DNA of 64,000 bases, taken from Cetobacterium sp. 8H. Lineage in GTDB: Bacteria; Fusobacteriota; Fusobacteriia; Fusobacteriales; Fusobacteriaceae. A program made the position numbers and the translations under genes. Numbering within the stretch: position 1 is the stretch's first letter; the number at the start of each line of letters is the position of its first letter. The notes under the pieces were generated by a model, which was given only the letters and a program-made list of their open reading frames with translations, had not been told where the DNA came from and did no database searches. Location: positions 310,001-374,000 of the forward strand of contig NZ_JACHTG010000003.1 of the NCBI RefSeq assembly GCF_014250675.1, in the 5' to 3' direction. Positions 1 to 64,000 of this stretch are shown piece after piece.

Positions 1-2
1 AA

Positions 3-875
3 GGGATAAGAGAAGAGATTGAGATAGGTAAGGATCAAGTAATTGATTCGATAAAAAGATTAGTTGAGAGTAAAGTTATTATCCAAGAAAAATTTAGAGG
101 AAAAGCAACTAGATTTTATTTAGAAGATGACTTAAACCAAATACAATTTAAAGAAACTAAAAAATTAGAAAGTAGTAGGAAAAATAGTACTACTAAAAAT
201 CCGACTAGTGTAGTAGGAAAAAGCGACTACACTAGTACTGAAAATCCGACTACTAACCAGTCGGAAAACACGGACATAAATAAGACTAATCTTTTAAATA
301 AGACTAACTTAATAAAAACTACTACTACTACTAAACTAAATTATATATACCCAATAGATAATCCGAATAAAAAAAATAATAGTAGTTTTATTTTAGATAA
401 TTCAAAAGAATTAAAAAAATATCTGATTGATAATATTCAAGATATTCCAACATGTAAAAATATTATGTTCTTAGTTGAAAATCAAAATCTAAGTTTAGAA
501 AAAATAAAAACAGTTGTTGAATATGCCAATAAAAACAAAAAAGGGTTTGGATATATTTTCGAAGCTTTAAAAAACGATTGGACTATTTCAGAAAAACAAG
601 AGAAAAAAGAATTTGCAAGAGGTCATAAATTTAATTCTGAAGCTATAGACAGCACAATAGAAGCTAAGGAAGCTAAAGAGGAATACACAGCTAAGATTGA
701 TAGACTACAAGGGATATATGAGGATTTAAGCGATACAGAAAAGAAAAACATTGATGATGAAGCATACCAATTAGCTGTAGAGAAATATGGACTAGCTGTT
801 GCTAAGATTATGACAAGAACTAAAACTAAGTTTGAAATTTTAGAAAAGTATTATCTATTGGAAAAAGGAGCTTAG
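3..875 (+). CDS. Phage replication initiator, N-terminus outside window
   Basis: The reading frame is open from base 3 to the stop at 873-875, so the gene starts before the window; the first internal ATG (465) is not its true start. The visible N-terminal part (about residues 1-45 in the window) looks like the end of a winged-helix domain (IGKDQVIDSIKRLVESKVI then a beta wing, FRGKATRFYL). It is followed by an N/T/S/K-rich linker and a C-terminal helical domain (about 465-875). This layout (wHTH, low-complexity linker, helical domain) is typical of phage replication initiators of the DnaD/O type; the linker DNA holds symmetric repeats (187-264). Function is inferred from layout and position, not from a diagnostic motif. 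Confidence 0.55.
   Translation, partial: GIREEIEIGKDQVIDSIKRLVESKVIIQEKFRGKATRFYLEDDLNQIQFKETKKLESSRKNSTTKNPTSVVGKSDYTSTENPTTNQSENTDINKTNLLNKTNLIKTTTTTKLNYIYPIDNPNKKNNSSFILDNSKELKKYLIDNIQDIPTCKNIMFLVENQNLSLEKIKTVVEYANKNKKGFGYIFEALKNDWTISEKQEKKEFARGHKFNSEAIDSTIEAKEAKEEYTAKIDRLQGIYEDLSDTEKKNIDDEAYQLAVEKYGLAVAKIMTRTKTKFEILEKYYLLEKGA
187..264. repeat. Inverted and direct repeats inside the initiator gene (candidate phage origin)
   Basis: A perfect 11-bp inverted repeat ACTAGTGTAGT (204-214) / ACTACACTAGT (226-236) is followed by CCGACT (246-251) / AGTCGG (259-264). The segments starting AGTACT at 187 and 235 are direct repeats ending in AAAATCCGACTA. These symmetric GC-containing sites stand out from the AT-rich surroundings. 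Lambdoid and many Gram-positive phages keep origin iterons inside the initiator gene, so an origin is a reasonable inference. Confidence 0.45.
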
Positions 876-877
876 TT

Positions 878-1108
878 ATGGAGAAAACTAAAAGACTAAG
901 AAAAAGTGGAATTACTTATAAAAAATCTCAAAGCAAAATAAAGCAGAGAATTAAGAAATTAGAAACTTTGGTTTATGTTAACTTTAATTTATCCAATAAA
1001 GAATTAGCTGAAAAGATAGGTGTTTCAGAAAAAGAGTTTTATCGAGGTAAATATAATCTTGTGGCAAATAATTTGAAAATTAAGTATAAAGAACAAAGTT
1101 TATTTTAG
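878..1108 (+). CDS. Small helix-turn-helix protein
   Basis: 76 residues, very basic at the N-terminus, with a helix-turn-helix-like stretch near residues 38-55 (LSNKELAEKIGVSEKEFY). It starts 2 bases after the initiator stop, so it is probably translated from the same mRNA. The pattern resembles the small phage terminase-like or sigma-like HTH domains that recognise DNA, but no specific family is recognised. A role in early phage transcription or replication is inferred only from position. Confidence 0.55.
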   Translation: MEKTKRLRKSGITYKKSQSKIKQRIKKLETLVYVNFNLSNKELAEKIGVSEKEFYRGKYNLVANNLKIKYKEQSLF

Positions 1109-1127
1109 TTAAAAAGGAGTAGTATTT

Positions 1128-1292
1128 ATGAAAAATAAATATATTTGTAAAAAGTGTAATAAGTTTGTAGCTAGTAGAAGTGATGATGGAGAAATAAATA
1201 TAAATCCGAAATCTAAAAAGATATCCTTGAAAGGAAAAGAATTTAGAATAGTTTGTAAATGTGGAGAAAATAATAGTGTAAAAATAGTATAA
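1128..1292 (+). CDS. Small zinc-ribbon protein
   Basis: 54-residue frame starting MKNKYICKKCNKFVAS, preceded by a good ribosome site (AAAAAGGAG, about 8 bases before ATG 1128). Two cysteine pairs, CKKC near the N-terminus and CKCG near the C-terminus, form a likely zinc ribbon. It follows the HTH gene by 19 bases and is the last gene before the ABC cassette promoter. Such short zinc ribbons are common in phage early regions; the target is unknown. Confidence 0.6.
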   Translation: MKNKYICKKCNKFVASRSDDGEININPKSKKISLKGKEFRIVCKCGENNSVKIV

Positions 1293-1306
1293 TATCCAAA
1301 ATTACC

Positions 1307-1340
1307 TTACTTTTTTATAAAAAAAATACTATAATAGTAT
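1307..1340 (+). promoter_or_regulatory. Promoter and operator-like palindrome of the ABC cassette
   Basis: A possible -35 TTACTT (1307-1312) lies 17 bases before a perfect -10 TATAAT (1330-1335). The -10 sits in the inverted repeat ATACTAT-A-ATAGTAT (1326-1340), a good place for a repressor. With the terminator at 4167-4215 it makes 1.3-4.2 kb a separately expressed unit. Confidence 0.55.
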
Positions 1341-1372
1341 CATAATATAAAAATCAAAGGGGGTATTGGGTA

Positions 1373-1624
1373 ATGGAAAATTTATGGGATGGATTGAATA
1401 AGATTGCAATTATATTGACTATAGTAGGGTTTGTAGCTGGTAATGTCTCAGGGGCATTTATTTATAAAAAGATTATAAATAAAAATAGTAACAATAATAA
1501 TAACAATAACAACAATAATAATAATAATAACAACAATAATAATAACAACAATACAGTAAATAATCATGGGAATAATAGTGGAATTCAAATTGGAAACAAT
1601 AATGGTGATATAAATGCTTGCTAA
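1373..1624 (+). CDS. Membrane-anchored RHIM/amyloid-motif protein (predicted effector)
   Basis: 83 residues with three parts: one transmembrane helix (about 11-31, with basic KK after it), a run of 21 asparagines (40-60), and a C-terminal motif NNHGNNSGIQIGNNNGDIN (63-81). The core N-x-G-x-Q-x-G-x-N with IQIG is the pattern of RHIM and of the pseudo-palindromic amyloid signalling motifs known from NLR-linked bacterial and fungal systems. The ribosome site is AAAGGGGG before ATG 1373. The next protein begins with the same motif, and the two genes overlap by 11 bases. Inference: templated aggregation by the partner would activate or cluster this membrane protein. Not a recognised named family. 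Confidence 0.7.
   Translation: MENLWDGLNKIAIILTIVGFVAGNVSGAFIYKKIINKNSNNNNNNNNNNNNNNNNNNNNNTVNNHGNNSGIQIGNNNGDINAC
1490..1552 (+). repeat. AAT/AAC trinucleotide repeat (21 Asn codons)
   Basis: Twenty-one consecutive Asn codons, mixed AAT and AAC. Trinucleotide length changes would alter linker length without breaking the frame. Codon mixing argues for selection for asparagine rather than a pure slippage run. Confidence 0.9.
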
Positions 1625-1697
1625 AAAAGAGTCTACTCTAAATAATCATGGAAATAATGATGGGTTACAAATAGGAGTTAATAAGGGACCTATAAAT
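1559..1697 (+). repeat. Duplicated 57-bp amyloid-motif unit in two adjacent genes
   Basis: Codons 63-81 of the membrane protein (1559-1615) and codons 10-28 of the next protein (1641-1697) encode 19-residue motifs with 14 identities, and the DNA is also clearly similar (both begin AATAATCATGG). They lie in different reading frames of overlapping genes, so this is a duplication or selected matching of the signalling motif, not read-through. Confidence 0.85.
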
Positions 1698-2222
1698 ATA
1701 CAAACAAAAGCGAAAACCATTTCAATATTATCTCAAGTTATTAAAAATATTTCAAAAAATATAGCTGTAAACGAAGAGACAGATTTAAAAAATAAAAATT
1801 TAATACCTTTTAAAATTGAAGAAAAAATAAAGCACAATATAATTTTAAAATATAAAAGGAAATTTGAAAAATATAAAATGTATTATTCAATTTGTGATCA
1901 GGTTTTAAATAGGTTTGATGACAACTTAACAAATAATAAAGAAAAATTACTAAATAATATAAATGATATGTATAATGATGTAATTGGTGAATTTATTTAT
2001 GAAAAGCAGTGCAGAGAGGAAATATACGATGATATAGATAATATAGATTTAATAAAAGAAGAAAAACTTGCAGATAAAATTATAGATTTGGTAATGAATA
2101 AATTACGGAAAAGATTAGGAGATGATATTTTAGAAGAAGATAAAGATTTTGGTCTTAATATTATTATGTGTTATGCTTTCGTAAAATGTAAAATTTTAGA
2201 AAAACCCGAATGTGAGGTGTAA
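1614..2222 (+). CDS. ABC-3C-type protein with N-terminal RHIM-like motif
   Basis: 202 residues. The N-terminus carries NNHGNNDGLQIGVNKGPIN (10-28), the same amyloid-like motif as the upstream membrane protein. The remaining part (about 60-202) is all-helical and acidic/lysine-rich, ending near MCYAFVKCKILEKPECEV, and fits the C-terminal module that links effectors to three-component ABC (ABC-3C) systems. ATG 1614 overlaps the previous gene and has only a weak ribosome site, suggesting translational coupling. Gene order (this protein, small winged-helix protein, DUF2326 ATPase) is the ABC-3C order. Assignment of the C-terminal module rests mainly on synteny. Confidence 0.65.
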   Translation: MLAKKESTLNNHGNNDGLQIGVNKGPINIQTKAKTISILSQVIKNISKNIAVNEETDLKNKNLIPFKIEEKIKHNIILKYKRKFEKYKMYYSICDQVLNRFDDNLTNNKEKLLNNINDMYNDVIGEFIYEKQCREEIYDDIDNIDLIKEEKLADKIIDLVMNKLRKRLGDDILEEDKDFGLNIIMCYAFVKCKILEKPECEV

Positions 2223-2226
2223 ATAG

Positions 2227-2448
2227 ATGATATTAAATGTAGAAAGAAATCCAAAAGATTCTTTATATTATATAGGAGCAATATTATTAGAAATATTACA
2301 GAATAATAAAGAGGGACTTTATGTGGATGAATTAATAAAAAAAGCTAAAGATAGAAAGATAAATATATCATTTTTTTATTACGCACTGGATTGGCTTTTT
2401 ATTATATCAAAAATAGAAATAAAAAATGAAAGGATTTGTAGAATATGA
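2227..2448 (+). CDS. ABC-3C middle component (small winged-helix protein)
   Basis: 73 residues with helices followed by a short hairpin (LLEILQNNKEGLYVDELIKKAKDRK...SKIEIKNERICRI), typical of the compact winged-helix middle components of ABC-3C systems. It starts 4 bases after the previous stop and overlaps the ATPase start by 4 bases (ATGA), so the three are made together. Known members act as adaptors between the ATPase and the effector protein; that role is inferred here. Confidence 0.65.
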   Translation: MILNVERNPKDSLYYIGAILLEILQNNKEGLYVDELIKKAKDRKINISFFYYALDWLFIISKIEIKNERICRI

Positions 2449-4145
2449 AACTTGAAAAATTGATTATAAAAAAGACAAAACCTAAAATTGAGATAATTCG
2501 TAATATTAAATTTAAAGACGGATTGAATTTAATAATAGATGATACCAAAGGAAAATTACAAGCAACAGGTAATAATATTGGAAAAACTACACTAATTAAG
2601 ATTATAGATTTATGTTTAGGAGGGAAAAATGTAAAATCTTTATATTTTGATCCTGATACGAATTCAATAAATGAAGAGGTAAGAGAATTTCTAGAAGCTT
2701 ATAAAGTAGTTGCAGAGTTAACGCTAGAGAACGGAAATGAAAGAATAATAATTGAAAAAGATTTATTTTCTAGAGGAAAATGGAGAGTAGATGGAGAAGA
2801 ATATAGTCAAAATAATTTATGGCTATTTTTAAAAATTAAATTATTTGGATCTGATGAAAAAAAACCAACATTAAGAAGTTTGATACCAAAATTTATAAGA
2901 ATTTCAGATTTAACTTCTGAAAGAATGTTAAAATATTTACCTGATATAACTAAAAGTTCAGATTATGATGCTATTTATACATTTTTATTTAAATTAAAAA
3001 ATGATGCTCTAATCAGTAAAGTAAATGAACTAACAAATGAATTGAAAGCAATTGAAAAAAAATTAAATGTTTTAGAAAAAGATAAAAACTTGAAATCTTT
3101 ATCATCTTTAGAGCAGAGAAAAGAATTAATAGATGTAGAATTATCTACTTATGAAGAAAAGAAAAAAAAGATAAATTTTCTTAAAACAAATAAAGTTGAA
3201 ATAGAAAAAATGAGAGAGTTAATACTTCAAATAGATGCAGTAGAAGGAGATATTGAAATATTAGACTTAGAAATTAGTTTAATTAGAGAAAATATACAAG
3301 CATTAGAAAAAGAAGGGACAAACATAAATTTAAATGTACTAAAAGAAATCTATAATGAAGCAGAAAGCTATGTCGGGAAACTGCAAAAGAAATTTGAAGA
3401 AATGGTTAGTTTTCATAATGCAATGCTTGAAAATAGAAAAGAATATATTTCAAATGATTTAAATCAAAAAGAAAAAGATAGTTTTGATTTAGTAGTTAAA
3501 AGGAATAAATTGCTCGAAGAAAAAGAGAGAATAGAGAAAACGATATTTTTAGAGGATACTTTAGATGAAATACTGATTGCATCTAAAAAGTATGAAGATT
3601 TATTAATAGAAAAAGGCGAAGTAACAAATGGAATAAAAATTTTATCTGATATAAATCATGAAAAAGAAGAAATTTCAGCAAAACTTTATGCTTTAAAAGA
3701 TAAAGAAAACGAAAAAAATAGTAAAGATATAATAAAGCGTTTTAATATAATTTTTTCAGACTATTCTCAAAAATTATATAATGAAAAATATTTTATAGCA
3801 TATAACGAAAATTGGGAAGAAAGTAAAAGTTTTCCTATAACTTGTGAAACTTTAAGTGGGCAAATTGGAACAGGAAAGAAAAAAGCGGTAACAATGGCTT
3901 TTGATTTAGCTTATTTAGAATTTTCAAATGAAATGAATATAATTTGTCCAAAATTTGTAATTCATGACAAGTTAGAGAATACATATATAAATCAGTTAGA
4001 GACAATATTTGAAATATCAGAAAGTATAAATGGACAGTTAATAGTTCCTATACTGAGAGAGAGAGTAAGTAAATTAGATGAAAATCTTATAGAAGAGTGC
4101 AAAATAATAGAGTTAAGTGAAGAGGATAAATTATTTAGAATTTAA
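2445..4145 (+). CDS. DUF2326-type SMC/RecN-like ABC ATPase of ABC-3C system
   Basis: 566 residues. Walker A GNNIGKTT (about 43-50) sits in an AAA/SMC-like N-terminal half-domain. A long coiled coil (about 190-420) follows, then a signature-like LSGQIGTGKKKAVTMAFDLAY (about 470) and a C-terminal segment KFVIHDKLENTY, which holds the Walker B/D-loop region typical of DUF2326 proteins. These ATPases sense nucleic-acid or nucleoprotein states and drive effectors in conflict systems; that is family knowledge. It is the last gene of the cassette, with a terminator 22 bases downstream. Confidence 0.8.
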   Translation: MKLEKLIIKKTKPKIEIIRNIKFKDGLNLIIDDTKGKLQATGNNIGKTTLIKIIDLCLGGKNVKSLYFDPDTNSINEEVREFLEAYKVVAELTLENGNERIIIEKDLFSRGKWRVDGEEYSQNNLWLFLKIKLFGSDEKKPTLRSLIPKFIRISDLTSERMLKYLPDITKSSDYDAIYTFLFKLKNDALISKVNELTNELKAIEKKLNVLEKDKNLKSLSSLEQRKELIDVELSTYEEKKKKINFLKTNKVEIEKMRELILQIDAVEGDIEILDLEISLIRENIQALEKEGTNINLNVLKEIYNEAESYVGKLQKKFEEMVSFHNAMLENRKEYISNDLNQKEKDSFDLVVKRNKLLEEKERIEKTIFLEDTLDEILIASKKYEDLLIEKGEVTNGIKILSDINHEKEEISAKLYALKDKENEKNSKDIIKRFNIIFSDYSQKLYNEKYFIAYNENWEESKSFPITCETLSGQIGTGKKKAVTMAFDLAYLEFSNEMNIICPKFVIHDKLENTYINQLETIFEISESINGQLIVPILRERVSKLDENLIEECKIIELSEEDKLFRI

Positions 4146-4166
4146 TATATGATGCAAAGACTTAAT

Positions 4167-4215
4167 AAAGAGTTAGGGTTTACTGCGAAGTAAATCTTAG
4201 CTCTTTTATTTTTTG
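4167..4215 (+). terminator. Intrinsic terminator of the ABC cassette
   Basis: An 18-bp stem with a few G-U or mismatched pairs (4167-4184 with 4189-4206), tetraloop GCGA, then TTTTATTTTTTG. It isolates the cassette from the genes downstream. Confidence 0.85.
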
Positions 4216-4274
4216 TAAAAATATAAACAACTGACTTTTTTAATAAAAATGTCAGTGGATAAATTTGGGAAACA

Positions 4275-4313
4275 AAAAAGCTCCTTAGTCCCCGACCTTC
4301 TAAGAAGCTTTTT
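4275..4313. terminator. Strong hairpin, terminator-like in both directions
   Basis: AAAAAGCTCCTTAG (4275-4288) pairs with CTAAGAAGCTTTTT (4300-4313), 13 of 14 positions, with an 11-base GC-rich loop. A-runs and T-runs on both sides let it work on either strand. It sits between the ABC cassette and the VRR-NUC gene; the rest of 4216-4403 shows only a small CTGAC/GTCAG hairpin. Confidence 0.6.
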
Positions 4314-4403
4314 CCCCACTAAATCCCATGTTTATGACAAAGTAAGATAATATTTAATTACTACATAAAATTAGAAAAATCAAATTTATTTAGGAGAGAT
4401 AAC

Positions 4404-4745
4404 ATGAAAGAAACGGATATTCAAGCAGCAATAATAACATATTTAGGTATACTAGAGAACCAAGGCAAAGTTTGGTTTAGTCGATTAAATAACATTCCAC
4501 CAGTTAATAAGGGAACTGATGGAAAAATGGTTTTCAGGAAACTTCCTAGAGGTTGTAAGAAAGGTATTCCAGATATTTTGATTATATCTAAGGGGAGAAC
4601 TATTGCTATGGAAGTTAAAACACCTACAGGAAAGCAAAGTAAAGAGCAAAAATTAGTAGAAGAGAGCTTTAAAAAGCAGGGTCAAGAATATCATGTAGTT
4701 AGATCGTTGGAAGATGCTATAAAGGTAGTTGGCCATGTAGTGTAG
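4404..4745 (+). CDS. VRR-NUC domain nuclease
   Basis: 113 residues, the full length of a stand-alone VRR-NUC domain. Catalytic pattern of the PD-(D/E)xK fold is visible: early E (KETDIQAAI), GIPDILI (D about residue 54), AMEVKTPTGKQS (E-x-K about 72-74, then Q). Such proteins act as structure-specific or Holliday-junction-type nucleases in phage genomes. Ribosome site AGGAGAG precedes ATG 4404. It opens the pre-late region together with the HTH gene downstream. Confidence 0.88.
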   Translation: MKETDIQAAIITYLGILENQGKVWFSRLNNIPPVNKGTDGKMVFRKLPRGCKKGIPDILIISKGRTIAMEVKTPTGKQSKEQKLVEESFKKQGQEYHVVRSLEDAIKVVGHVV

Positions 4746-4757
4746 TGGGAGGGGGAA

Positions 4758-5036
4758 ATGAAACCAATAGAAGGATATACTATAAAAGATAGTGTTACTC
4801 ATAAAAAAGAAAGATCTGTAAAAATAGCTTTGTTAGAAGATTTAAGAACTATATTGGCTACTGAATTGGAATTAGAAATCTGGAGAAGAAAAAATAAATT
4901 TAATCATTCTCATGACAAAATAGCTAAAGATTTAGGGATAACATATCAAGCTTCTATTGATAGCATTAAACGGTTAAATCGTAAAGTAAAAAGAAATCTA
5001 ATAAAGTTAAAAATAAGAGGAAGTAACTTTTTTTAA
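4758..5036 (+). CDS. HTH protein, sigma-like/late-regulator type
   Basis: 92 residues, C-terminal helix-turn-helix (HDKIAKDLGITYQASIDSIKRLNRKVKRNL, about 53-82) like sigma region 4 or ArpU/RinA-type phage late regulators. A GGGAGGGGG ribosome site precedes ATG 4758. Followed by an A/T-rich imperfect repeat (GTAACTTTTTTTAAGGTTAC, 5022-5041) that overlaps its stop. Regulator of later phage genes is an inference from family shape and position. Confidence 0.6.
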   Translation: MKPIEGYTIKDSVTHKKERSVKIALLEDLRTILATELELEIWRRKNKFNHSHDKIAKDLGITYQASIDSIKRLNRKVKRNLIKLKIRGSNFF

Positions 5037-5071
5037 GGTTACTTTTTTAATACTAAAGTTATGGAGGATAT

Positions 5072-5707
5072 ATGCAAGAACTAAAATTTAAAATTGATTC
5101 ACAAAGAGAAGTAGTAATAATGGATATTGAGAAACTAATTGATAATCCCAATAATGTTAAAATTCATACTCAGGAACAGATAGAGCTAATAAAGAAGAGT
5201 ATAGATAAATTAGGTTTTAACAGTATTGTAGTTATTGATGAAGAGAATATGATACTAGCAGGTCATGGAAGAGTATTAGCATTAAAAGAAACAGGAGAAA
5301 AGACAGTTCCATGTTTAAAGATTAGTAATTTAGCTGAAGAAGAAAAATTACAAATAATGATGATGGATAATACTTCAGTTTTAATGACTGGTATTGATGA
5401 AGAAATGGCAAAGCTAGTTATTGAAAAATTAGAACTAGCAGAAGCAGATTTGGAATTAACAGGATTGTCTTTGGAGAAAATAAGTAAGTTAAAAATAGAA
5501 GATTTAGATATTCCAGAAGTTTTAGTTATAGACAAACAACAAAATGAGATATCAAGAGAAACTTCTTTAAAACTAACTTTTGGAACTAGAAAAGTAATTA
5601 TAACAGATGAAGAGTTAGAAAGGTTAGAAGCTAAGTATAAAGAGTATATAAATGAAATGGGAGTTGACTTCGGGTTTGTATCATATATTTTAGGAGTTGA
5701 TGCATAA
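5072..5707 (+). CDS. ParB-like nuclease-domain protein
   Basis: 211 residues. ParB N-terminal domain at about 15-110: IEKLIDNPNNVKIHTQEQIELIKKSIDKLGF, then the box ILAGHGRVLALKETGEKTVPC. In phages these stand-alone ParB/Srx-fold proteins occur beside DNA methyltransferases and terminases. The C-terminal part (about 120-211) is a separate unassigned domain. Its end overlaps the next gene, which has a second ParB-like domain, so the pair may have arisen by duplication. Confidence 0.8.
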   Translation: MQELKFKIDSQREVVIMDIEKLIDNPNNVKIHTQEQIELIKKSIDKLGFNSIVVIDEENMILAGHGRVLALKETGEKTVPCLKISNLAEEEKLQIMMMDNTSVLMTGIDEEMAKLVIEKLELAEADLELTGLSLEKISKLKIEDLDIPEVLVIDKQQNEISRETSLKLTFGTRKVIITDEELERLEAKYKEYINEMGVDFGFVSYILGVDA

Positions 5708-7082
5708 AATGGAATTTATAAGAGAAATAGAGATAGATAAATTAAAACCTGTTGATTATAACCCTAGAAAGATTAATGAGAAAGCCTTCAAATTACTTCA
5801 GGAAAGTTTAAAGATATTTGGAATATTAAAACCAGTTATTGTAAATGGAAATAAGAATATACTAACAGCAGGTCACCAAAGAACTAAAGCTATGAAAGCT
5901 ATTGGCTTAAAAACTTGTCCTGCTATAAGAATAAAAGATGTATCTATCCAGGATGAAATTAGATTCAACTTATTTCATAATAGTATTGAAACAAATAAAA
6001 CTAATGTAACTATAAAAAATCCACAAAATATTGAGTTAGAAAATTTTACTTTTATTGATTGTATGCATGTAAATTTTAAAGAAAATAAAAATGCTGCAGT
6101 TGTAAAAGAGATTTCTAGGCTTATTTCAAAGTATGGAGAATGGGGAAGTGTAGTTATTGATGAAGAAGGAAATATAATACAAAATTCTGACTATGCTATT
6201 GCCTGTAAATTGCTAAATAAACGAGTGTTAGTGTATAAACTGTCAAACGATAAGGTAAAAGCTTTTTTAAGGTATATGAACGTGGATTATGGGGAATATA
6301 ATTATGAAGCTCTAGGAATAAAAACTTATAATCAGCATAACTGTCAAATGAACAGATTAAGAGGAGGAATAAAGGATAATAAATCATCTTTATATGAGGG
6401 TTATGTTTTAAAGAATATATCTAAAGATGAAAGAGGGGTAGATTTTGGAGCTGGACAATGTGATTATGCATCTAAATTGTCAAAATTAGGTTATAAACTA
6501 CTTCCATATGAGCCACACTTTAAATTTAAAGGTCAAGAAGCTATAGATATTAGAGAAGTAGTAAAGATGATATTAAAGCTTGAAATGGATATCAAGCAGA
6601 ATGGATTATATGATTATGTAGTTTTAGATAGTGTTATAAATTCAATAACATCTAATAACTTTGAAAAATATGTATTAACTACTTGTAATGCTTTATTAAA
6701 AGAGAATGGGAGTTTGTATATAGGAACTAGAAATAAAGGTCAAATTGATTCAACTTTAAATAGTAGTAGATGTATTGAAAAAGTTAGAAGTTTAGAGTTC
6801 TTAGATAAAGATAACTTTTCAGCTACTTTTAGAAATGGAGTTTGGACACTTCAAAAGTTTCATACAAAGGAATCCTTGAAAGAGGTTTGTTTAAAATATT
6901 TTAATGATGTTGAAACTATGGGAAGTGGAAGCCAAATATATGCTATATGTAAGAATCCAAAGAGATTAGCTAAAGAGGACTATATAGAAGCTTTGAGTAT
7001 TGAGTTTAATATGGAGTATCCAAATGGTTACAAACATAATAAACATGAGAAGTTAATAAATAAGATTTTAAAGAGCAAGTGA
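5700..7082 (+). CDS. ParB-like domain fused to a methyltransferase-like domain
   Basis: About 460 residues. The N-terminus is ParB-like (IEIDKLKPVDYNPRKINEK; box ILTAGHQRTKAMKAIGLKTCPAIRI). A middle unassigned region (about 95-215) follows. The C-terminal half has an AdoMet motif I (GVDFGAGQCDYASKL, about residue 245) and DYVVLDSVIN as a motif IV-like strand, so a Rossmann methyltransferase is likely. No DPPY/NPPY motif is seen, so the target may not be DNA adenine. Start uncertain: ATG 5700 or ATG 5709 share TAGGAG. A decayed piece of this gene recurs at 38.05-38.20 kb. Confidence 0.7.
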   Translation: MHKMEFIREIEIDKLKPVDYNPRKINEKAFKLLQESLKIFGILKPVIVNGNKNILTAGHQRTKAMKAIGLKTCPAIRIKDVSIQDEIRFNLFHNSIETNKTNVTIKNPQNIELENFTFIDCMHVNFKENKNAAVVKEISRLISKYGEWGSVVIDEEGNIIQNSDYAIACKLLNKRVLVYKLSNDKVKAFLRYMNVDYGEYNYEALGIKTYNQHNCQMNRLRGGIKDNKSSLYEGYVLKNISKDERGVDFGAGQCDYASKLSKLGYKLLPYEPHFKFKGQEAIDIREVVKMILKLEMDIKQNGLYDYVVLDSVINSITSNNFEKYVLTTCNALLKENGSLYIGTRNKGQIDSTLNSSRCIEKVRSLEFLDKDNFSATFRNGVWTLQKFHTKESLKEVCLKYFNDVETMGSGSQIYAICKNPKRLAKEDYIEALSIEFNMEYPNGYKHNKHEKLINKILKSK

Positions 7083-7097
7083 TTTGCTCTTTTTTAT
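7070..7097 (+). terminator. Terminator after the ParB/methyltransferase gene
   Basis: AAAGAGCAA and TTGCTCTTT form a 9-bp stem overlapping the stop codon region, followed by TTTTTT. It separates the early genes from the accessory island. Confidence 0.85.
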
Positions 7098-7152
7098 TAG
7101 TTGATAATGAATATATTAAGAGAACTATGTTAATTTCGTTTATAGGAAGTAA

Positions 7153-7173
7153 AAACACCACAGTTACCTGTGG
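7153..7173 (-). terminator. Terminator of the minus-strand gene at 7245
   Basis: CCACAG-TTAC-CTGTGG (7158-7173); read on the minus strand the stem is followed by TGTTTTT. It lies about 70 bases beyond the stop of the 7245-7997 gene. Confidence 0.6.
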
Positions 7174-7244
7174 CTAGAAAATTTAAATTTTTTTATAAGT
7201 TTAAAATCAAAAATACAATATTTATTATGTGAATAAGGGAGTCT

Positions 7245-7997
7245 CTATATATCACAAATATATAAATTTCTATACAGTTTAAAACTTTCATTGTATAAAG
7301 CTTTAAACTTCCTCTGTGATGTGATTTCTGTAATTTCTTTTTTGATTAGTTTCATAAAATTTATCTTGAGATTTTTATTTATAAGATTAAGTTTTCTTAC
7401 TGATTGTAATTTAAAAGAGGTAGTTCCATCAAAAAATAGCATTGTTAAATAATTCTTAGATATAATTAAGCTTGAATGAAAAAAAATTAGTCTACTAAAG
7501 TCTATTGATAGCTTTTTTTGTATTTTTTTATCAGTTGTATAAATATTTTTCAAAAATTCTATCAAATCTTTATTTAATTCATCTAAAACAATATTTGAAA
7601 TATTAATTTTATTATTATAATCTAAATAAAAAGGTTTAATTAATTTATGTTGAGTATTATCGATAAAAAATTTATCCTCTACAAAAGAATTTAAAGGTAA
7701 ATTTAAAATTTGCATTGCTTTCTGGTCAGGTTTAATACCCTTAGAGAAATAGATTTTTTTTATTTCATAAGATTGAGATAAGTATAAGTCAAGCATCTTT
7801 GAAATTCTATTAATTTTTTCATGAAAATAATTATCTTCAGCAAGAATATTATCTAGTTCTATAATCAAAGAATCAATAGTTTCCATATAATCAAACACTT
7901 TGATTTTAAATTCTTGATTATTTTGTAATAGGGTTAAAAAGCATTGAAAAACAGGAGGAAAAACAGGAGGTAAGAAACCTGCAAAGAAATTACCCAT
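7245..7997 (-). CDS. Unknown accessory protein of prophage
   Basis: 250 residues, no family recognised. The N-terminus is hydrophobic with a tandem PPVFPPVF caused by a repeated 12-bp CCTCCTGTTTTT unit. The rest is helical and lysine/isoleucine-rich, without visible catalytic motifs. ATG at 7995-7997 has AAGGTG upstream; an adjacent TTG would add one residue. It is transcribed against the phage genes and has its own terminator, the usual form of a lysogen-expressed accessory gene. Confidence 0.5.
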   Translation of the reverse strand: MGNFFAGFLPPVFPPVFQCFLTLLQNNQEFKIKVFDYMETIDSLIIELDNILAEDNYFHEKINRISKMLDLYLSQSYEIKKIYFSKGIKPDQKAMQILNLPLNSFVEDKFFIDNTQHKLIKPFYLDYNNKINISNIVLDELNKDLIEFLKNIYTTDKKIQKKLSIDFSRLIFFHSSLIISKNYLTMLFFDGTTSFKLQSVRKLNLINKNLKINFMKLIKKEITEITSQRKFKALYNESFKLYRNLYICDI

Positions 7998-8037
7998 CAA
8001 ATAACACCTTCTTTCTTAATATCAAATAAAGATAAAA

Positions 8038-8084
8038 ATATGGGAGAATTAGATTAACCCTCCCATATGAGCAAATATATTTGC
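8038..8084. promoter_or_regulatory. Hairpin and perfect palindrome upstream of the 7245-7997 gene
   Basis: ATATGGGAG (8038-8046) / CTCCCATAT (8060-8068) is a 9-bp inverted repeat, followed directly by the perfect 14-bp palindrome GCAAATATATTTGC (8071-8084). No T-run follows, so this is more likely an operator region for the minus-strand gene than a terminator. Confidence 0.4.
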
Positions 8085-8217
8085 CCCAAAACTTCACTTT
8101 ATGAAATCTTGTTGTTTTCTTATTCGAAATTTTTAACAAAATTCCTTTTATAAAAAATAAAAATAATTAAATTTAATTAATGATATGTCGGTTAAATCTT
8201 CGTATTCTTTTTTTATT

Positions 8218-8248
8218 AAAAAAAGGATAATCGTTTAAGACTATCCTC
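8218..8248 (-). terminator. Terminator of the lipoprotein amidotransferase gene
   Basis: AGGATA and TATCCT form a stem on the minus strand followed by a T-run (A-run 8217-8223 on the plus strand), 13 bases beyond the stop of the 8261-9076 gene. Confidence 0.75.
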
Positions 8249-8260
8249 TATAAAGCATAA

Positions 8261-9076
8261 TTATTTTTGTCTATTTTTTAATCCTGCTTCTTTTAAAGCT
8301 AAGAAAATAGGTAAAAATTCATTTTCATTCTCAACAACATGCCACTCTGGATGGAATTGAACTCCAACAACAAATGAAGCATTATCAAGTTCAACAGCTT
8401 CAATAATACCATCTGGAGAGAGAGCAACAACTTTTAATCCTTTTCCAAGTCTTTCAACAGCTTGATGATGCCATGAATTAACAGTAATTTTGTTAGTTTT
8501 TAACATAGAAAATAGTTTAGAATTAGTGTCAGTTATTTTCATAGTATGACGAGCAAAATCAACTTTCTTTGGATCTCTATGAGAAATCGTAGAAACGTAT
8601 TCAGTTGGTAAATCTTGATATAATGTTCCTCCAAGTACTACATTTAGAAATTGCATTCCACGACAAGTTCCTAAAATTGGATAATCGTCTTTTAAAGCTG
8701 TTTTCAATAACCAATAGTCAGATATGTCACGATCATGTTTTAATTCTTCTAAGTTTTTATGTGGTTTTTCAGCATAATACACAGGATTAATATCTTCCCC
8801 ACCAGTTAAAATAACTGCATCAACTGTTTTTAAAGCATCTAATGCTTCTTGCTCATTAGAAATTTGTGGTAATAATACTGGAATAGCACCTGCTCTTTTT
8901 ACAGAATCAATATATACCTGAGTATCTTCAGGTACTTCATTTTTAGGAAATTCTCTTTCCCATGAGATTCCAATTTTAACAGGTGATTCATTTTTAGGGG
9001 CTGAATTTTTACATCCACCTAAAATAAATAAAACAATAGTAAGTAATGATAGTAATGCTAACCGAACTTTTTTCAT
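8261..9076 (-). CDS. Lipoprotein class I glutamine amidotransferase (peptidase C26, PuuD-like)
   Basis: 271 residues. The chosen start is ATG 9074-9076 because GGGGAGG lies 7 bases upstream; a TTG 15 bases earlier is unlikely. The N-terminus is a lipoprotein signal (KKVRLALLSLLTIVLFILGGC, lipobox LGGC). The enzyme domain has the nucleophile motif GTCRGMQFLN and the His/Glu pair FHPEWH, with the AVILTGGEDINP loop typical of gamma-glutamyl-GABA hydrolase-like C26 proteins. Known relatives cleave gamma-glutamyl bonds in the cytoplasm; here membrane anchoring outside the cytoplasm is predicted. It lies within the prophage, with a private promoter palindrome and terminator, so it looks like cargo. 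Confidence 0.88.
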   Translation of the reverse strand: MKKVRLALLSLLTIVLFILGGCKNSAPKNESPVKIGISWEREFPKNEVPEDTQVYIDSVKRAGAIPVLLPQISNEQEALDALKTVDAVILTGGEDINPVYYAEKPHKNLEELKHDRDISDYWLLKTALKDDYPILGTCRGMQFLNVVLGGTLYQDLPTEYVSTISHRDPKKVDFARHTMKITDTNSKLFSMLKTNKITVNSWHHQAVERLGKGLKVVALSPDGIIEAVELDNASFVVGVQFHPEWHVVENENEFLPIFLALKEAGLKNRQK

Positions 9077-9104
9077 TTGATACCTCCCCAAATATAAAAT
9101 TATA

Positions 9105-9120
9105 TATAACAGATGTTATA
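9105..9120. promoter_or_regulatory. Operator-like palindrome upstream of the amidotransferase
   Basis: TATAACA-GA-TGTTATA is a perfect 7-2-7 inverted repeat 29 bases before the amidotransferase start and upstream of the divergent gene at 9250. Confidence 0.45.
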
Positions 9121-9249
9121 AGTTTTATATTAGCACTTTAGATTGTAAAAAACAATTGTAAAGCTAAAAAGGAATAGTTTTAATATTGTTATTTTGTTGG
9201 TTGAAGAGTATAATTTAAATAAATAATTATATAATAAAGGGAGAAGATT

Positions 9250-9870
9250 ATGGAATTTTTTAAAAGCTCATCATTTGGAAATATAGTATTAGTATTAACT
9301 GTAATTGTAACACTTTTTATTTGGTACAATGATAAAAAACAAAAAATAAAAAGCTATGCACAATTGTTATTGCTACAAATAAGAAGTATAGAAAACGGAA
9401 TAACAGAAATTCAAACTAATGGGCTAGATAGAGAATTCTTGAATGAAAGCTCATTTTTAGCTATTCCAATTTTATTTGATAAAAATTATTGGGACGAATA
9501 TTCACATTTACTTTTAAATAAATTAGGAGTTACTGATTATGAAGTTATTTCAAATTTTTATGAAAAAAGTTCGAGAATAAAAGAAAATCAGATCGAGATA
9601 AAAAACAAAATGAAAGAATTTTTGTATTGGAGAGGATATCATATATATAATTCAAAATATAGCGTTGGATTAGATATTAGTAAGGATTCAATGACAGTTA
9701 ATCAAATGATTGACGTTATAAAAGATAGAGAAAAGATATTAGGGTTTTCGATGTATATACCAGGAGAATATCCAAAACAAATTTTAAAACTTTTGGGAAC
9801 ATATAAACCTTTAAGAGGAACTGTAGCATATAGTAAATTGGAGGAATTATCTAAAATTAAAGTTTTTTAA
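9250..9870 (+). CDS. Unknown single-span membrane protein
   Basis: 206 residues with one transmembrane helix (about 10-27, FGNIVLVLTVIVTLFIWY) and a cytoplasmic-looking helical part of about 175 residues. Ribosome site AAAGGGAGAAG precedes ATG 9250. No family recognised. It opens a four-gene run (9250-11210) of membrane or secreted proteins closed by a terminator. Confidence 0.6.
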   Translation: MEFFKSSSFGNIVLVLTVIVTLFIWYNDKKQKIKSYAQLLLLQIRSIENGITEIQTNGLDREFLNESSFLAIPILFDKNYWDEYSHLLLNKLGVTDYEVISNFYEKSSRIKENQIEIKNKMKEFLYWRGYHIYNSKYSVGLDISKDSMTVNQMIDVIKDREKILGFSMYIPGEYPKQILKLLGTYKPLRGTVAYSKLEELSKIKVF

Positions 9871-9882
9871 AGGAGATTAAAT

Positions 9883-10077
9883 ATGAAAAAAATAATAGTT
9901 AGTTTATTTTTAGGAATTACTTTATTTGCTAGTGCTTCTGAGATAGTTTATGTTACTCCAAAAGGTAAGAAATATCATGCAACTAAATCTTGTAGAAGTT
10001 TGAGTAAGAGTAAAAATATAAAAGCAGTGAAAATATCAGACGTTGGAGGTCGTGGACCTTGTAAGATTTGTTATTAA
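9883..10077 (+). CDS. Small secreted cysteine-containing protein
   Basis: 64 residues: signal peptide MKKIIVSLFLGITLFASAS (cleavage probably after ASA), then a 45-residue mature part with VYVTPKGKKYHATKSCRSL and PCKICY. The pattern K-x-Y-H-x(5)-C ... PC-x-x-C is a small module seen at the ends of some exported nucleases and stand-alone exported proteins; the cysteines and His could hold a metal. AAAGGAG ribosome site. Confidence 0.65.
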   Translation: MKKIIVSLFLGITLFASASEIVYVTPKGKKYHATKSCRSLSKSKNIKAVKISDVGGRGPCKICY

Positions 10078-10126
10078 AATAGATGATAAAAATTATGATA
10101 TAAGTATTTATTTTAGGGGAGGAAAT

Positions 10127-10528
10127 TTGAAAGCAATTTTTTATGAAGTAGCAGAATTAGCGTATGAGAAATTAAATAATCAAAAGTATAAAAATAGAGT
10201 AATATTAGAAGAAGAATTAATTAAAATCTGGAAAGATAGCTGTGAAGAAATGGAATTAAAAACTAGTATGAGAGATAAAATATGTCCTAAAAATTCATTT
10301 TTAGGAGTTTTAAAATCAGGAGTATTAGATTTAAATATCAAATGGAAGAAGGATGAGTTAAAAGGGAATAGAGTCTATTCAGTAGAAGCAATAAAAGTAT
10401 TGAGAAAAGAAAAAACAAATTTGATAGCAAGAGAGTTATGGGAAAAAATAGGAAATAAAGGTAAAAATCATAACGGTCAAATGGATGTTGTTCTAGCATT
10501 TTGGGATAAGGTAAAAAAATATGATTAA
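10127..10528 (+). CDS. Unknown protein, probably TTG start
   Basis: 133 residues from TTG 10127, which follows AGGGGAGG by 4-5 bases; the frame extends upstream to TTG 10043, but that would overlap the previous gene by 35 bases. Starts MKAIFYEVAELAYEKL and ends NHNGQMDVVLAFWDKVKKYD. No catalytic motif is visible. Overlaps the next gene by 8 bases, so the two are probably co-translated. Family not firmly recognised. Confidence 0.6.
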   Translation: MKAIFYEVAELAYEKLNNQKYKNRVILEEELIKIWKDSCEEMELKTSMRDKICPKNSFLGVLKSGVLDLNIKWKKDELKGNRVYSVEAIKVLRKEKTNLIARELWEKIGNKGKNHNGQMDVVLAFWDKVKKYD

Positions 10529-11210
10529 TAATATTTTAAGTTCAGCGGTTTTAGCAGGATTAATAGTATATTTTCAGACGAATAGAGATAATAAGTTAAA
10601 ATACATAACTGAAGAAAGAAAAAATTGGAGAGAGAGAATAAAAAAACTAATATCAGAATTAATATCGTTGTTAAAAAATTATGATTCGGATAAAAATGAT
10701 AAGAAGGAAATTGATAGAATTTTAGTTGAGTTAAGATTGAATTTAAATCCTTTAGATAAAGAAGATATAAAAATAATTCAAACTCTAGATGAAATAGAAA
10801 TTAGCTTAGAAAAGTTAGATAATAAAAAGTTGAATATATTGGTGGAGCAAGTTCAATTTTTATTAAAATTTGAATGGGAAAAAGCTAAAAATGAAGCTAA
10901 AAATAAAAATTTAGTTTTGGAAATAGGTATTGGTATTATTATTTTATTAAATGTGTATTTGATAAAATCTGAAAAAATAGATAGTATTTGTATTTTTACT
11001 TTATTTTCTCTGATAATAATCTTAATTTTATTATGCATTAGATATTGTGATAGAGAAAAAAGAAATAGTGTTGATGATTTGGATATAAAAAAGCGAACTT
11101 ATATTATGAAAACAAAAACAGATAAAAAAAGAAAAGTTAATATAGGAATGGTGATATTAAAAATATTATTAATAATTATAATACCATATTTAATTTATTA
11201 TAAATTTTAA
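10521..11210 (+). CDS. Unknown membrane protein
   Basis: 229 residues: short N-terminal hydrophobic stretch (about 5-18, LSSAVLAGLIVYFQ), a charged helical part (25-125), a hydrophobic hairpin (about 133-168) and a C-terminal hydrophobic segment (about 208-227). Its start overlaps the previous stop. Last gene of the accessory run. No family recognised. Confidence 0.55.
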   Translation: MINNILSSAVLAGLIVYFQTNRDNKLKYITEERKNWRERIKKLISELISLLKNYDSDKNDKKEIDRILVELRLNLNPLDKEDIKIIQTLDEIEISLEKLDNKKLNILVEQVQFLLKFEWEKAKNEAKNKNLVLEIGIGIIILLNVYLIKSEKIDSICIFTLFSLIIILILLCIRYCDREKRNSVDDLDIKKRTYIMKTKTDKKRKVNIGMVILKILLIIIIPYLIYYKF

Positions 11211-11239
11211 AAAAGGTGTCATTTTAGACACCTTTTTTT
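11209..11239. terminator. Terminator closing the accessory island
   Basis: AAAAAAGGTGTC (11209-11220) pairs with GACACCTTTTTTT (11227-11239), six-base loop. A-run and T-run on either side allow action in both directions. Confidence 0.9.
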
Positions 11240-11278
11240 GTTACCTAATATAAACATTTTTTAGGAGGTAACAAAATT

Positions 11279-11551
11279 ATGAGAAATTTGGTTAATGAGG
11301 AAGTTAAGTCAGGAATAGAGGAGAGAGAATTAGTTCTGGAATTAATGCATGATATGGTAGAGAAGATATTATCACCTAGAGAGTTTGAGGTGTATGTATT
11401 GAGTAAGAGAATGAAGCCAAGACATATAGCTGAGAAGTTAGGTTTAAAATCACAGACAGTTAGAAATCAAATAAACAATATCAAGAATAAAATAAAAAAT
11501 CATGAAGAGTGGTTAAAAGAGAAAATGGATGTAAGAGGGCTATCAATATAG
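11279..11551 (+). CDS. HTH protein (sigma region 4/LuxR-like), probable late regulator
   Basis: 90 residues with a clear sigma-4-like HTH: LSPREFEVYVLSKRMKPRHIAEKLGLKSQTVRNQINNIKNKI (about 31-72). AGGAGGTAAC ribosome site before ATG 11279. It stands alone between two terminators (11239 and 11563) right before terminase, the position of phage late-gene activators. Confidence 0.65.
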   Translation: MRNLVNEEVKSGIEERELVLELMHDMVEKILSPREFEVYVLSKRMKPRHIAEKLGLKSQTVRNQINNIKNKIKNHEEWLKEKMDVRGLSI

Positions 11552-11566
11552 CTCTTTTTTATTTTT
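11533..11566 (+). terminator. Terminator after the HTH gene
   Basis: GAGGGCTAT / ATAGCTC stem with a small GG bulge overlapping the stop, followed by TTTTTTATTTTTT. Confidence 0.65.
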
Positions 11567-11585
11567 TGAAAAAATTTTAAAAAAC

Positions 11586-11605
11586 GTACTATGTTTTCAT
11601 AGTAC
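11586..11605. promoter_or_regulatory. Inverted repeat before terminase (late operator or packaging site)
   Basis: GTACTATG-TTTT-CATAGTAC, perfect 8-bp arms, flanked by direct repeats of AAAAC(G). It lies 42 bases upstream of the terminase start, where a late-promoter operator or cos/pac-type site would be expected. Confidence 0.4.
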
Positions 11606-11647
11606 AAAACGCCATAGAGTGAGAGAGTAAATATTCGGAGGAATTTT

Positions 11648-13669
11648 ATGGCAAGAAGTAGAGAGCCTACCAAAGAGAATGCAAAAAAACTTTATGAGGA
11701 AGGTTTTGGGAGTCTATCTCAAATAGCAAAGGAATTAAATTTATCTCTGAACACTTTAAAAAGTTGGAGAACAAGAGACAAAAAAGAAGGTAAAGAATGG
11801 GTGCAAAAAGGTGCACCCAAATCTGCACCCGACACTAGGGTGCAACCACCAAGAAAGGCAAAATTAAAAGAAGCCAAATCAATAGTTGTAAATGGTGGAA
11901 CTTTAAAAGAAGCAAGTGAAAAAACAGGCATTAAAGAAAGCACTTTGATGAATCATAGTGTTCGTGAGAATTGGATGTCAAAGCAGAAAGATTACCTAGA
12001 AAGACTTTATGGAAGGTTAAGGGATGAACGAGGACAAGAACATATTCAAAGAAGGTTAGAGAGTATAGACTTTCTAAATTGGATTCAGAAAAAGAGTATG
12101 AACTTAGGAACGAGTTTATCTCCTACAGCTTTAGATGATAGTTTAAAGGGTTATCAAAGATTGGCCAACATAGTTAAAACAACTATAACAGCTCAAGCAG
12201 AACTTTTAGGAATATCTGGAGTTGAAGAACTTATAAATGGATATGACAGAAGTATAATCCATACCTTTAGACAAGAAGAACTTCAAATTAAGTTATTGGA
12301 AGCTGATTTAAAAAGAGAACGTAATCAAATTGAAAGAGAAAAATATAATGGTGGTTATGTATCAAAGGCTTCATTAGAGGAAGAAGATCTAATTAAAGAA
12401 GTTGGAAAAGGGTATAGGAAATTTATTAAAAGTAAAAAGCTATATAACTATTTAAAAGGTGCAAGAGGAAGTAAGAAATCTAAAACTATAGCTCTTAGAT
12501 ACATTTATAACTTATTGAATAATCCAACAGCTAACCTATTAGTAGTAAGACAAGTAGATAGAACTAATAGAACATCAACATTCACAGATTTAAAATGGGC
12601 AGCTAGAAAACTGGGTGTATACGAACAATTTAAATTTAATGTATCACCATTAGAAATAACAGTAGTAGGAACTGGCCAGAAAATATATTTTAGAGGTATG
12701 AATGACCCACTATCAATAACATCAATTTCAGTTGAACATGGTGTTTTATCATGGGTATGGGTAGAAGAAGCATATCAAATTAGAAGTGAAGATGATTGGA
12801 ACAAAGTTGAGATGTCTATAAGAGGACAACTAGAAGAGGGAATGTGGAAAGAGTTTTTATTTTCATTTAACCCTTGGAGTTCAAGACATTGGCTTAATGC
12901 TAAAGGATTTAGAGGTATTGCAGATAACGATGAAGTTCTGGAAGAAGAAGGAGAGTTCATAAATTATGAAGATGATTTAACTCTAGCTATGACTACATCC
13001 TATAAGATAAATGAGTTCTTAGATAATACGGATAAAATTCGTTATGAAAAAATGAAAGAGGATAATCCTGAAAGATACAAAGTTGAAGGACTTGGCTTAT
13101 GGGGAATCATAGAAGGACTAATATTCCATGAAGGTAGACATTGGACCGTTGAGAAATTCGACTATAACAATTTTGAAGCTAATAATGGAAAGTATCAAAG
13201 AGCAGGTGGCGACTTTGGATTTAATGATCCAACAGCATTTTATAAAGTTCATGTAGATGACTTTAATAAAAAGATATACATATGGAATGAATATTATGAG
13301 AGATATAAAACAACAGATGATTTAAAGATAGAATTAGAAAGTTTTAAAGAGTGCTCAATAGTTGGAGATAGTAGTGCAAAGGGAACAATTAAAAGTCTAT
13401 ACAATGCAGGGTACAATATCCAATCATCTATCAAAGGTAAAGAGTCAATTGTAGATGGAATTAGATTTTTACAAAGTTATAAAGTGGTAATACATCCAGA
13501 GTGTCCAAACTTAATTGATGAAGCAACTTTATATTGTTGGGAAATTAAAGATGACTCAAGCATAGATAAACCTAAAGATATGAATAACCATGGTTGGGAT
13601 GCTGTTAGATATGCTGTTGAAGATTTATATATTGATGTTAAGAATGTCGGAGTTAGTAAAAGGAGGTGA
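11648..13669 (+). CDS. Fused small and large terminase subunits (PBSX-type)
   Basis: 673 residues in one uninterrupted frame. Residues 1-230 match a small subunit: HTH (SLSQIAKELNLSLNTLKSWRTRDKKEG), a second HTH-like GGTLKEASEKTGIKESTL, then an oligomerisation helical region. From about 240 a complete large subunit follows: Walker A KGARGSKKSKT (about 269), Walker B WVWVEEAY (about 370), then RNase-H nuclease acids in GGDFGFNDPTA (about 518), IVGDSSAKG (about 577) and NNHGWDAVRYAVEDL (about 650). XtmA and XtmB are normally separate genes. The protein packages DNA into proheads; the fusion is direct from sequence. Confidence 0.92.
   Translation: MARSREPTKENAKKLYEEGFGSLSQIAKELNLSLNTLKSWRTRDKKEGKEWVQKGAPKSAPDTRVQPPRKAKLKEAKSIVVNGGTLKEASEKTGIKESTLMNHSVRENWMSKQKDYLERLYGRLRDERGQEHIQRRLESIDFLNWIQKKSMNLGTSLSPTALDDSLKGYQRLANIVKTTITAQAELLGISGVEELINGYDRSIIHTFRQEELQIKLLEADLKRERNQIEREKYNGGYVSKASLEEEDLIKEVGKGYRKFIKSKKLYNYLKGARGSKKSKTIALRYIYNLLNNPTANLLVVRQVDRTNRTSTFTDLKWAARKLGVYEQFKFNVSPLEITVVGTGQKIYFRGMNDPLSITSISVEHGVLSWVWVEEAYQIRSEDDWNKVEMSIRGQLEEGMWKEFLFSFNPWSSRHWLNAKGFRGIADNDEVLEEEGEFINYEDDLTLAMTTSYKINEFLDNTDKIRYEKMKEDNPERYKVEGLGLWGIIEGLIFHEGRHWTVEKFDYNNFEANNGKYQRAGGDFGFNDPTAFYKVHVDDFNKKIYIWNEYYERYKTTDDLKIELESFKECSIVGDSSAKGTIKSLYNAGYNIQSSIKGKESIVDGIRFLQSYKVVIHPECPNLIDEATLYCWEIKDDSSIDKPKDMNNHGWDAVRYAVEDLYIDVKNVGVSKRR
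11799..11844. promoter_or_regulatory. Cluster of GGGTGCA repeats inside terS part (candidate pac site)
   Basis: Five half-sites GGTGCA/TGCACC in 46 bases: GGGTGCA (11799), palindrome GGTGCACC (11810), TGCACCC (11824), GGGTGCA (11838). They are GC-rich in AT-rich DNA and encode a poorly structured linker (KGAPKSAPDTRVQPP). Headful phages such as P22 carry pac inside the small terminase gene. Confidence 0.4.
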
Positions 13670-13674
13670 GATAG

Positions 13675-15789
13675 ATAGCAACAAATGTAAAAGGAATGTC
13701 ATCTGCATTAGTTAAAAGTATAACTCAAAAATTGTTTGAAGATATAAAGCTTGAAGAAAGTGAACTTACAGGAGAGTTAATAGAGAGAATTACAAAAGAT
13801 GTAGATGTATCATCAGCATTAAATAAGATAAGAAGAAATGTAGCAGGAAGAGAGTTAAAACTATATTCCATAGATAAAGAAGCTGAGATAGAAACTATAG
13901 AAAGTAGATTTTATGATTTAAAGCTAAATAGAATACTAAATCATTTAATAACAGCTAGATATTTTGGATATGCACTCTTTGAAAAGGTTTATAACGAAGA
14001 TTTTTCTTTAAAATCTTTAGTGCCTATTCCATATAAGTATGTAGTTTATAAAGATAATAAATGGATATTAAAAGTAAATTCAGAGGAGAGAGAAATCAAC
14101 TACTTAAAATATCTTTTATGCATAAATGAATGGAATCCTGCAGAGCCAAAAGGTAAGAGTATTTTAGAAGATATTAGGATCTCATTTTTAGATAAAGATT
14201 TATTGAAGAAACAAATGAGAAGAATAGCTGAAAAATATGGGGATGTAATAACAGTAGTTGCAGTAGACCAAAGAAACACTAATGAAGAGAATGAGGAAGT
14301 AGCAAAAGAGATAGCATTAGTTCAAGGGAGGGATGTTGTAACTGTTCCTATAGGTAATGGAGTTACATTATCAGATACTATTATGCATATTAGATTATCT
14401 GATTTAGAACCAAAGATATATACAGAACTAGAAGCCTTAGAAAAGGAAAAGATAGTTCAAAATATATTGGGTTCTACTTTAACAATGGAAGCTAGTGGAA
14501 AAGAAGGGACAGGAAGTAGAGCATTAGGAGAAGTACATCAAATAGGTTTTCAAGATGTAGTTCAAGAGAATTGTAACTTCTGTGCAGACTCTTTATATCA
14601 ACTTATAAAAGATGATTCTAACTTCTTTGGATATGATCCTAAAAAGTATTATTGGCAACTAGATAAAGTTCTAACAAAGAAAGAACTCCAGGAAGAAAAG
14701 GAGAGAGAAGAAAAAAATAAAAGTTTGCAATTGGATAATATAAAAAAGGTATCAGAATTAGGCTATGAAATTGATTTAGAGATAGTTTCAAATGTTTTGG
14801 GTGTAAATAGTCATCAAATAGTAAAGAAACCTCAAATTCAGCCTTTAGCATTGTCAGAGTTCTCAAAAAACTCTAATAAGAACATTGCTAATTTAAAACT
14901 TCAGACAGCATATGAATTAGAAGAAAAATTTAATGAATATCTTATAGATTCAAGTGAAAGGTTTTCAAGTTATATAAGTGAGCAGATAACACATCAAATA
15001 GAAAATTTTAAAGAGGGAGATTTAGAGTTTAGATTTAATTTAGATTACAGTCCATTAGAAGATGACATGATTATATCTAATTTAAAAGGATACCTAAATT
15101 CTAAAACCATTACAACTTTAATAAAAACTGAAGAGTTCAATCCTTTTAGTCTACCATTTGAGGAAGCTATAAAGAGTTTCAATGATAAGACATCTATTTT
15201 ATATGAAACTATAGAGCAGATAACAGAAGAAGTAAGAGCCAATTTCAATTGGTTAAAGAAATCAAATGATTTAGAAGTTACAGATAAGATATTTAAATCT
15301 CTTAAAAAGAACTTAGAAAATGGAGAAACTTTTGAACAATGGAAAAAAGACTCAACAAAGCATATTAATAAGCTAGGTTTAGGAGATAATGGCCATTACT
15401 TAGATGTTGTTTATAGAACTAATATTCAGAGCCAATATTCAATAGGGCATTATAAGCAACAAATGGAAGTTGTAAAAGAGTATCCATATTGGAAATATAT
15501 AATAGTTGGTGATGATAGAACTTCAGATATTTGTAATAGCTTAGCTAATACTATAAAGAGGTATGATAATTCTTTTTGGAGTATGTACTATCCACCTAAT
15601 CATTATAGATGTAGATCAATGGTTATATCTTTAAGTAAGAGTGATTTAGAAGAATCAGGATTAACATTAACAACTAAAAAATTTGATTTAGATGTTGGAA
15701 CTTTCAAAGGTAATCCAGGGAAAACTTACTGGAAAAATGTTTCTAAATTATCTAAAGAGAAACAGGAGAATTTAACATTATGGGAGTAA
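13675..15789 (+). CDS. Portal protein (DUF935, Mu gp29-like) fused to MuF head-morphogenesis domain
   Basis: About 704 residues. N-terminal 430 residues are a DUF935-type portal (SALNKIRRNVAGRELKLY; YFGYALFEKVYNED; PIPYKYVVYKDNKW). The C-terminal 130 residues are a MuF/SPP1-gp7 domain (VVYRTNIQSQYSIGHYKQ; DDRTSDICNSLANTIKRY; YYPPNHYRCRSMVI). In Mu these are separate proteins. Start: AAAGGAGGTGAG is placed for ATA 13675 (8 bases after GGAGG); no in-frame ATG/GTG/TTG lies between the upstream TAG and ATG 13696, which has a poorly spaced site. If ATA is not used, the start is ATG 13696 (697 residues). The protein forms the DNA entry ring at the capsid vertex. Confidence 0.88.
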   Translation: MATNVKGMSSALVKSITQKLFEDIKLEESELTGELIERITKDVDVSSALNKIRRNVAGRELKLYSIDKEAEIETIESRFYDLKLNRILNHLITARYFGYALFEKVYNEDFSLKSLVPIPYKYVVYKDNKWILKVNSEEREINYLKYLLCINEWNPAEPKGKSILEDIRISFLDKDLLKKQMRRIAEKYGDVITVVAVDQRNTNEENEEVAKEIALVQGRDVVTVPIGNGVTLSDTIMHIRLSDLEPKIYTELEALEKEKIVQNILGSTLTMEASGKEGTGSRALGEVHQIGFQDVVQENCNFCADSLYQLIKDDSNFFGYDPKKYYWQLDKVLTKKELQEEKEREEKNKSLQLDNIKKVSELGYEIDLEIVSNVLGVNSHQIVKKPQIQPLALSEFSKNSNKNIANLKLQTAYELEEKFNEYLIDSSERFSSYISEQITHQIENFKEGDLEFRFNLDYSPLEDDMIISNLKGYLNSKTITTLIKTEEFNPFSLPFEEAIKSFNDKTSILYETIEQITEEVRANFNWLKKSNDLEVTDKIFKSLKKNLENGETFEQWKKDSTKHINKLGLGDNGHYLDVVYRTNIQSQYSIGHYKQQMEVVKEYPYWKYIIVGDDRTSDICNSLANTIKRYDNSFWSMYYPPNHYRCRSMVISLSKSDLEESGLTLTTKKFDLDVGTFKGNPGKTYWKNVSKLSKEKQENLTLWE

Positions 15790-16325
15790 AGCTAAAAGTT
15801 GATTATATAAAAAAGCGATTGAAAAAGATTGTGAAGAATATGCAAGACTTATCACCAGTAATGAAATATATAGGAAACGATATGTTAAATGAAACTATAG
15901 ATAACTTTGATAAAGAACAAAGCTATGATGGTGTAAAGTGGAGAAAGTCAAAAAGAGCATTAAAAGAAGGTGGAAAAACTCTTCAGAAGACAGGAAGATT
16001 AAAGAATTCAATTAAATATAAAAGTTCAGCTAAAAGAGCAATAGTTGGAACTAATGTTATATATGCTAAAACAATGCAAGAGGGATTTAATGACACTCCA
16101 AAGGAAAAAAGAGTAACTATAAAAGCTCATAAGAGAAAGATTTATAAAAAGACTAAGAGTGGAAGAAAAAGTAAAAAAGGAACTAGAGTAATGGTTAAAG
16201 CACATCAAAGAAGAGTTAAAGTTCCTTGGGGTGTAATACCTGCATATAGATATATGGGTATAACAAAAAAACAAGAAGAGAAATATACACAAAAAGTTAA
16301 GAATCATATTTTAAATGGAGGATAA
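15780..16325 (+). CDS. Virion morphogenesis protein (Mu gpG / tail-completion type)
   Basis: 181 residues. The pattern MQDLSPVMKYIGNDMLNETIDNFDKEQSYDGVKWRKSKRAL...LQKTGRLKNSIKYKSS is the phage virion morphogenesis family shared by Mu gpG and P2 gpS. A very basic loop (KAHKRKIYKKTKSGRKSKKG) follows at about 115-145. It overlaps the portal stop by 10 bases and precedes the protease, as in Mu-like head clusters. Predicted to act in tail-head completion. Confidence 0.8.
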   Translation: MGVKLKVDYIKKRLKKIVKNMQDLSPVMKYIGNDMLNETIDNFDKEQSYDGVKWRKSKRALKEGGKTLQKTGRLKNSIKYKSSAKRAIVGTNVIYAKTMQEGFNDTPKEKRVTIKAHKRKIYKKTKSGRKSKKGTRVMVKAHQRRVKVPWGVIPAYRYMGITKKQEEKYTQKVKNHILNGG

Positions 16326-17375
16326 ATGGCAAAGAAGATTTTTAAGATTGGTAATTATGGAGCTAAAGGTAATTACACAAAAGAAAAATTAGAAAGTTGG
16401 ATAGGAAAAGAATTTTCTATAACTGCAGGCCATGTAAATGATTGGGTAAAAAGTGGTTATCCAGTAACAGCAATACCAGTAGCAGGAACTTGTAAAGCTA
16501 TTGGAGTTGATAATGATGGATATTTATTAGGTGAGTTTTCATATAACAAATATGGAGAGAGTATAAAGGAAAGTTATCCAAATCTTTCTCTAGGAATAGA
16601 TGATAACGGACCAAATCATATTGCATTATTAGGATATGCAAAGCCACATATAGATAACTTAGATAAATCATTTAGTGAGTTTGCAACTGATTTAACAGGA
16701 ATAGAAAATACAAAGAGCATTGAGTTTTCAGAAACAAGTATAGATGTAGATGACTTTGTTAGTAAGAGCGAGAGCTTAGGAGTAGATGAAAAAATAAAAA
16801 TAGCTAATGCTCTTATATCTAAATTGGATGTAACTAAGTTAGAAAATAATAGCTTAGGGGATATAGTAAACAAAGTTTGGGATATTCAAGATAAAGCATT
16901 CTATGTTGAAAAGTTAAAAGAAGCAGGATATGTAGTTGAAAAGATACAAGAGTTTTCAAAAGAAACTCTAAAAACAGTAGCTGATTCATTAGGAATAGAG
17001 CTAAAAGAAAAAAGTGTAAATACTCTAACACCTGAAGAAGCGTATAAAAGAGCTAAAGCAGAGTTTGCAAGAGAAAGTGAAAGAGATAATTTAAAAGCAG
17101 CTATCTTAAAGCTATTTCCACCAGTAATGAAATCTATTATGGAATTTGCTGTAGATAAAGCTTTTGAAGAGAATGAGTATATAACAATGGTTGAATTTTC
17201 AGAAGGAGAGCCAAAGAAAACTATGGCCACACTATTAAAAGAGTTCTCAGAATCAGGAGGACCATTTAAAGATTTATTTGAAAATACAACAGCTCAATAT
17301 GATTTTAATAAAGATGATGAAAAAGAAAAAATAGAAGATCCATATGAAGCAGGAATGAGAATAGCTAAGATGTGA
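16326..17375 (+). CDS. Mu gpI-like prohead protease and scaffold
   Basis: 349 residues. The N-terminal part (about 1-120; FSITAGHVNDWVKSGYPVTAIPVAGTCKAIGVDNDGYLLGEF...YPNLSLGIDDNG) fits the Mu-like I protein protease. The C-terminal acidic helical part (about 180-349) looks like an internal scaffold (Z-like). GGAGG lies 4 bases before ATG. It directly precedes decoration and capsid genes, the normal place for the protease/scaffold that is removed on maturation. Confidence 0.75.
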   Translation: MAKKIFKIGNYGAKGNYTKEKLESWIGKEFSITAGHVNDWVKSGYPVTAIPVAGTCKAIGVDNDGYLLGEFSYNKYGESIKESYPNLSLGIDDNGPNHIALLGYAKPHIDNLDKSFSEFATDLTGIENTKSIEFSETSIDVDDFVSKSESLGVDEKIKIANALISKLDVTKLENNSLGDIVNKVWDIQDKAFYVEKLKEAGYVVEKIQEFSKETLKTVADSLGIELKEKSVNTLTPEEAYKRAKAEFARESERDNLKAAILKLFPPVMKSIMEFAVDKAFEENEYITMVEFSEGEPKKTMATLLKEFSESGGPFKDLFENTTAQYDFNKDDEKEKIEDPYEAGMRIAKM

Positions 17376-17390
17376 TAAAGGAGGAAAAAG

Positions 17391-17750
17391 ATGAATAGTT
17401 ATGTTAATGGAAAAGGAATGGGATTAGAGAAGAAATCCTATGAAATAGAAACAGCCATAGTTAAACATGGAGAGTTCTTTGTTTTTGTTGCAGGAGCAGA
17501 GATACCAAAGAGAAGTTTATGTGGAGTTAAATATGCAGATGGAAAAATATATCCATATAATGCAGATGCAGCAGACGGAACAGAAATACCACGTTACTTT
17601 TCAGATGATGGATGTAAGGCAAATGATAAAGTTCCATTTATGAGAGGTGGAGTTTTATGGGATGACAGAGTAACTGACTTAACAGTTGAGAAAAAAGAAA
17701 AAATGATGGATTTAGGATTCAGATTTAAGAAAGCAAATAAAGGATATTAA
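17391..17750 (+). CDS. Probable head decoration protein (lambda gpD-like)
   Basis: 119 residues, beta-rich: ETAIVKHGEFFVFVAGAEIPKRSLCGVKYADGKIYPYNADAADGTEIPRYF...RGGVLWDDRVTDLT. The length and the place immediately before an E-type major capsid protein fit a gpD-like decoration protein. Assignment rests on position and general pattern rather than strict motifs. AAGGAGG ribosome site. Confidence 0.6.
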   Translation: MNSYVNGKGMGLEKKSYEIETAIVKHGEFFVFVAGAEIPKRSLCGVKYADGKIYPYNADAADGTEIPRYFSDDGCKANDKVPFMRGGVLWDDRVTDLTVEKKEKMMDLGFRFKKANKGY

Positions 17751-17768
17751 TTAGGAGGATATGACAAA

Positions 17769-18872
17769 ATGGCAGTACCAAAGAATGAGATAGAGAGAAT
17801 TAGATTTTTCGCAGGATTATTAGTGGCAGCACAAGTGAATATAGATACACCATATTTAAAATTTGTAAGAGGTAGAAAACTTGGTCCTTCACCAACAAGG
17901 GAAATAGATTATAGAAGTGTGGCCACAAAGAGACAGGCAGCTAGTTTATTAGGATTTAGAAAGATTGAAGGACAAACTATAAGACAAGTTGGATTTGATG
18001 AATATAGATTAACACCAGGAATAATAAGCCAATCAGAAGTTATAACAGCTTCAGACGCAGGATTAATGTCATTAAGAGATTCAGTTATCTATGTTAATAA
18101 AACTCAATTGGATGCAGAGGAAACAATCTATAGAGATAAAGCATATAACATTAAAACACCTATTGAACTTAGAAAAAATATAATGGTTGCTCAATTAATC
18201 CATGATGGAAAGTACACATCATGTGAAGGTAGAAAGATTGAATTTCCTATTAGAGCAGTAGATACATTAGATTATACAGCTCATGGAAATTTCTTAGTTA
18301 ATTATAAAAAGCAATTAAGAGCTTTCATAAAAGAAAATGGAAAAAGACCTGATGCAGTTATTGTAGGAGAAAAGATAGTAGATGAATTATTAAGAGATAA
18401 GATATTTATGGATGAGGTTTATAAGTTAGGTTTGGCAGGATTTGACCAAGATCAAAAAGATGTAGTTATAGCAAGAGTATTAGGAACACAGTTACAAGAA
18501 GAAGCACCTGCATATGATCCAGACTTAGAGATTGATTCAGCAACAGGAAATAGAATAACTTTTATTAATACAGAAAGACTTCATGAAGCATATGGAGGTT
18601 TAGAGGTATTAGTTGGAAAAAGTCCTAAGATAGTAGCTTCAGAATATGTTGGGTATGAGGATATTGATACTAAAAATCAATCAGTTGAATTTATAGGAAA
18701 AACAGCATATTCACCAGTATTATCTGATCCTAATGCTATTTGGAGAATAGAAGTAGATTTACCAACTCCAACAGTATTAAAAACTTTATCTGAAGTTAAT
18801 GAAAAAGAGGTACAAGCAGAGGGAGAAGCACAGGAAACTGATGGAACAGGCAAAGGAAAAAAAGGGAAATAG
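17769..18872 (+). CDS. Major capsid protein (lambda gpE family)
   Basis: 367 residues. Matches the E-type capsid pattern: FVRGRKLGPSPTREIDYRSVATKRQAASLLGFR, YRLTPGIISQSEVITASDAG, a predicted helix with REFELRK-like IELRKNIMVAQLIHDGKYTS, and late LGTQLQEEAPAYDPDLEIDSATGNRITFINTERLHEAYGG. The last 30 residues are a Glu/Gly/Lys-rich tail (VQAEGEAQETDGTGKGKKGK), possibly surface-exposed. AGGAGG 10 bases upstream of the ATG. Confidence 0.88.
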   Translation: MAVPKNEIERIRFFAGLLVAAQVNIDTPYLKFVRGRKLGPSPTREIDYRSVATKRQAASLLGFRKIEGQTIRQVGFDEYRLTPGIISQSEVITASDAGLMSLRDSVIYVNKTQLDAEETIYRDKAYNIKTPIELRKNIMVAQLIHDGKYTSCEGRKIEFPIRAVDTLDYTAHGNFLVNYKKQLRAFIKENGKRPDAVIVGEKIVDELLRDKIFMDEVYKLGLAGFDQDQKDVVIARVLGTQLQEEAPAYDPDLEIDSATGNRITFINTERLHEAYGGLEVLVGKSPKIVASEYVGYEDIDTKNQSVEFIGKTAYSPVLSDPNAIWRIEVDLPTPTVLKTLSEVNEKEVQAEGEAQETDGTGKGKKGK

Positions 18873-18916
18873 TTAGGAGAGGGAGCAATCCCTTTTCCAC
18901 TATATGAGGTGATTCT

Positions 18917-19303
18917 ATGAAAGAGATAACAGAAAAATCATTTTCAGATACTTTTATAAATAAAGTTTGTGATCTAAAGAGAATATCTGAAGAACAGTTT
19001 AAAGAGCTTCTTTATGGAAAAGATAATCCAGAGAACTTAAATTTAAAAGCTGAAAGATATATAAAAACTTATTTAAGAAATGATGTAGATATGCTGACAG
19101 ATGATAACTGGATAACGGCTAAAGAGTTATATATTCATTGGAAAGTATTTGAGGGAGAAGAGAAAGAGGAAGTTTCAAAAGATAAGAAGGATTCTTTAAT
19201 TGAAGTATTAGAATTGTTTAAAGATATGGTTGTAAATAGAATTGAGAAAGAAGAGAGTTATACAGGTAAAAGGATAAGAGTTTATAAGGGGAACTATGAT
19301 TAA
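18917..19303 (+). CDS. Probable head-tail connector protein
   Basis: 128 residues, mostly helical and charged (FINKVCDLKRISEEQFKELLYGKDNPENLNLKAERYIKTYL). No family motif is certain. It lies between the capsid gene and the sheath, overlaps the next gene by 8 bases, and has the size of DUF1320/gp6-like connectors. Connector role is by synteny. Confidence 0.5.
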   Translation: MKEITEKSFSDTFINKVCDLKRISEEQFKELLYGKDNPENLNLKAERYIKTYLRNDVDMLTDDNWITAKELYIHWKVFEGEEKEEVSKDKKDSLIEVLELFKDMVVNRIEKEESYTGKRIRVYKGNYD

Positions 19304-19730
19304 ACAGAAATTAGAAGAGTTTAAAACAAAGTTTGAAAAAGCTAAAGGCACAACATGGAGATTATTTTATATAGATGAGATAGAGCAAATTCAAGATAGA
19401 ACAGTTTATGTAACTATTTCAAAAGAAAGTCATAAAAATAAGCAAAAAGAAGCTACTTTAGTTTTCTCTTATGTAAGAAATAATGTTTATAAAGGAACTT
19501 TAGATTTTAGAGAAGAGGTTGTTGAGTTCATAAAGTATTTAGCTCTAGAGTTTGCAGAACCAACATTTTTTAATAAAGATAATGAATATGATATAGATTA
19601 CCAATATGAAGAAGAAGGTGATTATAGAATAGCTGAAGTAACAGCTTCATTTAATTATACAAAATATAGACCTAAAGATGACAGAATGCTAATGGATAAG
19701 TTAGTAGATAGAATTAAGGTAAATGATTAA
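19296..19730 (+). CDS. Probable tail terminator/completion protein
   Basis: 144 residues of mixed alpha/beta (TTWRLFYIDEIEQIQDRTVYVTISKESHKNKQKEATLVFSYV...RIAEVTASFNYTKYRP). Just before the sheath gene, where PBSX-like phages have the tail terminator. No motif proves this; call is by position and size. Confidence 0.45.
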   Translation: MIKQKLEEFKTKFEKAKGTTWRLFYIDEIEQIQDRTVYVTISKESHKNKQKEATLVFSYVRNNVYKGTLDFREEVVEFIKYLALEFAEPTFFNKDNEYDIDYQYEEEGDYRIAEVTASFNYTKYRPKDDRMLMDKLVDRIKVND

Positions 19731-19739
19731 GGAGGATAG

Positions 19740-20912
19740 ATGGCAAAGTTAAATGGAGGATTACCAGACTTTGGAATGATTTTTAAAGAGAAAGCAGCAG
19801 TTGCAGTATCTGGAGCAGTAAGAGGAGTATTAGGTATTTTAATTCCTGATGATACTTCAGATAAAATAAAGACGGTTTGTTTAAGCTCATTAGATATAAA
19901 GCAGAATGAATGGACAGAGGATAATTTATTATTTATAAAGTCTTTAGCTTTCTTAGGAAATCCATTTAAGGTAATCCTATATAGAGTAAAAATAGATTTA
20001 TCAAATTTACAAGAAGTATTAAAAACAGTAGAAAAAGATGAGCCTAATTATTTTAGTATTCCAATTATTCCAGTTGTGGCCAAAGCAAAATCGGGCTCAA
20101 CTTTAAAGACAGATGTAGAAAGCTGGTTAAATAACCTAAGGAATGAAGAAGGAATAAAATTGGGAAAAGAAGTCTCAACAATTAAATTGGTAACAAGTTG
20201 TGATGTAGAACCAAATAAACCATATATTATAGACTATTCATCTAAGCAAACACACCATGTAATTGCTGGATTAGATAATAAGGTTTTAACAGCTCAAGAG
20301 TATAGTTTATGTATAGCTTCATTATGTGCAGGAGTTCCATTAAATGCAAGTATCACAAATATGAATCAACCATGGTTAAAATCGTTTAAAAGTTCAGTTG
20401 CTAATGAGGATGAAGAGGTAGCAAAAGGAAAAGTATTAACTGGATATGATGGAGAAAGATATACAATTCTTAGAGGTGTAACATCATTTACAGAAGCTAC
20501 AGATGATAAGAATGTAAGTTTCACAAAGATAAGAAAAATGGAGATAATGGACATTCACCAAAAAGATATAAGAAATACTTTTAAGAGTTCATATAGAGGA
20601 AGATATCAAAATACATATGATAACAAAAGGTTATTATTAGGAGCTATAAATAGTTACTTATCAACATTCAAAAAGAATGGCCAATTAAATCCAAGTTATG
20701 ACAATAAAATGGTAATAGATTTAGAAGCACATAGAAAGTTTTTATTAGAGAAAGGTACATATAAAGGTAAAGCAATTACTGAAGAGGATATAAAGAAGAT
20801 GTCAGACTATGAGTTAGCAAGAATAGATACAGATGATAAAGTTTTTGCATATATTCCACAATATAAACCAACTGATGTAATGGAAGATTTCTATGGAGAA
20901 GCAATAATATAG
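19740..20912 (+). CDS. Contractile tail sheath protein (XkdK-like)
   Basis: 390 residues. N-terminus MAKLNGGLPDFGMIFKEKAAVAVSGAVRGVLGILIPDD and C-terminal FKSSYRGRYQNTYDNKRLLLGAINSYLSTFKKNGQLNPSYDNKMVIDLEAHRKFLLEKG fit PBSX XkdK-type sheath proteins. It shows that this is a myovirus. GGAGG 4 bases before ATG; followed 10 bases later by the tube gene. Confidence 0.9.
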   Translation: MAKLNGGLPDFGMIFKEKAAVAVSGAVRGVLGILIPDDTSDKIKTVCLSSLDIKQNEWTEDNLLFIKSLAFLGNPFKVILYRVKIDLSNLQEVLKTVEKDEPNYFSIPIIPVVAKAKSGSTLKTDVESWLNNLRNEEGIKLGKEVSTIKLVTSCDVEPNKPYIIDYSSKQTHHVIAGLDNKVLTAQEYSLCIASLCAGVPLNASITNMNQPWLKSFKSSVANEDEEVAKGKVLTGYDGERYTILRGVTSFTEATDDKNVSFTKIRKMEIMDIHQKDIRNTFKSSYRGRYQNTYDNKRLLLGAINSYLSTFKKNGQLNPSYDNKMVIDLEAHRKFLLEKGTYKGKAITEEDIKKMSDYELARIDTDDKVFAYIPQYKPTDVMEDFYGEAII

Positions 20913-20922
20913 GAGGGAGAAA

Positions 20923-21366
20923 ATGGAGTTTAAACCAGATCAGGTAGTAAATGGATCGTGGGGAAAAGTATATATGAATGGTCGGGATATAGCAGAGCTA
21001 GAATCATTTACCATGAAGATGACTTACCAAAGTAAAGATATAAAACTGTATGGTGGAGAGATAGGAACAAAGAATACAGGAGTAAAGATAGAAGCTACAT
21101 TAAAATTAAAAAAGGTATACTCAACAGAGCTACAGATTTTAAAAGATGTTCAAAGTGGAAAGCTAAATACTTACTGTAATTTGAATGTTCAATTAGATGA
21201 TCCAGATGGAGCATTAGGAGCTGAAGCAGTAGCTATAAAAGATGCCTTATTTATAGGTGATATAGATTTACTATCATTTACAAAAGATGAATTAGTAGAA
21301 AGAGAATTTAAACTAGCAATACTTAAAAGCAATATAGAAGAGCTTGAAAGCATAAATGATATATAG
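20923..21366 (+). CDS. Tail tube protein (XkdM-like)
   Basis: 147 residues: VVNGSWGKVYMNGRDIAELESFTMKMTYQSKDIKLYGGEIGTKNTGVKIEATLKLKKVYS is the typical tail-tube opening of XkdM/DUF2001 proteins. It follows the sheath directly, the usual order. Forms the inner tube through which DNA passes. Confidence 0.88.
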   Translation: MEFKPDQVVNGSWGKVYMNGRDIAELESFTMKMTYQSKDIKLYGGEIGTKNTGVKIEATLKLKKVYSTELQILKDVQSGKLNTYCNLNVQLDDPDGALGAEAVAIKDALFIGDIDLLSFTKDELVEREFKLAILKSNIEELESINDI

Positions 21367-21375
21367 GAGAGAAAG

Positions 21376-21753
21376 ATGGAGTTAAAACAGTTAATAGATA
21401 AAGCAGAATTGATAGTTAAAAAAGAGGATAAAAGAGAACGTAAAACCATAAAGATAAAAAGGTTTGAAAATCTAGGGATAGAGAATCCATACGTAATTAT
21501 AGAGAAACCAACATTAACTACAATTATTGCTTCTAGTGAAAGAGCAGGAAATAACTTATATGCTCTATCAGAGTCAATGAAGTATCCAGACTTATCAAAT
21601 AAAGAGTTACAGAAGGCATTTAAAACAAATAACAGACAAGCTCTTCTAAAGAAGATGTTCACAGAGGATGAGATAGATGAAATTAATGATGTTTTAATAT
21701 CACTAGCAAGTAAAAAGACTAAGATTGAAATTGTAGATGATATAAAAAACTAA
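21376..21753 (+). CDS. Tail assembly chaperone, short product (XkdN-like)
   Basis: 125 residues between tube and tape measure, the place of the tail assembly chaperone. Helical C-terminal part (SNKELQKAFKTNNRQALLKKMFTEDEIDEINDVLISLASKKT). The frame ends ATA AAA AAC TAA, placing a perfect A AAA AAC slippery heptamer directly before the stop; a longer -1 product is described separately. Confidence 0.8.
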   Translation: MELKQLIDKAELIVKKEDKRERKTIKIKRFENLGIENPYVIIEKPTLTTIIASSERAGNNLYALSESMKYPDLSNKELQKAFKTNNRQALLKKMFTEDEIDEINDVLISLASKKTKIEIVDDIKN

Positions 21754-21920
21754 TTAAAAAGAGTGATGATTTGTATAGACTTTACTATTCACATATAGAG
21801 CTTAAATATAATATTTTTATTAAGCCACTAACAGAATTAGATACTATAGAAAAGTCATTCTTTGATGCATGTATGTTACTAAAATTAGAGTTAATGAAGA
21901 AACAAAATGAGGGAGTGTAA
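21376..21920 (+). CDS. Tail assembly chaperone, -1 frameshift product
   Basis: Slipping back one base at A AAA AAC (21744-21750) continues at 21750 and adds 56 residues (LIKKSDDLYRLYYSHIEL...), ending at TAA 21918-21920: 181 residues in total. The added part has no start codon or ribosome site of its own. This G/G-T-like arrangement by -1 frameshift is well known between tube and tape measure genes in long-tailed phages. Both forms escort the tape measure during tail assembly. Confidence 0.85.
21744..21750 (+). promoter_or_regulatory. -1 ribosomal frameshift site A AAA AAC
   Basis: Zero-frame codons are ATA AAA AAC TAA, so the heptamer has the right phase (X XXY YYZ). A stop codon follows at once, which favours slippage. 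No clear stimulatory hairpin is seen within the next 10 bases; GGGAG/CTCCC at 21910-21929 is too far away. Confidence 0.85.
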
Positions 21921-21951
21921 AAGCTCCCTTTGATGTAAAGAGGTGGATAAA

Positions 21952-24180
21952 ATAGCAAGTGAAACTTTAAGAATAGAAGTAGTTGCAACCTCTAAAGGTG
22001 AAAAAGAGGTTGGAATATTAGAAAATAAAATAGATAAGCTAGGAAAGACCTCTGGATATAGTTCTCAAGAGATAGAGAAGATATATAAAAGTACTCAAAA
22101 GGCAGCTAAAGGAACTAAGAAAGCTAAGGAAGAAACTAATTATTTTATAGATAAATTAAAAGAGTATTCTCAGATAGCAGCAGTTATTGCAGGAATAAAA
22201 TTAGCAACAAATGAGTTTGTAAGTTTTGATAATGTTCTAAGGAGATTAAAAGCAACAACAGGAGCTAGTTATTTAGAAATGAGAATGTTAGAGTACCAAG
22301 CTAGAAAATTAGGTAAAAGTACAGAATGGAGTGCTCAAGATTCAGCAGAAGCACAATTAGCATTTTCAAAAGCAGGATTTACAGTTGCACAATCTTTAGG
22401 AGCTATGACTGGAGTATTGAATACAGCAACAGTTGGAGAACTAGGATTAGCAGAGGCAGCTGAATTAGTAGGAGGTACATTAAGAACTTTTAAAATGGAT
22501 GCTAGTGAAGCTACAAGAGTTGGAGATATGTTAGCAAAGACAGCAGATATAACTTCAACAGATGTAAGAGGACTAGGAGAATCTATAAAAGAGGTTGGTG
22601 GAGATACTAGGTTGTTTGGATTAGATTTAAGTCAAACATTAGGTATCTTAGGATCATTAGGAAATGAAATGTTAAAAGGTGGAAGAGCAGGTAATAGTTT
22701 AAGAGCTGCTTTATCAGCTTTAAAGAATTCAGATAAAAGAGAACTTCTAGCAAAATATAAAGTTGATGTTGTAGATGATAAAGGTAAATTTAAAAACTTT
22801 ATAGATATAGCTAAAGATATGAAAGTTAAATTAAAAGTAGTTAGTGAAGTAGAAAGAGCAGATGTATTAAATAAAGTATTTGGAGAAGAGGGTGGAAGAG
22901 CAGTAACAAGGATAATGAACTTGGATATGAGTGATTTAGATAAGTTAAATTCTACTATAGCAAATTCAGAGGGATATGCTAAAGACTTTGCAAATACTTT
23001 AAATGGTGGATTAGGTGGAGCTTTAAAAGGTTTAAAATCTATGCTGGGAGAAGTAGCAATAGCTTATGGCCAATTCTTAGAGCCTTCTTTAATAACTTTA
23101 ACTTACTTAGCTACAGAAGCAGCAGGAGCAATAGCAGGATTTGGAAATTGGTTGAATAGTGGAAGTTATTTAGCAAGTGCTTTAGGTTTTGCAATAACTG
23201 GTGTAACAACAGGATTAGTGGTTTATAAAGGTGTACTTATGGCCACAACTTTATGGACTAAAGCTACAGCATTGGCAACAGGTGGATTAGCAGCAGTTCA
23301 AAAGATATTAAAAACAGCATTTTTAGTATCAGCAATAAGTGGTGGTGGTTTAAATACAGTACTAGGAGTTATGAATGTTTTATTAACTCCAATAACAGGA
23401 ACAGTATTAGGAGTGGCAGCAGCTATTGCAGGTGTTGGAATGGGATTTGTATTCCTATATAAAAAAGTTGAATGGTTTAAGAAAGCAATAGATCCATTAT
23501 TAGAAAAAATAAAATCATTAGTTAATTGGATGGCTAAATTAAAGTTTGTTCAAAAAGGAATAGAAGCAGCTAAAAAAGTAAAAGATACAGTTTTACATGG
23601 TGGAGCAACTAAGCCACAAGAAGAGCAAATGGATAAAGAGATTGATGACTACCTTGAAAAACAAAGATTATTATTAGGAGAGGGGAAAGTAGAACAAAGT
23701 GAAGTTAACAATACTTCTTATAGTATTTCTAATAGTAAAAAATCTAAAGAGATACAGCATAATGGATTTTATTTAAGAGGAGATAAGAATGGTGAAGGTC
23801 GCATGGCCAAGCTAATGACATCAAATCCAAAATTAGATGAAAATGGAAATATTATTATAGATAAAACCTCAAATACAACCATTGATAAAAGTTATAAATA
23901 TACTAATAATAGAAATAAGAGTGAGGTTAATAACAAAGTAGATAAAAGTATTACAAATAATAAAAGTAATGTTTTTAATAAAAATACATTAAATGACAAT
24001 AAAGAATCATTTGAAGAGAAGATACTTAGCTTATTAGAAAATATAAAGAATGGAATAGTTAATATAAAAAATGGACATACCATATCTGTGGTAATTCCTC
24101 CAGAACTAAGTGGAGATGAGTTAATAATAAGAATGGTAGAGGATTTAAAAGTAGCTATTCTTAATTTACAAGGAGCTTAA
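21952..24180 (+). CDS. Tape measure protein (TP901 family)
   Basis: About 742 residues. TP901-type core (about 95-230: TTGASYLEMRMLEYQARKLGKSTEWSAQDSAEAQLAFSKAGFTVAQSL...GELGLAEAAELVGGTLRTF) and hydrophobic segments (about 405-515), as in tape measures. The C-terminus is Asn/Ser/Lys-rich. Two possible starts: GTG 21943, which overlaps the AGAGGTG ribosome site, or ATA 21952 (then GCA), which lies 8 bases after GAGG; the second is better placed. A length near 740 residues suggests a tail roughly 110 nm long by the usual ratio. Confidence 0.88.
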   Translation: MASETLRIEVVATSKGEKEVGILENKIDKLGKTSGYSSQEIEKIYKSTQKAAKGTKKAKEETNYFIDKLKEYSQIAAVIAGIKLATNEFVSFDNVLRRLKATTGASYLEMRMLEYQARKLGKSTEWSAQDSAEAQLAFSKAGFTVAQSLGAMTGVLNTATVGELGLAEAAELVGGTLRTFKMDASEATRVGDMLAKTADITSTDVRGLGESIKEVGGDTRLFGLDLSQTLGILGSLGNEMLKGGRAGNSLRAALSALKNSDKRELLAKYKVDVVDDKGKFKNFIDIAKDMKVKLKVVSEVERADVLNKVFGEEGGRAVTRIMNLDMSDLDKLNSTIANSEGYAKDFANTLNGGLGGALKGLKSMLGEVAIAYGQFLEPSLITLTYLATEAAGAIAGFGNWLNSGSYLASALGFAITGVTTGLVVYKGVLMATTLWTKATALATGGLAAVQKILKTAFLVSAISGGGLNTVLGVMNVLLTPITGTVLGVAAAIAGVGMGFVFLYKKVEWFKKAIDPLLEKIKSLVNWMAKLKFVQKGIEAAKKVKDTVLHGGATKPQEEQMDKEIDDYLEKQRLLLGEGKVEQSEVNNTSYSISNSKKSKEIQHNGFYLRGDKNGEGRMAKLMTSNPKLDENGNIIIDKTSNTTIDKSYKYTNNRNKSEVNNKVDKSITNNKSNVFNKNTLNDNKESFEEKILSLLENIKNGIVNIKNGHTISVVIPPELSGDELIIRMVEDLKVAILNLQGA

Positions 24181-24181
24181 A

Positions 24182-24835
24182 ATGAATTTAGAGTTAGAGA
24201 GATTAAAAGCAACATCTAGTTTAGCAAGTGTTGATTCACAACTTCAAATATCTCAATGGGCAATAAATAAAGTAACCAAAGGAGTAGCTAATACAGCTTA
24301 TGATTTATATCAAAATACAGGACTTTATAACTATGTATCTAAAGTAGCTCAGATATTAAAAAAGGTAAATGTTTATATTATAGATGAAGATTCACAGTTG
24401 GAAAATGTATTAACTCAAAATCTATATAAGTTCCCAATAACACCAGATCAAATAAATTTTAAAGATGACTATACTGTAGAAGAAGTTGAAACAATAGCAG
24501 GGAAAATAAATTATATAAAAGATATTGATATAAGAGAGATTAATTTTAGAAGTACTTTCCCTGCAGTATATTATCCATTTTCAGAAGATTATAGTAAGTT
24601 TGATTGGGCTTGTGTTAAATCAATAGAAGAGATAAGAGCTAAAAAGAAACCTATAAAGTTAGTTATAACAGGATTAGGAATAGTTTTTAGATGTTATATA
24701 GAAAGATTTAATAAGAATAGTACAGGAGAGGGAGATATAGAGTTTATTATCAGTTTTGTAGAAGCTAAGGACCATAAAAGTTATGAAACAGAATCAAAGT
24801 ATAGCCAATTTAAACCAAAGGAGTTTAGTAGTTAG
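24182..24835 (+). CDS. Baseplate/tail protein, XkdP-like position
   Basis: 217 residues. ENVLTQNLYKFPITPDQINFKDDYTVEEVETIAGKINYIKDIDIREINFRSTFPAVYYPF resembles the N-terminal domain of XkdP-type proteins; the usual LysM end is missing, replaced by IEFIISFVEAKDHKSYE. One base separates it from the tape measure. Likely links tail tube and baseplate hub. Confidence 0.65.
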   Translation: MNLELERLKATSSLASVDSQLQISQWAINKVTKGVANTAYDLYQNTGLYNYVSKVAQILKKVNVYIIDEDSQLENVLTQNLYKFPITPDQINFKDDYTVEEVETIAGKINYIKDIDIREINFRSTFPAVYYPFSEDYSKFDWACVKSIEEIRAKKKPIKLVITGLGIVFRCYIERFNKNSTGEGDIEFIISFVEAKDHKSYETESKYSQFKPKEFSS

Positions 24836-25828
24836 ATGATAGAAGTACTATTAGTAAATACAGAAGATAAAATATTGGACATAACTGATTTAGTCAAAAG
24901 AGGAATGACTTTAAGTAAAAGTCTAAGTGAATTTGCTTGGGAATTGGAATTTGATATAGTTAAAGATTCTGTAAAGATTGATATTGGAAATTTAGTTATT
25001 TTAAAGCTTGATAATAAAGAGATATTTTCAGGAGTAATTATAAAAGATAATAAGTTTAAAGCTATGGATTATTCATTTTATTTAAATCAAAATAAAGAAA
25101 CATTCCAATTTGTTGATGTAAAAGTAGAGGTGTGTATTAGAGAACTTGTGAATGTATTAGGTGGAGAAGTTGGAACTATAGAGGGAACAAATACCAACAT
25201 TGATAAATTTTATTTTGGAATTAGTATAGGAAGTATAATTAAAGAAATTATAGATAATATAAAAGCTTTAGAAGGTAAAGAGTACGGTTTCTATTATGAG
25301 CTTGGTAGATTTCATTTTAAAGCTAGAGATAAAGTAAAGGTATTATCTAATGAGTTAAAACCAACAACCTATATAAAAGGGATAAATAAGGACTTTAAAT
25401 TTAATGCTTTGAATTATATAAAACTACCAGTTTATAGTAGAAGTATGGAGAATATGAAAAACTCTATAAAGGTTTATACACAAAAGGGAAATAATTATAT
25501 TCAAGTTGGCGAATCTAAAGATAATAAATCTATAAAAAGATATGGATTACTTCAAGATGTTATAAGTATAAAAGAATCTGAAGTTGGAATTAATAAAAAT
25601 AAAGCTGAAAATATATTAAAACTAAGTAATAAGTTATCTGAAAATTTAACTGTAGAAATTCCTTTTATAGCTGAGATTATTAATCCTGGAAGAGTTATAA
25701 AGTTAAACTATCAAGAGTTAGATATAACAGGGATATTTGAAGTTAAATCAGTTGTTTACACTATTGCTGCTAAAGATATGAGAATTATGGCTAAAATGGA
25801 TTTGGAGAGATTGAATTATGAAGAGTAA
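24836..25828 (+). CDS. Baseplate hub protein (XkdQ/gpD-like)
   Basis: 330 residues. Opening MIEVLLVNTEDKILDITDLVKRGMTLSKSLSEFAWELEFDIVKD and the late NIGRVIKLNY-type strand (AEIINPGRVIKLNYQELDITGIFEVKSVVYTI) fit XkdQ hub proteins. Starts on the base after the previous stop and overlaps the next gene by 11 bases. Confidence 0.75.
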   Translation: MIEVLLVNTEDKILDITDLVKRGMTLSKSLSEFAWELEFDIVKDSVKIDIGNLVILKLDNKEIFSGVIIKDNKFKAMDYSFYLNQNKETFQFVDVKVEVCIRELVNVLGGEVGTIEGTNTNIDKFYFGISIGSIIKEIIDNIKALEGKEYGFYYELGRFHFKARDKVKVLSNELKPTTYIKGINKDFKFNALNYIKLPVYSRSMENMKNSIKVYTQKGNNYIQVGESKDNKSIKRYGLLQDVISIKESEVGINKNKAENILKLSNKLSENLTVEIPFIAEIINPGRVIKLNYQELDITGIFEVKSVVYTIAAKDMRIMAKMDLERLNYEE

Positions 25829-26297
25829 TAAAATTAAATACAAAAAAGCCATAAATGATTTAGCATGGCTTTTGATAACTAGAAATAATAAAAATTGGAT
25901 GGGAGCTATTACAGGCGAAGTAGTAAAAGCTCCACCTAATTTAGAGGTGAAAATAGATCCTAAGATAACTTTAAAAACTAAAAACATAGTTATATCAGAA
26001 GAAAAGATATCAACATATACTAGAGAGTTTAAATCATGGGGGAATGTAGATGAGATAGTTATAAATGGAGAGATAGAAACAACTTCATCAAATACTGAAG
26101 GAGGACCAGGGCCACATAAACATCAGCATGGAATAATCTCAGGAACTTTAAAAGGGAAAGGTACATTTAAACTGAGTGGAACAAATGAATGGACAGATGA
26201 TTTAAAAGTTGGAGATATGGTATTACTAGTTCCAACAAATGAACATGAAATTTTTTACTTAGTAGATAAGGTGGTGAGAGCTGATGCTACCAAGTAG
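25818..26297 (+). CDS. Baseplate protein, DUF2577 (XkdR-like)
   Basis: 159 residues. NWMGAITGEVVKAPPNLEVKIDPKITL followed by a small OB-like part ending LKVGDMVLLVPTNEHEIFYLVDKVV is the DUF2577 pattern. A Gly/His-rich GPGPHKHQHG could bind a metal, as in spike proteins. Overlaps both neighbours. Confidence 0.82.
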   Translation: MKSNKIKYKKAINDLAWLLITRNNKNWMGAITGEVVKAPPNLEVKIDPKITLKTKNIVISEEKISTYTREFKSWGNVDEIVINGEIETTSSNTEGGPGPHKHQHGIISGTLKGKGTFKLSGTNEWTDDLKVGDMVLLVPTNEHEIFYLVDKVVRADATK

Positions 26298-26757
26298 CTA
26301 TTCAAAGTATAAAGATGTAACTAAAGAGATAGAAGATTATCAAATTAAGCAAGAGGAAGAGATAAAGAATATAAAAGTCAAAGAGGTACAGTTTGATTTT
26401 GAAAAGGGAGATTTCTATTTTACAGGAAATGAGCCTAAGTATTTATTAACTAATAAAGAGTTAGTAATGCAATGGGTAAAGAAATTATTTTTAACTAATA
26501 GGAATAGTTGGAATTGTTATAAAAAAGATTTAAAGTATGACTTTGGATTAGATATAAAGAAATATGTTGGAAAGCAGTTATTTCCAGATCTATTCCATAT
26601 TGAATTAATAAAAGATGATATTTATAAAAGTTTATTAAATCATAGACTTATAAAAAATATTCATTATCTTCAGTTAGTTCAAGTAGATGAAAAAATGTAT
26701 TGTGGTTTTATATTAGAGTTAGAAGATGGAGCAATAGAGTATGAGGAGGTATTTTAG
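26284..26757 (+). CDS. Baseplate protein, DUF2634 (XkdS/gpW-like)
   Basis: 157 residues. VQFDFEKGDFYFTGNEPKYLLTNKELVMQWVKKLFLTNRNSWNCYKKDLKYDFGLDIKKYVG is characteristic of DUF2634, the gp25-like wedge protein. Starts within the end of the DUF2577 gene and its stop shares bases with the next start. Confidence 0.82.
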   Translation: MLPSSYSKYKDVTKEIEDYQIKQEEEIKNIKVKEVQFDFEKGDFYFTGNEPKYLLTNKELVMQWVKKLFLTNRNSWNCYKKDLKYDFGLDIKKYVGKQLFPDLFHIELIKDDIYKSLLNHRLIKNIHYLQLVQVDEKMYCGFILELEDGAIEYEEVF

Positions 26758-27797
26758 TGGATAGTGAAAAGATAAATGAAATAACAGAAAGAATGGCCAG
26801 TAGAATATCTTTTAATACTGAGATAGGAAGTTTTGCAAGGGATATACTAAGAGCTGTAGCAGTTGAAATGGCTATGGAAGAAAATTTATATAGTGATGAT
26901 TTAAATACTAGGTTTATCGATACAGCTACAGGAATAGATTTAGATATGTGTGTCAGGGATAAAGGAAAAGAAAGAATAGAAGCTATATCAGCTACAGGAG
27001 AAGTTAAAATAATTGGAGCTAATGGAACTATAATAAAAAAGGGAACTATAGTTACAAATTCATCTAATGAATATAGAACAATTGAAGAAAAAGAGATAGT
27101 TAATGTATCTACTTTTATAAAGATTGAAGCTGTAGAAGCAGGAGAAAAAGGTAATTGTGAAGTTGGAGAGATAACAAAATTTAAAGAGGAGTATATTGGA
27201 TTAACTTCAGTAACAAATTTAACTAAAATATCTGGAGGAAGAAATCAAGAGACAGATGATGAATTAAAAGCTAGAGTTTCAAGATATATTCAATATCCAC
27301 CTATATCATGGAATCAATATTACTTTGAGGATAAAGCTAAAGAGATAGCTGAAGTTGATAAGGTTAAATGTATTCCATGTTGGAATGGAAGAGGTACAGT
27401 AAGGTTAATTGTAACTGAAAAAACTAATCCAATAGCAACTGAAGAAGTGAAAAATAAGATAAAAGATTTAATTGATAATGAGATTATATCAGATATCAAT
27501 TTAACAGTAGATTCAGTAGTTATTAATAATATAGCTTTAGATTTTGAAGCAGAATTAAATACTGACTATTTAGAGAGTGAAGCAAAAGAAGAGATAAAGG
27601 CAGCATTAAATGAATTCCTTTTTAAGAATATTTTTAAAGAAAGAATTTTATATTTTGAGATAGCTTCAATTATAAATAACTGTAAAAGCATTGAGAAACT
27701 ATCAGACTTAAAAATAAATGGGATTAAAGATGATTTAGTAATAGAGCCTGATAAATTATGCAGAGTAAATACAATAACAATAGGAGGAATTAATTAA
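26757..27797 (+). CDS. Baseplate J-like protein (XkdT)
   Basis: 346 residues. Typical gpJ elements: DTATGIDLDMCVRDKGKER, ATGEVKIIGANGTIIKKGTIVTNSSNEYRTIEEKEI, AVEAGEKGNCEVGEI and ISGGRNQETDDELKARVSRYIQYPP. GTG start after GGAGGTATTTTA. Forms the outer baseplate wedge with the DUF2634 protein. Confidence 0.92.
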   Translation: MDSEKINEITERMASRISFNTEIGSFARDILRAVAVEMAMEENLYSDDLNTRFIDTATGIDLDMCVRDKGKERIEAISATGEVKIIGANGTIIKKGTIVTNSSNEYRTIEEKEIVNVSTFIKIEAVEAGEKGNCEVGEITKFKEEYIGLTSVTNLTKISGGRNQETDDELKARVSRYIQYPPISWNQYYFEDKAKEIAEVDKVKCIPCWNGRGTVRLIVTEKTNPIATEEVKNKIKDLIDNEIISDINLTVDSVVINNIALDFEAELNTDYLESEAKEEIKAALNEFLFKNIFKERILYFEIASIINNCKSIEKLSDLKINGIKDDLVIEPDKLCRVNTITIGGIN

Positions 27798-28168
27798 TGG
27801 CAGGTTTTACAAATTATGGAGAAAATCTTGTTATAAATGAAGTTTTGAGATCAAGACAACTTTATGTAGGATTAATGAAAGCTAATCCAGAAGAAGCAGG
27901 AAATAGTTCAAGTGAAGTAAATGCAATTTCATATGAAAGGCAACCAATACAATACATAGAACCTAAGCTAGGAGAAACATATAATCATCAAGATATACAG
28001 TTTCCTACAGCGACAGAAGATTGGGGTTGGATAACTCATATAGCAATTTTTGATTCTAAAGAAAATGGAAATATGATATTGTTCTCAGCTTTAGATTTTA
28101 AGAAAGAGATAAGAGCAGCTGATATTTATAAGATACCTAGAGCTTATTTGATATTTTCAATAGATTAG
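27797..28168 (+). CDS. Tail fibre-associated structural protein
   Basis: 123 residues: MAGFTNYGENLVINEVLRS...YVGLMKANPEEAGNSSSEV...YERQPIQY...IQFPTATEDWGWITHIAIFDSKENGNMILFSALD. This pattern occurs in small structural proteins of many tailed phages, usually beside fibre genes. It shares a base with the gpJ stop. Exact location in the virion is not known. Confidence 0.7.
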   Translation: MAGFTNYGENLVINEVLRSRQLYVGLMKANPEEAGNSSSEVNAISYERQPIQYIEPKLGETYNHQDIQFPTATEDWGWITHIAIFDSKENGNMILFSALDFKKEIRAADIYKIPRAYLIFSID

Positions 28169-28178
28169 GAGAGAGATA

Positions 28179-28865
28179 ATGAAAGGGAATAATAGACCTC
28201 TTATAAAAAAAGAAGTTTGGGAACTGAATGAGCAATTAGTAGAAGAGTTTTTAGAAAATATAGGCCATGACTTTGCATTAGATTCTAAAGATATTGGAGC
28301 TATATCCAATCATATATCAAGTCAGCTAATAACAGTAATAAAAGATACAGCTAAATTGAAATCTAAGAGTGAATTAACAGTTCTTGGAATAGATACTTCA
28401 AAAGATTTTACAGAAAAGATTTTATTAAATTTACCTCCATATATGAGAAAAACTAAGCTAATAATAGAATTAGCTAAGACTATTTCAACAGAGTTACAAA
28501 GATTAGATTTATTAAAACAAGAGAAGATAAGTTCACTATTAATTTCAACAAATTCAATAAATTTAAATAGGTTGGAACAGATATATGGAAGTAAATTAAG
28601 CAATAGTTTAGGAATAAGAACTAGGCAAAATATATTGATAGCAAAAGAAATTACAAAGTATGAAAGATTTAATAAAGATTTTATATATAAGGTTAGTCAA
28701 TATTTTCAAGTAGGAGAGATATTAGATATTATCAATGATAAAGATAATAAATCAATAACTATAGTTTTAGAGGAGAATAAGGAGAATATAAAAACATTTA
28801 ATTTATTTCAGGGATTTGTTAGAACGGTTTCTCCAGCTTTTTATGAAATAAATATTATAAATTAG
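28179..28865 (+). CDS. Baseplate tail protein of DUF2313/gpI-type position
   Basis: 228 residues. Between gpJ and the tail fibre, as in PBSX/P2 (XkdU/gpI). Mostly helical N-terminus, beta-rich C-terminus (VGEILDIINDKDNKSITIVLEENKENIKTFNLFQGFVRTVSPAFYEINII). Helices with LPPYMRKTKLI match the LLPPYL pattern in the DUF2313 family loosely. Family call by position mainly. Confidence 0.55.
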   Translation: MKGNNRPLIKKEVWELNEQLVEEFLENIGHDFALDSKDIGAISNHISSQLITVIKDTAKLKSKSELTVLGIDTSKDFTEKILLNLPPYMRKTKLIIELAKTISTELQRLDLLKQEKISSLLISTNSINLNRLEQIYGSKLSNSLGIRTRQNILIAKEITKYERFNKDFIYKVSQYFQVGEILDIINDKDNKSITIVLEENKENIKTFNLFQGFVRTVSPAFYEINIIN

Positions 28866-28879
28866 GAAGGTGACGATTA

Positions 28880-30373
28880 TTGCCTAAAGATGAAAAACAG
28901 ATAAAAGAAATAACAGATAATGATTTAGATACAGGAAAAGATCTTGTAACAGAAAATTATGAATTAGAAATTTTAACATTGAAAGACAAAGTCGATTTAA
29001 GAAGATTTTCTAGATCATTCTTAAGAGTGGATAAATTATTAAAAAGTATTTTTACAGGAAAGGAAGATAAGTTCTCTAAAAATAGTGGATTTAATAAAGT
29101 TAAAACGGATTTAGCAGAAAATGATACAAATAAAGTTTTCTCTGCTAAAGGTGCGTTTGATTTAAAAACTTATTTAGTAACCAATTATACAACTTTGATG
29201 AATAATATTAGAGATAATTTAACTAATTCTATAAATACAAAGCTTTCACATGGTGGTTATGATGGAACTGGTCAGCAATTAAAAAATGATATAGATGTTA
29301 TTAATAATAATAGATTCAAAATAAAGGCTAAACCAATAGGAAATACATTAACAAATACAGATTTAAACACTATAGTGGACAATGGATTTTATGTATCAAT
29401 AAGTTCAGGTAATTTAATTACAAATACCCCAACTTCAGAAACTGCATTTGAACTAACTGTTACAGGAGCTACAGATGGAAGAGTAGGTTATAAGACTCAA
29501 TTATTTAAAAGTTTAGGTGGTAATAGTTATTATGTAAGAACCAACACACATTGGAGTGAGCATAGCTGGACAACGTGGAGAAAACTTGTAACTGATGATG
29601 CTCTTAAAAAAGTGAGTGATGAATCATTTAAGAGGTGTAAATTTCTTCAAAATGGTCTTCCTACAATAGAATCTATACTATATTTAGAACCTGGTATTTA
29701 TAATGTGGCTGCGAAACCTATTTTTGGTATTGGTAGTAACTACTATACTGTTCAAAGACTAAATGGTGCTGTTGAGACAGGAGATAATGTTGTTATTGTA
29801 TATGAAGCTGGTTCTGGATCCAAGTTTTGGATTACAAGTTTTAATAGTAATAATTGGACAGGATGGAAAGAGTTTAATCATTGTCCCTATAAAATAGGCG
29901 ATTTTTATTTAACAGGTAATGTTAAAAATCCAGCTCTTGTATGGCATGGGACATCTTGGGAATTAATTGAAGGAAGAATGTTAATAGGTGCTAAGTCAGG
30001 ACAATTTAACTTAGGTACAACAGGTGGAAATCAAAATATAAAGCTTACAAGAGAACAATTACCACGACATAGGTTTCAAGTGGATAGCTTTAGTTTAGGA
30101 AGAGGAACAATGAATATAATAGGTTCCTTAGGAACACCAACAAAAGAAGGCGCTGTAGAAGGAACAGGAGCTTTTGCCGTTAAGACAAATACTTCTAGTG
30201 GTAGATCTGCTGGTAGCGGTGGTGGTGGAGTTGCTTGGAGTTTTGATGCTTCTAGAGCATGGACAGGAACAACAACAGCAGCAAGTCCTTATACCAATTA
30301 TATTGGAAATGATGACGCTATAAATATAATGAACCCATATTTAGCAATTAATATTTGGAAGAGAATAGGATAG
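28880..30373 (+). CDS. Tail fibre protein with collar-like C-terminal domain
   Basis: 497 residues from TTG 28880 (GAAGGTGAC 6 bases upstream). Helical N-terminus for baseplate attachment, a middle fibre part (about 150-330), then IGDFYLTGNVKNPALVWHGTSWELIEGRMLIGAKSG...NIKLTREQLPRHRF and the end NIMNPYLAINIWKRIG, which fit the phage collar/short-fibre tip domain. A Ser/Gly-rich stretch (SSGRSAGSGGGG, about 440) lies in the tip. GC is slightly higher than in neighbours near the tip, as expected for an exchanged host-range module. Confidence 0.85.
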   Translation: MPKDEKQIKEITDNDLDTGKDLVTENYELEILTLKDKVDLRRFSRSFLRVDKLLKSIFTGKEDKFSKNSGFNKVKTDLAENDTNKVFSAKGAFDLKTYLVTNYTTLMNNIRDNLTNSINTKLSHGGYDGTGQQLKNDIDVINNNRFKIKAKPIGNTLTNTDLNTIVDNGFYVSISSGNLITNTPTSETAFELTVTGATDGRVGYKTQLFKSLGGNSYYVRTNTHWSEHSWTTWRKLVTDDALKKVSDESFKRCKFLQNGLPTIESILYLEPGIYNVAAKPIFGIGSNYYTVQRLNGAVETGDNVVIVYEAGSGSKFWITSFNSNNWTGWKEFNHCPYKIGDFYLTGNVKNPALVWHGTSWELIEGRMLIGAKSGQFNLGTTGGNQNIKLTREQLPRHRFQVDSFSLGRGTMNIIGSLGTPTKEGAVEGTGAFAVKTNTSSGRSAGSGGGGVAWSFDASRAWTGTTTAASPYTNYIGNDDAINIMNPYLAINIWKRIG

Positions 30374-30383
30374 AGAGGTATAT

Positions 30384-30923
30384 ATGAAAGAATACATTTA
30401 TTTAAGAAAAGATAAAGCAATAAAAGGAATAGCTGAAGTTTTAGGAACTAGTCAAGAAGCTATTCCTAATTATGATGAATATTATGAGGGAAATGCTGTG
30501 GAATATTATTCAGATAATATTCCAGCTTGGATAACTTATGACATAGACTTAAATACAATAAGAGAAGCAACTATCCAAGAGTTATATGATAGAGGAAAAT
30601 ACATTTTACAAGAAAATCAATATTTAAAAAATGGTATTGTAAAAGAAATCCCTTTAATGCCAGATGGCTTAATAAAAGGTAAGTTTAATTTCGAAACAGA
30701 CAAATGGGAAGATGTAGCAACTTTGGAAGATAGAATTTTAAATTGTGAAAACTTAATTCTTCAAAAAATAAACGAATTAAAATTATATCAAGATTCTGGA
30801 TTTGAAGGAAGTTTAAAAGTTCAAAATCTGAAACAAGAAATTGAAGATTTAAAACAAAAATATTTGGATTTAAACCATGAATTAGCTTTACAAATTGAAA
30901 ATAAAGTAAAGGAGCTTATATGA
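30384..30923 (+). CDS. Tail fibre companion or assembly protein
   Basis: 179 residues; N-terminal mixed part (YIYLRKDKAIKGIAEVLGTSQEAIPNYDEYYEGNAVEYY), then a coiled coil (about 125-179). Directly after the fibre gene, so a chaperone or fibre-linked protein is likely. No family recognised with certainty. Confidence 0.5.
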   Translation: MKEYIYLRKDKAIKGIAEVLGTSQEAIPNYDEYYEGNAVEYYSDNIPAWITYDIDLNTIREATIQELYDRGKYILQENQYLKNGIVKEIPLMPDGLIKGKFNFETDKWEDVATLEDRILNCENLILQKINELKLYQDSGFEGSLKVQNLKQEIEDLKQKYLDLNHELALQIENKVKELI

Positions 30924-31033
30924 TTTATTTATTAACTTTAATAATTGGTATTTACGTGGGATTTAAATTAAAAGATGAGCCTTGTGAGGATTGCAAAGAA
31001 GTAAAAAAATGTAATGGATGTATTTATAATTAA
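30920..31033 (+). CDS. Very small membrane protein with two CxxC pairs
   Basis: 37 residues: transmembrane start MIYLLTLIIGIYVGFKLK, then CEDCKEVKKCNGC, which could bind a metal. ATG overlaps the previous stop (ATGA) and lies 5 bases after AAAGGAGC. It comes just before the lysis genes. Membrane tethering next to endolysin and holin suggests a lysis accessory role, which is inference. Confidence 0.6.
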   Translation: MIYLLTLIIGIYVGFKLKDEPCEDCKEVKKCNGCIYN

Positions 31034-31048
31034 AAGGAGCGAATTAAT

Positions 31049-31504
31049 ATGGAGTTAAAATATAGATTTGGAAAAACATCAATATCAAGAATGAAAGGAG
31101 TAGATATTAGACTAGTAATTCTAGTAACTACTTATATGTGTCTAGGGAAAAAAGATATAGGTGTAACTTATGGAGCTAGAACACCTGAAGAACAAAAAGA
31201 TATGCTGAAAAGTGGTAAAAGTCAAGTATCTAAAAGTAAACATTTATTAAATGAAGAGGAACTTGTAACACAAGGTGGATTTAAAATGGATATAATGGAA
31301 TCTAATGCAATTGATATAGTAGGTTATAAGAATGGTAAAGCTATTTGGAATAGAGCTTATTATGAGGACATTATAAAAGATATGAAAGAGATAGCTAAGC
31401 ATTATGGTTGGCAAGATATTATAAATTGGGGTTGGGATTTTAAATCTTTAAATGATCCTTATCATATTAGTGTAAAAGAACCAGGTGATGGAGGAATAAA
31501 ATGA
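31049..31504 (+). CDS. Endolysin, peptidase M15 (L-Ala-D-Glu peptidase type)
   Basis: 151 residues. Zinc ligands and catalytic residues fit the M15 pattern: GVTYGARTPEEQKDMLKSGKSQVSKSKHL (His), SNAIDIVGYKNG (Asp), and NDPYHISVK (His) near the end, with WGWDFKS before it. Cuts peptide stems of peptidoglycan during lysis. AAAGGAG ribosome site; overlaps the downstream membrane protein by 4 bases. Confidence 0.9.
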   Translation: MELKYRFGKTSISRMKGVDIRLVILVTTYMCLGKKDIGVTYGARTPEEQKDMLKSGKSQVSKSKHLLNEEELVTQGGFKMDIMESNAIDIVGYKNGKAIWNRAYYEDIIKDMKEIAKHYGWQDIINWGWDFKSLNDPYHISVKEPGDGGIK

Positions 31505-31842
31505 TAATAGTTGATGAAGCCTTAAAAATAATTAATAAATTTATTCCAGATAAAAATACTCAAAGTCAAATGGAAATAGAATTAAAAAAGCTAGAAGTTG
31601 AAGATTTTAATAATAAGCGAGGAAGTAACTTAGAGAAGGCTGTGAGCATGGTATTTCCTCTTATAGCATTTATATTTTGTGGATTTCTTGTAAGTAATCT
31701 TCTAGGAATGTGGATAGGATTTATATTTAAAACACAATCTCCAATATTTCCTATAGATGATAGGATGTATCAAATAATAATGGTTTATTTGACAGGGTTT
31801 TTTGGAAATAGAAGTATTAAAAGTTGGAGGGGAGAGAAATAA
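31501..31842 (+). CDS. Holin-like membrane protein
   Basis: 113 residues with a charged helical N-terminus, transmembrane segments at about 50-80 (VFPLIAFIFCGFLVSNLLGMWIGFIF) and about 88-103 (IIMVYLTGFFG), then a basic end NRSIKSWRGEK. Pattern of the 3TM-type phage holins. It overlaps both the endolysin and the second holin gene, forming a compact lysis cassette. Confidence 0.65.
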   Translation: MIIVDEALKIINKFIPDKNTQSQMEIELKKLEVEDFNNKRGSNLEKAVSMVFPLIAFIFCGFLVSNLLGMWIGFIFKTQSPIFPIDDRMYQIIMVYLTGFFGNRSIKSWRGEK

Positions 31843-32270
31843 AAAATATTTTTGAGAATTTACTTAATTATCTACATAATTTAATCTTTTGGCTTAGTGC
31901 AGGATTTGTAAGTGCTATTGGTGGAATAGATGGAGATATAAGAGTTTTATTTTGCTTAACTATTATAGATTGTATTACAGGATTTTTAAAAGCTATTAAA
32001 GAGAGAAATGTTTTATCCAAAAAAATGTATATAGGGTTTATCCTCAGAAAGCCAGCTATATATCTTGCTATTATGACAATGAATCAATTAGATAAATCTA
32101 GTTTTTTAAATGATATAAATATTTCACTTAGAGTTTGCATGATTACTGGTTGCATTATCATGGAGTCGATATCTATAATGGAAAATTTAACAAAATTAGG
32201 TATAAAATTTCCTGGTATTATAGAAAATATATTAGCAGTAAAAAAAGAAAAGCTAGATAAAGAAAAATGA
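31839..32270 (+). CDS. Phage lysis/toxin-secretion holin (TcdE/phi29-like class)
   Basis: About 143 residues with three hydrophobic segments: GFVSAIGGIDGDIRVLFCLTIIDCITGFLKAIKERNVLSKKMYIGFILRKPAIYLAIMTM is the typical Phage_holin_4 core. Start: GGAGGGGAGAGAA lies 8 bases (from GGAGG) before ATA 31839; TTG 31824 in frame overlaps that ribosome site and is less likely. It overlaps the previous gene by 4 bases. It ends the late operon, with the terminator 65 bases downstream. Confidence 0.85.
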   Translation: MKNIFENLLNYLHNLIFWLSAGFVSAIGGIDGDIRVLFCLTIIDCITGFLKAIKERNVLSKKMYIGFILRKPAIYLAIMTMNQLDKSSFLNDINISLRVCMITGCIIMESISIMENLTKLGIKFPGIIENILAVKKEKLDKEK

Positions 32271-32334
32271 CCTTATAAAATTAAATTTAATATAAGTATA
32301 AATAAAATTAGATGTAAATATATAGATAAAAAAG

Positions 32335-32368
32335 AATCTTCAGGATAGGAATTCTGGAGATTTTTTTT
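32335..32368 (+). terminator. Terminator of the late operon
   Basis: AATCTTCAG (32335-32343) with CTGGAGATT (32354-32362), one G-U pair, then eight T. The following 32370-32632 is AT-rich and shows no gene. Confidence 0.85.
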
Positions 32369-32632
32369 ATTTTTTAAAAGATAAATTAAAAAAATTTAAA
32401 TGTAGAGAAAATCCAAATAAAATATCTATAAAAATTCCAATTAAATTATAAGAATCAATTTAATCACTTTAATGTTATTCTACCTTTATAATTTAGTAGA
32501 TAAGTATTCTAATTATACTTTGATTAGTTTATACATTAAAATTAAGTATATAGATTAAAATAATCTGCATAAAAACTTTTAAAAAAAATATGTGTATGTT
32601 AGAATAAATTAAATTTAAAAGGGGATGATATA

Positions 32633-32941
32633 ATGAGAAATGAATATTTAACACCTAAAAATAAAACGGGAGATAAAATAGTCGCTAATTATGAGAATTT
32701 TAAATTTAAATTATTAGAAAATGAATTAATAAAAGGATGTATAGTTTTTTCTTGGAAATTTTGTGATGTGCAAAACGGAGCAATAACAATTTGGCTAGAT
32801 AGTAATAAACAAATTGAAGAGGTAACTATGATAACTTTAGAAAATTCTCTTTATCCATTTGAAAAATCGCTTTCTTTAAGTAATGATCCATCATTGAAAA
32901 GAGTTATTTCACTAATGTTAAAAAGTATAGAGGTAAAATAG
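32633..32941 (+). CDS. Unknown small protein
   Basis: 102 residues, no family recognised. Alternates strands and a C-terminal helix (IVFSWKFCDVQNGAITIWLDSNKQIEEVTMITLENSLYPFEKSL). AAAAGGGGATG ribosome site. It begins the post-lysis accessory group of individually spaced genes. The 250 bases after it (32942-33193) hold no visible gene. Confidence 0.5.
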   Translation: MRNEYLTPKNKTGDKIVANYENFKFKLLENELIKGCIVFSWKFCDVQNGAITIWLDSNKQIEEVTMITLENSLYPFEKSLSLSNDPSLKRVISLMLKSIEVK

Positions 32942-33193
32942 CTATAATTAAGTATTAAATTTAGAATAATTTAATATATTATATATTTTTAAAGTAGGGC
33001 TTAGGAGCTAAAATGATATCTTTTTAAAAGAATAGAAATTTTTGGTGGGCGATATTTAGGATTAGATTAGTTATAGTTTTAATATTTATTATAATATTTA
33101 AGCTATAAATTTTATAAAAGCTTTCAGATAAATTATAATTTTATTTTTTATAAGAAGAGAAAAGCTAATAGAAAATTATTGGGGGATTAAATA

Positions 33194-34540
33194 ATGAAAA
33201 AAAATTATGTTGTTATATTTGATACAAATGTATTGTTTGATTTATACCAAAAAGAAGGAATATATTTTGATTTAATTTTAGATTTAGAAAAAATAAAGAA
33301 TAATATAATTATTCCTAATCAAGTTTATGAGGAGTATATATCTAAACTAGAACGAATAAAAATACGTGAAATGGATAAATATGATAAAACTGAACAAAGA
33401 ATAAAAAAAATATATCAAGATTTAAGAAAAAATAAAGAAATAGAAAGTGATTTTCAAAAGATATTTGGACATTCTAATTTATTTGATAATTTAATTGATA
33501 CTATAGAAAAAAAATGTCATGAAATAGAAATAGAAATAAAAAATGTTAAAATGATTAAGGAAGAAAAAGAGAATACTTTATTAAAAAAAGATATATTAAA
33601 AGAGTTAATAGAAGAAATTATGATAAACCAAAAATTGAAAAAGTTTACATTAAAAGAATTTATAGAAATTTTTAAAGAAGGAGAAGAAAGGTTAAAATAT
33701 AAAATTCCACCTGGAATAACAGATGCAAATAAAGGAGTAGGAACAGATTTTAAAATATTTAAAAATAAATATGGAGATTTTATAATTTGGAAAGAAATTT
33801 TACAATATGCAAAATTAAATCCAAATATAGATATTTATTTTATAGAAAATGAAAGAAAATCAGATTGGTGGGAGATTAAGGGAGGAAATGAATTTTCTAA
33901 AATTTTAGAAAAAGAGTTTCAAGAGTACAGTCAGAGCAAAATAATAGCATTAAATTTAGAAAGTTTTTTTAAGGAATTTAAAGAAAAATTAAATCTTCCA
34001 GATTTTAAATTACAGGCATTAGAGGAACATATAGAAGCTTTAGAATATACTATAATTAAAATTCAAGAAAACTTAGAAGATGAATTTTTCTTTAAGATAA
34101 ATTTAAATTATTTCGATAATATTTTTAAATATTTAGAAAATAATTTACTCTATTTTATTGAGGAGAATGATTATGGATATATTATTTCAAACGAAATAAC
34201 TGGAGATAGATTTGAATATATTAATGATTTAGAAGTTTATTTAGTAAAAGCCAAAAATTGTATTTTAGAAAAAAAAGGATTAAATGATATTGTTATAAAG
34301 GGAGAAATAGAAATAGAGTGTGAGTTAAATTTTCAAGTATCTCAAGGAAGAGATGTGGGGTTTAGTAAAAATGTTAGTTTAGTAGGAAATTTATTTTTAG
34401 AAATGAATCTATATAATTTTAGTATTACGTCTAAAGAATTTAAAGATTATTCGTGTGATATTGGAGATTTTAAATTGGCTTCAATTGATGCTGATGAAAC
34501 AGAATTAGATATTTATTATGATTACGAAAAAGAATATTAA
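33194..34540 (+). CDS. PIN-domain protein (DUF4935-like), accessory
   Basis: 448 residues. PIN-like N-terminus: VVIFDTNVLFDLYQKEG (first acid), then IIIPNQVYEEYISKLERIKIREMDKYD; late PIN elements GDFIIWKEILQYAKLNPNIDIYFIENERKSDWWEI (about 195-225) match the DUF4935 layout. The insert between them is a long coiled coil (about 55-150). The C-terminal half (about 260-448) is a separate acidic beta-rich domain ending DADETELDIYYDYEKEY. PIN domains are metal-dependent RNases; a toxin or anti-phage role in a prophage is inference. GGGGG ribosome site. Confidence 0.75.
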   Translation: MKKNYVVIFDTNVLFDLYQKEGIYFDLILDLEKIKNNIIIPNQVYEEYISKLERIKIREMDKYDKTEQRIKKIYQDLRKNKEIESDFQKIFGHSNLFDNLIDTIEKKCHEIEIEIKNVKMIKEEKENTLLKKDILKELIEEIMINQKLKKFTLKEFIEIFKEGEERLKYKIPPGITDANKGVGTDFKIFKNKYGDFIIWKEILQYAKLNPNIDIYFIENERKSDWWEIKGGNEFSKILEKEFQEYSQSKIIALNLESFFKEFKEKLNLPDFKLQALEEHIEALEYTIIKIQENLEDEFFFKINLNYFDNIFKYLENNLLYFIEENDYGYIISNEITGDRFEYINDLEVYLVKAKNCILEKKGLNDIVIKGEIEIECELNFQVSQGRDVGFSKNVSLVGNLFLEMNLYNFSITSKEFKDYSCDIGDFKLASIDADETELDIYYDYEKEY

Positions 34541-34686
34541 AGTATAAATAGAAATTAGATATTTATTTTTTTATTTAAAAAAGGAAGTTATAACAAAATT
34601 AAGAAAAGTAGAACAATAGATTTATTGCCTTTTAAAAGAATGTAAGTTATAATAAAAATGTCAATAAGATGGTTTGGAGGGATATT

Positions 34687-34869
34687 ATGCCAGTTGAAGA
34701 TTTTGTAAAATATATAACACAAGCGAAGGGAAAATATTTAAGAGAAGAAAATAAAGAAGTAATAGATATTATTTTTGATTCTGAAGATGAAAAGAGTATT
34801 ACTTTTCTAGTAACTGGAGTAGGTACGAAGGAGCCTAAAAAAATAACTATAGAAAAAGTAGTAAATTAG
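34687..34869 (+). CDS. Unknown small protein
   Basis: 60 residues (MPVEDFVKYITQAKGKYLREENKEVIDIIFDSEDEKSITFLVTGVGTKEPKKITIEKVVN). ATG 34687 is preferred because GGAGG lies 6 bases upstream; ATG 34669 in frame has none. Probably an operon with the next gene, 11 bases away. Confidence 0.5.
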   Translation: MPVEDFVKYITQAKGKYLREENKEVIDIIFDSEDEKSITFLVTGVGTKEPKKITIEKVVN

Positions 34870-34880
34870 GAGAAAGTCTG

Positions 34881-35468
34881 ATGCGAGAACGTTATAATTT
34901 TTATAGATGTTTAAATGAAAATCAATCATTAAAATATCAAATGATGGTTATTTTAATGGAGGAACACAGAAAGGCTAGGAGAGGAAAAGATTATATAGGA
35001 ACTTATGATGGAATTGATACATTAACATTTGATAAAGTTTCATGGAATAAAATGCTTGAAAAAATAAAAAAGTATGTTTCAAAAGAATATAGAGAAAATT
35101 TTAGAAAAAATAAAATAAATTTGGATATGATTTTAGGTATTTTCTCAACGCCAAATGATTATTGTTCTTTAAGGTACTATAAGATTAAAGAGCAAGAATA
35201 TATTCAGTTCATGATGAAAGATGTAGGGTATAGCTATCAATATAATAAATATAGTAAATCTCAAGATAGATTACAAAAGAAGGCGAATTACTTTCTATTA
35301 ATGACGTTAGTTTATTATGTAGTTAGCTGGTTTTTTGACTCGCCTAAGATAGATTTAACAAAATTTTTAAAAGCATTTTTTTTAGTTCTACATCAAGATA
35401 TTAAAATAATAATATATATATTAGTAGGATTAGGAATTTTTAAAATTTTAATAGTTGATAAAAAATAA
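34881..35468 (+). CDS. Unknown protein with C-terminal membrane hairpin
   Basis: 195 residues, basic soluble N-terminal domain (1-130) followed by two hydrophobic segments (about 136-153 and 171-190). No family recognised. Ends at a terminator. Two-gene accessory unit with the upstream small protein; a soluble partner plus a membrane-tailed protein is a common toxin-like or immunity-like layout, but nothing proves it. Confidence 0.5.
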   Translation: MRERYNFYRCLNENQSLKYQMMVILMEEHRKARRGKDYIGTYDGIDTLTFDKVSWNKMLEKIKKYVSKEYRENFRKNKINLDMILGIFSTPNDYCSLRYYKIKEQEYIQFMMKDVGYSYQYNKYSKSQDRLQKKANYFLLMTLVYYVVSWFFDSPKIDLTKFLKAFFLVLHQDIKIIIYILVGLGIFKILIVDKK

Positions 35469-35501
35469 GGAACTTTTGAATTATAAGGAAGTTCCTTTTT
35501 T
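35467..35501 (+). terminator. Terminator after the 34881-35468 gene
   Basis: AAGGAACTT (35467-35475) pairs with AAGTTCCTT (35489-35497), followed by TTTTT. Confidence 0.85.
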
Positions 35502-35644
35502 ATTTTTAAGAATTTCATGAAAAATGCTCTCTTTTTTAACATAGCTAACAATTTATAAAATAGACCATTGATAAGCCTTGTAATTAAAGTATCATATTAA
35601 TTTCGTTAGTACAGAATTTTCTTATTTGACTTAAAATATGCAAA

Positions 35645-35684
35645 GAAAAAATAATAAGAACCTCTAGGGGGATAGAGGTTCTTA
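35645..35684 (-). terminator. Terminator downstream of fic-like gene
   Basis: Perfect 12-bp stem TAAGAACCTCTA (35655-35666) / TAGAGGTTCTTA (35673-35684), loop GGGGGA. On the minus strand it is followed by TTATTTTTTC, 110 bases beyond the fic stop. Nothing else is seen in 35502-35795. Confidence 0.7.
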
Positions 35685-35795
35685 TCTGGGGGGAATTAAA
35701 TTATTTATTACTTTTAACACTTATTATAATATTTAGACCACAGGTTTTATAAAAAAGTTTTAAGATTTATAAAAATATTTTTAAATAATATTCTT

Positions 35796-36518
35796 TTAAT
35801 TAGTAAAACTTAAATATTCATTTAAACTTTCAATTATACAATTATAAAAGAAGTTGTAGGCTTCATCATAATCTCCATAGTAACTTTTATCAAGAGCTTG
35901 GTAGTATTCTAATCTATCAGTAGCTAAAATAGTTATAGGAGGATATCCAAGTTTTAAAAGCTCTAAATTAGTTAGTAATCTTGAAGTTCTACCATTTCCA
36001 TCAATGAATGGGTGGATATTAATAAATTTACAAGTAAATTCAATAATTCTGTTAATAGTAACAGGTTCTGAAGTATACCAAGCCAATAAATCATTCATTT
36101 CTTGAGGAATTAAATGAGAACTGGTAACATCATGAGTAGCACCACCAATTCTAACATCAACACTTCTATACTTTCCTGCATTAGTTCTATCAATTCCATC
36201 TAAAATAATAGCATGTATAGATTTTATAACATATTCAGATAAAGTTACTTTTTTTAAATCTTCAATAAAAAATAAAGCTTCAGCATGGTTTTTTACTTCT
36301 AAATGTTCTCTTAAAGTCTTTTTAGCAACAGTAATTCCAGTTTCAATAATAACTCTAGTTTCCATTTCAGTAAGAGTATTTCCTTCAATAGCATTTGAGT
36401 TATATGTATTTTTAATTATATAATTTTCTTTGATTCTTTTTATTTCACCTTGATTAAGAGGCCTTCTATGATCTAGTTCACTTTTTAATGTATAAATTTT
36501 CTCCAATTTATTATTCAT
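35796..36518 (-). CDS. Fic-domain AMP-transferase
   Basis: 240 residues. Catalytic Fic motif HPFIDGNGRTSR (about 168-179). An inhibitory-helix motif (S/T)xxxE(G/N), seen as SNAIEGN (about 40-46), is N-terminal, so it is a class II Fic protein. Flap-like THDVTSSHLIPQEMNDL also present. These enzymes transfer AMP to Thr/Tyr/Ser of target proteins and are held inactive by the Glu of the inhibitory helix. AGGTG ribosome site. Its promoter and first codons are nearly the same as those of the P-loop gene at 37.4-38.0 kb. Confidence 0.9.
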   Translation of the reverse strand: MNNKLEKIYTLKSELDHRRPLNQGEIKRIKENYIIKNTYNSNAIEGNTLTEMETRVIIETGITVAKKTLREHLEVKNHAEALFFIEDLKKVTLSEYVIKSIHAIILDGIDRTNAGKYRSVDVRIGGATHDVTSSHLIPQEMNDLLAWYTSEPVTINRIIEFTCKFINIHPFIDGNGRTSRLLTNLELLKLGYPPITILATDRLEYYQALDKSYYGDYDEAYNFFYNCIIESLNEYLSFTN

Positions 36519-36590
36519 GATAACACCTCACTTTTAATGATTATAGTAGTATTATAATATTTAATCTATCTAAATACAATCTTATAATAT
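36483..36590. repeat. Copy 1 of duplicated promoter/5'-coding segment (fic)
   Basis: About 105 bases covering the fic promoter, ribosome site and first 12 codons (MNNKLEKIYTLK). Roughly 80-85% identical by eye to 37921-38028, in the same orientation. Confidence 0.85.
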
Positions 36591-36671
36591 TTTAGAGATT
36601 AAATTTGATTTTATAAGAAAAATTGGGTATATCTTATTAAAGTAAAAATATAAATGGAGGTATAATTAAAG

Positions 36672-37130
36672 ATGGAAGAAAGATGTAAAAGATATAAGCA
36701 GGTACTTTCAACATGTTTTTTTAATAAAGTAGGGTATAATCAAGATGATTGTTTTTTTAGTTACATAGAAAATAATCAAGAGAAGCTAGAAATTTTGACT
36801 AGAGATTTTTGCAATAAAAATTATAATGTATTTACAGGTATAGTGAAATCAGAATTAAAAAGAAAAGAATATACCAGTATTTACGATTGCCTTAATTTTA
36901 TTTTAGAGACAAATGAAAACATAAAAACTATCTCAAAAATTTATAGTAAAATACTAAATAATGAAGATATAACAGAAGAATTAAAAAAAATAGCAATAAA
37001 CAAGATAGGAGAAGAAATAAAAGAGGAATTAAAGAGAGATTTTAGATATCAATCGTTATTAGAAGAGGATAAAATAATAATTTTATTATCTATTGATGGA
37101 ATAATTAATATTGTAAAAAATTTTAAATAA
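36672..37130 (+). CDS. Unknown protein
   Basis: 152 residues, helical, with two Cys near the N-terminus (MEERCKRYKQVLSTCFFNKVGYNQDDCFF). No family recognised. ATGGAGG ribosome site with long spacing. Divergent from fic, ends at a terminator; last prophage-side gene before the scar zone. Confidence 0.5.
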   Translation: MEERCKRYKQVLSTCFFNKVGYNQDDCFFSYIENNQEKLEILTRDFCNKNYNVFTGIVKSELKRKEYTSIYDCLNFILETNENIKTISKIYSKILNNEDITEELKKIAINKIGEEIKEELKRDFRYQSLLEEDKIIILLSIDGIINIVKNFK

Positions 37131-37152
37131 AAAACTTTGAAATAATCAAAGA

Positions 37153-37186
37153 AGGGGTAGATTAATTTCTATCTCTTTTTTTATTG
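37153..37186 (+). terminator. Terminator after the 36672-37130 gene
   Basis: GGGGTAGA / TCTATCTC stem (two G-U pairs) followed by a seven-T run. Confidence 0.65.
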
Positions 37187-37215
37187 ATTTCAATTGTGAA
37201 ATATCCCTCTGTATT

Positions 37216-37237
37216 ACGTAGGTTACACGTAGGTTAC
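37216..37237. repeat. Tandem 11-bp repeat
   Basis: ACGTAGGTTAC occurs twice head to tail. It stands near the presumed prophage edge and next to the truncated dinB-like start; an integrase arm-type site is possible but unproven. Confidence 0.6.
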
Positions 37238-37248
37238 AAAATGATTTA

Positions 37249-37335
37249 TTAGACGTTAGAAACGCTTATATTTACTAGAGGTAATGAGATTTCATTATGA
37301 CAGTCCATATCGTAGTGCATGATAATTCTTTTCAT
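37249..37335 (-). pseudogene. Truncated start of a DinB-like DNA polymerase IV gene
   Basis: 28-codon frame with an excellent ribosome site (AAAGGGAGGTAAA before ATG 37333-37335). The first 12 residues MKRIIMHYDMDC match the N-terminal metal-binding strand of Y-family polymerases (I-x-H-x-DMD), but the next residues do not continue (expected FFA/FYAS). The frame then stops. The break is at about 37299. This looks like a gene cut by insertion or deletion. Confidence 0.45.
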
Positions 37336-37425
37336 TTTACCTCCCTTTGATTTTATTGAACTACTAGCAAAATCAAGGTTTACAAAAGTCTTTAATTAAA
37401 TCTGAGTAAATACTCTTTTTTAGGT

Positions 37426-37956
37426 TTAATTACTAAATAAATTTAAAAAATTAGTTAAATCTTTAGATGTTTTAATAGTTATAATTTTATTTGAATAAGA
37501 ATTGTTAAAGATAAAATCATCTAAATTTTTTTGATACTGGAAGCTCCAAGAAATAAGATTTTTAAAATCTTTTAATGTTTCTTTTGGTCTATAATTAGTA
37601 AATTTTCTTATAAAAAATCTTTTAAATAATCTATAGTATTGAGTCCATTTATTAGTTTTGATTACTAGAATATAGTCAGCTTCAGAGAAAGTAGGAAAAG
37701 TCCAAGGATTAATATAAACTCCTTCTATAATCCATGAAGTGTTTAATAAAATTGAATTTAGCTCGGATTCTCTATTGAGATAGTCATTTTTTATTCTATT
37801 GCCAGTCGAAGACATATTCCAAAATATCTCATCTAAATCTATAGCTTTAGTATTTAATTTTTTACTTATAATATTACTGATATAAGTTTTTCCACTTCCA
37901 GGAGAACCAACTATTCTTATTTTTAACTTATAAATTTTCTCGAATTTATTGTTCAT
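37426..37956 (-). CDS. P-loop kinase (FlaR/topology-modulation-like) with borrowed N-terminus
   Basis: 176 residues. Walker A VGSPGSGKTYIS (about 16-27), then KAIDLDEIFWN and TSWIIEGVY, characteristic of the small FlaR/adenylate-kinase-like P-loop proteins. Relatives normally begin right at (M)KIRIVGSPGSGKT; here 12 extra residues MNNKFEKIYKLK copy the start of Fic. ATG follows an AGGTA-type ribosome site inside the copied segment. Substrate unknown. Confidence 0.8.
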   Translation of the reverse strand: MNNKFEKIYKLKIRIVGSPGSGKTYISNIISKKLNTKAIDLDEIFWNMSSTGNRIKNDYLNRESELNSILLNTSWIIEGVYINPWTFPTFSEADYILVIKTNKWTQYYRLFKRFFIRKFTNYRPKETLKDFKNLISWSFQYQKNLDDFIFNNSYSNKIITIKTSKDLTNFLNLFSN

Positions 37957-38028
37957 GGCAATACCTCGCTTTTAATAACTATAATAGTATTATATTATTT
38001 AATTTATTTAAATACAATCTTAAGAATA
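37921..38028. repeat. Copy 2 of duplicated promoter/5'-coding segment (P-loop gene)
   Basis: Counterpart of 36483-36590. Both include TAAATACAATCTTA upstream, AAGTG/AGCG-type differences, and codons for MNNK(L/F)EKIY. Confidence 0.85.
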
Positions 38029-38052
38029 TAAAATAGTTTTAGAAAAAATAAG

Positions 38053-38203
38053 TGAATTAAAAAATTTTACTTTTATTGATTGTGTACATGTAAATTTTAA
38101 AGAAAATAAAAATACTACAGTTGTAAAAGAGATTTCTAGACCTATAAGAGTGGGGAAGTGTAGTTATTGATGAAGAGGGAAATATAATACAAATAGGTTC
38201 TAA
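38053..38203 (+). pseudogene. Decayed fragment of the prophage ParB/methyltransferase gene
   Basis: About 150 bases nearly identical to 6032-6184 (shared stretches include TAAATTTTAAAGAAAATAAA and GGGGAAGTGTAGTTATTGAT). An 11-base deletion near 38142 breaks the frame. No start, no ribosome site, no continuation. Confidence 0.9.
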
Positions 38204-38225
38204 CCAACTAACATTGGAAAGAACC
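38196..38225 (-). terminator. Terminator of the RraA-like gene
   Basis: GGTTCT-aa-CCAA loop TTGG-aa-AGAACC symmetric stem just beyond the RraA stop (minus strand), followed by a T-rich stretch. Confidence 0.55.
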
Positions 38226-38233
38226 ATATATAT

Positions 38234-38914
38234 TTATTCTACATATTGTACATTTAAGTTTTTTAATCTTTCTCTAAACCCATAAAAATCGATGCCTAAT
38301 TCTCCATTTTTTATCTTTTTAAGAGTTTCTATCTCCTTACTTTCTCTCTTTTTTCCTGCTTCTAAAGCTTTTCCTATTTCTTCGAGCTTTACAACAACAA
38401 CCCCATCATCATCAGCTAAAATAAGATCTCCACCAGTTATCTGTGTTCCAGCACAAACAACTGAATTATTAACTGTTCCTGGTTTTATTTTAGTTGTTCC
38501 ACTACAAACTATAGCAGTAGTCCAAACAGGGAATCCTAACTCTCTTATTCTTTTAGAGTCTCTTATCCCTCCATCAATTATTAATCCTTTAACTTCTTTT
38601 TCAATTAAAGTTTGAACTAAAAGATCACCAATCATACCATGCTTGTTAGATTCCCCTTCAGTTGTAACCACTAATATATCCCCTTTTTTACAAAACTCTA
38701 CTGCTGCATGAATCATAAGATTATCTCCTGATCCACATTTTACTGTAATTGCAGGACCACTTATGCAAACTCCCATTTGTATAGGCTTTATCTTATCGTT
38801 TAAAAGACCCTTTTGCCCTTGAGCTTCGTAAACTGTAGCTACTCCTAATTCTTTAAATGATTCATATACTTCATTTGATTTTCTTTCTATATTTTTTTTT
38901 ATTTTATATTCCAT
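38234..38914 (-). CDS. RraA-like/4-hydroxy-4-methyl-2-oxoglutarate aldolase family protein
   Basis: 226 residues, usual length. Motifs: GPAITVKCGSGDNLMIHAAVEFCKKGDILVV, GDLLVQTLIEKEVKGLIIDGGIRDSKRIRELGFPVW (G-x-x-R-D catalytic segment) and GGDLILADDDGVVVV. The fold is shared by HMG/CHA aldolases and RraA RNase E regulators; the retained R-D residues suggest the aldolase/decarboxylase class. Likely co-transcribed with the GntR gene 61 bases upstream. The stretch 38915-38975 has no gene. Confidence 0.85.
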   Translation of the reverse strand: MEYKIKKNIERKSNEVYESFKELGVATVYEAQGQKGLLNDKIKPIQMGVCISGPAITVKCGSGDNLMIHAAVEFCKKGDILVVTTEGESNKHGMIGDLLVQTLIEKEVKGLIIDGGIRDSKRIRELGFPVWTTAIVCSGTTKIKPGTVNNSVVCAGTQITGGDLILADDDGVVVVKLEEIGKALEAGKKRESKEIETLKKIKNGELGIDFYGFRERLKNLNVQYVE

Positions 38915-38975
38915 CTCTAAGTATGTCTCCCGTGTATGTTTTTTCTTCTTATTAATAAAAAGGTTTTGTTATAAT

Positions 38976-39620
38976 TTAATTAAATATTAATGAATAGTAA
39001 TCTTTTAAAGCTTTTGCTATATTCTCAATATGATTTTTTATCATCTCTTCAGATTTTTCTATATTTCTTTCTTTTAATGCTTCTACAATTAAAATATGCT
39101 CATTTATAGATTGATTTTTACGTCCAGGAATTAATATAGTCTTAAGTTTATATCTATCAAGCTGGTTTTTAATTACTTCTACTGATTTTACAGCAACTTT
39201 ATTTGAGCAACTATCATAAATTATTCTATGAAAAATCTGATTATTTTTAGAATATTCGATAAGGTTATTCTCTTCAAAACAAGCCTTCATATTTTCCATA
39301 ACTTCAGCCAAATTTTGTAACTGTTCTTCTGTTATATCTTGGACAACTTTTCTTATTATCAAAATTTCAAGAGCTAATCTAACTTCAAAACAGTCAAGAA
39401 CTTCTTGCAAAGTAAAAGATTTTACTCTAGCTCCTTTATTTTTTTCTAAAAGTATTAAATTTTCATTTTCAAGTTTAATAAGAGCTTTTTTTATCGTATT
39501 TCTACTAGCGTTTAAGCTATTTGCTAAAAAAATTTCAGTGAGATTTTCATTAGGCTTGTATTCCCCTAATATTATTTTTTTTCGAATTTCCTCATAAACA
39601 AAGTCTGTTTGATTTGCCAT
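38976..39620 (-). CDS. GntR-family (FadR/FCD) transcription regulator
   Basis: 214 residues. N-terminal wHTH (DFVYEEIRKKIILGEYKPNENLTEIFLANSLNASRNTIKKALIKLENENLI), then an all-helical FCD domain (FEVRLALEILIIRKVV; HRIIYDSCSNKVAV; HILIVEALKERNIEKSEEMIKNHI) with His residues for ligand or metal. Divergent upstream DNA holds three identical palindromes (39652-39687), a likely self-operator. Probably controls the RraA-like gene. Confidence 0.88.
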   Translation of the reverse strand: MANQTDFVYEEIRKKIILGEYKPNENLTEIFLANSLNASRNTIKKALIKLENENLILLEKNKGARVKSFTLQEVLDCFEVRLALEILIIRKVVQDITEEQLQNLAEVMENMKACFEENNLIEYSKNNQIFHRIIYDSCSNKVAVKSVEVIKNQLDRYKLKTILIPGRKNQSINEHILIVEALKERNIEKSEEMIKNHIENIAKALKDYYSLIFN

Positions 39621-39651
39621 AGCTACTCCTTTTCTGAAATGTTTTTACACC

Positions 39652-39687
39652 ACAATATTGTTCAACAATATTGTTCAACAATATTGT
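39652..39687. promoter_or_regulatory. Three tandem copies of palindrome ACAATATTGT
   Basis: Copies at 39652-39661, 39665-39674 and 39678-39687, repeated every 13 bp with TCA linkers, flanked by CC and GG. Located 31 bases upstream of the GntR start. A putative plus-strand promoter (TATAAT at 39712-39717) lies just beyond it. Confidence 0.8.
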
Positions 39688-39831
39688 GGTTCATAATGTG
39701 AATTATGTCAATATAATTGAATTTTATTTCAAAATTTTTTCATGAGTAAAAATTTATTTATTAAAATATATTGAAACTTTAGGAATAAAAAAATCTAAGC
39801 AAGGAACAAAATCAAAAAATGATCAACTTCT

Positions 39832-39858
39832 AGAGAGTTTTCGAGAACTCTCTTTTTT
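39832..39858 (+). terminator. Intrinsic terminator with no gene upstream (possible small RNA end)
   Basis: AGAGAGTT (39832-39839) / AACTCTCT (39846-39853) then TTTTT. No plus-strand gene precedes it. With TATAAT 39712-39717, a transcript of about 130 bases is possible. The remaining 39859-40059 shows no gene. Confidence 0.55.
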
Positions 39859-40059
39859 ACTGTTTATCTTGTTTTTTTAACTTATGATAAGGCTGATATT
39901 ATTTTTAGGATAAATATCTGTGAAAGATAAAAAAAGGATGGAACGTACAAAAAAGGAAGATATTAAATATAAATAGTTGAAGACATTAAACTATTTTTAG
40001 GAGATTATGTTCATCTAAATATGAATTAGAAAAAAATAAAAATATAAGGTAGGTAGATT

Positions 40060-41187
40060 ATGCATAGAGTGATAACATTAGAGCAAGAACAAATCTTAAT
40101 ATCTAAAAAAATTGGAAAAGATAAAAAAATGATAGAAATAGTTGAAAAGAAAAAATGTTCTGGTTGTACTGCTTGTTATTCAATTTGTCCGATTAAATGT
40201 ATAGAAATGAAAGAAGATAAAGAAGGATTTAAGTATCCTCTTGTCAATCAAAATGAATGTATATTTTGTGGGAAATGCATAAAAATTTGTCCTTTTATAA
40301 ATGAAAATTTTTCTGAAAATATTTTAAGTGTTTATGGATGTCAAAGCAAAAATAAAGATATCTTAATTCAAAGCGCTTCAGGTGGATTTTTTTCACTTTT
40401 AGCAGAATATATAATATCTGTCGGTGGAGTAGTTTATGGAGCTGTTTACAACGATAAATTTGAAGTAATTCACGAAAGATTTGATGATCAAAATGGGATT
40501 TCTAAACTTAGAAGTTCTAAATATTCGCAAAGTGAAAAAAGTGATATTTTTGAAAGAGTAAAAAATGATTTAAAAAATTCTAAAAAAACTCTTTTTTCTG
40601 GAACTCCTTGTGAAATTTCAGGATTAAAAAGATATTTACAAGATGAGAATGAAAATTTGATTTTAGTAGAGGTTTTATGCTATGGAGTTCCTTCTCCAAA
40701 AATATTTAGAGAATATCTTGAATATTTAGAAAAAAAAGAAATGTCAAAAATAACAAAAATTAATTTTAGATCAAAAGATGTTGGAATAACTTCGTTAAAA
40801 ATAGAGTTTGAAAATGGTCAGATTTACAAAAGAAATTCATCAGAAGATTTTTATTATAATTCATTTTTTTCATGTGTAAATATGAGACCTTCATGTTATG
40901 ATTGTAAATCTAATAATCATAGAAGTGGAGCAGATCTGACTCTTGGAGATTATTGGGGATGTTCGAACAAATTCAAAATGTGGGATGAAAATAAAGAGGG
41001 CGTTTCTTTAGTTATAATAAGAACTTCTAAAGCAGAGATTTATTTTGAACTTTTGAAGGATAAAATTAATTATAAAGAAACCTCTCTTGAACACGCTATT
41101 ATTAATAATAAAAGTATTGTAGAGTCGTGTAAAGAGAATCCTTTGAGAGATAATTTTTTTAAAAATTATAAACTTAGAATGAAGTGA
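40060..41187 (+). CDS. Iron-sulfur F420 hydrogenase/dehydrogenase beta-subunit family protein
   Basis: 375 residues. Two 4Fe-4S motifs near the N-terminus (CSGCTACYSICPIKC about 34-48; CIFCGKCIKICPF about 67-79), then the FrhB-type domain (SASGGFFSLLAEYIISVGGVVYGAVYN; LFSGTPCEISGLKRYL; VLCYGVPSPKIFREYL; HRSGADLTLGDYWG). These flavin/iron-sulfur oxidoreductases are common in anaerobes and in polysaccharide clusters; substrate here unknown. First ATG has AAGGTAGG; ATG at codon 25 is an alternative. Confidence 0.85.
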   Translation: MHRVITLEQEQILISKKIGKDKKMIEIVEKKKCSGCTACYSICPIKCIEMKEDKEGFKYPLVNQNECIFCGKCIKICPFINENFSENILSVYGCQSKNKDILIQSASGGFFSLLAEYIISVGGVVYGAVYNDKFEVIHERFDDQNGISKLRSSKYSQSEKSDIFERVKNDLKNSKKTLFSGTPCEISGLKRYLQDENENLILVEVLCYGVPSPKIFREYLEYLEKKEMSKITKINFRSKDVGITSLKIEFENGQIYKRNSSEDFYYNSFFSCVNMRPSCYDCKSNNHRSGADLTLGDYWGCSNKFKMWDENKEGVSLVIIRTSKAEIYFELLKDKINYKETSLEHAIINNKSIVESCKENPLRDNFFKNYKLRMK

Positions 41188-41311
41188 ATTATCTTAGTAA
41201 TTTCACCTAAAAAATAGAATTGTATATCTCTTTAATCTGGGGATATTCTTCAAGTTTAATAAATCAATAACTGTCGGATAAAATTAATTTTGTTGCTATG
41301 GCTAACTTACT

Positions 41312-41336
41312 GGCGAGGGAAACCTTGCCTTTTTTA
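41312..41336 (+). terminator. GNRA-loop terminator after the FrhB-like gene
   Basis: GGCGAGG-GAAA-CCTTGCC then TTTTTT, 125 bases beyond the stop. The interval 41188-41311 shows no gene. Confidence 0.85.
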
Positions 41337-41422
41337 TATTTTAAACTTGATAAATCGGTTGTGTTTGATTACAGTGCTAGTGACAGATAATAATACACGA
41401 GATGTAATATAAAAAAAAAGAC

Positions 41423-41479
41423 TTGTAATATTATAAGTTAAGGCATATAATTAATCCAAAATTGTAATCATTACAATTT
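41423..41479 (+). promoter_or_regulatory. Rubrerythrin promoter with two PerR/Fur-like boxes
   Basis: Promoter TTGTAA (41424-41429), 17-base gap, TATAAT (41447-41452). Box 1 CTTGTAAT/ATTATAAG (41423-41438) covers the -35. Box 2 is a perfect 10-1-10 palindrome (41459-41479) with core ATTGTAAT-C-ATTACAAT over the start site. Core TTGTAATnATTACAA is close to the PerR consensus, which fits peroxide control. Confidence 0.8.
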
Positions 41480-41515
41480 GATATTAGTTAGCAAGTTTTT
41501 ATACAGGAGGAAATA

Positions 41516-42058
41516 ATGAATAACATTAAAGGAACAAAAACAGAAAAAAATTTACTGGAGGCTTTTTCAGGAGAATCTATGGCAAGAAATAAGTATTCTT
41601 ATTATGCAAGTAAAGCTAAAAAAGAGGGATATGTTCAAGTTGCTAAATTATTTGAAGAAACAGCTCACAATGAACAAGAACATGCTAAACTTTGGTTTAA
41701 ACTTCTTCATGGAGGAACAGTAGCTTCTACTATTGAGAATTTAAAAGATGCCGCTGAAGGTGAAAATTATGAGTGGACAGATATGTATGCAACTTTTGCA
41801 AAAGAAGCTAGAGAAGAAGGGTTAGAGGATATTGCTACTCTTTTTGAAGAGGTTGGAAAAATTGAAAAACAACACGAAGCTAGATACAAACAGCTTTTAG
41901 AGAATATAGAGTCAGGAAGAGTATTTAAAAGAGAGGAAGTTAAAGAGTGGGAGTGTATGAACTGTGGTCATATACATACAGGAGATTCAGCTCCAGAATT
42001 ATGTCCAGTTTGTAAGCATCCAAAAGCTTATTTTATGTTACAACCTAAAAATTTCTAA
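41516..42058 (+). CDS. rbr: Rubrerythrin
   Basis: 180 residues, normal layout: ferritin-like diiron domain ([58 protein letters not shown], with E-x-x-H ligands), then a C-terminal rubredoxin-type Fe site (CMNCGHIHTGDSAPELCPVCKH). Reduces hydrogen peroxide with electrons from NAD(P)H or reduced ferredoxin/rubredoxin. GGAGG before ATG. Co-transcribed with the hydrogenase fusion 12 bases downstream. Confidence 0.95.
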   Translation: MNNIKGTKTEKNLLEAFSGESMARNKYSYYASKAKKEGYVQVAKLFEETAHNEQEHAKLWFKLLHGGTVASTIENLKDAAEGENYEWTDMYATFAKEAREEGLEDIATLFEEVGKIEKQHEARYKQLLENIESGRVFKREEVKEWECMNCGHIHTGDSAPELCPVCKHPKAYFMLQPKNF

Positions 42059-42070
42059 AGGGAGGTAGTT

Positions 42071-44116
42071 ATGAGTAAGCATCTATCACAAAATATTAGA
42101 GTAGCTATCAATGAGGATAGCTATTCTATAACTAGAGATGAAAAACTTTGTATAAAATGTGGTCAATGTAAAGATATTTGTAATAATTATATTGGTATAA
42201 ATAATAACTACTCTTTAGATGAAACTAATGATAAAGCTGTTTGTATAGAGTGTGGACAGTGTACGAATGTTTGTCCAACATCTAGTATTACAGAGGTCTA
42301 TGATTATAAAAAATTAAAATCATTGATTAAAAATAAAGAGAATATAGTTATATTTTCTACCTCTCCTGGAGTTAGAGTATCTTTAGGTGAGGAGTTTCAA
42401 ATGGATGATGGAAGTTTTGTTCAAGGAAAGATGGTAGCATTGTTAAAAAAATTAGGCGCAAGTTATGTTCTTGATACAAATTTTGCAGCTGATTTAACAA
42501 TTGTAGAAGAGGCTAGTGAACTTTTAAATAGAATAACTAAAAAAGATAAGCCATTACCACAATTTACAAGTTGTTGCCCTGCTTGGGTAAAATATGCTGA
42601 AATTTTTCATCCTGAAATTTTACCGCATATATCTACAGCAAAGAGTCCGATTGGAATGCAAGGTCCTACTATAAAAACATATTTTGCTAAAAAAATGGAA
42701 ATTGATCCCACAAAAATAGTAAATGTTGCTGTGACACCATGTACAGCTAAAAAATTTGAAATTAAAAGAGATGAAATGAATGATTCAGCTCATTATAATG
42801 AGATAGAAAATTTAAGAGATATGGATTTTGTTATAACAACAAGAGAGTTAGCTCTTTGGGCAAAAGAAGAAGGAATAGATTTAAAAATTTTACAAGATGC
42901 TGATTATGATAAATTTATGGGAGAAGCTTCAGGAGCAGGAATTATATTTGCAAATACAGGTGGAGTTATGGAGGCTGCTTTAAGAACAGCATATGTATAC
43001 CTAACTAAAAAACAACCGCCATTAGAGCTTTATAATCTTAAAGAGATTCGTGGAATGGAAGGAGTTAAAGAAGCTTCTTTAGATATAGAAGGATTAAATA
43101 TAAATGTTGCTGTAATTTTTGGAACAGACAACGCAACGAAATTCATAGAAAATATTAAAAATTTAGATAAGGAATATCACTTTATTGAAGTTATGACTTG
43201 TCCTGGTGGATGTATTGGTGGTGGTGGTCAACCAAAAGGTACAATATTAAAAGGTGATAAATTAAGAGAAAAAAGGATTGAAGGTTTATATAAGAGAGAC
43301 TCTGAATTAAAACTTAGACTTAGCCATGAAAATCCAGAGATTATTGAGCTATATAAAGAATTTTATAAAGAACCTTTAAGTGAGTTAGCAGAGAAAATGT
43401 TGCATACTAATTATTGTGATAGAAGTGAAGAATTAGGAGGAAAGAAAATGGAAAAATATAGATGTACAATTTGTGGGTATATACATGAAGGAGAGTTAAC
43501 AGAAGGATTTATATGTCCACTTTGTAAGCAACCTGCAAGTGTTTTTGAAAAGATAGAGGAGAAAAAAGTTAAAGGGTCTGCTAATAAATATGCAGGAACT
43601 AAAACTGAGAAAAATCTATTAGATGCTTTAGCGGGTGAATCTTTAGCTAGAAATAAATATACATTCTATTCAGAGGTTGCTAAAACAGAAGGATATGAGC
43701 AAATTAATCACCTGTTCATAAAAACTGCAGATAACGAGAGAGAACACTCTAAGTTATGGTTTAAAGAGTTAGGAATGCTTGGAGATACAAGCGAAAATCT
43801 ACTTCATGCAGCTGAAGGGGAAAATTATGAGTGGACAGATATGTATAGTAAATTTGCTGAAGAAGCAGAAGCGGAAGGGTTCTACGATCTTGCTAAAAAG
43901 TTTAGAGCTGTAGCTAAAATAGAAAAAGCTCATGAAGAGAGATATCGTAAGCTTTTAAATAATGTACAGATGAAAGCTGTTTTTGAAAAAGCAGATGAAA
44001 CTATGTGGGAATGTATAAATTGTGGGCATTTAGTTATGGGTAAAAAAGCTCCTGAGAGTTGTGAAGTATGTTCTTATTCACAAAGCTTTTTTGAAGTAAG
44101 AGGAGAAAATTATTAA
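42071..44116 (+). CDS. [FeFe] hydrogenase fused to a rubredoxin-rubrerythrin
   Basis: 681 residues. Residues 1-75: two 4Fe-4S motifs ([25 protein letters not shown]). Residues about 90-440: hydrogenase H-cluster motifs [22 protein letters not shown] and [14 protein letters not shown]. Residues 460-498: rubredoxin-like ([10 protein letters not shown]...CPLCKQ). Residues 508-640: ferritin-like diiron domain ([45 protein letters not shown]). A last rubredoxin-like end ([20 protein letters not shown]) follows. Met460 has its own GGAGG ribosome site (43436-43440) with 7-base spacing, so a separate 222-residue rubrerythrin may also be made. Predicted to link H2 oxidation or evolution to peroxide reduction. 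Confidence 0.92.
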
Positions 44117-44137
44117 TATTACTTTTAGAAATTAATT

Positions 44138-44181
44138 AAAAAACTTCTAGATCATTTTGTTAGGTCTAGAAGTTTTTTTTT
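44138..44181. terminator. Bidirectional terminator between convergent genes
   Basis: AAACTTCTAGA / TCTAGAAGTTT stem flanked by A-run and T-run; ends both the hydrogenase operon and the minus-strand siderophore operon. Confidence 0.9.
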
Positions 44182-45109
44182 ACTTTAAATTTTGTTTTAT
44201 CTCATCAATCATTGTATTTGTTGATTTTAAACCACCAGTAGCTGTATACCAAACTTCTGAATCTAAGAAAACTATATTTTCATTTTGAGAAGCTTTTGTA
44301 GCTTTTATGATATTATTGTCAAAAGCTTTGTTTGCAGATACATCTCCACCTACAACTGCCGATCTATCAACAATAAATATATAATCTGGATTTTTTTCTA
44401 AAATATATTCAAAGTTAATTTTACTACCATGTGTTGAAACGGCTATATCTTCAACCGGTTTAAATCCAAAATAATCATAGATTATTCCAAATCTTGACTT
44501 TAAGCCATATGCAGATAGTTTTCCATTATTTGAAAGTATAACTAAAGCACTTAAATTTTTTTCTTGAACTTTTTCTTTTATCTCTTTTAAACTATTCTGA
44601 ATATTATCAAACTCGATATTAAAGTTATCTTTCTCTGAAAATATATTTCCTAAAGTTTCTAAATTAGCTTTAAATGATTTCATATAGTCATCACTATTAG
44701 TTTTTAAAGCAACTGTTGGTGCAATTTTTGATAACTGCTCATAGAAAGGTTCTTGTCTACCTGAAATTATTATTAAATCTGGTTTTATCTCATATAATTT
44801 TTCGAGATTAGGTTCTTTTAAACTTCCAACATTGATGTATTCATTATCTAAATATTTTTCTAAAAATTTAGGTAATCCATCTTTAGGTAATCCAGTAACC
44901 TTAACTCCTGAATTATCCAATATGTCAAGTATTCCATAGTCAAAAACTATTACTTTTTTAGGATCTTTTACAACTTCAGCTGTTCCCATATAATGTTCTA
45001 TTTTTATTTTTATTTCATCATTTTTATCTATGTTTTGGGGAAGTACAAAATAGAGCCCTCCACATATAATAATTAAAAATAAGATAAATATACCCGCTAT
45101 TTTTTTCAT
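44180..45109 (-). CDS. Siderophore ABC transporter substrate-binding protein (FatB/YclQ-like)
   Basis: 309 residues from ATG 45107-45109 (AAGGAGGAATTT ribosome site); the frame extends 23 codons upstream but without one. N-terminal hydrophobic anchor (KKIAGIFILFLIIICGGLYFV) that may be a lipoprotein signal with Cys in ICGG. Class III binding protein motifs: KKVIVFDYGILDILDNSG, KLYEIKPDLIIISGR, GVSANKAFDNN-type (GGDVSANKAFDNNIIKATKA) and VWYTATGGLKS. Captures ferric siderophore for the permease pair upstream in the operon. Confidence 0.88.
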   Translation of the reverse strand: MKKIAGIFILFLIIICGGLYFVLPQNIDKNDEIKIKIEHYMGTAEVVKDPKKVIVFDYGILDILDNSGVKVTGLPKDGLPKFLEKYLDNEYINVGSLKEPNLEKLYEIKPDLIIISGRQEPFYEQLSKIAPTVALKTNSDDYMKSFKANLETLGNIFSEKDNFNIEFDNIQNSLKEIKEKVQEKNLSALVILSNNGKLSAYGLKSRFGIIYDYFGFKPVEDIAVSTHGSKINFEYILEKNPDYIFIVDRSAVVGGDVSANKAFDNNIIKATKASQNENIVFLDSEVWYTATGGLKSTNTMIDEIKQNLK

Positions 45110-45119
45110 AAATTCCTCC

Positions 45120-45875
45120 TTAGAAATAGATACATATGTTTCTATTATTAATTTCTTTAACTTCAATAGGCATTTCATAAAGTTTTTCTAGTTTCTCTTG
45201 AATAACTATATTCTTTGTTTTATCCATATGTTTTAATTTCCCATTTTTCATGGCTAAAATATAATCTGAGTAAACAGATGTAAAGTTTATATCATGCATT
45301 ACAATAACTATTGTTTTGTTTAAATCTTTAACTAGTTTACGAAGAATCTTCATCATTTGAACAGCACTTTTCATATCCAAATTATTTAACGGCTCGTCTA
45401 GTAAAATGTACTTTGTATTTTGAGCAATTGTCATAGCTATATAAGCTCGTTGTCTTTGTCCACCACTCAATTCATCTAAATATTTATCTCTAAATTCATT
45501 TAAATTCATATATTCAATCGCTTCTTCAATTTTCTCTTTATCCTCTTTGCCTAATTTACCACCACTATGAGGGAATCTTCCAAAAGATATTAACTCATAA
45601 ACTGTCAATCTAACATTTGTTGTATTTTCCTGTTTTAATGTGGCAATTGTTTTAGCTAGCTCTGTTTTATCCCAATTTTCAATATTTTTACCATCAATTT
45701 CAATCTCACCTGCATCGAGAAGAATAAATCGACTTATCATATTTAAAACGGTACTTTTTCCAGCACCATTAGGACCTATTATACAAGTTATTTTTCCTTC
45801 AGGTATTTCAGCACTCACATCATTTACCACATAATTCCCTCTATATTTTTTACTGACATTTTTTATCTTAATCAT
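45120..45875 (-). CDS. Siderophore ABC transporter ATP-binding protein (YclP/FatE-like)
   Basis: 251 residues. Walker A GPNGAGKST (about 35-43), Q-loop TLKQEN, signature LSGGQRQRAYIAM, Walker B KYILLDEPLNNLD, H-loop VMHD. Short FecE-type ATPase for iron-siderophore import. Start overlaps the permease stop by 4 bases. Confidence 0.93.
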   Translation of the reverse strand: MIKIKNVSKKYRGNYVVNDVSAEIPEGKITCIIGPNGAGKSTVLNMISRFILLDAGEIEIDGKNIENWDKTELAKTIATLKQENTTNVRLTVYELISFGRFPHSGGKLGKEDKEKIEEAIEYMNLNEFRDKYLDELSGGQRQRAYIAMTIAQNTKYILLDEPLNNLDMKSAVQMMKILRKLVKDLNKTIVIVMHDINFTSVYSDYILAMKNGKLKHMDKTKNIVIQEKLEKLYEMPIEVKEINNRNICIYF

Positions 45876-46840
45876 CTAACTTTTCTCTCCTTTAATAAAA
45901 TATTTAATAAGTATATTCCACCTACAAAGTTAATAATAGTTCCAACAGGAAAACTATTATTGAATATTCTTTCTACAATTAATTGTCCTAATATTAAAAA
46001 AATTATACTTAATAAAGTTGATGAGAGTAATAGGTTTCTATGTTTATATGTTTTTAAAATTTCTTTTGAAATATTTACTGTTAATAAACCTAAAAACATT
46101 ACAGGTCCTACTAGAGCTGTAGAAATAGAAACTAATATACCTACGATAGTTAATTTTTTTCTTAAAAGTTTTTTATAATCCAAACCTAAATTTATAGACT
46201 GGCTATAACCTAAACTCATAACATCTAATTTTGCAATATCGTTTTTTAGCCAAAGTAATGATAGTCCTAAAACTCCGTATGCTATTCCTAATAGGTATAC
46301 ATTTACCTTATTGTAACTTGCAAATAGTGAGCTTTGAAGAATTAAAAACTCATCTGGATCCATAATCATTTGAATTCCATTTGACAAACTATCTAAAAAT
46401 GTCCCAACAATCATTCCTATTAAAATCATGTATAAAACTTTTCCTTTACTTTTATTTGTAAAAAAGCTTTGTAAAAGAACACTGACTAAAATCATAAAAA
46501 ATGTTGTAATTATAAACTTAGGAACACTTTCTACTAACATTGGTAACTTTCTTTTAAACGTAAATATTAACATTGTTTGTAGAAATACATACATAGAATC
46601 TAATCCCATAACACTTGGAGTAAGTATTCTACTATCTGTTACAGTTTGGAATATCAATGTTGAAACAGCGATACATGTTCCACTTAATATCATTGATAAT
46701 AATTTTATTCCTCTTGTTGAGATTAAATACTGTGCATTATTCTTATTTATCCCTATAAATAGAAATATGCTTATAGCAATAAGTAAAACTACTAAGAATA
46801 AAAGTAATTTATTTTCTATTTTTTTTTCTTTATGACTCAA
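45872..46840 (-). CDS. Siderophore ABC permease (FecCD family, YclO/FatC-like)
   Basis: 322 residues, about 9 hydrophobic spans. FecCD pattern: RGIKLLSMILSGTCIAVSTLIFQTVTDSRILTPSVMGLDSMYVF, SLGYSQSINLGLDYKKL, VGPVMFLGLLTVNISKEIL and VGTIINFVGGIYLLNILLK. Overlaps the upstream permease stop by 11 bases. Confidence 0.9.
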   Translation of the reverse strand: MSHKEKKIENKLLLFLVVLLIAISIFLFIGINKNNAQYLISTRGIKLLSMILSGTCIAVSTLIFQTVTDSRILTPSVMGLDSMYVFLQTMLIFTFKRKLPMLVESVPKFIITTFFMILVSVLLQSFFTNKSKGKVLYMILIGMIVGTFLDSLSNGIQMIMDPDEFLILQSSLFASYNKVNVYLLGIAYGVLGLSLLWLKNDIAKLDVMSLGYSQSINLGLDYKKLLRKKLTIVGILVSISTALVGPVMFLGLLTVNISKEILKTYKHRNLLLSSTLLSIIFLILGQLIVERIFNNSFPVGTIINFVGGIYLLNILLKERKVR

Positions 46841-47783
46841 AATTTAACCTCCTAAATATCATTCCTAAAAATACACCACTTCCTAAAATGCCTGTTATAA
46901 GTCCAATTGGGATTTCATGAGGGTATATAATCCATCTACCTAAAATGTCACAACCTAGTAAAAATAGACTTCCTAAAGCTCCAGTTATATAAATACTTTT
47001 AGATAGGTTATCTCCAAGATACATCGAAACAATATTTGGAATAATTAATCCTAAGAATGGAATTCCACCTATAGTTATCATGACTAAAGATGAAATTATA
47101 CATACTAAAATAAGACCTAAGTTAACAACCATTTTATAATTTAAACCTAAATTTACTGCAAACTCTTCTCCCATTCCTGAAATAGTAAAATGTTTAGAGT
47201 ACATAAAAGCTATCACTACCAATGGAATTGTAAGATAAAGAAGCTCGTAATTTCCCTTTAAAACTCCTGAAAAATCACCAAAAAGCCAACTGTTTATACT
47301 TTGGATTAAATCACCTTTATAAGCAAAGAACATTGTTAATGAACTTAAAATTCCACTGATCATAATTCCAATTAAGGGAACTAAAGCATTATCTTTTACA
47401 TTTATTTTTCTGATTATATTTAAAAATAGCAATGTCCCTGCAATAGCAAAGATAGTAGCTATTAGCATTTTAAAAATAATAGATTCTCTAGGAAAAAATA
47501 ATAGAGCTACAAGTATTCCTAATTTAGATGAATCTGCTGTCCCGGCAGTAGTTGGAGATACAAATTTATTCATTGTCAATTGTTGCATAATAAGTCCGCA
47601 TATACTCATACCAAATCCTGCAGTTATGATACTTATAGTTCTTGGAATTCTACTTAGCATTAATATATTGTTGCTATTAGTCCCGTATTGGAATATTTCT
47701 GTTAATTCTATAGATGCAACACCATAAAATACAGATATTATTGATAAAATTATGATTAATATTGATATAATAGCACTGTTCAT
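46830..47783 (-). CDS. Siderophore ABC permease (FecCD family, YclN/FatD-like)
   Basis: 317 residues, about 9 spans. RIPRTISIITAGFGMSICGLIMQQLTMNKFVSPTTAGTADSSKLG is the classic FecCD opening; later GGIPFLGLIIPNIVSMYLGDN and EIPIGLITGILGSGVFLGMIF. First gene of the operon; promoter and operators at 47801-47868. Confidence 0.92.
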   Translation of the reverse strand: MNSAIISILIIILSIISVFYGVASIELTEIFQYGTNSNNILMLSRIPRTISIITAGFGMSICGLIMQQLTMNKFVSPTTAGTADSSKLGILVALLFFPRESIIFKMLIATIFAIAGTLLFLNIIRKINVKDNALVPLIGIMISGILSSLTMFFAYKGDLIQSINSWLFGDFSGVLKGNYELLYLTIPLVVIAFMYSKHFTISGMGEEFAVNLGLNYKMVVNLGLILVCIISSLVMITIGGIPFLGLIIPNIVSMYLGDNLSKSIYITGALGSLFLLGCDILGRWIIYPHEIPIGLITGILGSGVFLGMIFRRLNFES

Positions 47784-47800
47784 TAGTTCTCCTTTAAAAT

Positions 47801-47868
47801 ATTTTGTCTAACAAAATAAATTATATCAAAATTTTTGATATTGTCAACAATAAAGTTGCAATTGCAAC
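47801..47868 (-). promoter_or_regulatory. Promoter of the siderophore ABC operon with three palindromes
   Basis: On the minus strand: TTGACA (47842-47847), 16-base gap, TATAAT (47820-47825), both perfect. A 9-1-9 palindrome ATATCAAAA-T-TTTTGATAT (47823-47841) fills the gap; ATTTTGT-CTA-ACAAAAT (47801-47817) lies downstream; the perfect 14-bp GTTGCAATTGCAAC (47855-47868) lies just upstream of -35 and recurs before two other transcripts. At least two regulators are implied. Confidence 0.85.
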
Positions 47869-47880
47869 AACGCAACATAA

Positions 47881-47911
47881 AAAAGAGATTAGAATTTTCT
47901 AATCCCTTTTT
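47881..47911 (-). terminator. Terminator of the TonB receptor gene
   Basis: GATTAGA / TCTAATC stem (47887-47904) next to the receptor stop; T-run on the minus strand comes from the A-run at 47878-47884. Confidence 0.8.
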
Positions 47912-47915
47912 CTTA

Positions 47916-49871
47916 TTAAAATGTAACTTTAGCTCCTACGAAGAAGTTTCTTCCTGGTGCTGGTCTTGCGACATCTTTTTTCTCTACGAAGTTGTAGTGC
48001 TCATCAAATACGTTGTTTATTCCAGCTTTTAATGTGAAATCCTGTGTTACTTTATATCTTAAAGCTAGATCAACAGTGTTGTAAGATTTATTTTTTATTC
48101 CTTGTGCTATTTTATCTCCAACATATAAATATGTAACTGTTCCGTCAAATTTAGGAGTAAACTTATAGTTAGCACCTAAATTCAATTTAACTCTTGGAAC
48201 TTCTTCTAATCTATCGCCATCATTACTTCCACCTTTTTCTACTGCATTTATATATGTTATTCCCTCTTTTAAAGTTAGATTTCCAAAATAGTTTTCTACA
48301 TTTAACTCTATTCCGTCTCTAGTTGTCTTGTTTATATTATGCCAAGTTATATTATCATTATCAATTTTTGTTTTAGATATCTCATTATCCTTATCAATTT
48401 TGAAGAAACTTAAAGATGCGAATGTATTGTCTAGAACATAGTCTTTTATTCCTATTTCAAAAGTATCTGAAGTTTCTGACTGAACATTATTAAATGTTAA
48501 TAATCCATCTTTTTTATCTGTTAATTGACCTGGAGTTGGTGACATATATCCTTTCTCATATCTAAAGAATACGTTTCCAGTATCTCTATATTTATAACTG
48601 ATAACTCCTTCATAAGCTCTATTGCTATCATCGATTTTACTTTTTGCTGTTCCTGAAGCATCTGTTGTTTTTAAATCATATTTTGCCCACTCATATCTAT
48701 AACCCAATGTAAATTCTAGTTTCTCTGTTAGGTTGTACCTATTTAAAATATAAGGAGACACTATATCTTTTTGATAATCATTCTTTGATTTTGCTCCCTT
48801 TGATGAAAGAGTATTACCTTTATAGTTACTTTCAATTGTATCTAATCCTACAATCAAACTACCTTTGTCATAGTTTATAACAGATTTTAAAAGCGCACCT
48901 GTTGTGTTTTCTTTTATATCCTCAGTTGAAACTGTAGGTTTTGTTTTAGAATAATCAGTTGAAACACCATCATTTTTTATTGTATTGTTATAAACTGTTG
49001 TAAAAAAGTTAAATGTTTTATTTGGTGTAAACTCATATTTTCCAACCAAACTTTCTCTAGTAAATTTTGTATCGCTATAAACATTTCCAGGAGCTTTTCT
49101 ATCATTTTCTAAAATAGTTTTTGCTGCTCCATCTGTATCGTTTTCATTTTCTACAAATCTTGATGCTTCTAATTTAAACTTATGAACATCAGAGAGTTTG
49201 TAAACTAGATTACCATCAATAAAATCATTAGATAGTTTATCTTCTTTTCTGTATCCGTGGTTATTTTGTCCAGAATAGTTAACTCCAAAACTTAACTTAT
49301 CGTTTATATTATAGTTTCCTCCAGCAGCTAATCTTTTGCTGTTGTATGAAGAATAATCAGTCTCTACAAATCCACCGTTTTTAGTATTATCCTTTGTAAT
49401 TATATTTACAACTCCGCCTGAAACTCCATTTCCATATAAAACTGCTCCACCACCAGGGGCAATCTCTATTCTTTCAATATTACTTACTGGAATCGAGTTG
49501 ATAGATAACGACTTATTAAAGGCATTTAACGGATTGATTGCAACTCCATTTAGTAAAACTTTTACGTTAGATAATGCTGCGTCCCCACTTCCTCTCATAT
49601 CAATAACAGGTCCATTTTTAGAGTAAACAATATTTACGTTAGGATTATCTTTTAATATGTCCTCAACATTTTTATAGTTCTTTTCTTCAATTTGGTCCTT
49701 TGAAATTAATGCTACGTTTGTAGCCTCGTCTAGTAGTGTCATCTCTGTTCCAGTTGTTGATATAATCGATTCTCCTAGGTGTACTCCCTCTGAGAAAAAT
49801 TCCTCTTCTTGAACATTAGCAGCCATTGCTGATGCACAAATTAAAAATGATAAAATAGTAATTTTTTTCAT
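47916..49871 (-). CDS. TonB-dependent siderophore receptor
   Basis: 651 residues. Signal peptide MKKITILSFLICASAMAA. Plug domain about 45-165 (VALISKDQIEEKNYKNVEDILKDNPNVNI; VIDMRGSGDAALSNVKVLLNGVAINPL; IERIEIAPGGGAVLYGNGVSGGVVNIITKD), then a beta-barrel ending in ...GRNFFVGAKVTF with the terminal Phe. Imports a ferric siderophore through the outer membrane for the ABC system next door. Regulated from its own operator at 49888-49901. Confidence 0.93.
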   Translation of the reverse strand: MKKITILSFLICASAMAANVQEEEFFSEGVHLGESIISTTGTEMTLLDEATNVALISKDQIEEKNYKNVEDILKDNPNVNIVYSKNGPVIDMRGSGDAALSNVKVLLNGVAINPLNAFNKSLSINSIPVSNIERIEIAPGGGAVLYGNGVSGGVVNIITKDNTKNGGFVETDYSSYNSKRLAAGGNYNINDKLSFGVNYSGQNNHGYRKEDKLSNDFIDGNLVYKLSDVHKFKLEASRFVENENDTDGAAKTILENDRKAPGNVYSDTKFTRESLVGKYEFTPNKTFNFFTTVYNNTIKNDGVSTDYSKTKPTVSTEDIKENTTGALLKSVINYDKGSLIVGLDTIESNYKGNTLSSKGAKSKNDYQKDIVSPYILNRYNLTEKLEFTLGYRYEWAKYDLKTTDASGTAKSKIDDSNRAYEGVISYKYRDTGNVFFRYEKGYMSPTPGQLTDKKDGLLTFNNVQSETSDTFEIGIKDYVLDNTFASLSFFKIDKDNEISKTKIDNDNITWHNINKTTRDGIELNVENYFGNLTLKEGITYINAVEKGGSNDGDRLEEVPRVKLNLGANYKFTPKFDGTVTYLYVGDKIAQGIKNKSYNTVDLALRYKVTQDFTLKAGINNVFDEHYNFVEKKDVARPAPGRNFFVGAKVTF

Positions 49872-49887
49872 AATCCCTCCTCATTTA

Positions 49888-49928
49888 GTTGCAAATGCAA
49901 TTATATAGAAAAATACTTTAATTGTCAA
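49888..49928 (-). promoter_or_regulatory. TonB receptor promoter with MarR-type operator
   Basis: Minus strand TTGACA (49923-49928), 17-base gap, TATAAT (49900-49905). The operator GTTGCAAATGCAAT (49888-49901) abuts the -10 over the start site, a repressing position. Confidence 0.85.
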
Positions 49929-49967
49929 ACTTTTTGTATATCATATTTTGTAATTCAAATAAAAAAA

Positions 49968-49996
49968 TTGTGAACATATAGTCTTTGGTGTATAAT
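49968..49996 (+). promoter_or_regulatory. marR promoter
   Basis: TTGTGA (49968-49973), 17-base gap, TATAAT (49991-49996). No GTTGCA operator is present here, so the regulator does not seem to control itself through this site. Confidence 0.7.
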
Positions 49997-50024
49997 ATAA
50001 TAATTATTAACTATGGAGGACTTT

Positions 50025-50459
50025 ATGGAAAAAGATATAGATTATGAAAATATTGGCAGATATTTTTCACAAATGTATAGAAAAGGTCGTGTTTTTTATG
50101 CTCAAGAGTTGAAAAAATTTGGACTGGGTTCAGGTCAATCTATTTTTTTGTTTCAGCTGTATAAAAAAGATGGGGTTACTCAAGAGGAATTAGCAAATAC
50201 ATTATATATTGACAAGGGAACTACCGCTCGTTCTTTAAAAACTTTAGAAGAACAAGGGTTTATAAAAAAAGAACACATTATTAGTGATAAACGTTTAAAT
50301 ATAATATGTCTAACAGAAAAAGCTTTAATATTAGAAGAAGAGATTACAAGTATTTTAAAAAAGTGGGATACTATTCTAAGTAATTCTTTAAGTTGTGAAG
50401 AAAAAAGTACTTTACTTAAATTATTAAAAAAAATATCTGACAGTAATGAACTAAAATAA
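50025..50459 (+). CDS. MarR-family regulator of the siderophore locus
   Basis: 144 residues from ATG 50025 (GGAGG 5 bases upstream; ATG 50013 overlaps that site). wHTH: KKDGVTQEELANTLYIDKGTTARSLKTLEEQGFIKKEHIISDKRLNIICLTEKA (about 45-98). Between the receptor and the esterase, whose upstream DNA both carry GTTGCAnnTGCAAC-type sites. Inference: it binds these sites and responds to a siderophore or related small molecule. Confidence 0.88.
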   Translation: MEKDIDYENIGRYFSQMYRKGRVFYAQELKKFGLGSGQSIFLFQLYKKDGVTQEELANTLYIDKGTTARSLKTLEEQGFIKKEHIISDKRLNIICLTEKALILEEEITSILKKWDTILSNSLSCEEKSTLLKLLKKISDSNELK

Positions 50460-50509
50460 TTGTAGCTTTTTTAAAAATAATTTGTTATAAATATACCTAT
50501 AAATAAATA

Positions 50510-50523
50510 GTTGCATTTGCAAC
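50510..50523. promoter_or_regulatory. MarR-type operator before the esterase
   Basis: GTTGCATTTGCAAC, 19 bases upstream of the esterase start and just after a TATAAA -10-like element; same motif as 47855 and 49888. Confidence 0.8.
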
Positions 50524-50542
50524 TATATCAAGAGGTGATATT

Positions 50543-51550
50543 ATGAAATACAATTTTTTTTTAACAGCAGGAATAATTTGTGCTATTTTAAATGGGTGTT
50601 CATCAATTGAAAAAACTGATTCTAAACCCAATGGATATTATGCTAAAAATGGTTGTTTTATAGAAACGAATTCTAAACCTATGATTGCTAGTCGTAGCCC
50701 TTTAGATATAAGCTATATTAAAACAAAATATTTGGATATTCCATATGAGACAGTTCCTAACAGTCAGAAGTTAGATATATATCTTCCAAATGAGGGGAAT
50801 GGCCCATTTCCTGTTATCATAGGAGTTCATGGTGGTGGATTTAAATATGGGAAGAAAGATGGAGCTATGAATCAGTCTATGGTTGATGGGGTAAAAAAAG
50901 GTTATGCTGTTGTAATGATTAACTATAGATTGAGTGATGAGGCTAAGTTTCCTGCTGCAATTGAAGATTTGAAAGCTTCTATTAGGTATGTAAAAGCCAA
51001 TGCTAAAAAATATAACCTAAATCCTAACAAAATAGCTCTTTGGGGGGCTTCTTCTGGTGGAAATCTTGTTTCATTAGCAGGAACAACTGGAGATAGAAAA
51101 ATTTTCAATAATCCAAAACTTGGAAATTCAGGTATTTCTACAGAAGTTCAAGCAGTAGTTGATTGGTTTGGTCCAATAGATTTTCTAACTATGGATAATC
51201 AATTTATAGAAGAGGGAATAAAAGGTCAAAATCATAACTCTGCAGATTCTTTCGAATCACAGTACCTTGGAGCTCAAATTACAAAGGTACCTAATTTAGT
51301 AAAAGAAACAAACCCAGAGACGTATATTTCAAAAGATACTCCTCCATTCCTAATAGAGCATGGAACTGCGGATGTTTTAATTCCATATACACAGTCAATT
51401 AATTTTGCAAACTCTTTAGAAAAAGTTATAGGTAAAGAAAATGTTGAACTAGTTCTTTTAAAATGTGCAGGGCATGGACAAGCTTCAGCTTTTGATAGTG
51501 AAGACAATTTGAAAATTGTTTTTGACTTTTTAGATAAGCATCTAAAATAA
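50543..51550 (+). CDS. Lipoprotein alpha/beta hydrolase, candidate siderophore esterase
   Basis: 335 residues. Lipoprotein signal ending LNGC (about 16-19). BD-FAE/esterase motifs: oxyanion HGGGFKYG (about 91), nucleophile GASSGG (about 168), acid HGTADVLIP (about 272), base AGHGQA (about 309). Membrane-anchored carboxylester hydrolase. It shares the operator with siderophore import genes, so cleavage of an ester siderophore outside the cytoplasm is plausible; a general esterase is the alternative. Confidence 0.85.
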   Translation: MKYNFFLTAGIICAILNGCSSIEKTDSKPNGYYAKNGCFIETNSKPMIASRSPLDISYIKTKYLDIPYETVPNSQKLDIYLPNEGNGPFPVIIGVHGGGFKYGKKDGAMNQSMVDGVKKGYAVVMINYRLSDEAKFPAAIEDLKASIRYVKANAKKYNLNPNKIALWGASSGGNLVSLAGTTGDRKIFNNPKLGNSGISTEVQAVVDWFGPIDFLTMDNQFIEEGIKGQNHNSADSFESQYLGAQITKVPNLVKETNPETYISKDTPPFLIEHGTADVLIPYTQSINFANSLEKVIGKENVELVLLKCAGHGQASAFDSEDNLKIVFDFLDKHLK

Positions 51551-51560
51551 TTTAAAAGAT

Positions 51561-51583
51561 TTGAAAAAACTACTTAGTTTTTT
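51561..51583. terminator. A/T-rich hairpin between convergent genes
   Basis: AAAAAACTA-CT-TAGTTTTTT stem between the esterase and the minus-strand thioredoxin-like gene; can serve both. Confidence 0.55.
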
Positions 51584-51585
51584 AA

Positions 51586-51891
51586 TTAAGATATCTTTTC
51601 TATAAAAATTTTAAGTTCATCTCGTATTTGAGAGATAGAAAAAAATCTTATCTTTTTTAAAATTTCCATTCCATCATAATAGACAATAAATATAGGTGTT
51701 ACAAAAACTAAAAATTCTCCTGCCACTTCAGGATTTTTTTTAGTGTCTATTGGAAAAAACTTTGTACCTTCAAATTCTTTTGAAAACTCCTCTAACCTAG
51801 GGAGCATACTACCATCAACTCAAGTACTTTTTTCGCTGTTATAAATGTAGATAAAAGAAAATTTTTCTGATTTTATTTTTTTATAATCCAT
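51586..51891 (-). CDS. Thioredoxin-like selenoprotein (in-frame UGA at the redox position)
   Basis: 101 residues if TGA 51820-51822 is read as selenocysteine (residue 24). ATG 51889-51891 has AAGGAG 7 bases upstream; the frame is open on both sides of the one TGA. Upstream: MDYKKIKSEKFSFIYIYNSEKST; downstream: VDGSMLPRLEEFSKEFEGTKFFPIDTKK...FVTPIFIVYYDGMEI, a clear thioredoxin fold with the cis-Pro loop TPIFIV. The TGA falls where thioredoxins have the first Cys of CxxC; the second Cys is absent (U-V-D-G). A SECIS-like hairpin follows (51787-51804). A plain pseudogene is the alternative. Confidence 0.75.
51787..51804 (-). promoter_or_regulatory. Bacterial SECIS-like hairpin
   Basis: On the minus strand CTCC-CTA / TAG-A-GGAG forms 7 pairs with one bulged A and loop GGT. 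The loop begins 22 bases after the UGA and has G in its first two places; both fit the bacterial SECIS model (loop 16-37 bases downstream, G among the first two). Confidence 0.6.
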
Positions 51892-52001
51892 GAATTTACT
51901 CCTTTTGTTTTTTATAATATTCTACCATAAAAAAAATATAAAAAAACTACACTTTTTTAATATAGAAATTTCTTGAAAAATAAAGGAAATTATGTGATAA
52001 T

Positions 52002-52048
52002 TAACTATATATTGTAAAAAATAAAAATAAAACCACAATATCTTGTGA
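52002..52048 (+). promoter_or_regulatory. Two NrdR boxes before the ribonucleotide reductase operon
   Basis: TAACTATATATTGTAA (52002-52017) and CCACAATATCTTGTGA (52033-52048), both close to the NrdR consensus ACACnATATnTTGTGT, start-to-start distance 31 bp (15-bp gap), the spacing typical of paired NrdR sites. Confidence 0.82.
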
Positions 52049-52062
52049 TTTAGGAGGAAGAT

Positions 52063-52266
52063 ATGATAAAAGTTTATGGAAAAGAAAATTGTAGTAAATG
52101 CGATAATTTAAAGAGAATTTTAGAAGAAAAAGGAATTGAATTTGAATATATACAGGATTTAAAAACGTTGATGATGGTCGCTAGTAAAGCAAGAATTATG
52201 AGCGCTCCAGTTGTTGAGTATAACGGAAAGGTGTATTCTATGGAAGCTTTCTTAGAGGTTCTTTAA
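52063..52266 (+). CDS. Glutaredoxin-like protein (NrdH-like)
   Basis: 67 residues, thioredoxin fold with redox CSKC (residues 9-12) and cis-Pro MSAPVVEYNGKVYS. Ends 1 base before nrdA, so it is very probably the electron donor for this reductase. AGGAGG ribosome site. Confidence 0.85.
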   Translation: MIKVYGKENCSKCDNLKRILEEKGIEFEYIQDLKTLMMVASKARIMSAPVVEYNGKVYSMEAFLEVL

Positions 52267-52267
52267 T

Positions 52268-54514
52268 ATGAGGCAAGTTATAAATAGAGAAGGAATAAGA
52301 GAGAAGTTAGATATTACAAAAATTAGGGAAAAACTTTTAAGAGCTTGTAAGGACTTAGAAGTAAATATGGTTGAATTAGAAAGCCATATAGATTCGATAT
52401 ATCAAGTGGATATAACGACAAAAAAAATCCAAGAATCACTTATAAACCAAGCTGTAAGTATGACTAGTTTTGAAGAAAGTGATTGGACATATGTTGCGGG
52501 AAGATTACTTATGATGGAAACTGAAAGAGAAGTTTATCATAAGAGAGGGTTTTCATATGGGCAATTTGGTAGAACTATAAAAAAATTAGTAGAGCTAGGA
52601 GTTTATGATAGAAGACTTTTGGAGTATTCAGATAAAGAGTTGGAAGAGTTAGAAAAAACAATAGATATATCAAGAGATATGCTTTATGACTATGCAGGGT
52701 CTAATATGCTTGTAAATAGATATCTATTGAAATATGATGGGATTATATATGAACTTCCACAAGAGGTATTTATGTGTATCTCAATGCTTTTAGCTATAAA
52801 TGAAGAAAATAGAGTAGAGATAGCAAAAACATTTTATGATGCACTCTCTTTAAAAAAGATTTCTTTAGCTACTCCGATATTAGCAAATCTAAGAGTTCCT
52901 AGGGGGAATCTATCATCTTGTTTTATAACAGCTATGGACGATAATATAGAATCAATTTTTTATAATGTTGATACAATAGCAAAAATAAGTAAAAATGGTG
53001 GTGGAGTAGGGCTTAATATATCTAGAATTAGGGGTAAAAATTCAACAGTGAATGGATATTTTAATGCTAGTGGTGGAGTTGTTCCATGGGTTAAAATAGT
53101 TAATGACACAGCTGTAGCAGTTAATCAGCAAGGAAGAAGAGCAGGAGCTGTGACAGTTGCACTAGATTCTTGGCATATTGATATAGAAAACTTTTTAGAA
53201 CTTCAAACTGAAAATGGGGATCAAAGAGGAAAAGCTTACGATATATATCCGCAAGTGGTTTTATCTGATCTGTTTATGAGAAGAGTTGAAGCAGATTTAC
53301 CATGGAGTCTATTTGATCCGTATGAGGTTAGAAAAAACTATAATGTAGAGCTATGTGAACTTTATGGAGAACAATTTGAAAAAATATATTTAGATTTAGA
53401 GAATAACACTAATATAAAACTTAAAAAAACAATAAAAGCTAGAGAGTTATTCAAAGAGATAATGAAAGTGCAGATTGAAACAGGAATGCCATATATCTTT
53501 TTTAAGGATAGAGCAAATGAAGGAAATCATAATTCACATAAAGGAATGATAGGAAATGGGAATTTATGTATGGAGAGTTTTTCAAACTTTTCTCCTAGTG
53601 TAAATTTTAATGAGGAATCAGTTGGAAACAAAGGTATCAGAGAGGTAGAATTGGGTGAAGTTCACACTTGTAATTTAGTTTCATTAAATTTAGCAGAGTT
53701 AGAACAAGATGAATTTGAAGATATTATTTATACAGCGGTTAGAATTTTAGATAATACAATTGATCTAACAGAAACACCTATAAAAGAATCTGATAAACAC
53801 AATAAGTTGTATAGAACTATTGGTGTAGGAGCAATGGGATTAGCCGATTATCTTGCAAAGGAATTTATGATATATGATGAATCTATTGAAGAGATTGATA
53901 AATTATTTGAAGAGATTTCGATCTACACAATAAAAGCTTCAGCTCTATTAGCTAAAGAAAGAGGAAGATATTTGGCTTTTGAAGGATCTAAATGGGATAA
54001 GGGGTTATTTTTTAATAAAGATCAAAAATGGTATGAAAAAAATTCTAGTTTTTCAGAAAAGTGGACAGAAGTCTTTAAACTTGTTAAGGAGTATGGACTA
54101 CGTAATGGAGAGTTAACAGCAATCGCACCAAATACTTCAACATCATTATTGATGGGGTCAACAGCATCTGTAAATCCTACATTTTCTAGATTCTATATAG
54201 AAAAAAATCAAAAAGGAGCAGTTCCAAGAGTGGTAAAACACCTTAAGGATAGAGCGTGGTTTTATCCTGAATTTAAAAATGTTGATTCTAAAACATATGT
54301 AAAAATAATGAGTAGAATAGGAAAATGGATAACTCAAGGTGTTTCAATGGAGTTAATATTTGATTTAAATAAGGATATTAAAGCTAAAGATATCTATGAA
54401 ACATTTTTAACAGCTTGGAAAGAGGGTTGTAAATCAGTTTATTATATAAGAACAATTCAAAGAAATACAAATATAATAAATGAAAAAGAGGAGTGTGAAA
54501 GTTGTAGTGGATAG
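52268..54514 (+). CDS. nrdA: Class Ia ribonucleotide reductase, alpha subunit
   Basis: 748 residues. ATP-cone at 1-90 (REGIREKLDITKIREKLLRACKD). Catalytic Cys in GNLSSCFI, radical-site motif NLCMES, partner Cys in HTCNLVSLNLAE, Tyr pair SVYYIRT, and C-terminal shuttle CESCSG. Converts ribonucleoside diphosphates to deoxy forms with the radical from NrdB. An oxygen-dependent enzyme in a hydrogenase-bearing bacterium suggests tolerance of microoxic conditions. Confidence 0.95.
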   Translation: MRQVINREGIREKLDITKIREKLLRACKDLEVNMVELESHIDSIYQVDITTKKIQESLINQAVSMTSFEESDWTYVAGRLLMMETEREVYHKRGFSYGQFGRTIKKLVELGVYDRRLLEYSDKELEELEKTIDISRDMLYDYAGSNMLVNRYLLKYDGIIYELPQEVFMCISMLLAINEENRVEIAKTFYDALSLKKISLATPILANLRVPRGNLSSCFITAMDDNIESIFYNVDTIAKISKNGGGVGLNISRIRGKNSTVNGYFNASGGVVPWVKIVNDTAVAVNQQGRRAGAVTVALDSWHIDIENFLELQTENGDQRGKAYDIYPQVVLSDLFMRRVEADLPWSLFDPYEVRKNYNVELCELYGEQFEKIYLDLENNTNIKLKKTIKARELFKEIMKVQIETGMPYIFFKDRANEGNHNSHKGMIGNGNLCMESFSNFSPSVNFNEESVGNKGIREVELGEVHTCNLVSLNLAELEQDEFEDIIYTAVRILDNTIDLTETPIKESDKHNKLYRTIGVGAMGLADYLAKEFMIYDESIEEIDKLFEEISIYTIKASALLAKERGRYLAFEGSKWDKGLFFNKDQKWYEKNSSFSEKWTEVFKLVKEYGLRNGELTAIAPNTSTSLLMGSTASVNPTFSRFYIEKNQKGAVPRVVKHLKDRAWFYPEFKNVDSKTYVKIMSRIGKWITQGVSMELIFDLNKDIKAKDIYETFLTAWKEGCKSVYYIRTIQRNTNIINEKEECESCSG

Positions 54515-55541
54515 AAAAAAATTATTTAACCCAAGTGGGAGTGACTCTTTAAGTGATAGAAGAATTATAAAAGGAGATAGTACAAACATATTTAATTTGA
54601 ATAATGTTAGATACCAATGGGCAAATTTACTATATAGAAATATGATGGGGAATTTCTGGATTCCTGAAAAAATAGATTTAACTCAAGATAAAAATGATTA
54701 TGAAAATTTGACTGACTATGAAAAAGAAGCATATGATGGGATTTTGTCATTTTTAATATTTTTAGATAGTATCCAGACAAACAACATTCCAAATATATCA
54801 AATTATATAACTGCTCCTGAAGTAAGCTTGATATTATCTATCCAAACATTCCAAGAAGCTGTTCATTCACAATCATATCAGTATATAATTGAATCGATTT
54901 TGCCAAAGGAAAAAAGAAATATGATATATGATAAATGGAGGGAAGATAAAATTCTTTTCGAAAGAAATAGTTATATTGCAGACATATATCAAGATTTTTT
55001 AAATCAGCCAAATGATGAAAATTTTTCAAAAGCACTAATAGCAGACTATCTATTAGAAGCTGTTTATTTCTATAATGGGTTTAACTTTTTCTATCTTTTA
55101 GCTAGTAGAAATCGAATGATGGGGACTTCAGATATTATTAAACTTATAAATAGAGATGAGTTATCTCATGTGGTTATATTTCAGCAAATGATCAAAGAGA
55201 TTAGAGATGAAAATCCAGGATTCTTTAAAGATGAGATATTTTATGAGATGTTTGAAAAAGCGGTAGAACAAGAAATTGTTTGGACTAATCACATAATTGG
55301 AAATCAGATTTTAGGAATAACTGAAGAAACAACAGAAGCATACACAAAATGGCTAGCTAATGAAAGATTGAAATCTATAGGGTTAAAGCCGTTGTATGAT
55401 GGGTTTGTAAAGAATCCATACAAGCATCTTGAAAAGTTTGCAGATACAGAAGGAGAGGGGAATGTGAAAGCTAATTTTTTTGAGGGAACAGTAACAAGTT
55501 ACAATATGAGTTCTTCAATAGAAGGATGGGAAGAGTTTTAA
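54507..55541 (+). CDS. nrdB: Class Ia ribonucleotide reductase, beta subunit
   Basis: 344 residues from GTG 54507 (VDRKKLFNPSG...), which fits the family start; ATG 54480 in frame lacks a ribosome site and would overlap nrdA by 35 bases. Iron ligands and radical Tyr are present: FLDSIQTNN (Asp), QEAVHSQSYQYI (Glu, His, Tyr), LLEAVYFY (Glu), RDELSHVVIF (Glu, His). The C-terminal SSIEGWEEF is the usual tail that binds alpha. Confidence 0.93.
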   Translation: MDRKKLFNPSGSDSLSDRRIIKGDSTNIFNLNNVRYQWANLLYRNMMGNFWIPEKIDLTQDKNDYENLTDYEKEAYDGILSFLIFLDSIQTNNIPNISNYITAPEVSLILSIQTFQEAVHSQSYQYIIESILPKEKRNMIYDKWREDKILFERNSYIADIYQDFLNQPNDENFSKALIADYLLEAVYFYNGFNFFYLLASRNRMMGTSDIIKLINRDELSHVVIFQQMIKEIRDENPGFFKDEIFYEMFEKAVEQEIVWTNHIIGNQILGITEETTEAYTKWLANERLKSIGLKPLYDGFVKNPYKHLEKFADTEGEGNVKANFFEGTVTSYNMSSSIEGWEEF

Positions 55542-55547
55542 TAAAAG

Positions 55548-55579
55548 CAGGATATAGTGGTTTACTATATCCTGTTTTT
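55548..55579. terminator. Terminator after nrdB
   Basis: CAGGATATAGT (55548-55558) / ACTATATCCTG (55564-55574) followed by TTTTT; A-run on the other side makes it bidirectional. Confidence 0.9.
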
Positions 55580-55598
55580 ATTTTATATATTGAAAAAA

Positions 55599-56522
55599 TT
55601 ATCTCCAAGATTTTAGAGATTCAACACGTTTTAAATCATCTTTTAGTTTTGAAAAACTATTTTTTATTGTACTAGAGATCAAAATCCCAAAATCTGTATT
55701 TTCAGTTTGTAAATTATCTTCTGGAACCTCTTGGGTACTAGCACCTAAAACTGAAAAAATAAAACCTAGGGAAAAACTAGTTAGAAAAATACCTAAAATA
55801 GTTTCAAAAACACATACTAATCTAATATAAGGGTTTAAAGGAGTGATGCTTCCAGAACCAACAGTACTCAAGTTTCCTAAACTGATGTAAAGGTGATTTA
55901 AAAAATTTGCTAAGTTAAAATTGCCAGGTTTTTCAACTCCTACAAAAAGATTGACTTTAACCATGAAATTAAGAATGTAATAAAGCGCTCCAAATGCAAG
56001 CCCCAAGGTTATATAAGTTAAAAAGGTTGTAAGAATATCAACACCTTTAATTTTACGCTTTTTATAAATCAGCATAATAAATTGTTTTGAAATAATAATT
56101 ACTATAAGAGACATTGAAACAAATATTGATATTACATGTAAAAACTTTACAATAAACCCACTCAGAGAAACATCTAAGAAAAGGTTACTGATCGACCCTA
56201 AAATAGGTATAAGCAATATAAAGTATACAATTAATGAGATTGAGAATAAAACATGAGTACTTAAAAAATTACTGAATTTAATTCTAAAAAAATAAATAAA
56301 AGGATACAGTATGACAAAGGTGGAAAAACTTAAAACTATGGAATTAGAAATAAATTCATGTGAAGTTCTAATGATATTAGAATCATACAGTTCCCAACCT
56401 GTAAAAATTATTGAAAGAAGAATTGATGTATTTCGAACTTCATTGTTGTTTAAGCTACTTAAAGATTTAATATTTTTAATTCTATTGATTAAAATATTGA
56501 GATATTTTTTGTAATCAATCAT
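55599..56522 (-). CDS. Ion channel family membrane protein (pore-loop type)
   Basis: 307 residues from ATG 56520-56522 (GGAGG with 7-base spacing). Several hydrophobic spans at about 45-200; the last pair brackets a pore loop LNHLYISLGNLSTVGSGSITPLNPY, then VCVFETILGIFLTSFSLGFIFSVLG. The potassium filter TVGYGD is changed to TVGSGS, so potassium selectivity is doubtful. C-terminal cytoplasmic tail of about 45 residues. Confidence 0.75.
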   Translation of the reverse strand: MIDYKKYLNILINRIKNIKSLSSLNNNEVRNTSILLSIIFTGWELYDSNIIRTSHEFISNSIVLSFSTFVILYPFIYFFRIKFSNFLSTHVLFSISLIVYFILLIPILGSISNLFLDVSLSGFIVKFLHVISIFVSMSLIVIIISKQFIMLIYKKRKIKGVDILTTFLTYITLGLAFGALYYILNFMVKVNLFVGVEKPGNFNLANFLNHLYISLGNLSTVGSGSITPLNPYIRLVCVFETILGIFLTSFSLGFIFSVLGASTQEVPEDNLQTENTDFGILISSTIKNSFSKLKDDLKRVESLKSWR

Positions 56523-56691
56523 GAGAGATCCTCCTAGTGAAAGTAAATGTTCTATCTGAATAGAATTACATAATAAATAATGACTTTCCTTTTTATGAAG
56601 AATAAAAAAATTTGACAAAACAACTAAAGAGTTATAAACTTGTGGAGCTGATTGTACTAAAAAAAACTAAAAGATATTAAAAGGGGGAAAA

Positions 56692-57870
56692 ATGTCAAAA
56701 GAAAAAAAAGATAATTTAATTATCAAATTGATTTTTGGGGTTATTGCAGGTTTAGTGATTGGTCTTTATTCAAATGAATCTGTAATAGGTATTATTCAAA
56801 CTGTAAAATTTGTATTAGGACAAGTGATTTCTTTTACTGTACCACTAATTATTTTAGGGTTCATAGCACCTGCTATAACTAAGATGAAGTCTAATGCAAG
56901 CAAAATGTTGGGAGTTATGTTGATGTTAGCATACCTTTCTTCACTGGGAGCAGCAATATTTTCAATGATTTCAGGATATGCAATCATTCCCATGTTAAAT
57001 ATTGTGACATCTGTTGATGGATTGAGAGAGTTGCCAGAGATGATATTCAAATTGAATATCCCACCAGTATTATCTGTAATGTCAGCTTTAGTTTTATCTC
57101 TATTTTTAGGATTAGCAATAGTATGGACAAACTCAAAGAAGTTAGAAGCAGCACTTGATGAATTTAATAATGTAATTTTAGCCATAGTTTATAGAATTAT
57201 TATTCCTATACTACCAGTTTTTATAGCTACAACTTTTGCATCTTTAGCTTATGAGGGAAGTATAACAAAGCAGTTACCGATATTTTTAAAAGTAGTTTTG
57301 ATAGTTTTAGTAGGTCATTTTATTTGGCTAGCTATTCTTTATTCTATAGGAGGAGCTGTCTCAAAGCAAAATCCAATAAGTTTATTAAAGTTTTATGGGC
57401 CAGCATATTTGACAGCGGTAGGAACAATGTCTTCAGCAGCGACACTTCCAGTAGCTCTATCTTGTGCTAAAAAATCGAAAGTATTAGATGATGATATTGC
57501 TAACTTTGCAATACCTTTAGGGGCAACTGTTCATCTTTGTGGATCTGTTCTTACAGAAGTATTCTTTGTAATGACTGTGTCACAAGTATTATATGGAACA
57601 TTACCTGCTATGGGAACAATGGTTTTGTTTATCGTATTATTGGGAATATTTGCAATAGGTGCCCCAGGAGTTCCTGGAGGAACAGTTATGGCATCATTAG
57701 GAATAATCTCATCAGTATTAGGATTTGATGATACAGGAATAGCGTTAATGTTAACAATATTCGCATTACAAGATAGTTTTGGAACTGCTTGTAACGTGGT
57801 TGGAGATGGAGCATTAGCACTAATTTTAAATGGTATATTTAAGAATAAGAAGAAAGAATCAGTAGTTTAG
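56692..57870 (+). CDS. Dicarboxylate/amino acid:cation symporter (DAACS family)
   Basis: 392 residues, about 8 spans plus re-entrant loops. Family motifs: FTVPLIILGFIAPAITKM, serine-rich TAVGTMSSAATLPVALSCAKK (first hairpin), NFAIPLGATVHLCGSVLTEVFF, GAPGVPGGTVMASLG and FGTACNVVGDGALALIL. Imports a dicarboxylate, Glu/Asp or Ser/Thr with Na+ or H+. Own terminator downstream. Confidence 0.92.
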   Translation: MSKEKKDNLIIKLIFGVIAGLVIGLYSNESVIGIIQTVKFVLGQVISFTVPLIILGFIAPAITKMKSNASKMLGVMLMLAYLSSLGAAIFSMISGYAIIPMLNIVTSVDGLRELPEMIFKLNIPPVLSVMSALVLSLFLGLAIVWTNSKKLEAALDEFNNVILAIVYRIIIPILPVFIATTFASLAYEGSITKQLPIFLKVVLIVLVGHFIWLAILYSIGGAVSKQNPISLLKFYGPAYLTAVGTMSSAATLPVALSCAKKSKVLDDDIANFAIPLGATVHLCGSVLTEVFFVMTVSQVLYGTLPAMGTMVLFIVLLGIFAIGAPGVPGGTVMASLGIISSVLGFDDTGIALMLTIFALQDSFGTACNVVGDGALALILNGIFKNKKKESVV

Positions 57871-57876
57871 TCTCTT

Positions 57877-57911
57877 AAAACCTCCCTTATGCAAATTATG
57901 GGAGGTTTTTT
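57877..57911 (+). terminator. Terminator after the symporter
   Basis: AAAACCTCCC / GGGAGGTTTT stem ending in TTTTTT. Confidence 0.9.
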
Positions 57912-57974
57912 ATATATCTTTAAAAGAAAAAATGTTATACTGTCGATATTAAATTTATAATTTTTGGAGGATAT

Positions 57975-59204
57975 ATGTATAAAAGTTACACTTCAGATGA
58001 AGTAAATAATGATATTGAATTATTTTTGCAACTAGATAAAGAGTTCCAGTTTGATAGGAATGGTTTATATTTTTCTGTAGAAAATAAAAATGGATTAATC
58101 GGTTATGTTTATTTTACAAAAGAAGAGAATGATTATTATTTGAAAAAAATATATATAAAAGAAGAGAAAAGATATAAATCTTATGGAAGTAAGTTGCTAT
58201 CATTTGCTATTAATAAAAAAATAAAAAAAGGGAATTTAATTGTAACAAAAGATTCTCCAATAGAAGATTTTTTAAAAAAAATGGGATTTAAAAAAGAACG
58301 GGATGGAGAATATATAATTGAAGATATTGAAAAAAAAGATATGAGAAAGAATGAAGGTAAAAAAACAGTTTTATATTCTATATTTTGGAATATTGTTTTA
58401 GCTTCAACAAAAATCTCATTTGGATTTATAGGTAAATCAAGAGCTCTTTTAGCTGATGGATTTAACTCTTTATCAGATGTAATCACATCCTCTGGAATTC
58501 TTTTAGGAATGCATTTCAGTAATATTCCAGAAGATGAAGATCATCCTTTCGGTCATGAAAGAATAGAGAGTGTTATTGGTGTTATTATGGGGATATTTAT
58601 GATATTAACAGCTTTTGAATTAGGACGAAGTGGAGTTGAGGTTATATTTTTAGGAAAAGATAAGGGGATTCCAGAAATTTCAACAATATTTTTTGCTGGT
58701 TTTTCTTCAATAGTAAAATATTTTATGTATAAACAGAAGATAAGAGTTGGGAAAAAAACAGGAAATACAGCTTTAATAGCAGATGCAAAGGATAGTAGAA
58801 ACGATATATTTGCATCGCTTGGAGTAATATTAGGTATAGTTATGTCAATATATATTAACCCAATATTTGATGTTTTAATAAGTATAGTTGTATCATTATT
58901 AATTTTTAAAGAAGGAGTACATGTAATTCTAGAAACAACAGATACTATTTTAGATAAGCAAGATGTAGAATTTATAGATGAAATAAAAAAGTACATCTAT
59001 GAGAATACTGATATAAAAAATGTCCATGATGTTGTAATGAGAAAATCAGGAGATAAAATTTTTCTTTTATTCCATATTCGTGTTCCAAAAGATATGACGG
59101 TATCTAATGCTCATAAAATTTCAGATGATTTGGAGTATTCAATAATTGAGGATTTCCCATCTGTAAAAAGTGTTACAATTCATTTGGATTGCTTGATGAA
59201 TTAA
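57975..59204 (+). CDS. GNAT-like acetyltransferase domain fused to a cation diffusion facilitator
   Basis: 409 residues. Residues 1-120 resemble a GNAT fold: NGLIGYVYFTKEENDYYLKKIYIKEEKRYKSYGSKLLSFAI (acetyl-CoA loop KRYKSYGS) and EDFLKKMGFKKERDGEYII. From about 128 a complete CDF transporter: LLADGFNSLSD (metal Asp), DHPFGHERIE (H-x-x-G-H), ALIADAKDSRND (second metal site), then the cytoplasmic metal-sensing domain with a terminal VTIHLDCL. Exports Zn2+, Mn2+ or Fe2+. The N-terminal fusion is unusual. Confidence 0.88.
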   Translation: MYKSYTSDEVNNDIELFLQLDKEFQFDRNGLYFSVENKNGLIGYVYFTKEENDYYLKKIYIKEEKRYKSYGSKLLSFAINKKIKKGNLIVTKDSPIEDFLKKMGFKKERDGEYIIEDIEKKDMRKNEGKKTVLYSIFWNIVLASTKISFGFIGKSRALLADGFNSLSDVITSSGILLGMHFSNIPEDEDHPFGHERIESVIGVIMGIFMILTAFELGRSGVEVIFLGKDKGIPEISTIFFAGFSSIVKYFMYKQKIRVGKKTGNTALIADAKDSRNDIFASLGVILGIVMSIYINPIFDVLISIVVSLLIFKEGVHVILETTDTILDKQDVEFIDEIKKYIYENTDIKNVHDVVMRKSGDKIFLLFHIRVPKDMTVSNAHKISDDLEYSIIEDFPSVKSVTIHLDCLMN

Positions 59205-59208
59205 ATTA

Positions 59209-59242
59209 AAAAGATCTGTAGATTTAAATCTACAGATCTTTT
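59209..59242. terminator. Perfect palindromic bidirectional terminator
   Basis: AAAAGATCTGTAGATTT / AAATCTACAGATCTTTT, 17-bp arms without spacer, between two convergent genes. Confidence 0.92.
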
Positions 59243-59247
59243 ACTTT

Positions 59248-59991
59248 TTATGCATCATATTGTGTAAAATTATTAGCTTTTAACATTGATTGGACATATC
59301 TTATATATGCCTCTTTTTTTTCAGAATAGTATTTTAATCCATGAGCAATTTTTTCAGGAGGTTCTCCTGCGTGTACACGTGTTCTCAAAGATTTATACGC
59401 ATCTACTCGAGAAAGAGTTAGAACAAAATCTTTAACTGAGTCTTTGATTGAATCATATTCTTTGTATGTTCTGTTAGTGTGCTTGTAAGCGTTCATACCA
59501 AAAAGATTATTACGACTTTTAAAAACTTTCGATGTTCCCCAACCACTTTCTATTGCCGCTTGAGACAAAATTAAAGATGTTGGATACTTAATCATTCTTT
59601 TCTTAAGTTCAGACCAATTATAAGCAGAAACTTTGTAAGAATTAAAAATTCTATCTAATTCCTTTTTTTCTTCACTCGTGTGAGTTTTCTTTTTTGATAG
59701 AGTTTCGACAATTGCAATATCTCTATCAATTTCTTTATTAACAACTTCTATACTAGGTAGCAGCATGTTAATAAACGCTCTTTTTCTGTTTTGTACACTT
59801 AACTTTTTTAAATCTAATCCATCTAAAGAGTAAACGTGATTTCCAGTAGGTTTTTTCTCCAAATCTTTTAATGTTTTGACTTCAACAGTTTTGTATTTGA
59901 TTTCATGTGGTAGTGTGTAGTCTACCATAGAGAATGTAAAAGATGAATAAAGGAAAAAAGTAAGCATAACTAGATATAATTTTTTTATCAT
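59248..59991 (-). CDS. Exported Bax-like glucosaminidase
   Basis: 247 residues from ATG 59989-59991 (AAAGGAGAG upstream). Signal peptide IKKLYLVMLTFFLYSSFTFS. Domain: PTSLILSQAAIESGWGTSKVFKSRNNLFGMNAYKHTNRTYKEYDSIKDSVKDFVLTLSRVDAYKSLR, with the catalytic Glu in AAIESGWG. Cleaves the peptidoglycan sugar chain; cell-wall remodelling in the periplasm. Confidence 0.9.
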   Translation of the reverse strand: MIKKLYLVMLTFFLYSSFTFSMVDYTLPHEIKYKTVEVKTLKDLEKKPTGNHVYSLDGLDLKKLSVQNRKRAFINMLLPSIEVVNKEIDRDIAIVETLSKKKTHTSEEKKELDRIFNSYKVSAYNWSELKKRMIKYPTSLILSQAAIESGWGTSKVFKSRNNLFGMNAYKHTNRTYKEYDSIKDSVKDFVLTLSRVDAYKSLRTRVHAGEPPEKIAHGLKYYSEKKEAYIRYVQSMLKANNFTQYDA

Positions 59992-60141
59992 AATCTCTCC
60001 TTTATCAAAATAACACAATTTTGTATACATTAGATTATACAGTAAAATCAAGGAAAAATCAATAAAAAATTTACAGATAGCTTTAGATTGGTGTATAATA
60101 GAGTATTATGAAATGAAAAAAATAAAAATGGGAGAAAAGGG

Positions 60142-61464
60142 ATGTCGGGAAAAAATAAATCATTATTTTCAATAACAATACCTATATTTTTAGAATTATT
60201 ATTGGTAACTGTTGTAGGAAATGTTGATACTATAATGTTAGGTCGTTATAGTGATCAAGCAGTAGGGGCTGTTGGAGGAATGAGTCAAGTGTTATTGATT
60301 CAAAATACAGTTTTAAGTTTTATATGTTTAGGAACAACAATTTTAATGGCTCAGTTTATAGGAGCTAAAAATGAAAAATCAACAAAAGAAGTTATTTCTG
60401 TTTCTATAATTATGAATATTTTTGTTGGACTTATTTTAGGACTAATCTATTTTTTTGGATGGGAATGGATTCTTTTAAAAATAAAATTACCAACATCTTT
60501 AAGAGCGATGGGAATGAATTATTTTAGGTTAGTTGGAGGACTATGTGTTTTTCAGGCTATATCATTAACAAATGGGGCAATCTTAAAGAGTTATGGAAAT
60601 ACAAAACCAATGCTTTTTATAAATGTGGGTGTGAATTTATTAAATATTTTAGGGAATGGTATGTTTATTTTTGGATGGTTTGGTTCTCCAATATTAGGAG
60701 TTACAGGAGTTGGATTATCAACTGTATTCTCAAGATTTTTAGGAGCTATTGTATCATTAATTGTAATGGCTCAGTTCTGTAAGTTTAAGTTAGAGGATTT
60801 AAAGCAGTTTACAATAGAAAAAGTAAAACAAATATTATCAATAGGAATTCCAACGGCTGGGGAGCATTTAACTTGGAGTTTAACACAAGTAATAATACTG
60901 GCTATGGTGAATACTATGGGGACAATTGAAATAACAGCTAGAACGTATTTAGCGCTGATATCTTCTTTTATAATGATATTTTCAATAGCGTTAGGCCATG
61001 GAACAGCAATTCAAGTTGGACAGCTGGTTGGTGCTGGAAATAAAGAAAAAGCATATGATCAATGCTTGAAGAGTTTAACATTATCTTTTACGGCTGCAAC
61101 AGTTGTTTCAATAATTGTTTATTTTTTAAGATATCAGATAATGGAGATGTTTACAACGGATATGGATGTTGTTAATGCAGCAGTAAAGGTTTTTCCTTGG
61201 CTAATTTTTATAGAGACAGGAAGAACGTTTAATATTGTTGTTATAAATGCATTACATGCAGCAGGTGATATAAAATTCCCAATGTTTATGGGATGTTTTG
61301 TAATGCTAGGAGTTGCTGCACCGATGTCGTGGTTATTAGGAATAAATTTTGGATGGGCACTTGTAGGAGTCTGGATAGCAAATGGAATGGATGAGTGGAT
61401 TAGAGGATTTGCTATGCTTTGGCGTTGGAGAAGTAAAAGATGGTTAAGTAAGAGTTTTATATAA
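60142..61464 (+). CDS. MATE-family efflux transporter
   Basis: 440 residues, 12 spans in two halves: FLELLLVTVVGNVDTIMLGRYSDQAVGAVGGMSQ and GIPTAGEHLTWSLTQVIILAMVNTMGTIEITARTYLALIS. Exports drugs or metabolites with Na+ or H+. GGGAGAAAAGGG ribosome site. Convergent with the YjiH-family gene. Confidence 0.93.
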   Translation: MSGKNKSLFSITIPIFLELLLVTVVGNVDTIMLGRYSDQAVGAVGGMSQVLLIQNTVLSFICLGTTILMAQFIGAKNEKSTKEVISVSIIMNIFVGLILGLIYFFGWEWILLKIKLPTSLRAMGMNYFRLVGGLCVFQAISLTNGAILKSYGNTKPMLFINVGVNLLNILGNGMFIFGWFGSPILGVTGVGLSTVFSRFLGAIVSLIVMAQFCKFKLEDLKQFTIEKVKQILSIGIPTAGEHLTWSLTQVIILAMVNTMGTIEITARTYLALISSFIMIFSIALGHGTAIQVGQLVGAGNKEKAYDQCLKSLTLSFTAATVVSIIVYFLRYQIMEMFTTDMDVVNAAVKVFPWLIFIETGRTFNIVVINALHAAGDIKFPMFMGCFVMLGVAAPMSWLLGINFGWALVGVWIANGMDEWIRGFAMLWRWRSKRWLSKSFI

Positions 61465-61509
61465 TAAAAAAGCTAGGATTAGAAAAATTTTCTAATCCTA
61501 GCTTTTTTT
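61465..61509. terminator. Bidirectional terminator between MATE and YjiH genes
   Basis: AAAAAAGCTAGGATTAGA and TCTAATCCTAGCTTTTTT, about 20 pairs including the A/T ends. Confidence 0.92.
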
Positions 61510-61524
61510 ATTTATATTAAAATA

Positions 61525-62847
61525 TTAGTTTGTTAAGATTCCAAATTTTAATAGTACCATAGCGATAGTATAGATAATTGGGAATGTAATGATAGTTCTT
61601 AAAATAAAGAATTTAGCCACATCTAAAATTGAGAATCCCATTTTAGAGTTAACTAAAATCATACCAGTTTCACTAAGGAAAATCAACTGAGCAAATGAAA
61701 GAGTTCCTACAATGAAACGAGCTACTTCACTACCTGTATTTTCAATGAAAAGAGCAGGAAGATACATATCAGAGAAACCAACAATCATAGCTGGAGCCAT
61801 TTGAGAGGCAACCTCATGTGTAAATCCTAACATTTTAAGTATAGGCATTAAAGGCATCGAAAGAATACTAAAGAAACTTGTATTTTCTGCAATAACTAAT
61901 CCAATAGAACCTACACACATAATAACAGGAATAAAAGTTATATATATAACAACAACTTTGAAAAGAGAATCTACTAAAATTTCCTTTTCTGAAGCTTTGC
62001 TAGCTGTGTTTGTTGCCATGTTTAATGCATGAGAAAAACTTCTAGCTTCTCCATCGTCTACTTTATTGTTATTATAATATTCATTTTTGAATTTTTTTAA
62101 TGGTAATCTAGCTATAATAAATCCAGCTACAATAGTAGCAAAAGCTATTGTTCCATAGAAAACCCAGAAAATTTTAGAAAACTTCAAAAGATCAGCTACA
62201 ACAGCTGCGAAAGATATTCCAACAATAGAGAATGAAGTAGCTATTACAGCAGCTTCTCTTTGAGTGTAATAACCTTTTTGATACTGTTGATCAGTTACTA
62301 CAATACCAATTGTACCATCTCCTAAAAAAGATGCTAAAGCATCAATTGCAGCATATCCAGGAACTTTGAATAATTTTTTCATAATAGGAGCAATCAAAGT
62401 TCCTATAAATTCAACAAGTCCAAAAGAAGTCAGAAGAGGCATAAGCATAATTCCAATAAAAAATGTAACCATTAGAGGAGGAATCATATCTCCAGCCATT
62501 AATCCACCCGTATTTTCATTACTTAAAAATTCAGGAGCGATTCCAAGAGATATAATGATAAACATAAGTGATCCACCAATTCTTAGAACGGTACTAAGTT
62601 TATCAGTAACGAAAAGCTCATTCAAATATTGCTCGTTAAATTTTTTCTTTACTAGACCAAGAACATTTCCAGCAATTGTTATAACTGAACAGAACATAAT
62701 TAAAAAATTAACTAAATTAGAGTAGTTACCAAGAACAAAATTTTTAAGATGTCCCATTATAATAGATGACTCTCCACCAATTGTTACAGGAGCTAAGAAT
62801 GCTAAAAGCCCCAAAAAAGAATAAATTCCAAACTTAAGTATTGCCAT
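61525..62847 (-). CDS. YjiH-family membrane protein (nucleoside-recognition Gate domain)
   Basis: 440 residues, about 10 spans. Gate/nucleoside-recognition pattern: MPLLTSFGLVEFIGTLIAPIMKKLFKVPGYAAIDALASFLGDGTIGIVVTDQQYQKGYYTQREAAVIATSFSIVGISF. Family members are uncharacterised transporters. GGAGG 6 bases before ATG. Expression is probably controlled by the structured leader ending in a terminator just upstream. Confidence 0.85.
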   Translation of the reverse strand: MAILKFGIYSFLGLLAFLAPVTIGGESSIIMGHLKNFVLGNYSNLVNFLIMFCSVITIAGNVLGLVKKKFNEQYLNELFVTDKLSTVLRIGGSLMFIIISLGIAPEFLSNENTGGLMAGDMIPPLMVTFFIGIMLMPLLTSFGLVEFIGTLIAPIMKKLFKVPGYAAIDALASFLGDGTIGIVVTDQQYQKGYYTQREAAVIATSFSIVGISFAAVVADLLKFSKIFWVFYGTIAFATIVAGFIIARLPLKKFKNEYYNNNKVDDGEARSFSHALNMATNTASKASEKEILVDSLFKVVVIYITFIPVIMCVGSIGLVIAENTSFFSILSMPLMPILKMLGFTHEVASQMAPAMIVGFSDMYLPALFIENTGSEVARFIVGTLSFAQLIFLSETGMILVNSKMGFSILDVAKFFILRTIITFPIIYTIAMVLLKFGILTN

Positions 62848-62884
62848 AAAAAACCTCCAGAAATTTTAAAATTTCTGCCAAATA

Positions 62885-63043
62885 AAAAAACATACTTAAA
62901 AAAAGTATGCCTGAATTGAGAACTTATTTCATTAAGCGTATTACTATGGCAGCTTCGTAATACTTAATTCACAGGAACATGTCGTCATCGCCATCGGCCT
63001 TAGGCTCATAACATATAAGTGAACTAACCTCTATTTAAATTGT
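62885..63043 (-). ncRNA. Structured 5' leader with terminator (candidate riboswitch) of the yjiH gene
   Basis: About 160 bases of unusually GC-rich leader on the minus strand. Visible stems: GTTCAC...GTGAAT closing a domain that holds GCC/GGC and ATGT/ACAT pairs (62961-63022); TTAAGTATTAC / GTAATACGCTTAA hairpin (62933-62968); then CATACTT / AAGTATG (62892-62910) followed by TTTTTTT, an intrinsic terminator 45 bases before the gene. Leader plus terminator is the layout of an attenuation riboswitch. No known class is recognised with confidence. Confidence 0.65.
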
Positions 63044-63049
63044 CAGCAC

Positions 63050-63078
63050 AGTATACATTAAAATTAAACAATTGTAAA
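63050..63078 (-). promoter_or_regulatory. Promoter of the yjiH leader
   Basis: Minus strand TTTACA (63073-63078), 17-base gap, TATACT (63050-63055). Start would fall near 63043, giving a leader of about 195 bases. Confidence 0.7.
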
Positions 63079-63167
63079 GTGAAAATTAATAAAATATTTT
63101 TTTAAAAGGAGAATTTAAAAAGTTTAGTAATTAATTTAATAGGAGCTATTAAAAGGAGGATGATAAG

Positions 63168-64000
63168 ATGTATTCTAAGGATGACATGATTTTGTGGTCA
63201 ATGGTATCGTCAATGGTTATAAATATTGGAAAAATAGAAATTTTAGCATTTTCTTCAAATTACCTTTTTAAGATTTTTAAAAAATCCTCTGAAATGGGAG
63301 TTAACCTTTTTAATTCTAGCTATAATGAAAAAATAGAAATTATAAACACGTTGAAGGACGGAACTGAAAAGGAAAAATTGAAAGTTTTTTTTGGTGATTT
63401 TTCCATTATAAGAAATTTAAAAAAACAGTTACTAAAAGAAAAGGAAACTATGAGTAGAGAAAATATAAAGATGGCAACGTATTTTTGTCAGGATTATCCA
63501 AGCAAATTAAGGGAAACAAAACTGCCTCCATATGTCATTTTTTATAAGGGCTTCTTACCTTGTGATAAAGATTTAGAAAATGCAATTTCAATAGTAGGAA
63601 CAAGATTTCCAGAAGACAAGGGAATTGTAGAATTTACAGAGGAGATAGCATATTATTTAAAGAAAAATACAAATTACAATATAAGTGGATTAGCAAAAGG
63701 ATGTGACACTATAGGACATAAAATAACTTTGAAAAATAGAATTAAAAATATTGCAATTTTAGGACAAGGATTAGGATCAGATATATATCCTTCAGAAAAT
63801 AAAAACTTATCAGAACTTATACTAGAAGAAAAAGGAGCCTTAATCTCCGAGATTCCACCAACTTTAGGAGTTAAAGGAATTTATCTGTTACAGAGGAATA
63901 GATTGCAGGCTTATTTAGCAGATAGTGTATTTGTTTTGGAGAGTGGAAAAAAAGGAGGAACAATCACAACAATAAAAAATGCATTCGATGAAAAAAGAAG
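63168..64000 (+). CDS. dprA: DNA processing protein DprA, 3' end outside window
   Basis: 277 codons are visible from ATG 63168 (AAAAGGAGG upstream); the frame runs out of the window. Rossmann-like DprA core: AISIVGTRFPEDKGIVEF, YNISGLAKGCDTIGHK, IAILGQGLGSDIYPSEN, GALISEIPP and LADSVFVLESGKKGGTITTIKNAF. Loads RecA on incoming single-stranded DNA in transformation. The relatives' usual RNR and NR motifs read QRNRLQAYLADSVFVLE here. Confidence 0.92.
   Translation, partial: MYSKDDMILWSMVSSMVINIGKIEILAFSSNYLFKIFKKSSEMGVNLFNSSYNEKIEIINTLKDGTEKEKLKVFFGDFSIIRNLKKQLLKEKETMSRENIKMATYFCQDYPSKLRETKLPPYVIFYKGFLPCDKDLENAISIVGTRFPEDKGIVEFTEEIAYYLKKNTNYNISGLAKGCDTIGHKITLKNRIKNIAILGQGLGSDIYPSENKNLSELILEEKGALISEIPPTLGVKGIYLLQRNRLQAYLADSVFVLESGKKGGTITTIKNAFDEKR

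Follow-up and report, generated by a model that had tools for sequence, protein, structure and literature searches.

Does the in-frame TGA in a short gene of Cetobacterium sp. 8H end the reading frame or call for selenocysteine (Sec, U) and, if the latter, what kind of chemistry might the product perform? The gene lies in a stretch of 64,000 nucleotides from contig NZ_JACHTG010000003.1, here called the window, and a first-pass annotation of that stretch had described it as encoding a thioredoxin-like selenoprotein with a U-V-D-G active site. A conserved TGA, a hairpin, Sec machinery in the genome and a thioredoxin-fold model bear out this description, and we are almost certain that the window gene encodes a selenoprotein with a thioredoxin fold.

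Table 1. Features of the gene; positions are those of the window.
Feature	Position	Strand	Details
Selenoprotein gene, thioredoxin-fold product	51586..51891	−	ATG at 51891, TAA end at 51586; 101 codons + TAA, TGA read as U; homologues with TGA in 7 other genomes; AlphaFold2 model
In-frame TGA, Sec codon 24	51820..51822	−	Invariant in 8 genomes; selA, selB, selD and tRNA-Sec in genome
Shine-Dalgarno-like AAGGAG	51899..51904	−	7 nt 5' of ATG; based on sequence
Shortened ORF, residues 29-101	51586..51807	−	As listed by standard ORF caller; 73 aa
Predicted SECIS hairpin, GCUCCCUA-GGU-UAG-A-GGAGU	51786..51805	−	Loop (GGU) at 51795-51797 and bulged A at 51791; prediction repeated in each of the 8 copies

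The gene lies on the minus strand, a point left unstated in the first-pass annotation, and with TGA read as U its product is MDYKKIKSEKFSFIYIYNSEKSTUVDGSMLPRLEEFSKEFEGTKFFPIDTKKNPEVAGEFLVFVTPIFIVYYDGMEILKKIRFFSISQIRDELKIFIEKIS, which contains no Cys. As claimed earlier, the frame is intact around the TGA and has a good start (table 1), and automatic calling recovers residues 29-101 only. Equivalent fragments of 72-77 aa are the ORFs listed in other genomes with the TGA form. What the gene callers list is the first argument for taking the TGA as a true stop, which would leave either a pseudogene or a 73-residue protein starting at residue 29. Against this, a comparison across the Cetobacterium copies found no Shine-Dalgarno sequence before the internal ATG29, purine-rich Shine-Dalgarno sequences precede the upstream ATG in six other Cetobacterium copies as well, and residues 1-28 include the first strand of the fold in the AlphaFold2 model.

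The TGA form occurs at the identical codon in eight of 61 genomes, seven of them Cetobacterium (the window genome included) and the eighth from a sister genus (G020), and the eight proteins are 49-72% identical. A profile search of 98 genomes across the phylum gave no additional TGA form of the UVDG protein, the distant CxxC match in G053 running to an ordinary stop; the known range of the Sec form is one genus and one sister genus. Scanning genome contigs with the alignment recovered two copies in Cetobacterium MAGs along with four CxxC relatives in Bacteroidales, while the single window protein recovered none. Viral contigs yielded no relatives, and plasmids yielded seven records, compared by name and identity only. 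In the 15 codons on either side of the TGA pN/pS is approximately 0.44, the downstream part being blurred by the overlapping hairpin, and upstream shifted frames give values of approximately 1.0-1.2; the upstream codon-position test is barely significant (P = 0.048). Retention of the TGA and upstream frame in eight genomes, together with selection on the upstream codons, counters both forms of the true-stop reading, which we rejected.

The first-pass annotation had also proposed a hairpin following bacterial SECIS rules, with a loop 22 bases past the UGA starting with GG, and this was confirmed. The window hairpin starts 14 nt 3' of the UGA, 22 nt separate the UGA from the loop GGU, and all eight copies have a hairpin downstream of the TGA with a loop of GGU or GGA, that is, the directly downstream position and G-rich, GGU-type apical loop of a SECIS element. 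Six copies share the form GCUCCCUA-GGU-UAG-A-GGAG[U/C] with its bulged A; the hairpins of G004 (GCUCUCUA-GGA-UAGAGAGU) and G020 (GCUUUCUA-GGU-UAGAAAGU) are bulge-free. Between G004 and G020 one pair changes from C-G to U-A through two silent substitutions (CTC to CTT and GAG to GAA). Stem pairing is retained through paired changes across the copies, of which few can be counted as independent covariation events because of a one-base register shift between the six-copy group and G004/G020. Among the six Cetobacterium copies the hairpin is the longest invariant run (20 nt), and third positions vary in none of its six codons, as against 57 of 92 outside it (P = 0.004, Fisher test). The folding energy of the window hairpin relative to shuffled sequences is unexceptional taken singly (z = −0.7), the second point in favor of a true stop, and Rfam returned no SECIS family match in the window or the Sec loci. 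Judged from the sequences compared, the case for this putative SECIS hairpin rests on its conservation and not on thermodynamics. With the covariation added to the evidence above, we regard a true stop as extremely improbable.

The Sec machinery that the first-pass annotation named as a check is present in the genome. SelA was identified with an E value of 2e-143, ORFs for SelB and SelD adjoin it (recognized from sequence and position), and tRNA-Sec scored 69.3 bits (gathering cut-off 47) and was also found by ARAGORN. SelA is present in all eight genomes with the TGA form. The SelD gene (L040 7830-8855, minus strand) itself has an in-frame TGA in the motif SIGGUASK, with the standard ORF call starting downstream at a GTG, and provides an internal sign of UGA recoding in the window genome.

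Among the few selenoprotein families examined, out of more than 110 known (PMC13188914), TGA was seen in the window genome only in SelD and the UVDG protein. The formate dehydrogenase match is TGA-less, GrdA and GrdB are absent, none of the AhpC-TSA, MsrA, Sulf_transp and PF00085 matches has a TGA, and neither Sec-MsrA nor Sec-Prx was found. Elsewhere, formate dehydrogenase occurs in the Cetobacterium genomes G005, G008 and G009 (TIGR01591 matches) as a form with one TGA, the Sec form, plus a TGA-less paralogue, and in G004 a single TGA lies in a fragment of an AhpC-TSA gene where a contig ends (G004:C203:12-179, minus strand), possibly a Sec-peroxiredoxin. Four Cetobacterium genomes (G003, G007, G010 and G011, of which G011 is 67% complete) encode SelA and gave no match to the UVDG gene or to any examined TGA-bearing family, suggesting that they likely have an additional client and that Cetobacterium probably holds a further selenoprotein beyond the families examined.

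The AlphaFold2 model of the window protein (pLDDT 82) has a thioredoxin fold, giving a Z of 12.6 and an rmsd of 1.6 over 88 aligned residues when aligned with VIA-align to the natural thioredoxin 6mos, and a Z of 11-13 with many thioredoxins; its weakest part is the active-site loop (residues 21-30, mean pLDDT 66). The nearest solved structures by sequence, PDB entries 4euy (the thioredoxin-like BCE_0499) and 6mos (thioredoxin 1 of Thermosipho africanus), are good fold matches, but identity is only about 20-30% and neither title mentions a selenoprotein. With Pfam PF00085 the window protein scores 19.0 bits, under the gathering cut-off of 23.5 (L005 scores 21.9), and its match starts at residue 28, beyond the motif, so that the match does not fix the site; Cys relatives exceed the cut-off with 28-42 bits. 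The CxxC or UxxC redox pair of thioredoxins is absent, the window motif being K-x-T-U-V-D-G.

Relatives without TGA, found in Fusobacteriaceae, Leptotrichiaceae-like families and four Bacteroidales genomes, have CxxC sites, mostly CSVC or CGLC. HMM-HMM comparison relates the Sec and Cys forms with a probability of 99.8. In the tree the Sec forms are a single clade (100/100) inside the CxxC forms, nearest to CxxC proteins of other Fusobacteriaceae (89/85). Alignment and tree thus show that the Sec protein arose within a thioredoxin-like family of Fusobacteriaceae with CxxC (CSVC) sites, and the simplest history is a single replacement of the CxxC site by the Sec site plus a two-residue insertion. 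The active-site loop of the Sec forms, K-x-[C/T/N/K]-U-V-D-G, is two residues longer than that of the CxxC relatives. The search for homologues with Cys or Sec at the TGA position thus gave both, Sec in eight genomes and CxxC in the relatives; no homologue was found with Cys in place of U within the K-x-x-U-V-D-G frame, the Cys homologues differing by two loop residues.

The first-pass annotation had put the TGA at the attacking Cys, and this placement is unsupported: in BLAST, MAFFT and hhalign alignments alike, U24 falls opposite the second Cys of the CxxC relatives, and Lys21, invariant in all eight Sec forms, opposite the first, although the two-residue insertion after U makes the pairing uncertain. 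From these alignments we lean slightly towards a K-x-x-U site with U at the second (resolving) Cys. If the selenoprotein reading is granted, it is a serious possibility, though short of probable, that U24 is instead the equivalent of the N-terminal Cys of CxxC and acts like a monothiol glutaredoxin or 1-Cys thioredoxin. Counting back from the conserved Pro31 (equivalent to E. coli Pro40) puts U one residue off the first Cys, and in the table of a review U heads the motif (UxxC) in most known Trx-like selenoproteins; the three alignments speak against this placement, and the low confidence of the loop limits any placement based on the model. The K-x-x-U reading has a parallel in the ‘cxxC’ sites described in a Trx-fold atlas, for example the TxxC of human peroxiredoxin 5 (PMC2757866). 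More specifically, we tentatively propose that Sec stands in place of the resolving Cys and the invariant Lys in place of the first, so that the window species would have a Cys-free enzyme in which a minimal thioredoxin scaffold carries a TxxU layout like that of Prx. As part of the same tentative proposal, this protein may be among the few reasons for keeping the Sec system, given the TGA-less formate dehydrogenase match and the lack of GrdA, GrdB, Sec-MsrA and Sec-Prx.

The first-pass annotation had further seen a U-only enzyme. This stands for the window protein, and G004 and G020 also lack a Cys before U, but in five of the eight Sec forms a Cys, the only one in the protein, directly precedes U, making the vicinal pair the commoner state. 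The residue before U is T in the window protein, N in G004 and K in G020. The five C-U forms could mean that the ancestral chemistry was a vicinal Cys23-Sec24 selenenylsulfide, like that of mammalian thioredoxin reductase at its GCUG tail, with the Cys lost in the window lineage. We consider this unlikely: the pair is missing from three forms, including the two most diverged, and the C-U state may therefore be derived. The missing Cys in these three forms also implies that there is no conserved partner thiol, making an outside reductant the simplest mechanism.

We predict that the ribosome, SelB and tRNA-Sec read UGA24 as Sec under the direction of the hairpin just downstream, a step for which conservation and covariation give good support. 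The selenolate of Sec, placed in the loop that leads into helix alpha2 and close to a conserved Thr-Pro (Pro66, presumably cis), would attack a disulfide, peroxide or other oxidized substrate. In the window form, the oxidized Sec (selenenic acid or mixed selenenylsulfide) would be reduced by an outside thiol, candidates being the ordinary TrxA encoded in the genome and a low-molecular-weight thiol, and in the C-U relatives the neighboring Cys could give a vicinal selenenylsulfide. That the protein is a monoselenol redox enzyme, with external thiols regenerating it, is in our judgment an evenly balanced proposal. Alternatively, Sec may bind a metal or selenium/metalloid and not act as a redox catalyst, a role suggested, according to a review (PMC13188914), for certain UXX-star and Sao selenoproteins. 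We think this improbable, as the close kin are CxxC thioredoxin-like proteins and no metal-resistance neighbors were recognized in the compared loci. Taken whole, a SECIS-directed, Sec-containing thioredoxin-fold protein derived from a CxxC ancestor, with a presumed monoselenol chemistry, is highly probable as the best explanation of the locus.

Comparison with known systems points to what is new here. The ‘thioredoxin family protein’ of Ilyobacter polytropus (CSVC; NC_014633 527526-527819, L011/G035) is 37% identical and resembles the window protein in length, fold and the GEFLVF-x-x-P and ARFF regions; the window protein differs in having KxxU for CxxC and an in-frame TGA, the Ilyobacter site being TGA-less and two residues shorter. 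Known Sec-thioredoxins (PF00085, UxxC; PMC13188914, PMC9312934) are likewise small Trx folds whose active-site loop carries a Sec encoded by UGA, but their UxxC includes a resolving Cys, whereas U-V-D-G lacks a Cys at +3 and the window form is entirely Cys-free. Sec-peroxiredoxin (TxxU) and other ‘cxxC’ thioredoxin-fold proteins such as human Prx5 (TxxC; PMC2757866) share, if the alignments are right, a reactive second motif position with the first Cys lost; unlike these, the window protein is a minimal 101-residue protein with a KxxU motif, without an AhpC-TSA match in Pfam or the Pxxx[T/S]xx[C/U] pattern. Sec-MsrA of Clostridium oremlandii (PMC4479559), a natural 1-Cys type selenoenzyme, sets a precedent for a Sec that lacks its customary partner Cys, albeit of a different family and substrate.

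None of the eight proteins matches an NCBIfam selenoprotein model, the weak general thioredoxin matches of the window protein reaching 22.9 bits against a cut-off of 140. A 2026 selenoprotein inventory, which gives thioredoxin as UxxC, was found to contain no UVDG or KxxU thioredoxin-fold family, and the literature searched has no mention of a UVDG-type selenoprotein in Fusobacteria or Cetobacterium. This looks like an undescribed selenoprotein subfamily of Cetobacterium and its sister genus. Recognizing it corrects a gene that standard calling reduces to its last 73 residues, and the C-U, T-U, N-U and K-U forms with their CxxC cousins provide a simple natural system for studying Sec without a resolving thiol.

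A conserved neighborhood of the window copy was sought and not found, neighbors differing between the window and other species. The window copy is flanked by nrdH and class I ribonucleotide reductase genes on one side and a BD-FAE hydrolase gene on the other. The former (52063-55541, plus strand) comprise an NrdH-like glutaredoxin (CSKC) followed by the large and small reductase chains, are divergent from the selenoprotein gene and do not adjoin it in the other species compared. Positions 45120-49871 (minus strand) encode a TonB-dependent receptor together with ABC transporter components, a group that probably serves the uptake of iron or siderophores. In five other Cetobacterium an SBP/GGDEF/EAL protein is encoded just downstream of the selenoprotein gene, and in G002 a transposon-type ORF, TnpB-like by eye (L073 6254-7369, minus strand), adjoins it, hinting at mobile surroundings.
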